Source: Acidobacteriota bacterium (GTDB lineage: Bacteria; Acidobacteriota; Terriglobia; Terriglobales; SCQP01). Taken from it: 46,350 nt of DNA. The translations under genes and the position numbers were made by a program. Below are positions 1 to 46,350 of this stretch, in pieces. The stretch is taken from NCBI GenBank assembly GCA_027451805.1, contig DAIDIF010000051.1, forward strand, positions 1-46,350. The letters are read 5' to 3'. Within the stretch, counting starts at the first letter, position 1; the number at the start of each line of letters is the position of its first letter. Below the pieces are notes generated by a model. The model was not told where the DNA came from, searched no databases, and saw only the letters and a list, made by a program, of their open reading frames with translations.

Positions 1-1
1 C

Positions 2-352
2 GGCGGCGCCATGCTGATCTACAGCCAACTGGACCGCGGCGAGCTGCTGATCGCCGACACCTGCCGCCAACTGATCGAAACCCTGCCCACCCGCATCCAC
101 GACGCCGGCCGGCCGGATGACATCGCCAAGATCAGCGGCGATCCGCTCGATGATTGCATGGACGCGCTGCGCTACGCCCTCTACAGCTTCATCGCCCCGG
201 CGCGCCCCTCCAACCAGAGCGGGTTTGACCCGAACGCCGCCGGCGGCGATCCCACGCTCGCCATGCTCCAGCGGCGGTTGGCGGAGCACCGTTGGCAGCG
301 GCTACAGCAGCCGGCGCGCTACCTCCCGCCGCGCCGCCCCAACCCGCGCTAG
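2..352 (+). CDS. C-terminal fragment resembling a phage terminase large subunit (RNase H-like nuclease end); 5' end outside window
   Basis: Frame is open to the window edge; 'LIYSQLDRGELLIADTCRQLIETLPTRIHDAGRPDDIAKISGDPLDDCMDALRYALYSF' resembles the end of terminase large subunits (RGEL.I...C..LI..LP....D...PDD..K..GDP.DD..DALRY). Motif recognition only. Confidence 0.55.
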   Translation, partial: GGAMLIYSQLDRGELLIADTCRQLIETLPTRIHDAGRPDDIAKISGDPLDDCMDALRYALYSFIAPARPSNQSGFDPNAAGGDPTLAMLQRRLAEHRWQRLQQPARYLPPRRPNPR

Positions 353-1260
353 CCGGCTCGCCACTCCAGGCCCGGCCCCCGCTCCACGATTGCCGCCCGC
401 AGCAGCTCGGCCCGCAGGCCGGCAGCCGACAGTGCGCGAACGGCGGCGGCCTCGGCCCGCGGATACGCCTGCGGCTCGCCCACCATCATCAACACCGAGG
501 GGCCTGCGCCGCTGAGGGCGCAGCCCAGGATGCCCTCGTGCCCGGCGAGCGGCAGCAGCGCCGGCAGCAGCGGGCATACCGCGGCGCGATAGGGCTGATG
601 CATTTTGTCCGTCATCGCCTGCGCCAACAGCTCGCCGCGCCCCAGCGCCAGCGCGTGCAGCAGCAGCGCCTCGTGCTGCAGGTTATGCACCGCATCCGCC
701 CGGCTGTACTGCTGCGGCAAGACCGCGCGGGCTTCCGCGGTCGCGAGCGGCGCCGGCGGCACTGCGACCAACACCGGCCAGTGCACCGCCATCGGAACCT
801 GCAGCCAGGCCACCGGGTCGCCGCCGGCGATCACCAGGCCGCCCCACCAGCAGGCCGCGACGTTATCCGGATGGCCCTCCAGCCGAGCGGCTTCCGCGAA
901 CATTCTTTCCGCGCTCCAGTCCAGGCCGCCGAAGTGCGACGCCAGCGCCAACCCCGCCAGGCGCGCCGCCGCCGACGAGCCCAACCCCTTGCCGATGGGA
1001 ATCTCGTTGTCGCAGCGCAGCGCCAGCGGCGGCGGCGTCCGGCCGGCATCCGCCAGCGTCCGCCGGTACGTTTCCAGTACCAGATGGCCTTCGCGCCGCC
1101 CGCAGATCTCCGCGTCCCTTCCCGCCGCGGCCAAGCTCTCTTCCGCGGCGGCGCTCGCGGCGATGCGCAGAAAGAGACCCAAGGCCAGCGCCGCGGTGTC
1201 GAACCCCGGGCCCAGATTCGCCGAGCTTGCCGGCAGCGCGATCTCAAGCTCACCGCTCAC
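349..1260 (-). CDS. thrB: Homoserine kinase (GHMP family)
   Basis: N-terminus 'ALPASSANLGPGFDTAALAL' and GHMP motif 'PIGKGLGSSAAARLAGLALA'; overlaps the thrC stop by 4 nt (1257-1260). Confidence 0.93.
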   Translation of the reverse strand: MSGELEIALPASSANLGPGFDTAALALGLFLRIAASAAAEESLAAAGRDAEICGRREGHLVLETYRRTLADAGRTPPPLALRCDNEIPIGKGLGSSAAARLAGLALASHFGGLDWSAERMFAEAARLEGHPDNVAACWWGGLVIAGGDPVAWLQVPMAVHWPVLVAVPPAPLATAEARAVLPQQYSRADAVHNLQHEALLLHALALGRGELLAQAMTDKMHQPYRAAVCPLLPALLPLAGHEGILGCALSGAGPSVLMMVGEPQAYPRAEAAAVRALSAAGLRAELLRAAIVERGPGLEWRAG

Positions 1261-2536
1261 GCGCGCTCCAATGCCCGCAGCACCGCTTCGGCGGATGCCT
1301 CCATCGCCGGGGGCAGCGACGCCAGGCCCATGTCGCTTGCATAATCGGGATCCTTCAGCCCGTGCCCGGTGAGAATCAGCACCACGCTCTCGCCCGGCGC
1401 AATCGCACCGGTGCGCGCCAGCTTGCGCGCGCCCGCCAGCGCCGCCGCGGATGCCGGCTCGCAGCCGATGCCCTCGCGCCCGATCGCCTGCTTGGCCGCG
1501 GCGATCTCGGCTTCGCTCACGTCGGTGCAGTAACCGCCGGTTTCGCGCAGCACACGCACCGCCTTCTGCCAGGACGCCGGATTGCCGATGCGGATCGCGG
1601 TGGCGCGGGTCTTGGCCTCGACCGGCGTCAGTTCCCTGCCCTGATGCTCGCGCAAGCTGCGAACCAGTGGATTGGCGCCCTCCGCCTGAATGATGGAGAT
1701 CCGCGGCGCACGCGCGATGAATCCCCAGCGCTGCAGTTCCAGAAAGCCCTTGCCCAGCGCCGACGCGTTGGCCAGATTGCCGCCCGGGACCACGACGTGG
1801 TCCGGCGGCTGCCAGTTCATCTGCTCCAGCAGTTCGGCCGCCGCGGTTTTCTGTCCCTCCAGCCGAAAAGGGTTCATCGAGTTCACCAGATACAGGGAGT
1901 GGCGCGCGGCCACTTGGTGCAGGACACGCATGCAGCCGTCAAAGTCCGTCCGCAGTTGGCAGACCGAGGCGCCGAAATCCAGAGCTTGCGCCAGCTTGCT
2001 CCAGGTGATCTGGCCGGCCGGCACCAGCACCAGGCTGCGCATGCCCGCGCGCGCGGCGTAGGCGGCCATCGAGGCCGAGGTGTTGCCGGTCGAGGCGCAG
2101 GCCAGCCAAGCTCGCCCGGCCTCGCGCGCCTGCGACACCGCCACCGTCATGCCGGTATCCTTGAACGACCCGGTGGGATTCAGCCCCTGATGCTTGGCCC
2201 ACACCCGCTCCAGGCCGGCATCGCGCCCGCAGTGCGGCAGATCATACAGCGGCGTATTGCCTTCGCGCAGCGTCACCGCCTGCCGCGCGTCGCGCAGCAC
2301 CGGCAGCAGCTCGCGAAAGCGCCAGACGCCGCTCTGATCGTCGGCGTGGAACGATGCACGCCGCTCGCGCCAACGCGCGCGCCAAGCGGGTGCGTCCCGG
2401 GGCGTTTCCGCATACACAACCTCCAGCAGATCGCCGCAATCCGGGCAGCGCCAGTCGAAACGTGGCTGCAGCGTCCCGGCGCCGCAGGCGATACAATGCA
2501 ACGTGTGCGCCGGAGCGGCGGCGCCCGATGCCAAGT
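1257..2536 (-). CDS. thrC: Threonine synthase (canonical); start uncertain (TTG near 2536 or 2497)
   Basis: N-terminal zinc-ribbon-like 'CIACGAG...CPDCGD'; PLP motif 'NPTGSFKDTGM'; 'ACASTGNTSASMAAYAARAGM'. The tracked ORF extends to 3059 but would run through the riboswitch region, so an internal start is preferred. Confidence 0.9.
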
Positions 2537-2616
2537 TGTCCCGTGCTTGACTCAGGTAGAGGATTCCTGCACTATGGCTTCTGACAACTAAATAGCCCGA
2601 TTCAGTACCCCTGAAT

Positions 2617-2721
2617 CTTATCAAGAGTGGCTGAGGGAACAGGCCCGATGAAGCCACGGCAACCGGCTCCGCAACGGCGGAGCGTCCAGGTGCCAATTCC
2701 TGCCCGCAAGGGAAAGATGAG
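2617..2721 (+). promoter_or_regulatory. SAM-I (S-box) riboswitch aptamer
   Basis: 'CTTATCaagagtggctgagGGAacaggcccgaTGAAgccaCGGCAACCggctccgcaacggcggagcgtccAGGTGCCAATTCCtgcccgcaagggaaaGATGAG': core S-box blocks (gagGGA, GCCC.ATGAA, CGGCAACC, GGTGC.AATTCC) and a P1 stem pairing CUUAUC with GAUGAG (one G-U). Confidence 0.93.
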
Positions 2722-2767
2722 ACGGGGCTGCGCGATCCGAATCCGCCAGCCAATTCCACCGCTTTCA

Positions 2768-2799
2768 CCCCTTCCCTTGCCGGAAGGGGTTTTGCTTTG
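2768..2799 (+). terminator. Intrinsic terminator hairpin of the SAM-I riboswitch expression platform
   Basis: Perfect 8-bp inverted repeat CCCCTTCC-cttgcc-GGAAGGGG followed by TTTTGCTTT, between the aptamer and the downstream ATG at 2819. Confidence 0.85.
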
Positions 2800-2818
2800 G
2801 GCGGAAGAGACGCTGGGC

Positions 2819-4093
2819 ATGAGTTTCGAAATCGGCCTCCTCTGCCGCGACTGCGGCAAACGCTTTCCCACCCAACCGATGGCGGGCTGCGACGAGTGCT
2901 TCGCGCCGTTGGAGGTCGCCTACGACCTCGACGCCATCGGGCACGCGGTAACGCCGCTGGCGCTGCAGCAGCGGCCCCGGACGATGTGGCGCTATCGCGA
3001 ACTGCTGCCGGTGCCGGCCGCCGCTGGAGGCTTCGAACGCCCGGTGGGCGGGACGCCACTGCTCGCGGCGCCGCGCCTGGCGCGGGAGCTGGGAGTGCGC
3101 GAGCTGTATCTGAAAAATGACGCGGTGAATTTTCCCACGCTCTCGTTCAAGGACCGGGTCGTGGCGGTGGCGCTGAGCAAGGCGCGCGAGTTTGGATTTC
3201 GCACCGTGGCCTGCTCCTCCACCGGCAACCTGGCGAATGCGCTCGCGGCCGCGGCCGCGGCGGAGGGGCTGGAGGCCTACATTTTCACGCCCGCCGATTT
3301 GGAAGAGGCGAAGATCTCCGCCACGCGCATCTACGGCGCCCGCCTGATCAAGTTCCACGGCAATTATGACCAGGTGAACCGGCTCTGCTCCGAACTGGCC
3401 GAACGCTACCCCTGGGGTATCGTCAACGTCAACCTGCGTCCGTACTACGCCGAAGGCTCAAAGACGGTGGGCTACGAAATCGCCGAACAGTTGGGCTGGC
3501 GGCTGCCGGGCGCCGTGGTGTGCCCGATGGCCGGCGGGTCGCTGATCGGCAAGATCGCCAAGGCATTTGGCGAGCTTCGGCAGCTTGGCTGGCTGGCTGG
3601 CGGCGATGGCCCGGTGCGCATGTATGGCGCCCAGGCCAGCGGCTGTGCCCCCATCAGCCTGGCGGTGAAGCAGGGCCAGGACGAGATCACGCCGCAGCGT
3701 CCGCAAACGGTGGCGCGCTCGCTGGCGATCGGCAATCCGGCCGACGGCTTCCACGCGGTCCGCGTCATTCGCGACTCCGGCGGATGGGCGGAAGACGTCA
3801 CCGATGCCGAGATCGTCGCCGCCATGCGCCAACTGGCCGAGACCGAGGGCGTCTTCGGCGAAACCGCCGCCGGCGTCACGCTGGCGGTGGCGCACAAGCT
3901 GCTGCGCCAGGGCCGCATTGCACCCGACGCGCCCTTGGTGCTGGTCATCACCGGCAACGGGCTGAAAACCTTGGATGCGGTCCAGGCATGGCCGCAGCCG
4001 ATTCCCGTGCTCGCCCCCAAGCTTCACCACCTGGAAGCGTACCTGCAGGCGCCATTGCCGCCCGCATCGGCGCCCAGCGCCATCCCCGCTTGA
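2819..4093 (+). CDS. Threonine-synthase-like PLP-dependent enzyme (second ThrC paralogue; candidate sulfur-transfer/homocysteine synthase)
   Basis: 'MSFEIGLLCRDCGKRFPTQPMAGCDECFAPLEV' zinc ribbon; PLP motif 'NFPTLSFKDRVVAVALSKAREFG'; 'ACSSTGNLANALAAAAAAEGL'; C-terminal 'TGNGLKTLDAV'. Sits behind a SAM-I riboswitch. Confidence 0.88.
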   Translation: MSFEIGLLCRDCGKRFPTQPMAGCDECFAPLEVAYDLDAIGHAVTPLALQQRPRTMWRYRELLPVPAAAGGFERPVGGTPLLAAPRLARELGVRELYLKNDAVNFPTLSFKDRVVAVALSKAREFGFRTVACSSTGNLANALAAAAAAEGLEAYIFTPADLEEAKISATRIYGARLIKFHGNYDQVNRLCSELAERYPWGIVNVNLRPYYAEGSKTVGYEIAEQLGWRLPGAVVCPMAGGSLIGKIAKAFGELRQLGWLAGGDGPVRMYGAQASGCAPISLAVKQGQDEITPQRPQTVARSLAIGNPADGFHAVRVIRDSGGWAEDVTDAEIVAAMRQLAETEGVFGETAAGVTLAVAHKLLRQGRIAPDAPLVLVITGNGLKTLDAVQAWPQPIPVLAPKLHHLEAYLQAPLPPASAPSAIPA

Positions 4094-4116
4094 CCGTTTG
4101 CCAAAGGAGAACTGTT

Positions 4117-4398
4117 ATGGCCTGCCATGTGCGTATTCCCGCTCCGCTGCAGCGTTTCACCCAAGGCGCCGATGCCGTCGCCTGCGATGCCGCCACTCTT
4201 CCGGCGCTGCTCACCGAGCTCTCCGGACGTTTTCCCGAACTGAAGGACCGCTTGTGCGAGCCCGACGGGCGGCCGCGGCGATTTTTCAACGTCTACGTCA
4301 ACGACGAGGACATTCGCTTTCTGGGCGGCAACACGTACCAGTTCGCGCCCGGGGACGACGTGCTCATCCTGCCGTCGATCGCGGGTGGAACCGCCTAG
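4117..4398 (+). CDS. ThiS/MoaD-family ubiquitin-like sulfur-carrier protein with C-terminal GG-TA tail
   Basis: 93 aa; 'FNVYVNDEDIRFLGGNTYQFAPGDDVLILPSIAGGTA*' is the typical MoaD/ThiS C-terminus with two residues after GG; RBS AAAGGAGA about 7 nt upstream of the ATG. Confidence 0.88.
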   Translation: MACHVRIPAPLQRFTQGADAVACDAATLPALLTELSGRFPELKDRLCEPDGRPRRFFNVYVNDEDIRFLGGNTYQFAPGDDVLILPSIAGGTA

Positions 4399-4425
4399 GC
4401 GCGGGCGGGGCGCCGGCAGACGGCG

Positions 4426-4866
4426 TCAGCGCGCCGGCTTCGCCGCTCCCGCCAGGTCGCCGGCGATCGCATCCAAAATGGCGTGCACAAACCCCACCGC
4501 GTCGGGCTGGGAATACTTGCGCGCCAGAGCGAGCGCCGCCTCCACCGCCGCCGCCGCACCGGTCGCGCCGCGCAGCAACTCCGCCACCGCCAGCATGAGA
4601 ATGCTGCGGTCGACGGCGGTCATGCGTTCCAACCGCCAACCCACGGTATGGCGCGCGATCAGGCTCTCGACCCGCTCGCGCTGGCCGGCCAGCTCGCCGA
4701 CCAGGGCGGCGGCGGCGGCGCGCACCGGCGGCGTGAGCGGCTGCGACTCGGCGTGCCAGCGCTCCACTTCCGCCGGCGATTGGCCGCCGATCTCCACCGC
4801 ATATTGCATTTGCAGCGCGGCTTCGTGCGCCAACGTTGCCTGCCGCCGCTCGCCCCGTGCGTTCAC
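4426..4866 (-). CDS. nusB: Transcription antitermination factor NusB
   Basis: GTG start overlapping the upstream stop (GTGA); 'ARHTVGWRLERMTAVDRSILMLAVAELL' is characteristic of NusB. Confidence 0.87.
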   Translation of the reverse strand: MNARGERRQATLAHEAALQMQYAVEIGGQSPAEVERWHAESQPLTPPVRAAAAALVGELAGQRERVESLIARHTVGWRLERMTAVDRSILMLAVAELLRGATGAAAAVEAALALARKYSQPDAVGFVHAILDAIAGDLAGAAKPAR

Positions 4867-5336
4867 GAGTGGGCTGCCTGCGCCGGCCCCAGCGAGATCT
4901 CGTAGGTGATGCTGGCCGTGCTGCGCAGCATCGCCATGACGCTGCAATACTTCTCGTGCGAGAGCGCCACCGCCCGCTCCACCGCCGCCGGGTCCAGCCC
5001 GTTCCCCTCCACCCGATAGCGCACCACGATTCGGGTCAGCACCGTAGGCGGCTCCGGCGCGCGCTCCGCCGCCGCGCTGACCTCCACCCGCGTGAACGGC
5101 TGCCGCTTCTTCCTCAAGACCACCACCACGTCGGTCGCGGTGCAGCCGCACAGGCTGCGCAGCACCATCTCCACCGGGCCGGGGGCGCTGTTGAGGCGGC
5201 GATCGCTGTCGAGTACGACAGCGTGTCCGCTGCTGCCGGTGGTAACAAAGCGCTCGCCATCGAGCCAGACGGCGGAGGCAGTGACGGCGGCGGGGACCGG
5301 TTCAGGCAAAACGTTGGCAGGCATGGCAGCTTTCAT
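4863..5336 (-). CDS. OsmC/Ohr family protein
   Basis: 'GPVEMVLRSLCGCTATDVVVVLRKKRQPFTRVEVSAAAERA...TRIVVRYRVEGNGLDPAAVERAVALSHEKYCSVMAMLRSTASITYEI': OsmC-like CGCTATD and SHEKYCSV motifs. Confidence 0.85.
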   Translation of the reverse strand: MKAAMPANVLPEPVPAAVTASAVWLDGERFVTTGSSGHAVVLDSDRRLNSAPGPVEMVLRSLCGCTATDVVVVLRKKRQPFTRVEVSAAAERAPEPPTVLTRIVVRYRVEGNGLDPAAVERAVALSHEKYCSVMAMLRSTASITYEISLGPAQAAHS

Positions 5337-6754
5337 TATCTGCGATTGTCCGATTTCGGTTCGGGATGGATCGTGATGCGGAACAGTTGCGGCAGTTCGC
5401 GCCGAATCTCGGCCTCCAGCCGGCTGACGCGCTCATGCACCTCGCTGACCGGCAAGACGTCGGAAAAACTGCAGTGGCAGCTGAGCGCCAGATGCCCGCG
5501 GCTGTTGCGCACCTGGATATCATGGCAATCCAGCATGTCGGGCGCGCTGCGCGCCAGCGCTTCCACGCGCCGCGCCACGTCCTGCGCGTCCACCAAGGCG
5601 GCCGGCCCCACTTTCGCCGCCTCCGGCTCGATGTGCGTGACGATCTCGCGCACCCCGGGCACTTCATGGCGGATGGCGGCTTCCAGCCGGCTCACCAGAT
5701 CATGCGCCTCCGCCAGCGGCATGTTCTCGCGCAGCTCGAGGTGGAACTCGACATCCAGTGCCGGCCCGAGCTGATAAATCGAGAGGTCATGGATGTTCAG
5801 GTTGCTGCGCAGCGCCACCGCTTGTACCTGCTCGATGGGGCCCAGCCGCGCCTGCGCCCGGGGGTGGGTCTCGACCACCACGTCGGCTTCCGGCAGACGT
5901 TGCAGGATCCGCTTCGCCACTTCCTGGCGCACCTGCCCCGCGCGCTCCAGGGTTGAGGCCGGCTCCAACCCCAGCTGCAGGTCCACGAAATAGCGGCTGC
6001 CCATGCGGCGCAGCCGCAACCGCTCCACCTCCGTGACCCCTGGCGCCCCCGCCAGCGCCTGCCGCAGGTCATGGCTCAACGCGGGCGGCGCCTCGTCCAG
6101 CAGCACCCCGGCCATGCGGCGTCCCAGCCGCAGTGCGAGCCCGACCATGGCGGCCGCCACGACCAACGCGGCGGCGGTATCGGCGTGCAGCAGCCACCCG
6201 ACCTGCCAGCGCCGCCCGATGCCCACCAGCGCCAATCCCAACAGCACCGCCGCGCTGGTCGCGATGTCGCTGCTGTAATTCAACGCATCGGCTGCCAGCG
6301 CGTCACTGCCGTAGGCGCTGCTGGCGCGCCGCAGATAGCGCGCCCGAACCCCGTCCACCGCCATCGAGGTGGCCATCACCGCGAACGCCCAGGCATCCAG
6401 CCGCATGACCGCGGCCGTGCCCGCCATCCAGCGCCGCACCGCCGCATCGCCGATCGCCAGCGCCGTGGCGACCAACAGGCCGGCTTCCAGAAAGGCGGAA
6501 AAGCTCTCAAACTTGCCGTGGCCAAAGGGGTGGTTGGCATCCGCCGGCCGGGCGGCGATCCGCAGCGACACCCAGGTGAGGGCTGAGGCAAGCAGATCGA
6601 GGGCCGAATGGGCCGCTTCGGCCAGGATTCCCAGGCTGTTGGCGTGCAATCCGACGAGCAACTTGAACACCAGGAGCCCGACGGCAGCCGCGAGGGACCA
6701 GGCGGCGATACGCTGCTTGCTGTCCTCGCGGAAATTAAGCGCCTGGCTTGCCAT
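5336..6754 (-). CDS. Cation diffusion facilitator (CDF) family transporter with extended C-terminus
   Basis: 'AHSALDLLASALTWVSLRIAARPADANHPFGHGKFESFSA' CDF signature; C-terminus has repeated ferredoxin-like segments ('...REIVTHIEPE', '...FRITIHPEP'). Confidence 0.88.
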   Translation of the reverse strand: MASQALNFREDSKQRIAAWSLAAAVGLLVFKLLVGLHANSLGILAEAAHSALDLLASALTWVSLRIAARPADANHPFGHGKFESFSAFLEAGLLVATALAIGDAAVRRWMAGTAAVMRLDAWAFAVMATSMAVDGVRARYLRRASSAYGSDALAADALNYSSDIATSAAVLLGLALVGIGRRWQVGWLLHADTAAALVVAAAMVGLALRLGRRMAGVLLDEAPPALSHDLRQALAGAPGVTEVERLRLRRMGSRYFVDLQLGLEPASTLERAGQVRQEVAKRILQRLPEADVVVETHPRAQARLGPIEQVQAVALRSNLNIHDLSIYQLGPALDVEFHLELRENMPLAEAHDLVSRLEAAIRHEVPGVREIVTHIEPEAAKVGPAALVDAQDVARRVEALARSAPDMLDCHDIQVRNSRGHLALSCHCSFSDVLPVSEVHERVSRLEAEIRRELPQLFRITIHPEPKSDNRR

Positions 6755-6866
6755 GGGATTGATGTTTACGCTAGCACGGCCGAGGTGGTCTTTCCTTCCC
6801 CGCTCCACGGTGGTAGATTCGAAGATAAAGGATTCGCTGGCGGGTTACCACGCTGGCGCCACACCG

Positions 6867-7979
6867 ATGCCCCGCCGTAAATCCGGCACCGCGCTTCCTC
6901 GCCCGATACATCACGCTTGCAGGCGTTTGGTCTGGGCCCTCCTGTGGAGTTGCCTCGCCTCGCTGGGCACTTTGGCCGCGGCGCAACGCGTGCAGTCGCC
7001 GCCCCAACAGGCTGGCCCCAAGGTCCACATCACGCCGGGCAGCGCCGCGGCGGTGCCCGGCGGCGTCACCCCGCATGCCCCGCCGCCGGCGACGGCCAAG
7101 CCCTTGCCGCCGACCGGCGGTCCGGGGATACCCGAAGTGCCGCTGCTGAAGAAGAACGTGAATCTGGTGCTGGTGCCGGTGGTGATCACCGATCCCCTGA
7201 ACCGCATGGTAACCGGGTTGCAAAAGCGATTCTTCAGCGTGTACGAGAACCGCGTACCGCAGAAGATCGAGTCCTTCTCCAGCGAGGACGCGCCCATCTC
7301 CGTGGGAGTGGTGTTTGATTCCAGCGGCAGCATGTCGGACAAGATTCAAAAGTCGCGCGACGCCCTGATCGATTTTTTCAAGACGGCCAACCCGCAGGAT
7401 CAGTTTTTCCTGGTGGACTTCGCCGACGAGCCGCGCCTGCTGTGCAGTTTCACCAGCAACATTGACCAGATTGAGGACAGCGTCACCTTCCTCCAGCCCC
7501 GGGGGCGCACCGCGCTGCTCGATGCCATCTATCTCTCGCTGGAGGAGATGCGCTACGCCAAGTATCCGCGCAAGGCGCTGCTCATCATTTCCGACGGCGG
7601 CGACAATCACAGCCGCTATAGCGAACGCGACGTCCTGCGCGTGGTGCAGGAGGCGGATGTGCAGATTTACGGCATCGGGCTGTACGATCCCCGGGGCGAG
7701 CGCGCCACACCGGAAGAGATTGCCGGCCCGGCGCTGCTCGACAAGATTACCGAGGCCACCGGCGGTAAGACGTTCGAGATTCACGACATCGACGAACTGG
7801 CCGATACCGCCACCAAGATTGGCATCGAGCTGCGCAATCAGTATGTGCTTGGCTATGCGCCCAGCGACACCAAGCCGGATGGCAAATGGCGCAAGATCAC
7901 CGTCAAGCTGCATCCCCCGCCGGGACTGCCGCCCTTGACCGTGTCCGCGCGCACCGGCTACTACGGACCCCGCCAGTGA
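6867..7979 (+). CDS. Secreted VWFA-related domain protein (Acidobacterial type)
   Basis: Signal-like N-terminus; 'VFDSSGSMSDKIQKSRDALIDFFKTANPQDQFFLVDFADEPRLLCSFT', an intact MIDAS DxSxS; 'LRNQYVLGYAPSDTKPDGKWRKITVKL'. Confidence 0.85.
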   Translation: MPRRKSGTALPRPIHHACRRLVWALLWSCLASLGTLAAAQRVQSPPQQAGPKVHITPGSAAAVPGGVTPHAPPPATAKPLPPTGGPGIPEVPLLKKNVNLVLVPVVITDPLNRMVTGLQKRFFSVYENRVPQKIESFSSEDAPISVGVVFDSSGSMSDKIQKSRDALIDFFKTANPQDQFFLVDFADEPRLLCSFTSNIDQIEDSVTFLQPRGRTALLDAIYLSLEEMRYAKYPRKALLIISDGGDNHSRYSERDVLRVVQEADVQIYGIGLYDPRGERATPEEIAGPALLDKITEATGGKTFEIHDIDELADTATKIGIELRNQYVLGYAPSDTKPDGKWRKITVKLHPPPGLPPLTVSARTGYYGPRQ

Positions 7980-8944
7980 CACTTCCCAATCGCGTTGACG
8001 CACGTTTAGGGATGGCCCTGGCCGCGATTCTGCTCCTCACTGCCGGCTCTGCGGCTGCCCAGCAGCGGCCCCGGCAGATCCCCAAGGCGCCGTTTACCTT
8101 CCGTGCCAACGTGGGCGAGGTGCTGGTGCATGCCAGCGTGTTCGATCAACATCATCGCGCGGTGCAGAACCTGCCGGAATCGGATTTCACCGTGTACGAA
8201 AACGGCGTGCCCCAGCACATCGAGTACTTCGCCCATTCCGACGCGCCGGTTTCGGTCGGCATCCTGGTGGACAACAGCGGCAGCATGCGCGACAAACGGC
8301 CCGAAGTGAATAAGGCGGCCATCAATTTCGTGCGCGCCAGCAATCCGCAGGATGAGGAATTTATCGTCAATTTCAATGACGAGTACTACCTTGACGCGCC
8401 TTTCACCAGCAGCATCCCGACGTTGCAAAAAGGCCTGGAACAGATCGAATCGCGCGGCGGTACCGCGCTGTACGACGCCCTCATCGCCTCGCTCGACTAC
8501 CTCAACCGCAACGCCAAAAACGACAAGCACGTGCTGCTGGTGATCACCGACGGGGACGACGACGCCAGCCGCTACACGCTGGAGCAGACCGTGCGCATGG
8601 TGCAGTCGGAGGACCCGCCGCTGATCTACTGCATCGGCCTGCTGGATTCCGACGATACCGGATACATGAAGAAGCAGGCTGAACGTGCGCTCAAGGCCCT
8701 GGCCAAAGCCACCGGCGGGGTCGCTTACTTTCCCAAGAACCTTCAGCAGGTCGATGCCATCACCCGCGAAGTCGCCACCGCCATCCGCGCGCAGTACACG
8801 CTGGCCTACCACTCCAACCAGACCGGCGACGGATTCCGCGCCATTCGCGTGGTGGTGAAGGACCGCCGCCTCAAGCACCTGATCGTGCAGACCCGCAAGG
8901 GCTATTACCACACCGCCACGGCCGGCGCGGCCGGCAATCCCTGA
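7976..8944 (+). CDS. Secreted VWFA-related domain protein, tandem paralogue (start GTG 7976 or ATG 8012)
   Basis: 'LVDNSGSMRDKRPEVNKAAINFVRASNPQDEEFIVNFNDEYYLDAPFTSS', 'IRAQYTLAYHSNQTGDGFRAIRVVVK'; GTGA overlap with the upstream gene. Confidence 0.84.
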   Translation: MTLPNRVDARLGMALAAILLLTAGSAAAQQRPRQIPKAPFTFRANVGEVLVHASVFDQHHRAVQNLPESDFTVYENGVPQHIEYFAHSDAPVSVGILVDNSGSMRDKRPEVNKAAINFVRASNPQDEEFIVNFNDEYYLDAPFTSSIPTLQKGLEQIESRGGTALYDALIASLDYLNRNAKNDKHVLLVITDGDDDASRYTLEQTVRMVQSEDPPLIYCIGLLDSDDTGYMKKQAERALKALAKATGGVAYFPKNLQQVDAITREVATAIRAQYTLAYHSNQTGDGFRAIRVVVKDRRLKHLIVQTRKGYYHTATAGAAGNP

Positions 8945-9010
8945 CGCCGCGGCCGGTGAAGGCCCGTTTGGCGCGATAATAGACGCCAGGAGTTTGCGGA
9001 AGGACGGCCG

Positions 9011-10198
9011 ATGTTTCGCGCCTATTTGGATAACAACGCCAGCGCCCCGATGGTGCCGGAGGTGCTGCAGGCGATGCTGCCCGCGCTGCAGGGTGAGCTG
9101 GGAAATGCCAGCTCCATTCATCAGCGCGGCCAGGCGGCCAAGGCGGCGCTGGAATCCGCGCGGTCGGAGGTGGCGGCGCTGATCGGCGCGCGACCGGCGG
9201 AGATCGTCTTTACCAGCGGCGGCACCGAAAGCGACAACTTGGCGATTCGCGGCGCGGTGGAGGAATGGCAGCAGCGGCATCCCGGCGCCGCGCCCGCCCA
9301 TCTGATCACCACCCGCATCGAGCATCACGCCGTTCTGCACGTTTTCGAAAGCCTTGAGCGGCGCGGCCATCCCGTGACCTATGTGCCTGCCGGACCCTCC
9401 GGCGTTGTCGCTCCCGCGGCGGTTGCTGCCGCACTGCAGCCCGACACCGCGCTGATTTCGGTGATGATGGCCAACAATGAGACCGGCGTGCTTCAGTCGG
9501 TGGAAGCTGTGGGCGAATTGGCCCGAGCCGCCAAGGTCGCCTTCCACGTGGACGCGATTCAAGCCGTGGGGCGGGTGCCGGTGGACGTGCAGCGCATCGG
9601 CTGCCATCTGCTCAGCCTCAGCGGCCACAAGATTCATGCTCCGGCGGGCGTGGGGGCGCTCTATGTGCGGCGCGGCACCCGCCTGCAGCCGCTGCTGCTC
9701 GGCGGCCATCACGAACGCGACCGCCGCGCCGGTTCGGAGAATCTGCCCGGCATTCTCGGTTTCGGCGCCGCCGCTCGGCTGGCGCGCCAGGAACTCGACG
9801 TGGCGGCGGCGCGCATGGCCGGGTTGCGCGACCGTTTCGAGGCTGGCCTTGCCGCTGCGGTCGCCGATCACGAGGTGGTGGGGCGTGGCGCGCCGCGGGT
9901 CGCCAACACCAGCAACGTCTGCTTCGCCGGTATCGAGGGCGAGGCGTTGGTGATCGCCCTGGATCTGCACGGCGTTTGCGCTTCAACCGGCGCAGCCTGC
10001 TCGTCGGGCGCGATCGAACCGTCGCACGTCCTGCTGGCCATGGGCTATACCCGCGCCCAGGCGCGCGCCTGTGTCCGCTTCAGCCTCGGCCGCCAGACTA
10101 CCGAAGCCGACATCACCGCCGTACTCGAGGTGCTGCCGGGTCTGGTGGAGCGTCAGCGAAAGCTCTCCGGCGCCGGAGCGTTGGCACGGTCGGCATGA
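9011..10198 (+). CDS. Cysteine desulfurase (NifS/IscS family)
   Basis: 'YLDNNASAPMVPEV', 'FTSGGTESDNLAIRG', 'SLSGHKIHAPAGVGALYVRRG', active-site loop 'STGAACSSGAIEPSHVL'. Confidence 0.93.
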   Translation: MFRAYLDNNASAPMVPEVLQAMLPALQGELGNASSIHQRGQAAKAALESARSEVAALIGARPAEIVFTSGGTESDNLAIRGAVEEWQQRHPGAAPAHLITTRIEHHAVLHVFESLERRGHPVTYVPAGPSGVVAPAAVAAALQPDTALISVMMANNETGVLQSVEAVGELARAAKVAFHVDAIQAVGRVPVDVQRIGCHLLSLSGHKIHAPAGVGALYVRRGTRLQPLLLGGHHERDRRAGSENLPGILGFGAAARLARQELDVAAARMAGLRDRFEAGLAAAVADHEVVGRGAPRVANTSNVCFAGIEGEALVIALDLHGVCASTGAACSSGAIEPSHVLLAMGYTRAQARACVRFSLGRQTTEADITAVLEVLPGLVERQRKLSGAGALARSA

Positions 10199-11319
10199 AC
10201 GAAGCCGGCGCACCCTTGGCCGTGGCCATGTCGGGCGGGGTGGACAGCTCCACCGTGGCCGCCATGCTGCACGCGGAAGGCGGACCGCTGGTGGGTCTGA
10301 CCATGCAGCTCTGGAACCACCGCCGTTTGGCCGGTGCCCCGGGCATTCCCGAACACGCCTCCGGCCGCTGCTGCTCGCCCGACGATGTCCACGACGCCCG
10401 CCGTATTGCCGAACACATCGGGATTCCTCACTACGTGGTCAATCTCGAGCAGCGCTTCGAGCAGACCGTGGTACGGGACTTCGTGCAGCAATATCGTGCC
10501 GGCCGTACCCCGGTGCCTTGCAGCCATTGCAATACCGCCGTCAAATTTGATCAACTGCTGGCCACCGCCCGTCAGATCGGCGCCGAAGCGGTCGCCACCG
10601 GACATTACGCCCGCGTGCGCTTCCATGCGGAGACCGGGGGCTACGAGCTGCTCCGTGCGGTGGACGACGCCAAGGACCAGACGTTCTTTCTCTGGGGCCT
10701 GAGCCAGGAACAACTCCAGCGCGCCCGCTTTCCGCTGGGCGGGTTGCAGAAGAGCGAGGTACGCGCCCGCGCGGCGCAGTTTGGCCTTTCGGTCGCGGGC
10801 AAGCCGGATAGCAATGAGATCTGCTTTGTCCCCGGCGGCGACTACGCCGCCTTTCTGAAGGCTTATGCTGAGGAACAGGGCGACCCGGTTGCCGCCGGCG
10901 GTGGCGACGTGGTCGCCCGGGACGGGCGCGTGCTCGGCGCCCACACCGGCGTGCATCGTTTTACCGTGGGCCAGCGCAAGGGACTCGGAATCGCCACCGG
11001 CGAGCCGCTGTATGTCATCGAGCTGGACGCCGCGCGCAACCGCGTGATCGTCGGCCCCGACCAGGCGCTGCTCGCACGCACGCTCACCGCCAGCCGCTGC
11101 CACTGGATCGGCGGCGCCGCGCCCGCGCCGCCTACCCGCGTCGAAGCGCGAATCCGCCATCGCCACGCGCCCGCTCCCGCGTGGGCCGAGCCGCTGCCCG
11201 GCGCGCGCTTGCGGGTCGAGTTCGACCATCCGCAGCGCGCCATTACCCCCGGACAGGCGGTGGTGCTGTATCAGGGTGAGCGCGTTTTGGGCGGCGCCTG
11301 GATCGATGCCGCCGCCTGA
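10195..11319 (+). CDS. mnmA: tRNA-specific 2-thiouridylase MnmA
   Basis: 'VAMSGGVDSSTVAAMLHAEG', 'GRTPVPCSHCNTAVKF', 'ATGHYARV', 'DQTFFLWGL', 'GKPDSNEICFVPGGDY', 'HTGVHRFTVGQRKGLGIA'; 4-nt ATGA overlap with the cysteine desulfurase. Confidence 0.94.
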   Translation: MNEAGAPLAVAMSGGVDSSTVAAMLHAEGGPLVGLTMQLWNHRRLAGAPGIPEHASGRCCSPDDVHDARRIAEHIGIPHYVVNLEQRFEQTVVRDFVQQYRAGRTPVPCSHCNTAVKFDQLLATARQIGAEAVATGHYARVRFHAETGGYELLRAVDDAKDQTFFLWGLSQEQLQRARFPLGGLQKSEVRARAAQFGLSVAGKPDSNEICFVPGGDYAAFLKAYAEEQGDPVAAGGGDVVARDGRVLGAHTGVHRFTVGQRKGLGIATGEPLYVIELDAARNRVIVGPDQALLARTLTASRCHWIGGAAPAPPTRVEARIRHRHAPAPAWAEPLPGARLRVEFDHPQRAITPGQAVVLYQGERVLGGAWIDAAA

Positions 11320-11321
11320 CC

Positions 11322-12002
11322 TTAGCCCCGCGGCGCCGACGCCACCAGCAGCGGCAGCACGCGCTGGCGTATGCGCGCCCCATACGCCAGGCTCCAAACG
11401 ATGGCAAACACCGTCAGGACACCCAAAATGAGCGGCGACAGCACCAGCACCGCGGCCGGCGGCAGCGTAAACACCAGCACGATGCGCAGCGCCAACTCGC
11501 CGACAAACACCGCGCCCCACATCGCGGTGATCAGCCGGTTGCCGCGCCGCACCTCGGGCAGGGACCAGCTGGCGTCAAACCGCGCGCGCTTTTCCGCATC
11601 GGCGCCCGCCATGAAGTAGCGGCCGAAATAGAACATCAGCGGCCGCGGCAGGAGCAGCGAAACAAAGCATCCGACGCCAAAGGCGCCGGTAGCGAACGAT
11701 TCCCGAATCAGCAGCAGCTTCGGGCTGCCACCCAGGCTGATCGCCAGCGCGTCCACGATGATCCCAAAGATCACCATCGCCGCAATCGGGTCCAACTGCC
11801 GGTTGCGCGCCAAACCCCAAATGCTGTCCGACACCGGAAACAGCGTCGCGAATACTAGCGCGGTGTACTCGGATCGTGAAATGAAATGCTTGGAAAACTC
11901 ATAGAGCAGCACCGGCACTACCGTGTTGAGCACCATGCTCCAAATCACGCCGCGCACAAGTTGCCGGCCGGGGTCGCTCGGGGCTGGAGGGGTGCTCGGC
12001 AA
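11322..12002 (-). CDS. Integral membrane protein (VC0807-like family)
   Basis: Multi-TM; 'VLNTVVPVLLYEFSKHFISRSEYTALVFATLFPVSDSIWGLARNRQLDPIAAMVIFGIIVDALAISLGGSPKLLLIRESFATGAFGVGCFVSLLLPRPLMFYFGR'. Confidence 0.65.
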   Translation of the reverse strand: MPSTPPAPSDPGRQLVRGVIWSMVLNTVVPVLLYEFSKHFISRSEYTALVFATLFPVSDSIWGLARNRQLDPIAAMVIFGIIVDALAISLGGSPKLLLIRESFATGAFGVGCFVSLLLPRPLMFYFGRYFMAGADAEKRARFDASWSLPEVRRGNRLITAMWGAVFVGELALRIVLVFTLPPAAVLVLSPLILGVLTVFAIVWSLAYGARIRQRVLPLLVASAPRG

Positions 12003-12070
12003 GAATATCTCTCGTCTGGTCCAGCTGGAAATCGCCTTGCACGCCCGCGACGTTGAGCGGCGCGGCCGCC

Positions 12071-12547
12071 CTAAGCCTTGCCGCGCTGCGCCAGCCGCTG
12101 GGCGCGGCGCTGGCCGGCCTGTTCGTAGCGGCGCTTCTCCTCATCCGTCTCCGGCAGCACCGGCGGCACCGCCATCCGATCGCCGCTGTCATCCACCGCC
12201 ACGAAGGTCAAGTAGGCGCTGCTGGTGTGCCGCCGCTTGCCGGTGAGCATGGATTCCGCAAACACCTTCACGCCCACTTCCATTGAGGTGTGGAACGCCC
12301 GGTTGACGCTGGCCTTCAGGACCACCAGTTCGCCGATATGAATCGGATAGCGGAAGTCCATGTGGTCCACCGAGGCCGTGACCGCCACGTTGCCGCAATG
12401 GCGGCAGGCGGCGATCGCGGCGCAGAGATCCACCAGGTGCATGACCTTGCCGCCCAACACGTTGCCCATGATGTTGGCGTCGTTGGGCAGCACCAGTTCG
12501 GTCATCTCCGACTGCGACAGGCGCACGGGTTTGGCTTCTTCCGACAC
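12071..12547 (-). CDS. Acyl-CoA thioesterase (hotdog fold)
   Basis: 'LVLPNDANIMGNVLGGKVMHLVDLCAAIAACRHCGNVAVTASVDHMDFRYPIHIGELVVLKASVNRAFHTSMEVGVKV' is typical of the YciA/BACH family. Confidence 0.88.
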   Translation of the reverse strand: MSEEAKPVRLSQSEMTELVLPNDANIMGNVLGGKVMHLVDLCAAIAACRHCGNVAVTASVDHMDFRYPIHIGELVVLKASVNRAFHTSMEVGVKVFAESMLTGKRRHTSSAYLTFVAVDDSGDRMAVPPVLPETDEEKRRYEQAGQRRAQRLAQRGKA

Positions 12548-12549
12548 GC

Positions 12550-12990
12550 CTAGGAGGAGGGGTGGCCGGGGCGAACCGGGGTCTCTTTGCGCGCTAGGTA
12601 GGAAACCAAATAGCACTCCGCCTGCTTCTGCAGCCGCGGATCGGAATGCCCCTTCACCCAACGCTTGAGCTCTTGATCGTAGAGCAGCGTGCCGTGCTCG
12701 CCCGGAGTGTGATCCACTTCCAGCACGTAATAGATCAGAATGCCGTTTTCCTTGTCGCGGGCGATGCTAAAGCTGATCTTGTCCGCCTGCCGCTTGGCCG
12801 GCAGCCAGGGGCAGTGCTTGGCATAGCCGAAGTTGCACCACTCTTTGATGGCGGAATCGGGCGGGACCTCGCCGTCATGGCCGGGAGCGGTACAAACGCC
12901 TTTCCACGCATCGCCCAACGGCAGGCGCGGCCGCGCATGCCAAGCCCAGGCGGTGAACTCTTCGGTCGGCAGAAAGTATGGGCAAGCCAT
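12550..12990 (-). CDS. Conserved hypothetical protein with four spaced cysteines
   Basis: 'MACPYFLPTEEF...GVCTAPGHDGEVPPDSAIKEWCNFGYAKHCPWLP...'; tight arrangement with the thioesterase; Cys pattern looks like a metal site. Confidence 0.6.
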   Translation of the reverse strand: MACPYFLPTEEFTAWAWHARPRLPLGDAWKGVCTAPGHDGEVPPDSAIKEWCNFGYAKHCPWLPAKRQADKISFSIARDKENGILIYYVLEVDHTPGEHGTLLYDQELKRWVKGHSDPRLQKQAECYLVSYLARKETPVRPGHPSS

Positions 12991-13019
12991 AAAATGGAGA
13001 TTCGTGAGTGTGACTTTTT

Positions 13020-13340
13020 ATGGTAGCAAACCGGCTCGAACGCTTGCTGGAGTTTGTGCGGGACCATCCCGGAGACGCCTTTGCGCGCTATGGCCTGGCC
13101 ATGGAGTGGATGCGCGCCGGCGACAGCGACGCCGCACTTGAGCAGTTTGCTCAGTTGCGCCAACGCCACCCCGACTACCCCGCCGGTTACCAACAGGCGG
13201 GCCAGCTTCTGATCGGGCTGCGACGGCATGGGGAAGCCCGCGCGCTGCTGGCCGCAGGGATCGCTGCCGCCCGCCGCCAAGGCGACCCGCACGCTGCCAC
13301 GGAAATGCAGGGGCTCGTGGACGAGCTTCCGCCCGAGTAA
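13020..13340 (+). CDS. Small TPR-like protein
   Basis: 'VANRLERLLEFVRDHPGDAFARYGLAMEWMRAGDSDAALEQFAQLRQRHPDYPAGYQQAGQLLIGLRRHGEARALLAAGIAAA' has TPR periodicity. Confidence 0.65.
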   Translation: MVANRLERLLEFVRDHPGDAFARYGLAMEWMRAGDSDAALEQFAQLRQRHPDYPAGYQQAGQLLIGLRRHGEARALLAAGIAAARRQGDPHAATEMQGLVDELPPE

Positions 13341-13353
13341 GCCGCTGCGGCCT

Positions 13354-15735
13354 TCAGCGCAGCGCTTCTTCGACTTCGGCCAGCCAATCCGGACGTTTCA
13401 GCAGTTCGCGCGGCTTGGGACCGTCCGCCGGGCCGACGATTCCGTCCTTGTGCATCAGATCAATCAGGTGCGCGGCGCGCCCGTATCCAATCCGCAGCCG
13501 CCGCTGCAGGAGGGACGTACTCGCCTTGCCGTACTCCACCACCACGCGCACCGCGTCCTCGAACATCGGATCATCGTCACCATCTGGCGCGGCTGCATCG
13601 CCGGTGGCACCGATCTCCTCCCCGGCCGGCGCCTCGTCGTCTTTGGGCGGTGCCTGCAGGAAGGCGGTATCAAAACGCGGCTGGCCTTGCGCACTCCAGG
13701 CATCCACCACGGCGCCGATCTCCGGCTCGGTCACGAAGGCGCCATGCACGCGATGGAAACGCGACGTGCCGGGCGGCAGAAAAAGCATGTCGCCCTTGCC
13801 GAGCAGCAACTCGGCGCCTTGCGAGTCGAGGATGGTGCGCGAATCCACCCGCGTCGCCACGCGGAACGACATGCGCGCGGGGAAGTTCGCTTTGATCAGG
13901 CCGGTGATCACGTCCACCGAGGGCCGCTGGGTCGCCAGGATCAGGTGAATGCCCACCGCGCGCGCCATCTGCGCCAGCCGGGTGATGGATTCCTCCACAT
14001 TATGCGCATCCACGATCATCAGGTCCGCCAGCTCGTCGATCACGATCACGATGTAAGGCAGCGGACGGTTGTCGTCGCTTTCGCCCAGGTTGTCGAACAG
14101 GCCGGGCGACCGCGCTTCGAACAGCCGGTTGAACTGCGCGATATTACGGACGCCGCGGCCGGCCAGCAGCTTCAACCGCCGCTCCATCTCGCGCAGCGCG
14201 TTGCGCAGCGCGTTTGCCGCCAGCTTGGGCTCGGTGATGATGGGCGTGTACAGGTGCGGTATGCCGTCGTAGAGGCCCAGTTCCAGCCGTTTCGGATCCA
14301 CCAGGATGAGCCGCACCTGGTCGGGCGTGGACTTGTACAGCAACGACACGATCATGCTGTTGAGCGCCACGCTCTTGCCCGATCCGGTCGAACCCGCAAT
14401 CAACAGGTGCGGCATCGCCGCCAGGTCGGTCACCACGATCTGTCCGTTGGCATCTTTGCCCAACGCCATGGTCAGGGGCGACTTCGAGGCCTGAAACTGG
14501 TCGGAGGCGATGATCTCGCGCAAAAAGATCGTCTCCCGGTGCGGGTTGGGCACTTCGATCCCCACCGTGTTCTTGCCCGGGATGCGCTCGATGTAAATGG
14601 ACTCCGCCGCCAGCGCCAGGCACAGATCGTCGTTCAGCGCCGTAATGCGGTTGTATTTCACGCCCGCCTGCGGTTTGAATTCGTAGGTCGTCACCACCGG
14701 TCCGGGATTGATCTGCGTCACCTGGCCGCTGACGGCGAACTCCTCGCACTTGGCGGTCAGCCGCGCCGCCATCTCGCGCAACTCGGCCTCGTCCACTCTG
14801 TTCCCCGGCCCAGGCGACTGCAGCAATGACAACGGCGGCGCCTTGAACTGCCCCGAGGCTACGCGCATCGGCTTTGCCGCGGCCGGCGGCGGCGCCGCCT
14901 CCCGCACCTGGATCGGCGCCGGCGCCGCTGCCGGCTCGTTCGCCGCCTCCCGCTCGCGACCCATTTCCCGACGTGCCCGAATCGCGGCCGTCTCGACGTC
15001 CAGCGGCCGGGTCCGGGCCGGAATGAAAGTGGCTTCCACCGCCGGCTCCTGCTCCGGCTCGCGCTCCCGTTTTTGCTGTACGCGCTCGGCGCGCTGCAGG
15101 GCCCGCTCCTGCTGCCGGGCTTTCCGCCAGGTCTGCAGTCGTTTCCACGGCAGCATGACCGCCGTCAGCAGTGAACCCAAGCGCCCGTCGGCCATCTCCC
15201 GCCACCACGCGCGCGAAGCGCCGAAAGAGAACTTGGTGGCCAGAAACAGGCCGACGAGCAGTAGCGTCGCGGTCAGGACGTAGGCGCCAATCGGATTGAA
15301 CGCCGCCAGCAGCGCACGCGCCGCAAAGCCTCCCACCATGCCCTCAAGCGGAACGCTGCCCCGCCACCGCCCGTGCCACGGCAGCTCGGCCAGCAGGCCT
15401 CCGATCGCCGCCATCGTCACCAGCAGCCCGATCACGTGGCTGAGCCGCGCTGGTTGCGATTGGGGAGCGCGGAACCAGCGCAACGCCAGGCTGACTAATC
15501 CCGCCACCAGTAAAAACGACGCGATGCCCAGCGTCTGGAACAGCACATCGGCCACGTTCGCGCCTACCGGCCCGACCCAATTGGCGGTCCGGGCCAAGGC
15601 TGCAGCCGTATCCAACGACGGGTCAGCGGGACGATAGCTCGCCAGCGCCAATCCCAGCAGCGCCGCCGCCACCAGAATTAGCAACCCGACCAGCTCGTTG
15701 AACCGCCGATTGGCGGTGGGCCGCAGCGGATGCAC
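13354..15735 (-). CDS. ftsK: DNA translocase FtsK/SpoIIIE
   Basis: N-terminal TM region; 'HLLIAGSTGSGKSVALNSMIVSLLYKSTPDQVRLILVDPKRLEL', 'IVIVIDELADLMI', 'LILATQRPSVDVITGLIKANFPARMSFRV'; C-terminal winged-helix gamma domain 'STSLLQRRLRIGYGRAAHLIDLMHKDGIVGP'. Start GTG 15735 inferred. Confidence 0.93.
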   Translation of the reverse strand: MHPLRPTANRRFNELVGLLILVAAALLGLALASYRPADPSLDTAAALARTANWVGPVGANVADVLFQTLGIASFLLVAGLVSLALRWFRAPQSQPARLSHVIGLLVTMAAIGGLLAELPWHGRWRGSVPLEGMVGGFAARALLAAFNPIGAYVLTATLLLVGLFLATKFSFGASRAWWREMADGRLGSLLTAVMLPWKRLQTWRKARQQERALQRAERVQQKREREPEQEPAVEATFIPARTRPLDVETAAIRARREMGREREAANEPAAAPAPIQVREAAPPPAAAKPMRVASGQFKAPPLSLLQSPGPGNRVDEAELREMAARLTAKCEEFAVSGQVTQINPGPVVTTYEFKPQAGVKYNRITALNDDLCLALAAESIYIERIPGKNTVGIEVPNPHRETIFLREIIASDQFQASKSPLTMALGKDANGQIVVTDLAAMPHLLIAGSTGSGKSVALNSMIVSLLYKSTPDQVRLILVDPKRLELGLYDGIPHLYTPIITEPKLAANALRNALREMERRLKLLAGRGVRNIAQFNRLFEARSPGLFDNLGESDDNRPLPYIVIVIDELADLMIVDAHNVEESITRLAQMARAVGIHLILATQRPSVDVITGLIKANFPARMSFRVATRVDSRTILDSQGAELLLGKGDMLFLPPGTSRFHRVHGAFVTEPEIGAVVDAWSAQGQPRFDTAFLQAPPKDDEAPAGEEIGATGDAAAPDGDDDPMFEDAVRVVVEYGKASTSLLQRRLRIGYGRAAHLIDLMHKDGIVGPADGPKPRELLKRPDWLAEVEEALR

Positions 15736-15840
15736 CCCTTCAGGATATCGGCCTCGCCGCAAGCCGTAAGGTGTCAAGAAAGATACCGCACACGGGCCTG
15801 CTCCCGCCACCCGTCGAGAGTCCGATGGTCGAAGGCCTTG

Positions 15841-16266
15841 CTACCGGTGCGGCACCGCCGGCACCTTCTTTTTCGCCGGTCTTTCCAAATCCCCCGGCTG
15901 CTCGGTCGCGAGTGCGCCCGGGTTCGTCGCCAGCAGTTGGATCAGCTTCTTCTGTTCGTCCGTCAGTGGGGGTGCATTCTGGAGCGGCGCGATCACCGTG
16001 CGCTCGCTCGCCAGCCGCGGTTGCGGGCTGCGCGCGCGCAGTCGGTTCCACGCCAACCCCCACGCCAGTCCCAGCACCAGCAGCAGCGTCGCCGCCATCA
16101 CCACCCAAGCTGGCGCCACGCCGCCTTCCGGGCGCAGCATCGTCCAGCGCCGCGGCAGCGGCTGCGCCCGATGCTCGACCCAACGCTGCACCGTTTCCGG
16201 CGCAGGCTCGACCTGGCTGTGGTCGGCGAGCAGCTTCGTCACGACCTCATGCATGTCAGCGCCCAT
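15841..16266 (-). CDS. Single-pass membrane protein, putative anti-sigma/regulatory partner
   Basis: Immediately downstream of the ECF sigma gene; short cytosolic N-terminus, TM 'VVMAATLLLVLGLAWGLAW', periplasmic tail. Function inferred from position. Confidence 0.45.
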   Translation of the reverse strand: MGADMHEVVTKLLADHSQVEPAPETVQRWVEHRAQPLPRRWTMLRPEGGVAPAWVVMAATLLLVLGLAWGLAWNRLRARSPQPRLASERTVIAPLQNAPPLTDEQKKLIQLLATNPGALATEQPGDLERPAKKKVPAVPHR

Positions 16267-16269
16267 TCC

Positions 16270-16860
16270 CTACCTCCCGCCGGCCATCGCCGCTTCCAGC
16301 TTCTCGCGCAGCAGCCGGCGCGCCCTCAAACAGCGGGTCCGCACCGAAGCTTCCGGAATACCCAGGATCTTCCCAATCTCCCGCGCTGAAAGCTCCTCCA
16401 CCGTGGAGAGCAGCAGCGGCTGCCGCAGCTTTTTGGGTAAATGCCGGATGAACTGATCCGCCATCTGCTTCATCTCGCGCCGCTCGGCCAACTGTTCCGC
16501 CGAGGCGCCGCTCGCGCGCAGCTCCGAAATCGCATTCAGCTCCTCCACCGACACCATGCCGAGCCTTGGCCGTCGCGCGTTCGCCACTCGCCAGGCGATT
16601 CGCGCCAGCCACGCCGCCGGATTCTCCACCGCAGCGAGCCGGCCGCGGTACCGCCATGCCCGCTGCAGCGTCTCCTGCGCGGCATCTTCGGCGTCGTGGT
16701 GGTTCCGCAGCACGGCATAGGCGATGCGGTACAACATGCCCGCGTGCGCCCAAACCGCCGCTTCCCAAGCTTCCGACTCGGTCAGCGCTGCCGCTGGGGC
16801 CGCCATGCCCTCCTCGGCACCTTCATCAGATAAAGACCGGGGGGCGCCGGGAACGTGCAT
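16270..16860 (-). CDS. RNA polymerase sigma factor, ECF (sigma-70) subfamily
   Basis: 'MLYRIAYAVLRNHHDAEDAAQETLQRAWRYRGRLAAVENPAAWLARIAWRVANARRPR...LLLSTVEELSAREIGKILGIPEASVRTRCLRARRLLREKL': sigma2 and sigma4 regions. Confidence 0.9.
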   Translation of the reverse strand: MHVPGAPRSLSDEGAEEGMAAPAAALTESEAWEAAVWAHAGMLYRIAYAVLRNHHDAEDAAQETLQRAWRYRGRLAAVENPAAWLARIAWRVANARRPRLGMVSVEELNAISELRASGASAEQLAERREMKQMADQFIRHLPKKLRQPLLLSTVEELSAREIGKILGIPEASVRTRCLRARRLLREKLEAAMAGGR

Positions 16861-16920
16861 AAAAATCTGCGCGCACTCCCGCCTGCGCCGGGGTGCGCAC
16901 CTGCAGCCAGTTTAGCGCCG

Positions 16921-17811
16921 CTAGCGGCGCGGACTGGGCGGCGCCGGCGGTTTGGCGGGGCCGAAGAAGCTGTTGCTGATCACCACGTGAGCCGTGGCCG
17001 CAATGCGGTCGATCGCCGTGGCCACATTCTGCTGCGTCAGCTGTTGCGCGATCAGCAGCTTGGCTTGGGTAAACGGCATCGTGGAGCGCGATTCCACTTC
17101 GACGATGTGGTAACCGAAGCGGGTATGGATGGGTTCGCTGATCTTGCCCACCGGCAACGCATTCACTGCGGTCTCGAACTCCGGCACCGTTTCCCCGGGG
17201 CTGATCTCGCCCAGTTCACCGCCTTTGGCCTTCGACCCGGCGTCGTCCGATTGGGCCTTGGCAATCGCGGCGAAGTCGCCGCCCGCCTTCAGTTCGGCTT
17301 CAATTTTCTGCGCCTTCGCCAGGGCCTGCGCCGGCGTACGCGAACTCCCCCCTCCGGGCGTCTCGTTGTCGCCAATCAGGATGTGCCGCAGCTTGGTCTG
17401 CCGAAATTGCGTCGCGTGGGCTGAGTAAAATGCTTGCTCCTGCGCCGCGGTCGGTACCGCTGCCGCTTGCAGCCGGTCCACTTCGGACTTGGCGAGAGCG
17501 TTGTCCCGCGACAGCATCATCTGCACCCTGAAGGCGGGCGACTGATCCAGACCGTGCCGGTGCGCCGCTTCGACCAGCGCCAACATCTTCGCCAGCTGTT
17601 CGGCTACGGCGCGCTTGTTCGCCTCCATCGCCGCCCGGCTCTGCGGTGGCGCCCCCGCCAGCAATGCGTTGAACTCGCTGGCACGGATCTGCTGTGCGCC
17701 TACCGAAATCACCACCGGGTCGTTCGCCCCTCCCGGTCGAGCCGGGCTCTGGGCAGCCAAAATGCCGCCGGCTACCGCCGCCACGGCCATCACACCTAGA
17801 AGGTTGCGCAT
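16921..17811 (-). CDS. Peptidyl-prolyl cis-trans isomerase (PpiC/SurA parvulin type), exported
   Basis: Signal peptide; 'LRHILIGDNE...AQALAKAQKIEAELKAGGDFAAIAKAQSDDAGSKAKGGELGEISPGETVPEFETAVNALPVGKISEPIHTRFGYHIVEVESR'. Confidence 0.9.
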   Translation of the reverse strand: MRNLLGVMAVAAVAGGILAAQSPARPGGANDPVVISVGAQQIRASEFNALLAGAPPQSRAAMEANKRAVAEQLAKMLALVEAAHRHGLDQSPAFRVQMMLSRDNALAKSEVDRLQAAAVPTAAQEQAFYSAHATQFRQTKLRHILIGDNETPGGGSSRTPAQALAKAQKIEAELKAGGDFAAIAKAQSDDAGSKAKGGELGEISPGETVPEFETAVNALPVGKISEPIHTRFGYHIVEVESRSTMPFTQAKLLIAQQLTQQNVATAIDRIAATAHVVISNSFFGPAKPPAPPSPRR

Positions 17812-17884
17812 CCCTTCATTAGATCACACCGGCGATCTTCCCTGGGGCGCCGGGCTGGGTCGAGGTCGGGGATGATAAAAGTGG

Positions 17885-17971
17885 CGGAGGGAGAGGGATT
17901 CGAACCCCCGGCGCCCTTGCAGGCGCAACAGTTTTCAAGACTGCCGGTTTCAACCGCTCACCCATCCCTCC
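17885..17971 (-). tRNA. tRNA-Ser(UGA)
   Basis: Reverse complement GGAGGGATGGGTGAGCGGTTGAAACCGGCAGTCTTGAAAACTGTTGCGCCTGCAAGGGCGCCGGGGGTTCGAATCCCTCTCCCTCCG: acceptor GGAGGGA/TCCCTCC, anticodon loop CTTGAAA, long variable arm, T-loop GGTTCGAATCC. Confidence 0.95.
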
Positions 17972-18009
17972 GTCCGGGCGGGGCCTTGGCTCAAGTGTAC
18001 GACGGCGGC

Positions 18010-20418
18010 CTACCGCAAATCCGCAATCGTCACCCCTTGCCCGCCTTGATTCTGCGGCGGATGGTAAAACTTCGCCACCGCCGGATGCTCCCGCAATTCT
18101 TCGCTGACCGCCTTGCGCAGCACGCCGTAACCGGCGCCATGCACGATGCGCACTTGCACCGCTTCTTGCAGTAAGGCCCGATCCAGGAATCGTTGCAGGC
18201 GTTCCCGGGCCTCCTCCGCGCGCAGGCCGATCAAGTTGAGTTCCAGCATCGCCGTGGAGGAAGCATCGAGATCCGTGGTCTCCGATCTGCCTTCTTTGCC
18301 CGGCAGGATCGCCGCGATCTCCTCCGCCTTCACGTGTAACCGCAACACCCCCGCGGCAACCTCGTAGCCGCCTTCGTCGAGCCGCCGTAACACCTGCGCC
18401 GGCGTGCGCGAATCCCGCAGCCGCACCCACTCGCCCACCCGCGGCGGCCGCGCCGCTGCCGCCGGCGCCGGACGTAGCTCCGGCAGTTCCTTGCGAAACA
18501 TCTCTTCCCGCTCGCGCTTCATGCGCGCCTCCGCCAGCGCCGCCTTCTTCTTCTGCGCCGCGGTGAAATCGGCGCGCAGCTCATCCAGCTCGCGCCGCCA
18601 CTGCTTTTCCGCCGCCCCGGAGAGCGCCGCCAGCCGGCGCTCGAGGTCGCTGCGCAGTGCCGCCATCTGCTTCTCCAGATAGGCCCGGTCGTGCGCCGCC
18701 ACTTCCCGTTCGCGTTGCTCGACGGCCCGCTCCCGCTCCCGCGCCTGCGTCAGGCGTGCGTCCGCCGCCGCCAACTGCTCTTGCAGCGTTTGTAGATAGC
18801 GCGCCGCCTCGCGTTCGCCGGCGCCCAGCCGTTGGCGCGCACCGTCGACGAGGGCCGCAGGCAGGCCCAATCGCTGCGCCATGTCCAAGCCGGCCGAAAT
18901 CCCGGGCACACCCATCCGGAATTGGTAGGTCGGTGCCAGGGTCTGCGCGTCCAGCGCCACCGAACCGTTCATCACGCCTTCGGCATGCTCCGCCGCCCAG
19001 GCTTTCAGCGCATCGTGGTGGGTCGAGATCAGCGTCCAGGCGCGCCGGTCCAGCAGCCACGCGGCCACCTCCACCGCCAGCGCCGCTCCCTCCGCCGCGT
19101 TCGTCGCCGTGCCCAACTCGTCAAGCAGCACCAAACTGGCGTCGCCGGCCGCCGCCAGAATCGCGCGAATTCGCAGCAGGTGGCTGGAGAACGTGCTCAA
19201 GCTCTGCTGGATGGACTGCACGTCGCCAATATCGGCGTGCACCGCCGCGAACACCGGCAGCCGGGCTCCGCGCGCGCATACGGGCAGCCCGCACTGCGCC
19301 ATCCACGCCGCCACCGCCACGGTCTTCAGCACCACCGTCTTACCGCCCGTGTTCGGCCCGCTCACCACCAGCATGCGCTGCCGCGTCAGTTCCAGGTTGA
19401 GCGGCACCACCGAGCGCTCCGGGTGGTCGCGCTGGGCGGCCAGCAGTAGCGGATGGCAGGCATTCTGCAGCTCCAGCACCGCGGGCCCGGCCGTGAATTC
19501 CGCCGCCACCCCGCCGTAAGCCTGCGCGAATCGCGCTTTGGCGGCCTCGAATTCGATTTCACCGCAAAGTCGGGCTGCCGTCTCGATCTCGCCGCCGGCG
19601 CCAGCCACCTGGCGGGACAGCTCCTGCAGGATGCGCCGCGCCTCCGCCGCCTCCGCCGCCAGCAGCCGGGCTTGCTCGTTGTTGAGCTCAACCGCCTCCA
19701 TCGGTTCGATGAATACCGTCTGCCCGCTCGAGCTCGCGCCCTGCACCAAGCCCGCCGCCCGCCGCCGCAGGTCCGCCCGCACCGGCAGCACATAGCGCTC
19801 GTTCCGCAGGGTGATCAGCTCTTCCTGCAGCACGCCCTCACCGCTGAGCTTGCGCATCTGCTCCGTCATGACGGACTCCAGCGCCTGCTTCTGGCGCGCC
19901 CGTTGCCGCCGCAGCCGCGCCAACTCCGGGCTGGCATTGTCGTCCAACTCCCCGTCCGGGCGCAGTGCGGATCGCAACGCCTGCCGCAAGCCCGCCGCGG
20001 CGGGGATCGCCTCCGCCAGCACCGCCAACTCCGGCCACGATTCCCGCCCCTCTGCCTCCGCCGCGCCCGGCGCCAACAGGCCCTCGCGCAGCTCCGCGGC
20101 CGCGTCCAGAAACTCGGCAATGCGCACCAGATCCACGCCCTCCAGTCCGGCTGCCGAGGCACGGGCTTGGCGTACCAGGTCCCCCGGGTCCGTCAGTCCG
20201 CCGAAGCCGAAGCCCCCGCGCCGTTCGAGCCAGGTCCGCGCCTCGCTCCACCGCCGCTGCAGCCGCTCCAACTCCGCTGGGTCGCGGTGAAAGCGCAAAC
20301 GCACCAGTTCGGCCCGCCCCAGCGGGCTGGCGAGAAAGGCTCCCACCAGCGCCAATACCGCGGGGCTATCCGGCGCGGCGACGCCTTCGGCCAGCGCGGC
20401 ATCCGAGGCCGATGGCAT
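18010..20418 (-). CDS. mutS2: Endonuclease MutS2 with C-terminal Smr domain
   Basis: '[32 protein letters not shown]', '[17 protein letters not shown]', '[20 protein letters not shown]'; Smr '[45 protein letters not shown]'. Confidence 0.93.
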
Positions 20419-20423
20419 CGGGT

Positions 20424-20684
20424 TCAGCGCTTCCGCCGCGGCTTGGGCTCGGATGGGTTCGGCAGCTCGCCCACAATGCCCGCCAACACCTGGTCAAACG
20501 CGCTGGGCTTGGGCTTGCGGGAGCGGACCGGCGGCTTGCCGCCGCGGTAATCGTGCTGAAAACCGCACGTCCGGCAGCTCACGCTAGCCACCCGCTCACC
20601 GACCATGGCCGCCACGCTGTGGTTCGTCATCCGGTGGCAACGGGTGCAATAATCGTCGCTAATATCGCCGATGCGCAGGTTCAT
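20424..20684 (-). CDS. Small zinc-ribbon-like protein
   Basis: '[40 protein letters not shown]': paired CxxC motifs. Confidence 0.6.
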
Positions 20685-20738
20685 GGGCGACCGTCTCCCG
20701 TTCCGGTATACTCTAAGTTTAGGCCCGAAAGGAAGGCT

Positions 20739-20969
20739 ATGGCACGCGTCTGTGATTTATGCGGCAAGGGGCCGCAATTCGGCAACCGCATCAGCCACGC
20801 CCATAACGTCACCAAACGGCGTTGGAACGTGAACCTGCAAAGCGCCCGCATTCAGCGCCCGGAAGGCGGCAGCGCGAAGGCACGCCTGTGCACCGATTGC
20901 ATAAAAAGCGGCCGCGTCGTGAAGGCGCTTCGCCGTCCCGCCGCCAAGAGCGCCGCCACCCCCGCCTAG
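20739..20969 (+). CDS. rpmB: 50S ribosomal protein L28
   Basis: '[38 protein letters not shown]...[14 protein letters not shown]'; RBS GAAAGGAAGG. Confidence 0.93.
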
Positions 20970-20973
20970 CCGC

Positions 20974-21357
20974 CTAGGCTAGCGCGATCAGGTCGATTTC
21001 AACCCGCGCCCCGCGCGGCAGCCGGCTCACTTCCACCGTGGAACGCGCCGGCGGATCGTGCGGGAAAAACTTGGCGTAGGCGGCATTCATCGCGCTGAAA
21101 TCGTTCAAGTCGGCCAGATAGACGGTGGTCTTCACCGCCTTCGCGAGGCCGCTGCCCGCCGCTTCCAACACGGCCTGCAGGTTGCGCAGCGCCCGCTCGG
21201 TCTGCCGCCCGATATCCGGATCATTCAGGAGTGCGCCGGTGGCCGGATCCAGCGGCACCTGCCCGGAGAGGAAAATAAAACCGCCGGCGCGCACCGCCTG
21301 CACGTAGGGTCCGATGGCGCCGGGCGCATGCGGAGTTGTGACCGTCTCACGTGACAT
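20974..21357 (-). CDS. RidA/YjgF family protein (reactive intermediate deaminase)
   Basis: 'PHAPGAIGPYVQAVRAGGFIFLSGQVPLDPATGAL...FPHDPPARSTVEVSRLPRGARVEIDLIA'. Confidence 0.92.
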   Translation of the reverse strand: MSRETVTTPHAPGAIGPYVQAVRAGGFIFLSGQVPLDPATGALLNDPDIGRQTERALRNLQAVLEAAGSGLAKAVKTTVYLADLNDFSAMNAAYAKFFPHDPPARSTVEVSRLPRGARVEIDLIALA

Positions 21358-21369
21358 GCCGCTAGCGTA

Positions 21370-23586
21370 TCATCCTTTCTCCCGCCCCTTGCTCCCTTGC
21401 ACGCGCTCGATCGCATGCAGGCCGGGGATGCGCTTCAGCTCGGCCATGATCTGCGCCAGCGCGGGCGCGTCGGCGACATCCACGCTCAGTTCCACCACCG
21501 CCTGGCCGGCCGCCGTGCGTACGCCGATGTTGCGAATATTGCTGCCCTGCTCGGAGATCACCGCGGTGATGGCGCTCAGCATTCCGGCGCTGTCGTCGGT
21601 GTAAATCTGCAGTTTCACTTCGCTCGGCTCCCGCGCCGCCGGCGCCCACGCCACATCGATGCGGCGGTCGGCCTCATACAGCAGGTTCTGTACGTTGGAG
21701 CAAGTCGCAGCGTGCACCCCCACCCCTTTGCCCCGGCTGATGTAACCGACGATGGGTTCGCCCGGCAGCGGCGCGCAACAGGTGGCGCGATACACCAGCA
21801 GATCGCTGAATCCGCGCACCAGGATCGGGCCGGCCGTGCCCGCCTTCAGCGGCCGGCGCGGATTCCGGAACCGCCGCGCTTGCTCCGCCGTCCGCTTCCC
21901 CGGCGGCAACAGCTTGGCCAGCAGTTGGCGCGCGGAGATCTTGCCGTACCCGAGCGCGGCGTAGATATCCTCGGCCTTGGGAAAGCCCAGTTCCGCGCCC
22001 GCCCGTTCCAGTTCCGTCTCCTGCATTGGCTTCGCCGATAGGCCGAAGCGCGGGGCCTCCCGTTCCAGGGCTCGCCTGCCGATCTCGGTGGCGCGCTCGC
22101 GCTCATGGACGTTCAGCCAATGCCGGATCTTCTGCCGCGCCCGCGACGTCTTCACAAACGACAGCCAATTGCGGCTGGGCGTATGCCCGGGCTGCGTCAG
22201 TATCTCCACAATGTCGCCGTTTTGGATGTGATAGCGCAGAGGAACAATCCTCCGGTTTACGCGCGCCCCCACGCAGTGGTGTCCAACTTCCGTGTGCACC
22301 GCGTAGGCAAAGTCCACCGGACAGGCCTCCCGCCCCAGCGCCAGAATCCGGCCCTTGGGCGTGAAGGCGTAGATCTCCTCCGGCGCCAAATCCACCTTCA
22401 GCATCGCCAGAAACTCGGCCGGATCCGCAATCTCCCGCTGCCACTCCACCAGGCGCCGTAGCCACAGGATGCGTTCGTCGTCCGCCGTAGGAGCCAGCGC
22501 ACCGTCCTTGTACTTCCAGTGCGCCGCAATCCCCTCTTCCGCCATGCGGTGCATCTCCGCCGTCCGGATCTGCACTTCAAACGGCTGCCCGCTGGCGTCA
22601 ATGACCGCCGTGTGCAGGCTGCGGTACATGTTGGGCCGCGGTGTCGCGATGAAATCCTTGATCCGGCCCGGCACCGGCCGCCAGACGCTGTGAATGACGC
22701 CGAGTACGGCGTAGCAATCTTTGACCGAGTCCGTGATGACGCGCAGCGCCAGCAGGTCATAGACCTGGTCCACGTCAATCCGCTGCCGCTCGAGCTTCTG
22801 GTAAATGCTGTAAATCCGCTTGATCCGCCCCTCCAGCCGCGCCGGGATCTCGTGCTCGGCGAGCGCCGTCCGCACCCGCGCTTGTACCTGCTCCAGGAAC
22901 TCCTCCCCGCCCGCGCGGCGGCTGTCCACCGCCGCCTGGATGCGCCGGTACGCCTCCGGCTCCAGGTAGCTGAACGCCAGGTCCTCCAACTCGCCCCGCA
23001 TCTTCCCCATGCCCAGCCGATGCGCCAGCGGCGCATAGATATCCAGGGTTTCGCGCGCGATGGCCCGCTGCCGCTCCGGCGGCAGATGCTGCAGGGTCCG
23101 CATATTATGCAGCCGGTCCGCCAGTTTGATGAGGATGACGCGGATATCGTCCACCATCGCCAGCAGCATCTTGCGCACGCTCTCCGCCTGGCGCGCATCC
23201 GTTTGCGTCGGACCCTGCAGATCCAGCCGGTCCATCTTGGTCACGCCCTCGACCAGGTGGGCTACGATCGGGCCGAATTCCCGCGCGATCTGCTCGCTGG
23301 TTACGGGCGTGTCCTCGACCGCGTCGTGCAGCAGGCCGGCGGCAATGCACACCGTATCCATCTCCATCTCCGCCAGCACCGACGCCACCGCCAGCGGGTG
23401 CAGGATGAACGCCTCCCCTGACCGCCGCCGCTGCCGGGCATGCAGGCGCGCCCCATATTCGAATGCGCGCCGCAGCAGTTCGTGGTCGTCCCGCGGCCGG
23501 CTTGCTGCCACCCGCGTCTGCAGTTCCGCATAAGCGGACTGGACGCGCGGGCTCATCGCAGTCGCGGCGCTGGCTTTTGCTGGCAT
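21370..23586 (-). CDS. Bifunctional RelA/SpoT-type (p)ppGpp synthetase/hydrolase
   Basis: HD 'AAGLLHDAVEDTPVT'; synthetase 'RIKRIYSIYQKLERQRIDVDQVYDLLALRVITDSVKDCYAVLGVIHSVWRPVPGRIKDFIATPRPNMYRSLHTAVI'; TGS 'YAFTPKGRILALGREACPVDFAYAVHTEVGHHCVGARVN'; C-terminal ACT. Confidence 0.95.
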   Translation of the reverse strand: MPAKASAATAMSPRVQSAYAELQTRVAASRPRDDHELLRRAFEYGARLHARQRRRSGEAFILHPLAVASVLAEMEMDTVCIAAGLLHDAVEDTPVTSEQIAREFGPIVAHLVEGVTKMDRLDLQGPTQTDARQAESVRKMLLAMVDDIRVILIKLADRLHNMRTLQHLPPERQRAIARETLDIYAPLAHRLGMGKMRGELEDLAFSYLEPEAYRRIQAAVDSRRAGGEEFLEQVQARVRTALAEHEIPARLEGRIKRIYSIYQKLERQRIDVDQVYDLLALRVITDSVKDCYAVLGVIHSVWRPVPGRIKDFIATPRPNMYRSLHTAVIDASGQPFEVQIRTAEMHRMAEEGIAAHWKYKDGALAPTADDERILWLRRLVEWQREIADPAEFLAMLKVDLAPEEIYAFTPKGRILALGREACPVDFAYAVHTEVGHHCVGARVNRRIVPLRYHIQNGDIVEILTQPGHTPSRNWLSFVKTSRARQKIRHWLNVHERERATEIGRRALEREAPRFGLSAKPMQETELERAGAELGFPKAEDIYAALGYGKISARQLLAKLLPPGKRTAEQARRFRNPRRPLKAGTAGPILVRGFSDLLVYRATCCAPLPGEPIVGYISRGKGVGVHAATCSNVQNLLYEADRRIDVAWAPAAREPSEVKLQIYTDDSAGMLSAITAVISEQGSNIRNIGVRTAAGQAVVELSVDVADAPALAQIMAELKRIPGLHAIERVQGSKGREKG

Positions 23587-23653
23587 GGATACAGCCTCAA
23601 TTATCGCTCCGGCAACCCCGGGTCCGGGCCGCCAGGCGTTTACAATCGAGGGC

Positions 23654-24481
23654 ATGGCAGACTCTCCCGCCGACGGCCGCGCCCCCCTCGCCTACGAAAA
23701 TCCCCGTTTCCTCAACAGCCCGGATGCCCGCCTCCTGCGCATGGCTGCCGAATATCTGGAGCCCCAAAGCCGTCTGCGCCGCGAGAACATCCAGGACACG
23801 ATCGTATTCTTTGGCTCCGCCCGCATCCACAGCGCGGAGTCCGCCGCCGCGCCTGCCGATTCTCCGCACGCCCGCGACCTCGCCCGCTATTACGAAGACG
23901 CCCGCGAACTGGCCCGCCGTCTCACCCTCTGGGCGGATGCCCTGCCCAGCCGCCGCCGCCGATTCGTCATCACCTCGGGCGGCGGCCCCGGCATCATGGA
24001 AGCTGCCAACCGCGGCGCTGCGGAAGCCGGCGGGAAAACCATCGGCTTCAACATCCGCCTGCCCTTCGAGCAGGTTCCCAACCCGTTCATCTCGCCCGCC
24101 TTGAACTTCGAGTTTCACTACTTCTTCATGCGTAAGTTCTGGTTTGCCTATCCTGCCAAGGCGCTGATCGCCTTTCCTGGCGGCTTCGGCACGCTGGACG
24201 AACTCATGGAGATGCTCACGCTGGTGCAGACCCAGAAGCTGAACAAGAAGATCGTCATCCTGCTCTATGGCCGCGGCTATTGGGAGGAGATCATCAATTT
24301 CAAAGCCCTCGCCGCATGGGGCACGATCTCGTCCTCCGACCTCGATCTGTTCCATACCGCCGATTCGCCGCAGGAGGCGTTTGACGTCGTGACCGCGGCG
24401 CTCGACGCCTTGTACCTCAAGCCCACCGCGCCCCTGCCCGCCGAGGACGAGTCCCCGGCCATTGCTCGCACCCGTGGTTGA
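23654..24481 (+). CDS. LOG family protein (lysine decarboxylase-like fold)
   Basis: 'TIVFFGSARIHS', 'FVITSGGGPGIMEAANRGAAEAGGKTIGFNIRLPFEQ', 'ALIAFPGGFGTLDELMEMLTLVQT' (PGGxGTxxE). Confidence 0.9.
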   Translation: MADSPADGRAPLAYENPRFLNSPDARLLRMAAEYLEPQSRLRRENIQDTIVFFGSARIHSAESAAAPADSPHARDLARYYEDARELARRLTLWADALPSRRRRFVITSGGGPGIMEAANRGAAEAGGKTIGFNIRLPFEQVPNPFISPALNFEFHYFFMRKFWFAYPAKALIAFPGGFGTLDELMEMLTLVQTQKLNKKIVILLYGRGYWEEIINFKALAAWGTISSSDLDLFHTADSPQEAFDVVTAALDALYLKPTAPLPAEDESPAIARTRG

Positions 24482-24484
24482 GGG

Positions 24485-25060
24485 CTAGGATCCGCTGCCG
24501 CCCTGCTGCAGCGGCAACTCCTGTTCGGTGCGAGTCATCAGATCCCGGACCCGCACCGACAGCTTGCCGATAGCCTCGATCACATAACGGTGGGCAACTG
24601 TCGTTCCCTCCGCCGCCACATACGTCTCGCCGCCGAACTGCAGAAATACCTTCTCCGGCATGCCGTTGGCCTGCGCAAATCCGTAAAAACTGAGCGGGAT
24701 CGGCGGCGGTGGCGGCGGCCCGGCCGCGGCGACCTGCCGGGCGGCTTCCGCCGCCTCCCGCCGCGCCGCTGCGGCCGCTGCCGGCGAAAGTGGAGGCGGC
24801 GGCGCTGGCCCCAGCCGGAACAGGTCCCGCCCGGTTCCGGTGTAGCGCCGCGCACGCAGGCGCTCCAACTCCTGCATGTGCAGCCGGGGATCAAGATGGG
24901 CCAGGCTGATCGCCAGCGGTTGCGTGGTCGAAGTCGCGGCGGCCTCGGGCACCGCCGCTTCCCCCGCCGGCGCCAGATTGCGCCACAGCAAGACGCCGGC
25001 CACCGCCAGCAGCACCGCCAGCAGCGCCAGCTGCCCCTTGTTCTCCGTTCCCAGCTTCAC
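24485..25060 (-). CDS. Type IV pilus-associated inner-membrane protein, PilP-like by position
   Basis: N-terminal TM 'LALLAVLLAVAGVLLW', Pro-rich linker, C-terminal beta-rich 'FYGFAQANGMPEKVFLQFGGETYVAAEGTTVAHRYVIEAIGKLSVRVRD'; GTGA overlap with pilO. Confidence 0.6.
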   Translation of the reverse strand: MKLGTENKGQLALLAVLLAVAGVLLWRNLAPAGEAAVPEAAATSTTQPLAISLAHLDPRLHMQELERLRARRYTGTGRDLFRLGPAPPPPLSPAAAAAARREAAEAARQVAAAGPPPPPPIPLSFYGFAQANGMPEKVFLQFGGETYVAAEGTTVAHRYVIEAIGKLSVRVRDLMTRTEQELPLQQGGSGS

Positions 25061-25638
25061 ATCCGCTCCGCCTGCACGTAGGCTTCGAGTTGCACCTCGA
25101 GCTTTACCTGGTCGCCGCCGCCCGCCCCCCCGGCGCCGGCGCTCGCCACACCGCTGGCGCTCACCTGATTGATGATGAAAAACATCGGCGAGCGCTCCAT
25201 CTGGTTGACGAAACGCACCACGCCCGCATACGGCCCCGCCACCTGCAGGCTGATCGCAATGCGCCGCACTCCGTATTGCATCGTCTTGTCCGGATTGAAC
25301 TGCGCGCCCGACACGAGCACATGGCTCCGCCCGGCGATCCGGCTCAATTCGGTCAGCAGCTTGGAGCTCGCGTCTGCCTGTGGTGGAAGGCCCTGCGCCA
25401 TCAGCGCCTGCATCTGCGTCCGGCTCATGCGTATGCGCTGGTCGAGCTTCGCCATCTGCGCCGCCTGCAGCCGCAGCGCCACGTACTGGGCTCGCGCCCG
25501 GGCCAGTTGCGCCGTCATCGCCGCGCGGGACGGCGCGCGCGGCGAGAGCAGCCAGCCCAGCAGCGCCAAATCCGCCGCCAGGCACGCAATCGTCGCGATC
25601 TTGAGGTTGCGCCGCAGCGAGCTCGCCGTCGCCTTCAT
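25057..25638 (-). CDS. pilO: Type 4a pilus biogenesis protein PilO
   Basis: N-terminal TM, coiled coil, 'ISLQVAGPYAGVVRFVNQMERSPMFFIINQVSASG'; located after pilN. Confidence 0.78.
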   Translation of the reverse strand: MKATASSLRRNLKIATIACLAADLALLGWLLSPRAPSRAAMTAQLARARAQYVALRLQAAQMAKLDQRIRMSRTQMQALMAQGLPPQADASSKLLTELSRIAGRSHVLVSGAQFNPDKTMQYGVRRIAISLQVAGPYAGVVRFVNQMERSPMFFIINQVSASGVASAGAGGAGGGDQVKLEVQLEAYVQAERM

Positions 25639-26252
25639 GGCTGTCCTCCCTCGCCGCCGGCCGGCGGGCGGTAGAGCGCCGTGATTTCGATCTGGAAGCG
25701 CGGCCGCGCTGCGGCCGCGCTTCCCATCGCCGCCTTGGGGGCGGCCGCTTCCGCTTCCCGTTCCACGCGGGCGCCGCTGAAATCGCTCGACGTTTCCAGC
25801 CGATGGACGAACTCGATCGCCGGGGGAAGCGCCTCGCTGGCAAACCGGATGTCCACTGCATTGGCGCCGTTGCGCCGCAGCGGCCGCAGCGACTCCAGTT
25901 CCACCTGCGCCGGCATGATCTGCTCCAGCCGCTCGAACAGCCGCGTCCAGGAAACACTCTTGCGGGCAATCAGCTGATTGAAAAAGCGCGCCCGGCCGAG
26001 CACCGCCCGCACCTGCGGATCCCGCAGCCGGACCTCCGCCCGCGCGCGCTGCGCCTCCAGCGGCGCGGTGCGCGCCCGCAACGCCGTCATTTGTGCCTGC
26101 AGCGGCCGCGTCGCGGCCAGCCCGGTGACCGCTACCGCCGCCAGCCCCGTCAGCACCACCAGCAGCAGCGCCAGCGCCCCCCCCCAGAAGATCCGCACCC
26201 GCCGCAGGTTCTCCGCCGGCCGCCGGCTTAGATTGACGGTGATGCGGATCAT
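25635..26252 (-). CDS. pilN: Type IV pilus assembly protein PilN
   Basis: 'MIRITVNLSRRPAENLRRVRIFWGGALALLLVVL...RKSVSWTRLFERLEQIMPAQVELESL'. Confidence 0.82.
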   Translation of the reverse strand: MIRITVNLSRRPAENLRRVRIFWGGALALLLVVLTGLAAVAVTGLAATRPLQAQMTALRARTAPLEAQRARAEVRLRDPQVRAVLGRARFFNQLIARKSVSWTRLFERLEQIMPAQVELESLRPLRRNGANAVDIRFASEALPPAIEFVHRLETSSDFSGARVEREAEAAAPKAAMGSAAAARPRFQIEITALYRPPAGGEGGQP

Positions 26253-27175
26253 AGAAACCTCCCCTGTAGCGCCCCGGTCACCGCCAGTAGTTGCTCCGCC
26301 GTCGCGCCCGTCGCCTGGGCCGCCGCCAACTGCGCCGGGCGCACCGTGGCCCACGGCACCTCCTCCCGCAGCCGTGCTCGCAACTCCTCCGGCAGGCCCG
26401 CGGTGTACAGCAGCCACCCTCCGCCGCTTGCTTCCGGCGCCTGCTCGATACGGTCCCGGAAGTACGCTACGGACGGAAACACATCGTCGAAAGTGGGCTT
26501 GCCGCCCGGCGTCGAGATCTCGAGCGCGCGGTAAAACTCGATCCGCCCCTGCCAGCAGAAGGCGCTGGTCAGGCAGCCCGGCTCCGCCCGCAGCAGCAGC
26601 GCTCCATGCTCCAGCGCCGGATCCGCCGCCAGGCAGGTCAATCCCGACGGCAGCACCGTCGCCGCGTGCGCTCCCGCCGCCGCCAGGCAGTCTTCATATT
26701 CGTCCAAGCGCGCCCGCTCCCCAAAGGCCACCAGGAGCCGGGTGGGCGACAACATTTGGCACGAAACCACCGCCTGCTCCTCGCCAAACGGCAGGCTTTT
26801 GCGCAGCCGGAAACGCGCCAGCGGCTCCAGCTCCTCGCGCTTCGCCGGCAGCGACTCAAACTCCAGCACCGACAGCCGCGCCGTCAGGTCGGGCACCAGC
26901 AGCACGGCTGCGCTCTCGCCGCCGCCCACCGCCGCCAGCGCTTGGCGCAGGTGGGTGGCAATGGAGTCCGGATCGCTCAGATTCTGCTTCACCGCCGACG
27001 GCTGCACCGCGCCCGCGCTCAGCCCCGCCACGTGCGCCCGCACCCCGGCGCCCTCCCGTCGCGCCACCGCAATTCGCCCGGGAGCGATCTCCACCGCCAG
27101 CTCCGGCGCCGCCGGCGCCGTCAACGCGTCCAGTTTCGCCAGCAGCTTCGCGATCGTGGGAAATGTCGTTGTCAC
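26249..27175 (-). CDS. pilM: Type IV pilus assembly ATPase-like protein PilM (start inferred)
   Basis: 'PELAVEIAPGRIAVARREGAGVRAHVAGLSAGAVQPS...LEPLARFRLRKSLPFGEEQAVVSCQML', position between pilB and pilN. Confidence 0.72.
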   Translation of the reverse strand: MTTTFPTIAKLLAKLDALTAPAAPELAVEIAPGRIAVARREGAGVRAHVAGLSAGAVQPSAVKQNLSDPDSIATHLRQALAAVGGGESAAVLLVPDLTARLSVLEFESLPAKREELEPLARFRLRKSLPFGEEQAVVSCQMLSPTRLLVAFGERARLDEYEDCLAAAGAHAATVLPSGLTCLAADPALEHGALLLRAEPGCLTSAFCWQGRIEFYRALEISTPGGKPTFDDVFPSVAYFRDRIEQAPEASGGGWLLYTAGLPEELRARLREEVPWATVRPAQLAAAQATGATAEQLLAVTGALQGRFL

Positions 27176-27183
27176 CGGCAACT

Positions 27184-28814
<1,631 letters not shown>

Positions 28815-28818
<4 letters not shown>

Positions 28819-30014
28819 TGCTGAATCCTCGCTCCCAGGGAAAAGATCGGCAGATAGAGCGAAATCAGGATCACCGCCACCACCGAGCCCACCATCACCA
28901 GAATCGCGGGCTCGATCAGCGCCAGCAGCGCCGTCATCGCGTTGGCCAGGTCTTCATCGAAAAACTCCGCCACCGAGGCCAGCATTTGCGGCAGCGCGCC
29001 CGTGCCTTCGCCCACTTCCACCATCTCCACCGCCAGCCGGGGCACCACGCGATGGCGTCCCAATCCTGCCGAGATCGCCTCCCCTTCCCGCACTTCCCGC
29101 ACGGTGGCGGCAACCCCGCGCCGCAACCGCGGGCTGCGCAGCGCCGACGCTGCGGTCTCCAGCGCCTGCACCACCGGCAGGCCGCCCTGCAACAGCGTCG
29201 CCAGGGTGCGGCACAGCATCGCCACCTGGTACTTCCAGTACAGCTCCCCTAGCAGCGGCACCCGCAGCGCCAGCCCGTCAAACAGCAGCGCGAACCGCGG
29301 TTGCCGGCTCACATAGACCGCCAGCAGCGCCCCCCCGGCCACCCCCGCCGCCAGCAGCAGAAACTGGTGCCGCACCAGCAGCCCGATCTGCAGCACCATC
29401 AGCGTGATCGCCGGCAGCGTGGCGTTCAGCGAGCTGTACAGCGCCGCAAATTGCGGCACCACGTAGGTCACCAGAAACGTCAGCACCACCAGCACCAGGC
29501 ACAGCAGCACGGTCGGGTAGATCAGCGAACTGGTGAGCTTGCGGCGCAGGCTCAGCGCCAGCCGCTGATATTGCAAATACCGGCCCAGCACCTCCTCCAG
29601 ATTGCCGCTTTTCTCGCCCGCCAGTAGCGTCGTGGTATAGATCTCCGGAATCGACGCTTCCTCCGCGAAGGCTTTCGACAACAGGTCGCCTCCCTGCACC
29701 CGCTTCCGTACCCGCTGCAGCAGCGCCTGCAGCTTTTCGTCGCGGGCGCGCGTCTCCAGCAACTCCAGAGCGCGCAGAATCGGCAGCCCCGCCCGGATCA
29801 GGGTCAGGAACTGCTGGTTGAAGACCAGGAACTTGTCCACCGCGACCCGTCCGCGCCGTCGCTCCGCGCCCAACCCGCGTTGCGCCCGCACCGACTGCAC
29901 CAGATAGCCCTGCGCCAGGAAACGGTCCCGCAACTCGCGTTCGCTGCCGGCGCGCTCCACTTGCCGCAGGCGCTGGCCGCGGTCATTCAGCGCGGTAATG
30001 ACATAAGTTGGCAT
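28815..30014 (-). CDS. pilC: Type IV pilus inner-membrane platform protein PilC (T2SS F family)
   Basis: 'FNQQFLTLIRAGLPILRALELLETRA', 'LAGEKSGNLEEVLGRYLQYQR', 'LPQMLASVAEFFDEDLANAMTALLALIEPAILVMVGSVVAVILISLYLPIF'. Confidence 0.93.
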
Positions 30015-30119
30015 GCTGGAACGGGTGCTGCAGGACGGAGTTGCCCAATTGTAGCAGGCTGTGTCGGTCGCTCCATCCTTCGATCCAGAAGAGCGCTGAC
30101 GGGAGTGGTTCGTTCTGCT

Positions 30120-30812
30120 TTATTCTCCGCCGGGAACCACGCGCACCCCCGCCGGCGGCACAAATCGGAAGATATCCTTCGGCAGCCGGGGGTTGGTTTG
30201 AATGTCGCTGAACCGGATGTCGTTCTGCGATCCGTCTAGGCCGACGATCAACAGGCGGTTGATTTCGTAGCCCGGCGCCACCTCCACGAACAATTCCCGC
30301 CACCCCTCGCGGCTGTCCAGCGGATAGCCGTGGATGACCACGTCGCCCGCGTGCCACGGCTCCAGGCCGCTGTAGCTCAGGCCCTTGAGCTCCTTCGGCA
30401 GATCCAGGTGCCCCAGCAGGAACCGTAGCGGCGTGCGCAGATCGCGGCTCGATTTTAAATCGGTCACGCTCGCCTGCCGCGCCCCGGCCGTATACTGCCA
30501 TACCCGGTGGTCCGCGACCAAAAACGTCTTGCGCTCCGGCCGGGTGTAATCCCAGCGCATGCGGCCTGGCTTTTCAAGATACAGTCGCCCGCTTTGCGTT
30601 TGGCGGTTCAGGCCGGAGGTGAACGTCTGCTCAAAATGCGCCTGCCAACTGTGAATCGAGTTGTAGCGCCCATCCAGCGCAAACGCCAGCGCCCCGATCG
30701 TCTGCTGCTGCGCCGCCGCCGCCGCCACTAGCGCCGCTGCCGCCGCCAGCACCTTCCAACCCCGCCCCCAACGCCTATTGGACAATCGGGCTCGATGCGG
30801 TCGCCGGTGCAT
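30120..30812 (-). CDS. LolA-like outer-membrane lipoprotein carrier protein
   Basis: 'IHSWQAHFEQTFTSGLNRQTQSGRLYLEKPGRMRWDYTRPERKTFLVADHRVWQYTAGARQASV'. Confidence 0.85.
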   Translation of the reverse strand: MHRRPHRARLSNRRWGRGWKVLAAAAALVAAAAAQQQTIGALAFALDGRYNSIHSWQAHFEQTFTSGLNRQTQSGRLYLEKPGRMRWDYTRPERKTFLVADHRVWQYTAGARQASVTDLKSSRDLRTPLRFLLGHLDLPKELKGLSYSGLEPWHAGDVVIHGYPLDSREGWRELFVEVAPGYEINRLLIVGLDGSQNDIRFSDIQTNPRLPKDIFRFVPPAGVRVVPGGE

Positions 30813-31284
30813 TGTCGTTGTAACGCACCTCGCCGTTCTGGTCGGTATAGAAGTAGCGCGTGCCGGCGCCGTTCTGCGGCGTCGCCGTCAGCGTGTAGCC
30901 GGTGGTCGGAGTCCCCGAGGCCGGCGTGTAGGTGAAGATGTAGCCCTGCTTCGGGCTTGTCCCCGCCTTCGCCAGGTCTTCGCCCACCATGTCCGCGGCG
31001 CTGGCGCTGGCCGGGCTGCCGCTGGGCGGCGGCCCCAGCGCCGCCAGCGAGGGCGGATATCCGATGTTCGGATACTGGGTCGCGTACTGGCTCAACACCT
31101 TCGTCAGCGTGTTGAGGTTGCCTTCCGCCGCCGTGGCGCGAGTGTTCTTGATCAGCGTGCCCAGTCTCGGAATCGAGATCGCCACAATAATGGCGATGAT
31201 CGCCATCGCGATCAACAACTCAATCAACGAAAACCCCTGCGCGCTCCGCCGTCCCCTCGTCCGGCTCATTAAGGCTGCCCCCAT
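30775..31284 (-). CDS. Type IV prepilin / GspG-like pseudopilin
   Basis: Class III signal 'RRSAQGFSLIELLIAMAIIAIIVAISIPRLGTLIKNTRATAAEGNLNTLTKVLSQYATQYPNIGYP'; C-terminal 'GTRYFYTDQNGEVRYNDNAPATASSPIVQ'. Confidence 0.92.
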   Translation of the reverse strand: MGAALMSRTRGRRSAQGFSLIELLIAMAIIAIIVAISIPRLGTLIKNTRATAAEGNLNTLTKVLSQYATQYPNIGYPPSLAALGPPPSGSPASASAADMVGEDLAKAGTSPKQGYIFTYTPASGTPTTGYTLTATPQNGAGTRYFYTDQNGEVRYNDNAPATASSPIVQ

Positions 31285-31436
31285 GGCGGTTATTGTACGC
31301 TACCCCGGTAAAGAGCGGCCCCGCCCGGTTGCCGTTCCGCTTTTCTCGACGCCTGCCGTATGACGCAGAAAGCATTGCACTTTAGGCGCAGTCCTGATGT
31401 ACTCTCGACCTGCATTCTACGTTCAGGAGGCGCCCC

Positions 31437-31643
31437 ATACCCATCCGCCTCGTCCTTGCGATCGCGCGCATCCTCACCCTCGCCCTATTCGCTGCGGTGG
31501 CCCCGCGCCGGACAGCGGCGGCTCCGCTCTCACCGCGGCGCGCCCCCGCGGCACCTTCAAGTTCCTCTTCAGCGGGGTCTACGCCAGCCGCGCTGAGCGC
31601 ACCACGGTCCATTGATGATCCATCACTGACCGGGACAAATTGA
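31437..31643 (+). pseudogene. Possible decayed secreted-protein remnant (signal-peptide-like frame without ATG, frameshifted coding tail)
   Basis: AGGAGG at 31425-31430, then a frame from ATA (31437) reading 'IPIRLVLAIARILTLALFAAVA', while another frame (31397-31615) ends '...RGTFKFLFSGVYASRAERTTVH'. Suggestive only. Confidence 0.25.
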
Positions 31644-31680
31644 GGATACTGGTGGATGAACGGCGCAAGGACCAGGTAAC

Positions 31681-34638
31681 ATGGAGCGGCGGCGACAAGA
31701 AGTTGACGAACTCTTCAATGCCGCACTCCATTGCCCGCCGGCGCAACTGCAAGCGCTGCTGAACCGTTCCGACTCCGACATCAGACTCGAAGTCGAGCGT
31801 ATGCTGGCTGCCGGCCTTGCGTCGGTGCTCCACCCCGGCATGCGGCTGGGGCGCTACGAGATTGAAGCCGTTCTGGGCGCCGGAGGGATGGGGCGAGTCT
31901 TTCGCGCGCGCGACACCCAGCTAGGCCGGCCGGTCGCCATCAAGGCTTCCAGTGGCACGTTCCAGGCCCGCTTTCAGATCGAGGCGCGCGCCATCTCGGC
32001 GCTCAACCACCCCCATATCTGCACCCTTTACGACGTCGGCCCCAATTATTTGGTCATGGAATTGGTGGAGGGCCAAACCCTGGCGGATCGGCTCAAGCCG
32101 GGCCCGCTGCCGCACAACCATGCGCTGGGTTTTGCGATCCAAATCGCCGCGGCGTTGGAGGAGGCGCACTCCCACGGCATTGTGCATCGCGATCTCAAAC
32201 CAGCCAATATCATGCTTACCCGCCACGGCGTGAAGGTGTTGGATTTTGGGCTGGCGCGGCTGCTCGATGAAACCAGCGTGACCGAAGCGCGCATGGTTCT
32301 CGGAACGCCCGCATACATGGCGCCGGAGCAGGTTGAAGGAGGCGAGCCCACGCCGGCCGCCGATCTGTTCTCCCTCGGCGTGGTTCTGTATGAAATGGTG
32401 ACCGGAGCTTTGCCGGTTCCGGGCGCTTCGCTTGGCCGGATGCTGGCCAGCGGCGCCGCCCCGGCTATCGTGCCGATAACGCGGCAGCGGCGCCACCTGT
32501 TGCCTGAACTCGACCGCCTGTTTCAGAGCCTTGTGGAAAAGGACCCGGCCCGCCGCCCCCCCTCGGCTCACGCCGCGGAGAGCCGCTTGACGGCGATGCT
32601 ACCCCGCGAGGCGACGGCGCCGCGGCGCGCGCGACGCTGGTTCGCGATCGGCGGGGCTGTGGCGTTCGCCCTCGCCTTGCTCACCGGCAGCCTGCTTTTT
32701 CGGCGCATGCAACGCATTCGCTGGGTTCGCGAGCAGGCCATGCCGGCCATCGCGCAACTCGCGCCCGCGCAGCCCCTGGCCGCGTTCCGGTTGCTGCGAG
32801 AGGCCGACGCCATCCTGCCCGGCGATCCCCAACTCGCTCGTCGGCAAGCCGCCTCCACCCAGCTCATCGCCGTCACCTCGGACCCCCCGGGCGCCACGGT
32901 CGAAATTCAGGACTATCTCAACCCGGGAGCTTGGTTCACCCTCGGCACCACGCCGCTGCGTCGGGTCCGTGTTCCGCGCGGGTACTTCCGCTGGCGCGTC
33001 TCCAAACCGGGTTTGGGCAGCTTTATTTCCGCTCCGATCACTTCGCCCGCGATGCGGTTCCCCATAGACGCTGTACACCGCCTCGCCGCTTCTGGCATGG
33101 TGCCTGTCTCAGGCGGCTCCTGGGAGGAGTTGATCGACTTCCTCGGCTGGGTGAGAGCAAAAAACCTGCCCAATTACGACATGGACAAGTTCGAAGTAAC
33201 CAATGCCCAGTATCAGCGATTCGTCGATCAAGGCGGGTACCGGAACCCCCGATTCTGGCGGCACAAGTTCGTCCTCGAGGGCAAGACCCTGAGTTGGACT
33301 CAGGCCATCAGCCGCTTCCGCGACCGTACGGGCCGGCCCGGCCCGGCGAGTTGGGAAGCCGGCCACTACCCCCTCGGCCAGGCGGACTTCCCCGTCTCCG
33401 GCGTGAGTTGGTATGAAGCCGCAGCCTACGCCGCCTTTGCTGGCCAGAGTCTTCCCGTGCTGGCGCAGTTCTACCGCGCCGCTCCGGACGATCTGGCCTA
33501 CTTTGCAGCCAACGCCGGCAATTTTGGCGGCAGCGGCACGGTGGCTGTCGGCGCACGGAACTCAGTCGGTCCATTTGGCACCTACGACATGGCGGGAAAC
33601 GTCCGGGAATGGAGCCGCTCCGCCGTCGGTGCGGACCGATTCATTCTCGGCGGCGCCGTGGGCACGCAAACCTATCAGGCATTCGATCCCGAAGCCCTGC
33701 CGCCGTTCGATCGCTCGCCGATGAACGGCTTTCGCACGGTGCGCAATCACGCGCCGCTGCCGCTGGATGCGCTCGCGCCCCTGGTGCGCCAGAGACGGAG
33801 TTTTTCTCACGTTGCGCCCGCCTCGGACGCTGTATTTCAGGCATACAAGGCCATGTACGCCTACGAACCGGTCCCGCTTCGCCCCCGCGCCGGCGCAGCG
33901 CGGAACGCCCCGGACTGGACCGTGCAAAAGGTCACGATCGACGCCGGCCATGACGGCGAGCGGCTTCCCATGTACCTGTTTTTACCCAAGCACGTGCAGC
34001 CCCCCTATCAATCGGTCGTGTTCTTTCCCAGCGCCCGGGTCGAACTGCTTCGGGACAGCCGTCATCTCGGCGACATGCAATTCGTGGACTACATCATCAA
34101 AAACGGCCGCGCCCTGCTGTACCCGATCTATCTCGATACTTACGAACGCAACGTCGATCCTCTCCAGTTGGTGGGTTCGATCGGCGATCTCCAGTTGACC
34201 ATGAAATGGTCCAAGGAGGTCCGCCGCGCCGTCGACTACCTGGACACGCGCAAGGACATGGACGCCTCCAAGATCGCCTACCTCGGCGTCAGCATGGGCG
34301 CGGCATATGGTGTCATCTTCACCGCGCTCGAACCCCGCTTCCGGGCGGTGGTCTTTCTCGACGGCGGCTTCTTCCTGACGTCCCCTCCCAAGGGACGTGA
34401 CCAGGTGGACTTCGCCCCTCGCGTGACCAAGCCCGTGCTGATGGTCAACGGCAAATACGATTTCACCTTCTCGCCGGATCGCGCCCAAGCGCCCATGTTC
34501 CGCGCCCTGGGAACCGACCCGGCCGACAAGAAGCGCGTCGTTCTCGACACCCCGCACGACGTCAGTCAGCAGAGAGCCGAGCTTTCCCGGGTTGTGCTTG
34601 CCTGGCTGGACCGCTATTTGGGCGCGGTGAGGTACTAG
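31681..34638 (+). CDS. Transmembrane Ser/Thr protein kinase - PEGA-like - FGE/SUMF1-like - alpha/beta-hydrolase fusion
   Basis: Kinase 'GAGGMGRVFRARDTQLGRPVAIK', 'GIVHRDLKPANIMLT', 'VLDFGLARLL', 'GTPAYMAPEQVEGG'; TM 'FAIGGAVAFALALLTGSLLF'; 'TSDPPGATVEIQDY...TTPLRRVRVPRGYFRWRVSKPG'; FGE-like 'MDKFEVTNAQYQRFVDQGGY..PVSGVSWYEAAAYAAFAG..GTYDMAGNVREWSRS..NGFRTV'; hydrolase 'YLGVSMGAAYG', 'VNGKYDFTF', 'TPHDV'. Confidence 0.9.
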   Translation: MERRRQEVDELFNAALHCPPAQLQALLNRSDSDIRLEVERMLAAGLASVLHPGMRLGRYEIEAVLGAGGMGRVFRARDTQLGRPVAIKASSGTFQARFQIEARAISALNHPHICTLYDVGPNYLVMELVEGQTLADRLKPGPLPHNHALGFAIQIAAALEEAHSHGIVHRDLKPANIMLTRHGVKVLDFGLARLLDETSVTEARMVLGTPAYMAPEQVEGGEPTPAADLFSLGVVLYEMVTGALPVPGASLGRMLASGAAPAIVPITRQRRHLLPELDRLFQSLVEKDPARRPPSAHAAESRLTAMLPREATAPRRARRWFAIGGAVAFALALLTGSLLFRRMQRIRWVREQAMPAIAQLAPAQPLAAFRLLREADAILPGDPQLARRQAASTQLIAVTSDPPGATVEIQDYLNPGAWFTLGTTPLRRVRVPRGYFRWRVSKPGLGSFISAPITSPAMRFPIDAVHRLAASGMVPVSGGSWEELIDFLGWVRAKNLPNYDMDKFEVTNAQYQRFVDQGGYRNPRFWRHKFVLEGKTLSWTQAISRFRDRTGRPGPASWEAGHYPLGQADFPVSGVSWYEAAAYAAFAGQSLPVLAQFYRAAPDDLAYFAANAGNFGGSGTVAVGARNSVGPFGTYDMAGNVREWSRSAVGADRFILGGAVGTQTYQAFDPEALPPFDRSPMNGFRTVRNHAPLPLDALAPLVRQRRSFSHVAPASDAVFQAYKAMYAYEPVPLRPRAGAARNAPDWTVQKVTIDAGHDGERLPMYLFLPKHVQPPYQSVVFFPSARVELLRDSRHLGDMQFVDYIIKNGRALLYPIYLDTYERNVDPLQLVGSIGDLQLTMKWSKEVRRAVDYLDTRKDMDASKIAYLGVSMGAAYGVIFTALEPRFRAVVFLDGGFFLTSPPKGRDQVDFAPRVTKPVLMVNGKYDFTFSPDRAQAPMFRALGTDPADKKRVVLDTPHDVSQQRAELSRVVLAWLDRYLGAVRY

Positions 34639-34800
34639 TTCGCCGCAGCCCCGGCTCCGCGTCGCCACGGGGCTTCGCGTGCCTCCTCGGGCGGTTTCTG
34701 CCTTCCCATCGGGCATTCACCCGTGTTGTCGTAAGCCGCGCCGCGGCTAGTCTCTCTCCAAGCCACTTCGTACTCGACTCGAAAGAGGGGTACCGGCAGA

Positions 34801-36324
34801 GTGAGATATGCCTTTGTGTGTTTTCTGGCGGCCGTGGCGCTTCATGGCCAGGGTCTGAACCCGTCGGTGTCGCAGGTCAGCGCGTCATCGTTTACCTTGA
34901 CGTGGACAACTTCCCAGCCCCTGAACACGCAGGTGCTCTACGCACCCGCGGGGCAACCGCTGCAGCGGCAGGCCAACTGGCTCCTGGTCACCTCCCACTC
35001 CGTTACCGTTTCAGGACTGCAGCCGGCGACCGCCTACACCGTCGAGGCGGAGTCCAGCTACTTTTCCAATCCCGACCTGCTCAGCCCGGCCATGACCGTG
35101 ACCACCGCCGCCGTCGGCGGAACCGGCAGCTCCGGTGCCGGAACCCCGTCCGGTTCGGGCAGTTCCGGCGGTACCGCATCCCCACCGGCCGGCATGAGCG
35201 CGCCCGTCATCACGGGAGTCACCGCAAGCGGCTTCACCATCGCTTGGACCACATCCCAACCGCTCAACACCCAACTGCACTACGGCGTCGGCTCCCTGGG
35301 CAGCACCGATAACAATTGGACCCTCACCACCAACCACTCCGCTACCGTTTCCGGCCTGGCCCCCGGCACCGCCTACTCGGTGCAGGCCGAGTCCAGCTAC
35401 TACTCCAACCCCGATCTCCTCAGCCCGGTGCAGTCCGTCACGACCTTGGCCGGTTCGGGCGCGGGGACGGGCACTACGTCCAATCCGCCGCCTCCGCCGC
35501 CACCGCCGTCCACCTCCGGCTCGCGCCTTTTTCCTGGCAGCGGCGCCGACTGGCTCTATAGCGCGCCCACCGGCACCGGCCTCAATATCAGCGGCGTGAC
35601 CAGCGGCATGTCCTTCCAAGTCAACACTCACACCCAGGGCTTCGACTATCCGGTAGCCGATACCGATGGCAGCCACGGCTGCACCACCTTCACCGACACC
35701 CTGGTCTACAACTTGGGCAACCGCATTTGCGTTCCCAACCCGGCCAACGGCTACTACCCTTCAGTCGGCGGCTACGGCGCCGATGACGGCCACCTGGTCG
35801 TGGTGGACACCGCCACCGGGATGTACTACGACTTCTGGAAGCTCTATGCCAATGGCAATGGCCAGCCTACGTCCACCAACGTCGGCGGTATCTTCGAGGG
35901 CAGCCTCTACGGCAACGGCACGCCCGGCACCACCGCCGCCGACATCACCGGCCTGGCCGGCGACATTCTTCCCGGGGAACTGAATTGCGCCACGTGCCTC
36001 AATCATGCCCTCAGCGTCATCGTACCCGGCGGCATGAACAGCAACCTGGTCGGCCATCAGGCGCCCGCGCAGAAAACGGATGGCAGCGTCGCCGGCGCGA
36101 TCTTCCGTGAGGGAGCGAAAATCCGCTTGGATCCCTCCATCAACGTCGCCACGCTCAACGTGTCAACCGCCGTCAAGGCAATCATGCGGGCCTTGCAGTT
36201 GTACGGTGGCGTCATCACGGATCAGACCGGAGGCAGCCAGATCAGCTTTTACAGCGCCCTCCCGAGTCCGCCCGACCTCACCGGTATCAATCAGATCGGT
36301 CAGCATCTGTTCATCTACTATTAA
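34801..36324 (+). CDS. Secreted protein: two fibronectin III-like repeats + conserved uncharacterised C-terminal domain (paralogue A)
   Basis: Signal peptide 'MRYAFVCFLAAVALHGQG'; repeated 'SFTLTWTTSQPLNTQVLY.../GFTIAWTTSQPLNTQLHY...'; C-terminal domain 'DGSHGCTTFTDT...GADDGHLVVVD...DFWKLYANGNGQP...CATCLNHAL...FREGAKIRLDPS'. GTG start with GAAAGAGGGG upstream. Confidence 0.85.
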   Translation: MRYAFVCFLAAVALHGQGLNPSVSQVSASSFTLTWTTSQPLNTQVLYAPAGQPLQRQANWLLVTSHSVTVSGLQPATAYTVEAESSYFSNPDLLSPAMTVTTAAVGGTGSSGAGTPSGSGSSGGTASPPAGMSAPVITGVTASGFTIAWTTSQPLNTQLHYGVGSLGSTDNNWTLTTNHSATVSGLAPGTAYSVQAESSYYSNPDLLSPVQSVTTLAGSGAGTGTTSNPPPPPPPPSTSGSRLFPGSGADWLYSAPTGTGLNISGVTSGMSFQVNTHTQGFDYPVADTDGSHGCTTFTDTLVYNLGNRICVPNPANGYYPSVGGYGADDGHLVVVDTATGMYYDFWKLYANGNGQPTSTNVGGIFEGSLYGNGTPGTTAADITGLAGDILPGELNCATCLNHALSVIVPGGMNSNLVGHQAPAQKTDGSVAGAIFREGAKIRLDPSINVATLNVSTAVKAIMRALQLYGGVITDQTGGSQISFYSALPSPPDLTGINQIGQHLFIYY

Positions 36325-36447
36325 TCCCTGACCGCCCTGAGGTTGTTTTCAGCCTTGCGCTAAGGCCTTCCGCGCAGCCTGATCGGATGGGTGGCGAGTT
36401 AGCGTGAAACTACACGCTATTCCCGCCACTTGTCCGAAAGGTTTTCC

Positions 36448-37386
36448 TTGCGCTCACTCAGCGTTTTCTTCCTCGCCCTGGGGCTGAGCTTCACCCTGGG
36501 TTGCGCCGGTCGCCCCTCCTCGTCGTCCACCTCCCCGCAGGGCGCTTCCCACCCTGCCGGCGCCGGGGGCGCGCCGGCGCCCGCCTCGGGGCCGTTGTTT
36601 CCGTCGGCCGCTTGGCTCGATCACCCTCCCGCCGGTCCGGCTCTGAACATCAGCGGCATGGCCTCCGGCCTTACTTTTCACCTCAACACCCGCGACGGCG
36701 GTTTCGATTACCCGGTGCAGTACGCCGATGGATCGCGCGGCTGCACGGCCTTTACCGATACGCGCCTGCTCAACTACCGCGACCACATCTGTGTGCCCAA
36801 CCCGGTCGGCGGCTTTCACCCTGCCTACGGCGCGTGGGGAGCGGATGACGGCCACCTGATTGTCGTCGACGCCTCGAATCACACCTATTACGACTTCTGG
36901 AAGCTGTCCGTGGACGCCAACGGCCAGCCGCTCAGCACCAACGTCGGTCAGATCGTGTCTGGCAGCCTCGACGGCAACGGCACCCCCGGCACCACCGCCG
37001 CTGGCATCACCGGCCTCGCCGGCGACATACTCCCCGGCGAACTCGCCTGCTCCACCTGCCTGCGCCATGCCCTGAGCGTCGTCGTGCCCGGCCCCCTGAA
37101 CAGCACCCAGGTCGGCACGCAGGCGCCGGCAACGAAAACCGACGGCACCGTTCCCGGTGCCATCTTCCGCGAAGGCGCCAAGATCCGCTTCGATCCCTCG
37201 GTGGATGTGGACGCCCTGCCGGCGTCAATTGCAGTCAAGGCGGTTCTGCATGCGCTCCAGGACTACGGCGGCGTCATCGTGGACCAAACCGGCGGCACCG
37301 GGATCACGTTCTACACCGCGCTGCCCGTGGCGCCTGACCTCACTGGCATCAATCTCATCGGACAGCACCTGTGGATCTACTACTGA
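36448..37386 (+). CDS. Lipoprotein with the same conserved C-terminal domain (paralogue B); TTG start, 36430 alternative
   Basis: 'MRSLSVFFLALGLSFTLGCAGRPSSSS' lipobox; 'DGSRGCTAFTDTRLL...GADDGHLIVVD...DFWKLSVDANGQP...CSTCLRHALSVVVPG...FREGAKIRFDPS'; GAAAGG RBS upstream of TTG 36448. Confidence 0.83.
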   Translation: MRSLSVFFLALGLSFTLGCAGRPSSSSTSPQGASHPAGAGGAPAPASGPLFPSAAWLDHPPAGPALNISGMASGLTFHLNTRDGGFDYPVQYADGSRGCTAFTDTRLLNYRDHICVPNPVGGFHPAYGAWGADDGHLIVVDASNHTYYDFWKLSVDANGQPLSTNVGQIVSGSLDGNGTPGTTAAGITGLAGDILPGELACSTCLRHALSVVVPGPLNSTQVGTQAPATKTDGTVPGAIFREGAKIRFDPSVDVDALPASIAVKAVLHALQDYGGVIVDQTGGTGITFYTALPVAPDLTGINLIGQHLWIYY

Positions 37387-37511
37387 GCCCGCTGAACTGG
37401 GTTGTTTTTGCTTCCGCTCCCGGGTGTTTGCCGGAGCCCGGCGCCATCCCCGCCCGCCTATTCTGATCTCACCAGTTTGCGCCACCTCGTCGGCAAAGAG
37501 GTAAATCGGTA

Positions 37512-38732
37512 TTGAGTTATTTCATCTCGCTTCGGCGAGGCCTCCTGGTCGTTGCATGTCTGCTCAGTGTCCTGTGCCCGGGCTGCGGCGGCGGCGGCGC
37601 GGCCGTCACGCCGGCGCCGGTCGCCGTCGCGCAGATTCGCCCCTCCAGCCTGTCCCTCGCTCCCGGAGCCAGCGCCACCTTCACCGCCGCCCTGAGCGGC
37701 GTAACCGCCGGCGCGGTGGCTTGGTCGGCGACCGGCGGCACGATGCAGTCTGACGCGGCCGCAAGTAGCTCGTCCCGCGGCACGTTTGTCGCTGGCGTCG
37801 CTCCCGGGGTCTTTGCCGTGACCTTATCGCAGGTCGGCCGTTCCGCCCAGCCCCTGGCCACCGCTGCGGTGACCATCGTGGCCCCGGCGCCGCCCGCACC
37901 CGCACCTGCGCCGCCGCCGCCCGCACCGCCGCTGTTTCCGGCTTCCAGCGCCGCCTGGCTCTATGCCGCGCCCACGGGCGCCGCCCTCAATATCTCCGCC
38001 ATCACCAGCGCCATTCCCTTCACCATCAACGTCCACGATACCGGGTTCGATTATCCCGTCGAGTACACCGACGGCTCCCATGGCTGCACCACCTTCACCG
38101 ACACGCTGATTTACCCCTATCACGACCGCGTGTGTGTGCCCAATCCGGTTGGCGGCTATCATCCGGCTACCGGGGGCTGGGGCGCCGACGATGGCCATTT
38201 GATTATCGTGGACACCCGCTCCGGCAACTACTTCGACTTTTGGAAGCTCTACGCCAATGCCGCGGGTCAACCCACCAGCACCAACGTCGGCCAGATCGCA
38301 AGCGGCAACCTCGCCACCAGCGACGGCACTCCCGGCACCACCGCTGCTGGTATCACCGGCCTCGCCGGCGACATTATGCCCGGCGAGCTGGCCTGCGCGA
38401 CTTGCCTCAACCACGCCCTCAACGTGGTCGTGCCTGGCGCCATGAACAGCCCCCAGGTCGGAACTCAGGCCCCGGCGCGCAAGACCGACGGCACCGTCCC
38501 CGGCGCCATTTTCCGCGAAGGCGCCAAGATTCGCTTCGACCCTTCCGTGAATGTGAATGCACTGCCGGTATCGGTCGCCGTCAAGGCCCTCATGCGCGCC
38601 TTGCAGCTCTATGGCGGCGTGATTACCGACCAGACCGGCGGCAACGGCATTACCATCTACTCCGCCCTGCCGTCGGCCCCCGACCTCACCGGCATCAACG
38701 AGATTGGACGGCATCTGCTGCTGTACTACTGA
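37512..38732 (+). CDS. Lipoprotein with Ig-like (BIG-type) N-terminal domain + same conserved C-terminal domain (paralogue C)
   Basis: 'LLVVACLLSVLCPGCGGGG' lipobox; 'IRPSSLSLAPGASATFTAALSGVTAGAVAWSATGGTMQ...' Ig-like; 'DGSHGCTTFTDTLIY...GADDGHLIIVD...DFWKLYANAAGQP...CATCLNHALNVVVPG...FREGAKIRFDPS'. Confidence 0.85.
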   Translation: MSYFISLRRGLLVVACLLSVLCPGCGGGGAAVTPAPVAVAQIRPSSLSLAPGASATFTAALSGVTAGAVAWSATGGTMQSDAAASSSSRGTFVAGVAPGVFAVTLSQVGRSAQPLATAAVTIVAPAPPAPAPAPPPPAPPLFPASSAAWLYAAPTGAALNISAITSAIPFTINVHDTGFDYPVEYTDGSHGCTTFTDTLIYPYHDRVCVPNPVGGYHPATGGWGADDGHLIIVDTRSGNYFDFWKLYANAAGQPTSTNVGQIASGNLATSDGTPGTTAAGITGLAGDIMPGELACATCLNHALNVVVPGAMNSPQVGTQAPARKTDGTVPGAIFREGAKIRFDPSVNVNALPVSVAVKALMRALQLYGGVITDQTGGNGITIYSALPSAPDLTGINEIGRHLLLYY

Positions 38733-38742
38733 GGCCGCCGCC

Positions 38743-39975
38743 TCATCCGGTGACGGCGATTTCGTACAATCCGGGTTCCGTCGGCGGCGGCGCCGCCAGC
38801 GGCTGCCGCGTGTCCACCAGCGCCAGATAGTCCAGGATCGCTCGCCGCTGGCTTGCCGCCGGCGCTAACGGCAAAAAGAGGGCATCGCCCTCTACGGTAC
38901 GGTTCTCCCCGCAAAACTCAAGCCATAGGTCGGGCCGGTCCAGGGCCAGCACCCAGCCGGCGCAGCGTGACAGCGCCGCCTCGCTGCGGTCACGCTCCAA
39001 CGTAGCCGCCAACGCCAGCCGCAATCGCAGCCGGGGCGCCCGGTCTTCGCTGAACTCCCGCACCCGCAGCGCGCCTGCCCGCGCGCTCGCCTTCCAGTGC
39101 ACCTGCCGCGCGCTGTCGCCCGGTTGCGGGCTGCGGATACGGTACAGGTCCTGTCCTTCCCCGCGCCGTGCCAGCGCCAGCTCTCCTTCCGCCTGCAGCA
39201 GCATCGTCGGTGCCTCCAACCCGCCGGTCGGGTGCGGATAGACCAGGACGTCCGGCTCCCGCTCCCGTGCCTGAAAACGGCGCCGTTTGGGCAGCAATCC
39301 GAAGGGGAATCGCGTGGTCAGCACGAACACGGTGCCCCGGTACCGCCCGCGGGATGGAAACACGATATCCCCCCCGCCGCTGGCGCTCTCTCCACCCCCC
39401 AGCCAACCGAAGTAAACCGGCGTCATCGTGGCCCCTTCGCCGTCCCCAACGCCCGCGACCGGGCGGCTTCCCGCCCCGACCGTCAGCGAATAGGCGGGCC
39501 AGAAGCGCTTGGCATTGACCAGCCGAAATTGCACGCGGGTCGCTTGCCCGGCAAAAACCTCCTCTGGCAACTGGAAGCGCAACTCCATACCGCTCAAGTT
39601 CAGCGCGGCCATCACGCCTGAGACCACCAGCGCGGCCAGCAGTCCGCTGACGATGAGGTACAGCAGGTTGTTGCCCGAGGTGATCGCCGCCAGCGCCAGT
39701 ATCAACAGCGTCGAAAAATAAGCCAAGCCGATGCCCGCAAACCCTGCATCCAGCCGCCGCCGCCAGGCGGCCATGCCGCGCCGGTCCGAGAGCGAAAGCA
39801 TCACCGCCAGCGCCAGCAACCCCAGCAGCACGGCCACCGCCACCAGCAGCAGCCGCGGATACAGCCGCGGTGTCCAGTGCGCCAGCCAGACACACCCCAG
39901 CGCCAAGCCCAGAAGCAGGCCCGCGCCGAGCGATTGCCGCCAAGCAACGCGCGCGCCAGAACCTCCGGATCCCAT
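38743..39975 (-). CDS. DUF58 domain-containing membrane protein
   Basis: N-terminal TMs; 'FPFGLLPKRRRFQAREREPDVLVYPHP...RRGEGQDLYRIRSPQPGDSARQVHWKASARAGALRVREFSEDRAPRLRLRL', the DUF58 core. Confidence 0.85.
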   Translation of the reverse strand: MGSGGSGARVAWRQSLGAGLLLGLALGCVWLAHWTPRLYPRLLLVAVAVLLGLLALAVMLSLSDRRGMAAWRRRLDAGFAGIGLAYFSTLLILALAAITSGNNLLYLIVSGLLAALVVSGVMAALNLSGMELRFQLPEEVFAGQATRVQFRLVNAKRFWPAYSLTVGAGSRPVAGVGDGEGATMTPVYFGWLGGGESASGGGDIVFPSRGRYRGTVFVLTTRFPFGLLPKRRRFQAREREPDVLVYPHPTGGLEAPTMLLQAEGELALARRGEGQDLYRIRSPQPGDSARQVHWKASARAGALRVREFSEDRAPRLRLRLALAATLERDRSEAALSRCAGWVLALDRPDLWLEFCGENRTVEGDALFLPLAPAASQRRAILDYLALVDTRQPLAAPPPTEPGLYEIAVTG

Positions 39976-40029
39976 GGTTCGATGGTAACGCCCCGATGCG
40001 GCGCCCCGTTGTCGCCGGCGCCGCCCGGG

Positions 40030-41598
40030 CTAGAGCGCCAACTCCTGGTGCTCGGGCGAAGCCGGCGCCATCTCCGCGTGCAGCCGGGGCAGCAAATCCG
40101 CATAGCGCCCCGCCCAATACGCCGCGCCCAGCACCCGTTCCTGCAACTGCCGTTGGGGATAGAGGCAGTGGTCAAGATAGTGCGCCTGCCCGGTAAGCTC
40201 CGCGCTCCGCCGCGTCAGACTGCGGCCGCTGCGCGCCTGCAACTGCTCCCATTGGTGGCGGATCTTCTGGGCCGCCCCCTGCGCCGCATCCACCAGCGTG
40301 GGGTCCAGCGCCGCCAGCGATTGCGCCAGCCCCGCGAAGTCTTCTTCAAAGTGCGCCCGCGCCGCTGCCAGCCCCTGCTCCAGTTCCGCCGGCAACGCCT
40401 TGCGCGCCAGCAGTTCGGATGCCGGGGCACGCCAGATGTCTTCCAGGCTCAGGCCGTACTTGTCCAGCAGCCGGCGCGCCTTGGGCTCGAGCAGCGTCAC
40501 GCTGGCGCGCGGATAGGGCCGCGGCGGCGGCAGTTCAAAGGCCGCGTACAGAACCGCCGACTGCGCCAAATAAGCCGTCTCCGCCGGGCCGGTCACTTGC
40601 GCGGCGGTGGGAAAAGCCACATCCTGCAGCAACGGCCGCAACAGTGCGGAAGCGGAAACCGATTCGGGATGTTCTTGGAGGAAGCGCCGCGCTTCGGCTT
40701 CTTCGATGTGCGCCTCTCCTTCCAGCCAGGCCCCCTTGTGCCGCCGCAAGCCCCGCCGTGCGCCGTTGCGGTGCAAAAACAGCATCGCCGCCGCCGCCGT
40801 CTGCTCCACCTGCGCGTGGTACCCTGCCGCCTCCAGCTCCCCCGTCCGTCGCGTTAACCGCTCGGCCAGCTCGCCCTGCCGCTCCAGCGCCGCCAAATAG
40901 TAGGGCCGCCACATCTCTGCCGCCTCCGGCGCCTGCAGTGGATCGAACACCAGCAGCCCCCAGGGGGCAAACCACCGCGCCAAAGTTCGCCCGAAGGCGT
41001 CGGCCAGGCTGACCCCGGGCTGGTAGGTGCCGCGCAACTCCTCGAGCACTGCGGACGAACCCCCGCAACACCGCGTGAGTTCCTCGATCGCCTTCGTCAC
41101 CGCACCGCCCAACTCCAGCCCACCTACGGCGGCGCCCGCCGGCATGGCCTCCCCCGCTTTCAAGCGCACTAGCTGCGCGTCGTCATCGAGCGCCCAGATG
41201 TGATCCACTTCCGCCAAGTCGTGGTCCTGGCTCGCCATCCAGAAAATCGGCACCGCCGCCGCGCCTTGCCGCCGCCAACGCTCCGCCAGCAGCACCGCTG
41301 TCATCGCCTTGTAAATCGTCAGCAACGGACCGCCGAACAACCCCACCTGCTGCCCGGTCATCACCGCCACGCAGCCCGGAAGGGCGAACTCGTTCAGCCG
41401 TTCTCCCGCCGCCGCGCTCAGGCCCCAGCGTTCATGCTGCCGGCGCAGGACCCGGGCCATCACCGTGCGGCGGCTTTCCGGATACGCCGCCGCCGCGGGC
41501 GGGTAGGCGTAGGGCGGCCCGGCCGGATAGAACGGCGCCACGCGGTCGAAATCGTACAAAGCGTCCGCGTACAGGCGGCTCAGGCCCGGCGCCCTCAT
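40030..41598 (-). CDS. bshC: Bacillithiol biosynthesis cysteine-adding enzyme BshC
   Basis: 'VAVMTGQQVGLFGGPLLTIYKAMTAVLLAERWRRQGAAAVPIFWMASQDHDLAEVDHIWALD'; 'LLRPLLQDVAFPTAAQVTGPAETAYLAQ'. Confidence 0.92.
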   Translation of the reverse strand: MRAPGLSRLYADALYDFDRVAPFYPAGPPYAYPPAAAAYPESRRTVMARVLRRQHERWGLSAAAGERLNEFALPGCVAVMTGQQVGLFGGPLLTIYKAMTAVLLAERWRRQGAAAVPIFWMASQDHDLAEVDHIWALDDDAQLVRLKAGEAMPAGAAVGGLELGGAVTKAIEELTRCCGGSSAVLEELRGTYQPGVSLADAFGRTLARWFAPWGLLVFDPLQAPEAAEMWRPYYLAALERQGELAERLTRRTGELEAAGYHAQVEQTAAAAMLFLHRNGARRGLRRHKGAWLEGEAHIEEAEARRFLQEHPESVSASALLRPLLQDVAFPTAAQVTGPAETAYLAQSAVLYAAFELPPPRPYPRASVTLLEPKARRLLDKYGLSLEDIWRAPASELLARKALPAELEQGLAAARAHFEEDFAGLAQSLAALDPTLVDAAQGAAQKIRHQWEQLQARSGRSLTRRSAELTGQAHYLDHCLYPQRQLQERVLGAAYWAGRYADLLPRLHAEMAPASPEHQELAL

Positions 41599-42488
41599 GC
41601 GGTGCGGCTTACCGCCCGCAAGCCCGCCACCGCCGCTGCGATCATCGCCATTTGCGCCGCCTCCAGCGGTAGCTGTGGCCGCCGCGGGCGGCCGCCAATG
41701 TAGCCGCCGGCGGTCACCGCCGCCTTCAGCCCCGCGATCCCCAGCGGTTCAAACGCCGCCGCCGCCGGCAGCAGCGCCCGTTGCGCTTGCAGAGCACGCG
41801 CGTGGTCGCCGGCGCGAAACGCCTGCTCCACCGCGCAACAGCCTTCCGGCAACGCCGCCGCCAGCGCCAGGATCGCCCCCGCCGCCCCCGCGCACAGTGA
41901 CGGATACACGGTCGAGGCGCCGCCCACCAGCACCGGAAAATCCGGCCGTGCCGCCGCGATCCGCACTAGCTTGTCCATGCTCCCGCTGGATTCCTTCAAG
42001 CCCGCGATCCGCGGATGCTGGGCCAACTCCAGCACCGCCTCCAGGCCCAGGTCAATGCCCGTCAAGGGCGGAATGTTGTACAGCACCACCGGCACCGCCG
42101 CCTGGTCCGCCAACTCCCGGTAGTACGCCATCAGCGCCGCTGCCGTCATCGCCTTCTTGTAATAATGCGGGGTTCGCACCACCGCCGCATCGTAGCCGAG
42201 CGAAGCCGCGTATTCGGTCGCCGCCAGGGTCGCCCGCAGCGATTCCTCGCCGGTGCCGGCCAGCAGCAGCTTGCCGCTCCCGTGCGCCGCCTCGGCGGCG
42301 GTTCGCAGCACTGCCCGCTTCTCCTCCGGGTCGAGATAAATCGCCTCGCCGCTCGAACCCAGAATCAGGTAGCCGCGCAGCGGCGTGCCCGCGTACCGCG
42401 CCAGATTCGCCTGCAGTTCTTCCAGTCGGATCCCGCCCTGGTCGGCAAACGGCGTGGTCAGGGCGGCGATGACGCCGTTCAGTTCCAT
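41595..42488 (-). CDS. DapA-superfamily aldolase/lyase (DHDPS/HOGA-like)
   Basis: 'GVIAALTTPFADQGGIRLEELQANLARYAGTPLRGYLILGSSGEAIYLDPEEK', 'VPVVLYNIPPLTGIDL', Schiff-base region 'RIAGLKESSGSMDKL'; 4-nt overlap with bshC. Confidence 0.88.
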   Translation of the reverse strand: MELNGVIAALTTPFADQGGIRLEELQANLARYAGTPLRGYLILGSSGEAIYLDPEEKRAVLRTAAEAAHGSGKLLLAGTGEESLRATLAATEYAASLGYDAAVVRTPHYYKKAMTAAALMAYYRELADQAAVPVVLYNIPPLTGIDLGLEAVLELAQHPRIAGLKESSGSMDKLVRIAAARPDFPVLVGGASTVYPSLCAGAAGAILALAAALPEGCCAVEQAFRAGDHARALQAQRALLPAAAAFEPLGIAGLKAAVTAGGYIGGRPRRPQLPLEAAQMAMIAAAVAGLRAVSRTA

Positions 42489-42514
42489 GCCGATATTATG
42501 GCTTGAACCCGTTT

Positions 42515-43195
42515 TCATCCTTGGCGCGCCGATCCGGTCTTGGCCCACAGCCGGAAGCCGCCCCGGAAGGCGTTGCGGTTGTCGCCCAGCCTCGCGCCTG
42601 GCGGGAGGCGATCGAGCTTATGCGCATTCCCGCCGCCAAGCACCACGTACTCGGCTTCCAAGGCGGCCTTCAGCTCGCGCACAACGCGCGCCACCTCCTT
42701 CAGCCAGGCGGCTCGCCCTAACCGCTTCAGCCCGCGCTCGCCCAGGTAATCCTCGTACGTCTTGCCGTGGTGGTAATGCAGATGCGCCAGTTCCATGGGC
42801 TGGAGTACCCCCTCCACGATCATCGCCGACCCCAATCCCGTTCCCAGCCCCAGGAAAAGCATGCGACCGCCCCGGTAGCTGCCCAGCGCCTGCATCGCCG
42901 CATCGTTCACCATCCGCACCGGCTTGCCCAACGCCTTGGCGAAATTGAACCCCACCCAGCCGGGCCCGAGATTGAACGGGTCGTGCAGCGGCTTGCCGTG
43001 TACCACCGGGCCCGGATAGCCGATCGCAACCCGGTCGTAGGCCCAATCCGCCGTGTTCGCGAGCACGCCGTTCACCATCTGCTTCGGCGTCATCCGTGGA
43101 CCCGAATCGAATTTGCGGGACGTACGATGCCCGCTCGCCAGCATCTTGATGTGCGTACCGCCGACGTCAATGACCAGGATTCGAGGAGTTGCCAT
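42515..43195 (-). CDS. ROK-family sugar kinase (polyphosphate glucokinase-like)
   Basis: 'ILVIDVGGTHIKMLASG', 'VAIGYPGPVVHGKPLHDPFNLGPGWVGFNFAKALGKPVRMVNDAAMQALGSYRGGRMLFLGLGTGLGSAMIVEG'. Confidence 0.85.
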   Translation of the reverse strand: MATPRILVIDVGGTHIKMLASGHRTSRKFDSGPRMTPKQMVNGVLANTADWAYDRVAIGYPGPVVHGKPLHDPFNLGPGWVGFNFAKALGKPVRMVNDAAMQALGSYRGGRMLFLGLGTGLGSAMIVEGVLQPMELAHLHYHHGKTYEDYLGERGLKRLGRAAWLKEVARVVRELKAALEAEYVVLGGGNAHKLDRLPPGARLGDNRNAFRGGFRLWAKTGSARQG

Positions 43196-43832
43196 GATAG
43201 TCGCCGCGCCTGAGCAGCGGGCGCAGATAGCGCCACACGGTGCCCGCCACAATCCGGTTGCCGGCGGCGGTCGCGTGGATACCGTCATGTTGCAGGAGAC
43301 CTGGGTCATGGCGCAACTGCGGAATCAGATCCTGATACAGAAACGGCAGAAGCGGCAGCCCGTCGCGCCGCGCCAGCGCCGGGTAGATCGCCTGAAAGGA
43401 TGCGATGTAGCTGCGCCCGTAATTCGGCGGCAGCGTCATCCCCACGAGAAGGATATGGATATGGGCCTGCTGCAGGCGCTGGATGGTCGCCTGCAGGTTC
43501 GCCTCCGTTGTCCTCACCGGCAGCCCGCGCAGGCCGTCGTTGCCGCCAAACTCGAGCACCACCCAATCCGGATGCAGGCGCAGCACCTCCGGCACCCGCT
43601 CCAGCGCGTCCGTGGTGGTGTCGCCGCTTTCGCCGGCATTGAGGATCCGCGCCTGCCAGCCGGCGGCCGCCACCAGGCGGCGCAAATCCGCGGGGTAGCT
43701 TTCCGCGCGCGGCACACCATGCCCCGCGGTGAGGCTGTCGCCGAAGGCTACAATGGTCAGAGGCTGGCGGCCGCGCGGCGCACTCGCGGCTGCGATCACG
43801 CATCCTGCTATCGCTGCGATCAGCTTCTGCAT
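43167..43832 (-). CDS. SGNH/GDSL esterase, arylesterase/TesA-like, exported
   Basis: 'LTIVAFGDSLTAGHGVPRAESYPADLRRLV', 'VVLEFGGNDGLRGLPV', C-terminal 'LQHDGIHATAAGNRIVAGTVW'. Confidence 0.9.
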   Translation of the reverse strand: MQKLIAAIAGCVIAAASAPRGRQPLTIVAFGDSLTAGHGVPRAESYPADLRRLVAAAGWQARILNAGESGDTTTDALERVPEVLRLHPDWVVLEFGGNDGLRGLPVRTTEANLQATIQRLQQAHIHILLVGMTLPPNYGRSYIASFQAIYPALARRDGLPLLPFLYQDLIPQLRHDPGLLQHDGIHATAAGNRIVAGTVWRYLRPLLRRGDYHGNSSNPGH

Positions 43833-43838
43833 CGCCCC

Positions 43839-44540
43839 ATGTCCATGATCGTTGAAATCCGCGGCCTCGGCAAAGTCTTCCACCCCCCGGGGCGCACGCT
43901 GGAAGTGCTCCACGACATCAGCCTCTCTATCCCGCGAAGCCAGTTCGCCGCCCTCGTCGGCGCCTCCGGCTCCGGCAAAAGCACGCTCCTGGGGTTGCTG
44001 GCGGGGCTCGATTTCCCCACCTGCGGCAGCATCCGCGTGGACGGCGAGGAAATCTCCTCCATGAGCGAGGACGCCCTCGCGCTGTTGCGCGGTCGCAAGA
44101 TCGGCTACGTCTTCCAGTCCTTTCAGTTGATCCCCACCCTAACCGCCGTGGAGAACGTCCAGTTGCCAGGCGATCTGCGTGGCGACGCGTCTGCGCCCAC
44201 CCGCCGCCGCGCGCGCGAACTCCTGGAGGCGGTGGGGTTGGCCGGTCGCGCCGCCCATTATCCCGTGCAACTCTCCGGCGGCGAGCAGCAGCGCGTCGCT
44301 TTGGCGCGCGCCTTTATGATTCGCCCCCAGCTGCTGCTTGCGGACGAGCCCACCGGCAACCTCGACAGCGCCAATGGGCGCCGCGTTCTCGAACTGCTGC
44401 TCGCTCTCAAGGCCGAAGCTGGCACCACGCTGGTGCTGGTCACCCACGACCCCCTGCTTGCCGGTCGTGCCGACCGCGTGATCACCCTGGCCGACGGCCG
44501 GGTGGTCGGGGACAGCCTGGCCGGCACGCGCGATGCCTAA
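43839..44540 (+). CDS. ABC transporter ATP-binding protein (YbbA/LolD-like)
   Basis: Walker A 'GASGSGKSTLLGLLAGLD', signature 'LSGGEQQRVALARAFMIRPQLLLADEPTGNLDS'. Confidence 0.94.
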   Translation: MSMIVEIRGLGKVFHPPGRTLEVLHDISLSIPRSQFAALVGASGSGKSTLLGLLAGLDFPTCGSIRVDGEEISSMSEDALALLRGRKIGYVFQSFQLIPTLTAVENVQLPGDLRGDASAPTRRRARELLEAVGLAGRAAHYPVQLSGGEQQRVALARAFMIRPQLLLADEPTGNLDSANGRRVLELLLALKAEAGTTLVLVTHDPLLAGRADRVITLADGRVVGDSLAGTRDA

Positions 44541-46350
44541 CCCGATGACCGGCGGACAAAGTGGGATCGTGGCGGCCCGCATCGCCGCGCGCGAAACGCG
44601 CGCCGCCTATGGCCATTTTCTTTTCGCGCTCATCGCGGTGGCGCTCGGCGTCGGCGCCTTGGTCGGCGTTCGCAGTTTCAGCCAGTCTTTTCGCACCGTC
44701 TTGCTCGACCAGGCGCGCACCCTCATGGCCGGCGACGTCATGGTGCGCGCTCCCGCCGCCCAGCTCCAGGCACTCTCGCCGCGGCAGCAGGCCGCGCTGG
44801 CTCGCTTGCGGCGCCGTGGTGTCCGCTGGACCCGAATCACCGAATCCGTCAGTATGGTGGCCAGCCGCGTGGGTGCCGATCCGATCCTCACCTCCCTGAA
44901 GGCCGTGGATCCTCACCTGTATCCCTTTGCCGGCGCGGTCACCACGCAGCCCCCGCATGCGCTCGCCCTGCTGAACGATCACGCCGTCCTAGCCTCGCCC
45001 GATTTGCTGCTGCGCGCCGGCCTCAAGCCGGGCGACAGCCTGCGGGTCGGCGGCCAAGCCTTCCGCATCGCCGGCGTTGACGTCAGCGAACCCGATCTAT
45101 TGGCCGGCGGTCTCAGCATCGGACCGCGCCTGCTCCTCACCCCCGGCGGCCTGCGCCGCGCCGGCATCATCGTGTTTGGCAGCCAGGCTTCGGCGCGCCT
45201 GGTGTTCGATCTCGCGCCCGGTGCCCCGTCCCTCGCCGGGGTGGAAGCCACCCTGCGGCGTGCCTTCCCCCAAGCCCGCATCACCGACGCCCGCCACGTC
45301 AATCCCACCGTCCAGCGCGGCCTGGACCACGCCACCACGTTCTTGAGCTTCATCAGCTTGATCGCACTGCTGGTCGGTGCGTTGGGCGTTGCGAACGCCA
45401 TGCACGCCCACCTCCAGCAGCGCATGGACACCATCGCCACGCTCAAGGTCATGGGGGCCCGCGGCGCGCAGATTCTCCGCATCTACGGCCTCCAGACCCT
45501 GGCGCTCGGTGCTCTGGGCGGCGGCATGGGGCTCCTGGTCGCCGCCTTCGTGGTGCTCGCGTTTCCCCCGTTGCTGGCTCCGTTCTTTCCCCAACTGCCG
45601 CGGTGGAACTGGGCTTGGGGACCCGCCGCGGAAGGCTGGCTGGCCGGCGTACTCGTGACGCTCCTGTTCACCCTCCCCTCCCTCCTCCGGGCGCGCCATA
45701 TTCGGCCGGCTCTGCTCCTGCGCCGGCATATGCCAATCGACGAGCCCTCCCGGGGTCGCCATCCTTGGGAACCGCTGCTGGCAGGTGTGGCGCTGCTCGC
45801 CGGCGTCGCCGCCTTGGCGGCTGCGCTGACCGGCGCAAGCTGGAATCGCGCACCGCGGATCGCCGGCTTTTTCTTATTGGGCTTAGCGGTGGGCTGTGCG
45901 GTTCTGGCCGCGCTGGCATGGCTCTTGCTGCGGATGTTGCGCACCGTGGTGGAGCATTGGTCGGCCACCGGCCGCCCACCGGTTGCCTTGCGTCATGGGT
46001 TGGCCAACCTCTATCGCCCCGGCAGCCAGGCGCTCGCTGTCCTCACGACCCTCGGCTTGGGCGTGATGTTTACGCTCAGCGTCTTTCTGCTGCAGCGCGC
46101 CGTGCTTCTCGACCTGCAGCGCGGCACCCCACCCGGCGTGGCCAACGTCTTTCTGATTGACATCCCCGCCGCGCAGCAAGCCGCGGTGTTGCACCTGCTT
46201 GCCGCCACTCCTGGCCGCGAAGCCCCGCCCGAACTGCTCGGGACCGTAGCCGCCCGCCTCGATCATCACCGCGGCCTGCGCCTCGCCAGTGCGGCCTCAA
46301 TGCCCGGAGGCCTTCGCGTTACCGCCGGTCATTGGTGGCAAGGGCTGCCC
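44533..46350 (+). CDS. ABC transporter permease (YbbP/FtsX-like), 3' truncated by window
   Basis: ATG overlapping the ATPase stop by 8 nt; 'ETRAAYGHFLFALIAVALGVGALVGVRSFSQSFRTVLLDQARTLMAGDVMVRAP...'; FtsX-type TM 'TTFLSFISLIALLVGALGVANAMHAHLQQRMDTIATLKVMGARGAQIL'. The frame appears to run to the window end. Confidence 0.88.
   Translation, partial: MPNPMTGGQSGIVAARIAARETRAAYGHFLFALIAVALGVGALVGVRSFSQSFRTVLLDQARTLMAGDVMVRAPAAQLQALSPRQQAALARLRRRGVRWTRITESVSMVASRVGADPILTSLKAVDPHLYPFAGAVTTQPPHALALLNDHAVLASPDLLLRAGLKPGDSLRVGGQAFRIAGVDVSEPDLLAGGLSIGPRLLLTPGGLRRAGIIVFGSQASARLVFDLAPGAPSLAGVEATLRRAFPQARITDARHVNPTVQRGLDHATTFLSFISLIALLVGALGVANAMHAHLQQRMDTIATLKVMGARGAQILRIYGLQTLALGALGGGMGLLVAAFVVLAFPPLLAPFFPQLPRWNWAWGPAAEGWLAGVLVTLLFTLPSLLRARHIRPALLLRRHMPIDEPSRGRHPWEPLLAGVALLAGVAALAAALTGASWNRAPRIAGFFLLGLAVGCAVLAALAWLLLRMLRTVVEHWSATGRPPVALRHGLANLYRPGSQALAVLTTLGLGVMFTLSVFLLQRAVLLDLQRGTPPGVANVFLIDIPAAQQAAVLHLLAATPGREAPPELLGTVAARLDHHRGLRLASAASMPGGLRVTAGHWWQGLP

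Follow-up and report, generated by a model that had tools for sequence, protein, structure and literature searches.

A SAM-I riboswitch, a threonine synthase-like gene and a sulfur-carrier gene in an Acidobacteriota bacterium: a predicted MetM/MetO operon for homocysteine synthesis

Introduction

Why should a SAM-I riboswitch precede a gene of the threonine synthase family, and why should that gene be followed by one for a small sulfur carrier, when an ordinary threonine synthase gene lies immediately beside the pair? The question was raised by the first few kilobases of a 46,350-nucleotide stretch of DNA from an Acidobacteriota bacterium (GCA_027451805.1, contig DAIDIF010000051.1), the whole of which is referred to here as the window. 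The sequence-only reading of this locus had proposed that the enzyme would make homocysteine from O-phosphohomoserine and a carrier thiocarboxylate under the control of SAM, and had overlooked that such a route was already in print. The reaction is that attributed to MetM, a Streptomyces homocysteine synthase that converts O-phosphohomoserine to homocysteine (Hasebe et al. 2024, Appl Environ Microbiol 90:e01247-24, as described in PMC12172450). According to PMC12172450, metM of S. albulus is preceded by a SAM riboswitch and accompanied by metO, the gene of a sulfur carrier, and cyanobacteria have homologues of MetM. With the route from O-phosphohomoserine and a carrier published in 2024 from Streptomyces, the gene pair is very probably a further, well-supported example of it and no new pathway; the novelty is confined to a new member and to variants of the operon. 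The names metM and metO are used below for the genes of the window.

A riboswitch and two genes

The aptamer, read earlier as 2617-2721, was confirmed by Infernal at 2615-2723 on the forward strand (Rfam RF00162, 81 bits against a gathering threshold of 44.4, E 1.2e-17), and a search of the whole source genome, a MAG of 3.16 Mb and 95% completeness, found SAM-I nowhere other than in front of metM-metO. Between the aptamer and the metM ATG lies the presumptive expression platform, a terminator-type hairpin on the same strand (2767-2797) with a 9-bp stem (2767-2790) and a T-rich tail, TTTGCTTT, in good agreement with the intrinsic terminator that had been placed at 2768-2799. None of 100 shuffles of the 95-base interval from aptamer to ATG equalled this hairpin, and a generic hairpin scan across 2.2 kb gave no excess over shuffles. 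Similar T-tailed hairpins stand at the equivalent position in several relatives (L115, L116, L119, L122, L125, L134, L140 and L192), and a comparable one was not found in 6 other relatives with a comparable interval between aptamer and ATG.

The metM gene (2819-4093, forward strand; ATG at 2819, stop at 4091-4093) was correctly recognized as ThrC-like, its product scoring 248 bits with PF00291 and 260 bits with the thrC model TIGR00260, above the cut-off of the latter, and 45 bits with cysKM. Among domain families only PF00291 was matched, i.e., there was no Cys_Met_Meta_PP family match. The nearest solved structures by sequence are threonine synthases, and because of these matches the fold of MetM, that of a fold-type-II PLP enzyme with its PLP lysine at Lys111, can be taken as fixed.

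Directly downstream, metO (4117-4398, forward strand; ATG at 4117, stop at 4396-4398) encodes a 93-residue carrier whose assignment to the ThiS/MoaD/CysO kind held up, with 44.9 bits to PF02597 (ThiS); the closest matches of known structure are CysO of M. tuberculosis (3dwg) and a member of the ThiS/MoaD family (4n6e). MetO ends in -SIAGG-TA, and because of the two residues, TA, that follow Gly-Gly it would need trimming. Carriers with residues beyond Gly-Gly were present in 9 of 10 loci with a JAMM gene nearby versus 31 of 60 others (Fisher p 0.036), a weak association. In two relatives (L140:7275-7787 and L161:7275-7787), both with SAM-I upstream, MetO is fused to a NIL domain (PF09383), which is known from methionine transporters; the tail perhaps serves methionine sensing or product feedback, or, as an alternative possibility, is cut off after Gly-Gly. 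Fusions of enzyme and carrier that were suspected from long open frames proved to be CysO-like carriers adjoining MoeB genes.

The canonical thrC-thrB pair reported to diverge from these genes is indeed there. The ordinary thrC (1257-2528, reverse strand, start codon provisional) scored 277 bits with TIGR00260 and has the standard active-site residues, and thrB (349-1260, reverse strand; TIGR00191, 229 bits) encodes a homoserine kinase, the product of which, O-phosphohomoserine, is presumably a substrate shared by ThrC and MetM. Farther along the window, a class-V aminotransferase resembling cysteine desulfurases lies beside an MnmA-type tRNA thiolase (9011-10198 and 9976-11319), and one reading frame (31681-34638) joins a protein kinase to a domain of the FGE-sulfatase type and to what may be a hydrolase.

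An altered active site

An alignment of 109 MetM rows with 12 comparison rows (11 distinct), numbered on the Tth threonine synthase, set the MetM proteins well apart at the catalytic center. In all 109, Tth Thr88 is replaced by Leu (Leu138 of the window enzyme), Asn157 by Arg (Arg207), Arg160 by Tyr (Tyr210) and Arg242 by Ala (Ala303), and nearly as uniform are the changes of Gly64 to Val (Val114; 107 of 109) and Ser155 to Asn (108 of 109). Tth Gly58 has become Leu in 97 rows and Phe in 9, and Asn188 is Gly or Ser across the family. The window enzyme thus has Leu138, Tyr210, Gly239 and Ala303 in place of the threonine synthase residues Thr88, Arg160, Asn188 and Arg242, with the PLP lysine, Lys111, retained. 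Several of the replaced positions presumably contact the phosphate of the substrate in threonine synthase, and therefore substrate binding in MetM should differ. The 109 relatives, from about ten phyla, formed one clade apart from the threonine synthases (SH-aLRT 99) in a quick tree with long branches, in which the depth and the internal order of the clade are unsure. Of actinomycete enzymes the tree covered MetM of Nonomuraea, which grouped within the clade and has a long branch.

Conservation of the operon

The pairing of ThrC-like and ThiS-like genes with SAM-I that the earlier reading had pointed to recurred in a survey of 80 named loci, chosen as the best-scoring MetM relatives, not at random, and many of them from Acidobacteriota. 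A same-strand carrier gene was found at most 5 kb from metM in 74 of these loci and at most 400 nt downstream in 65, and SAM-I lay upstream of metM in 53. The groups represented include Acidobacteriota, Planctomycetota, Verrucomicrobiota, Kiritimatiellota, Nitrospirota, Omnitrophota, Margulisiibacteriota, Binatota, Dormiibacterota and several labelled Deltaproteobacteria; an actinomycete locus, in Nonomuraea (L195), has SAM-I, MetM (52%) and MetO in the order of the window.

Across the phylum Acidobacteriota, MetM was present in 28 of 119 genomes, and 16 of the 28 had SAM-I, which in every case shared the strand of metM and lay upstream of it, at a distance of 89-372 nt in 14 genomes and about 2.3 kb in the other 2 (G018 and G117). 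In the latter two loci (L200 and L201) SAM-I heads a row of genes in which a ThiF/MoeB-type E1 and a cysteine desulfurase come before metM and metO; several Planctomycetes loci likewise contain SAM-I, MetM, carrier, E1 and cysteine desulfurase. In four Acidobacteriota loci (L119, L131, L134 and L135) the arrangement is SAM-I, metM, (metO) and a homoserine kinase, confirmed as thrB in L119, and the presence of thrB in such operons points to O-phosphohomoserine as the substrate. In a Nitrospira locus (L149) about 1 kb, with a CysK/M-like gene in it, separates SAM-I from the metM that follows.

Sulfur and methionine genes elsewhere in the genome

Family searches of the 95%-complete MAG found no match to MetX at E 1e-30, no MetA and no HcyBio, nor did they find MetE (PF01717) or the MetH activation domain (PF02965). 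No genome, not even among the controls, attained the curated cut-off of the MetX model (500 bits), and thresholds of 200 and 140 bits, chosen after inspection of the scores, were used instead. With MetX-like scores of at least 140 bits, MetA and HcyBio as markers of a homocysteine route, 2 of 28 genomes with MetM were positive versus 46 of 91 without it (Fisher p 1.6e-5, in a test that ignores shared ancestry). Of the Cys_Met_Meta_PP family the genome has two members, on contigs C123 and C150. The best scores of the C123 enzyme were as a gamma-lyase/desulfhydrase or gamma-synthase, and both enzymes fell below all listed NCBIfam cut-offs; they could run transsulfuration.

The JAMM protease and ThiF/MoeB-type E1 that carrier-dependent synthesis had led one to look for are both present, on a contig of 3257 bases (C47; L012), beside a CysO-like carrier ending in GGSA and a CysM that the contig end truncates to its C-terminal part, the E1 being of the MoeB/MoeZ type with a rhodanese part. 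This cluster is a predicted second protein-thiocarboxylate pathway of the genome, and its JAMM and E1 could serve MetO too. It can be tentatively suggested, at somewhat less than even chances, that cysteine and homocysteine are both made from protein-bound sulfur with this one JAMM and one MoeZ-type E1, two carriers of the form -GG-[ST]A (the CysO-like one and MetO), and a SAM-I riboswitch governing the methionine branch alone. A third ThrC-like protein is encoded on contig C53 (L011:7831-8994; NF006050, 565 bits); it has a long branch and appears to be without some of the usual threonine synthase residues.

Discussion

The linkage of enzyme, carrier and SAM-I, the E1, cysteine desulfurase and homoserine kinase genes of related operons, the altered active site and the failure to find MetX, MetA or HcyBio in the MAG together support the proposed carrier-dependent synthesis of homocysteine, and the pair in the window is very probably a MetM/MetO operon. 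Weighing against this are the two Cys_Met_Meta_PP enzymes of the genome and, for the step that follows homocysteine, the failure to find MetE or the MetH activation domain in a MAG of 95% completeness. On all features that can be tested by sequence it matches that kind. As in Streptomyces, there is a ThrC-like PLP enzyme, a sulfur carrier and an upstream SAM riboswitch; the differences are that the pair in the window is from another phylum and has a predicted activity, that in its MetO two residues follow Gly-Gly, and that E1 and JAMM are encoded elsewhere in its genome, with a CysO-like carrier. The carrier, a relative of CysO, and the logic of JAMM and E1 recall the CysO-CysM-Mec system of Mycobacterium, of which C47 carries a CysM-JAMM-CysO-MoeZ counterpart, whereas the PLP enzyme of the window is a relative of ThrC, not CysM, is under SAM-I control, and has homocysteine as its predicted product. 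In the HcyS route of Wolinella a carrier thiocarboxylate, as predicted for the window, is likewise the sulfur donor for homocysteine, but the enzyme there is of the MetY type, of fold type I, and uses acetylhomoserine, unlike the fold-type-II ThrC relative found here. With threonine synthase (TIGR00260) MetM shares its fold, the PLP lysine motif SFKDR and the presumed substrate, and differs in its replaced active-site residues and its separate clade.

That last resemblance allows MetM to be viewed as a second threonine synthase, or synthase/deaminase, a duplicate whose regulation by SAM would keep threonine and methionine in balance, with the carrier serving another enzyme. The score above the thrC cut-off and the nearest solved structures are in keeping with this, as is the ThrC of Microcystis, which has 51.6% identity to S. 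albulus MetM and reportedly works both as a threonine synthase and as a threonine deaminase without fully acting as MetM in vivo (PMC12172450). Membership of the family is therefore no guarantee of MetM activity, and by this example some members may be bifunctional. Such a role in the window is nevertheless very improbable: an ordinary thrC with standard residues adjoins metM, every relative has MetM-specific residues where threonine synthase has its own, and the carrier is linked in 74 of 80 loci, with E1 or cysteine desulfurase joining many of the clusters.

Two further readings keep homocysteine as a product of the cell and assign the genes otherwise. MetM could use O-phosphohomoserine with free sulfide, MetO being an accessory; in vitro, comparable PLP enzymes can often use sulfide, and 6 of the 80 loci are without a carrier gene within 5 kb. 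The persistence of the carrier elsewhere, and the linkage of E1 and cysteine desulfurase in Planctomycetes and in G018 and G117, leave this account with little credence. The least likely, in our estimation, is that homocysteine comes from transsulfuration of O-phosphohomoserine with cysteine by a plant-like cystathionine gamma-synthase, the C123 or C150 enzyme, and that the window pair has another product. The genome does have those two Cys_Met_Meta_PP enzymes, yet its single found SAM-I precedes metM-metO and not their genes, and their scores, below the listed cut-offs and, for C123, as much those of a gamma-lyase/desulfhydrase, do not single out such a synthase.

What was observed here is the riboswitch, a conserved gene pair, an enzyme with a changed active site, and genes for E1 and JAMM on another contig; around these the working of a MetM/MetO operon can be sketched. 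For its substrate, sulfur donor, product and catalytic steps we infer from the published relative and the operon context. ThrB would make O-phosphohomoserine, the JAMM protease would trim MetO to its Gly-Gly end, and the MoeB/ThiF-type E1 would adenylate it on the way to a C-terminal thiocarboxylate, the form of MetO that is said to be the sulfur donor in Streptomyces. MetM would then eliminate phosphate from O-phosphohomoserine on PLP, the thiocarboxylate sulfur would add at the gamma carbon, and hydrolysis would release homocysteine. At high SAM levels the riboswitch would favor the terminator, and metM-metO would be switched off.

Automatic annotation would label such enzymes threonine synthases, and methionine synthesis in many uncultured bacteria would be left with a gap. 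Residues Leu138, Arg207, Tyr210 and Ala303 (window numbering), together with the operon marks of SAM-I, carrier, E1, desulfurase and homoserine kinase, can serve to recognize MetM in Acidobacteriota, Planctomycetota, Verrucomicrobiota, Nitrospirota, Omnitrophota and others, and would allow better predictions of methionine prototrophy.
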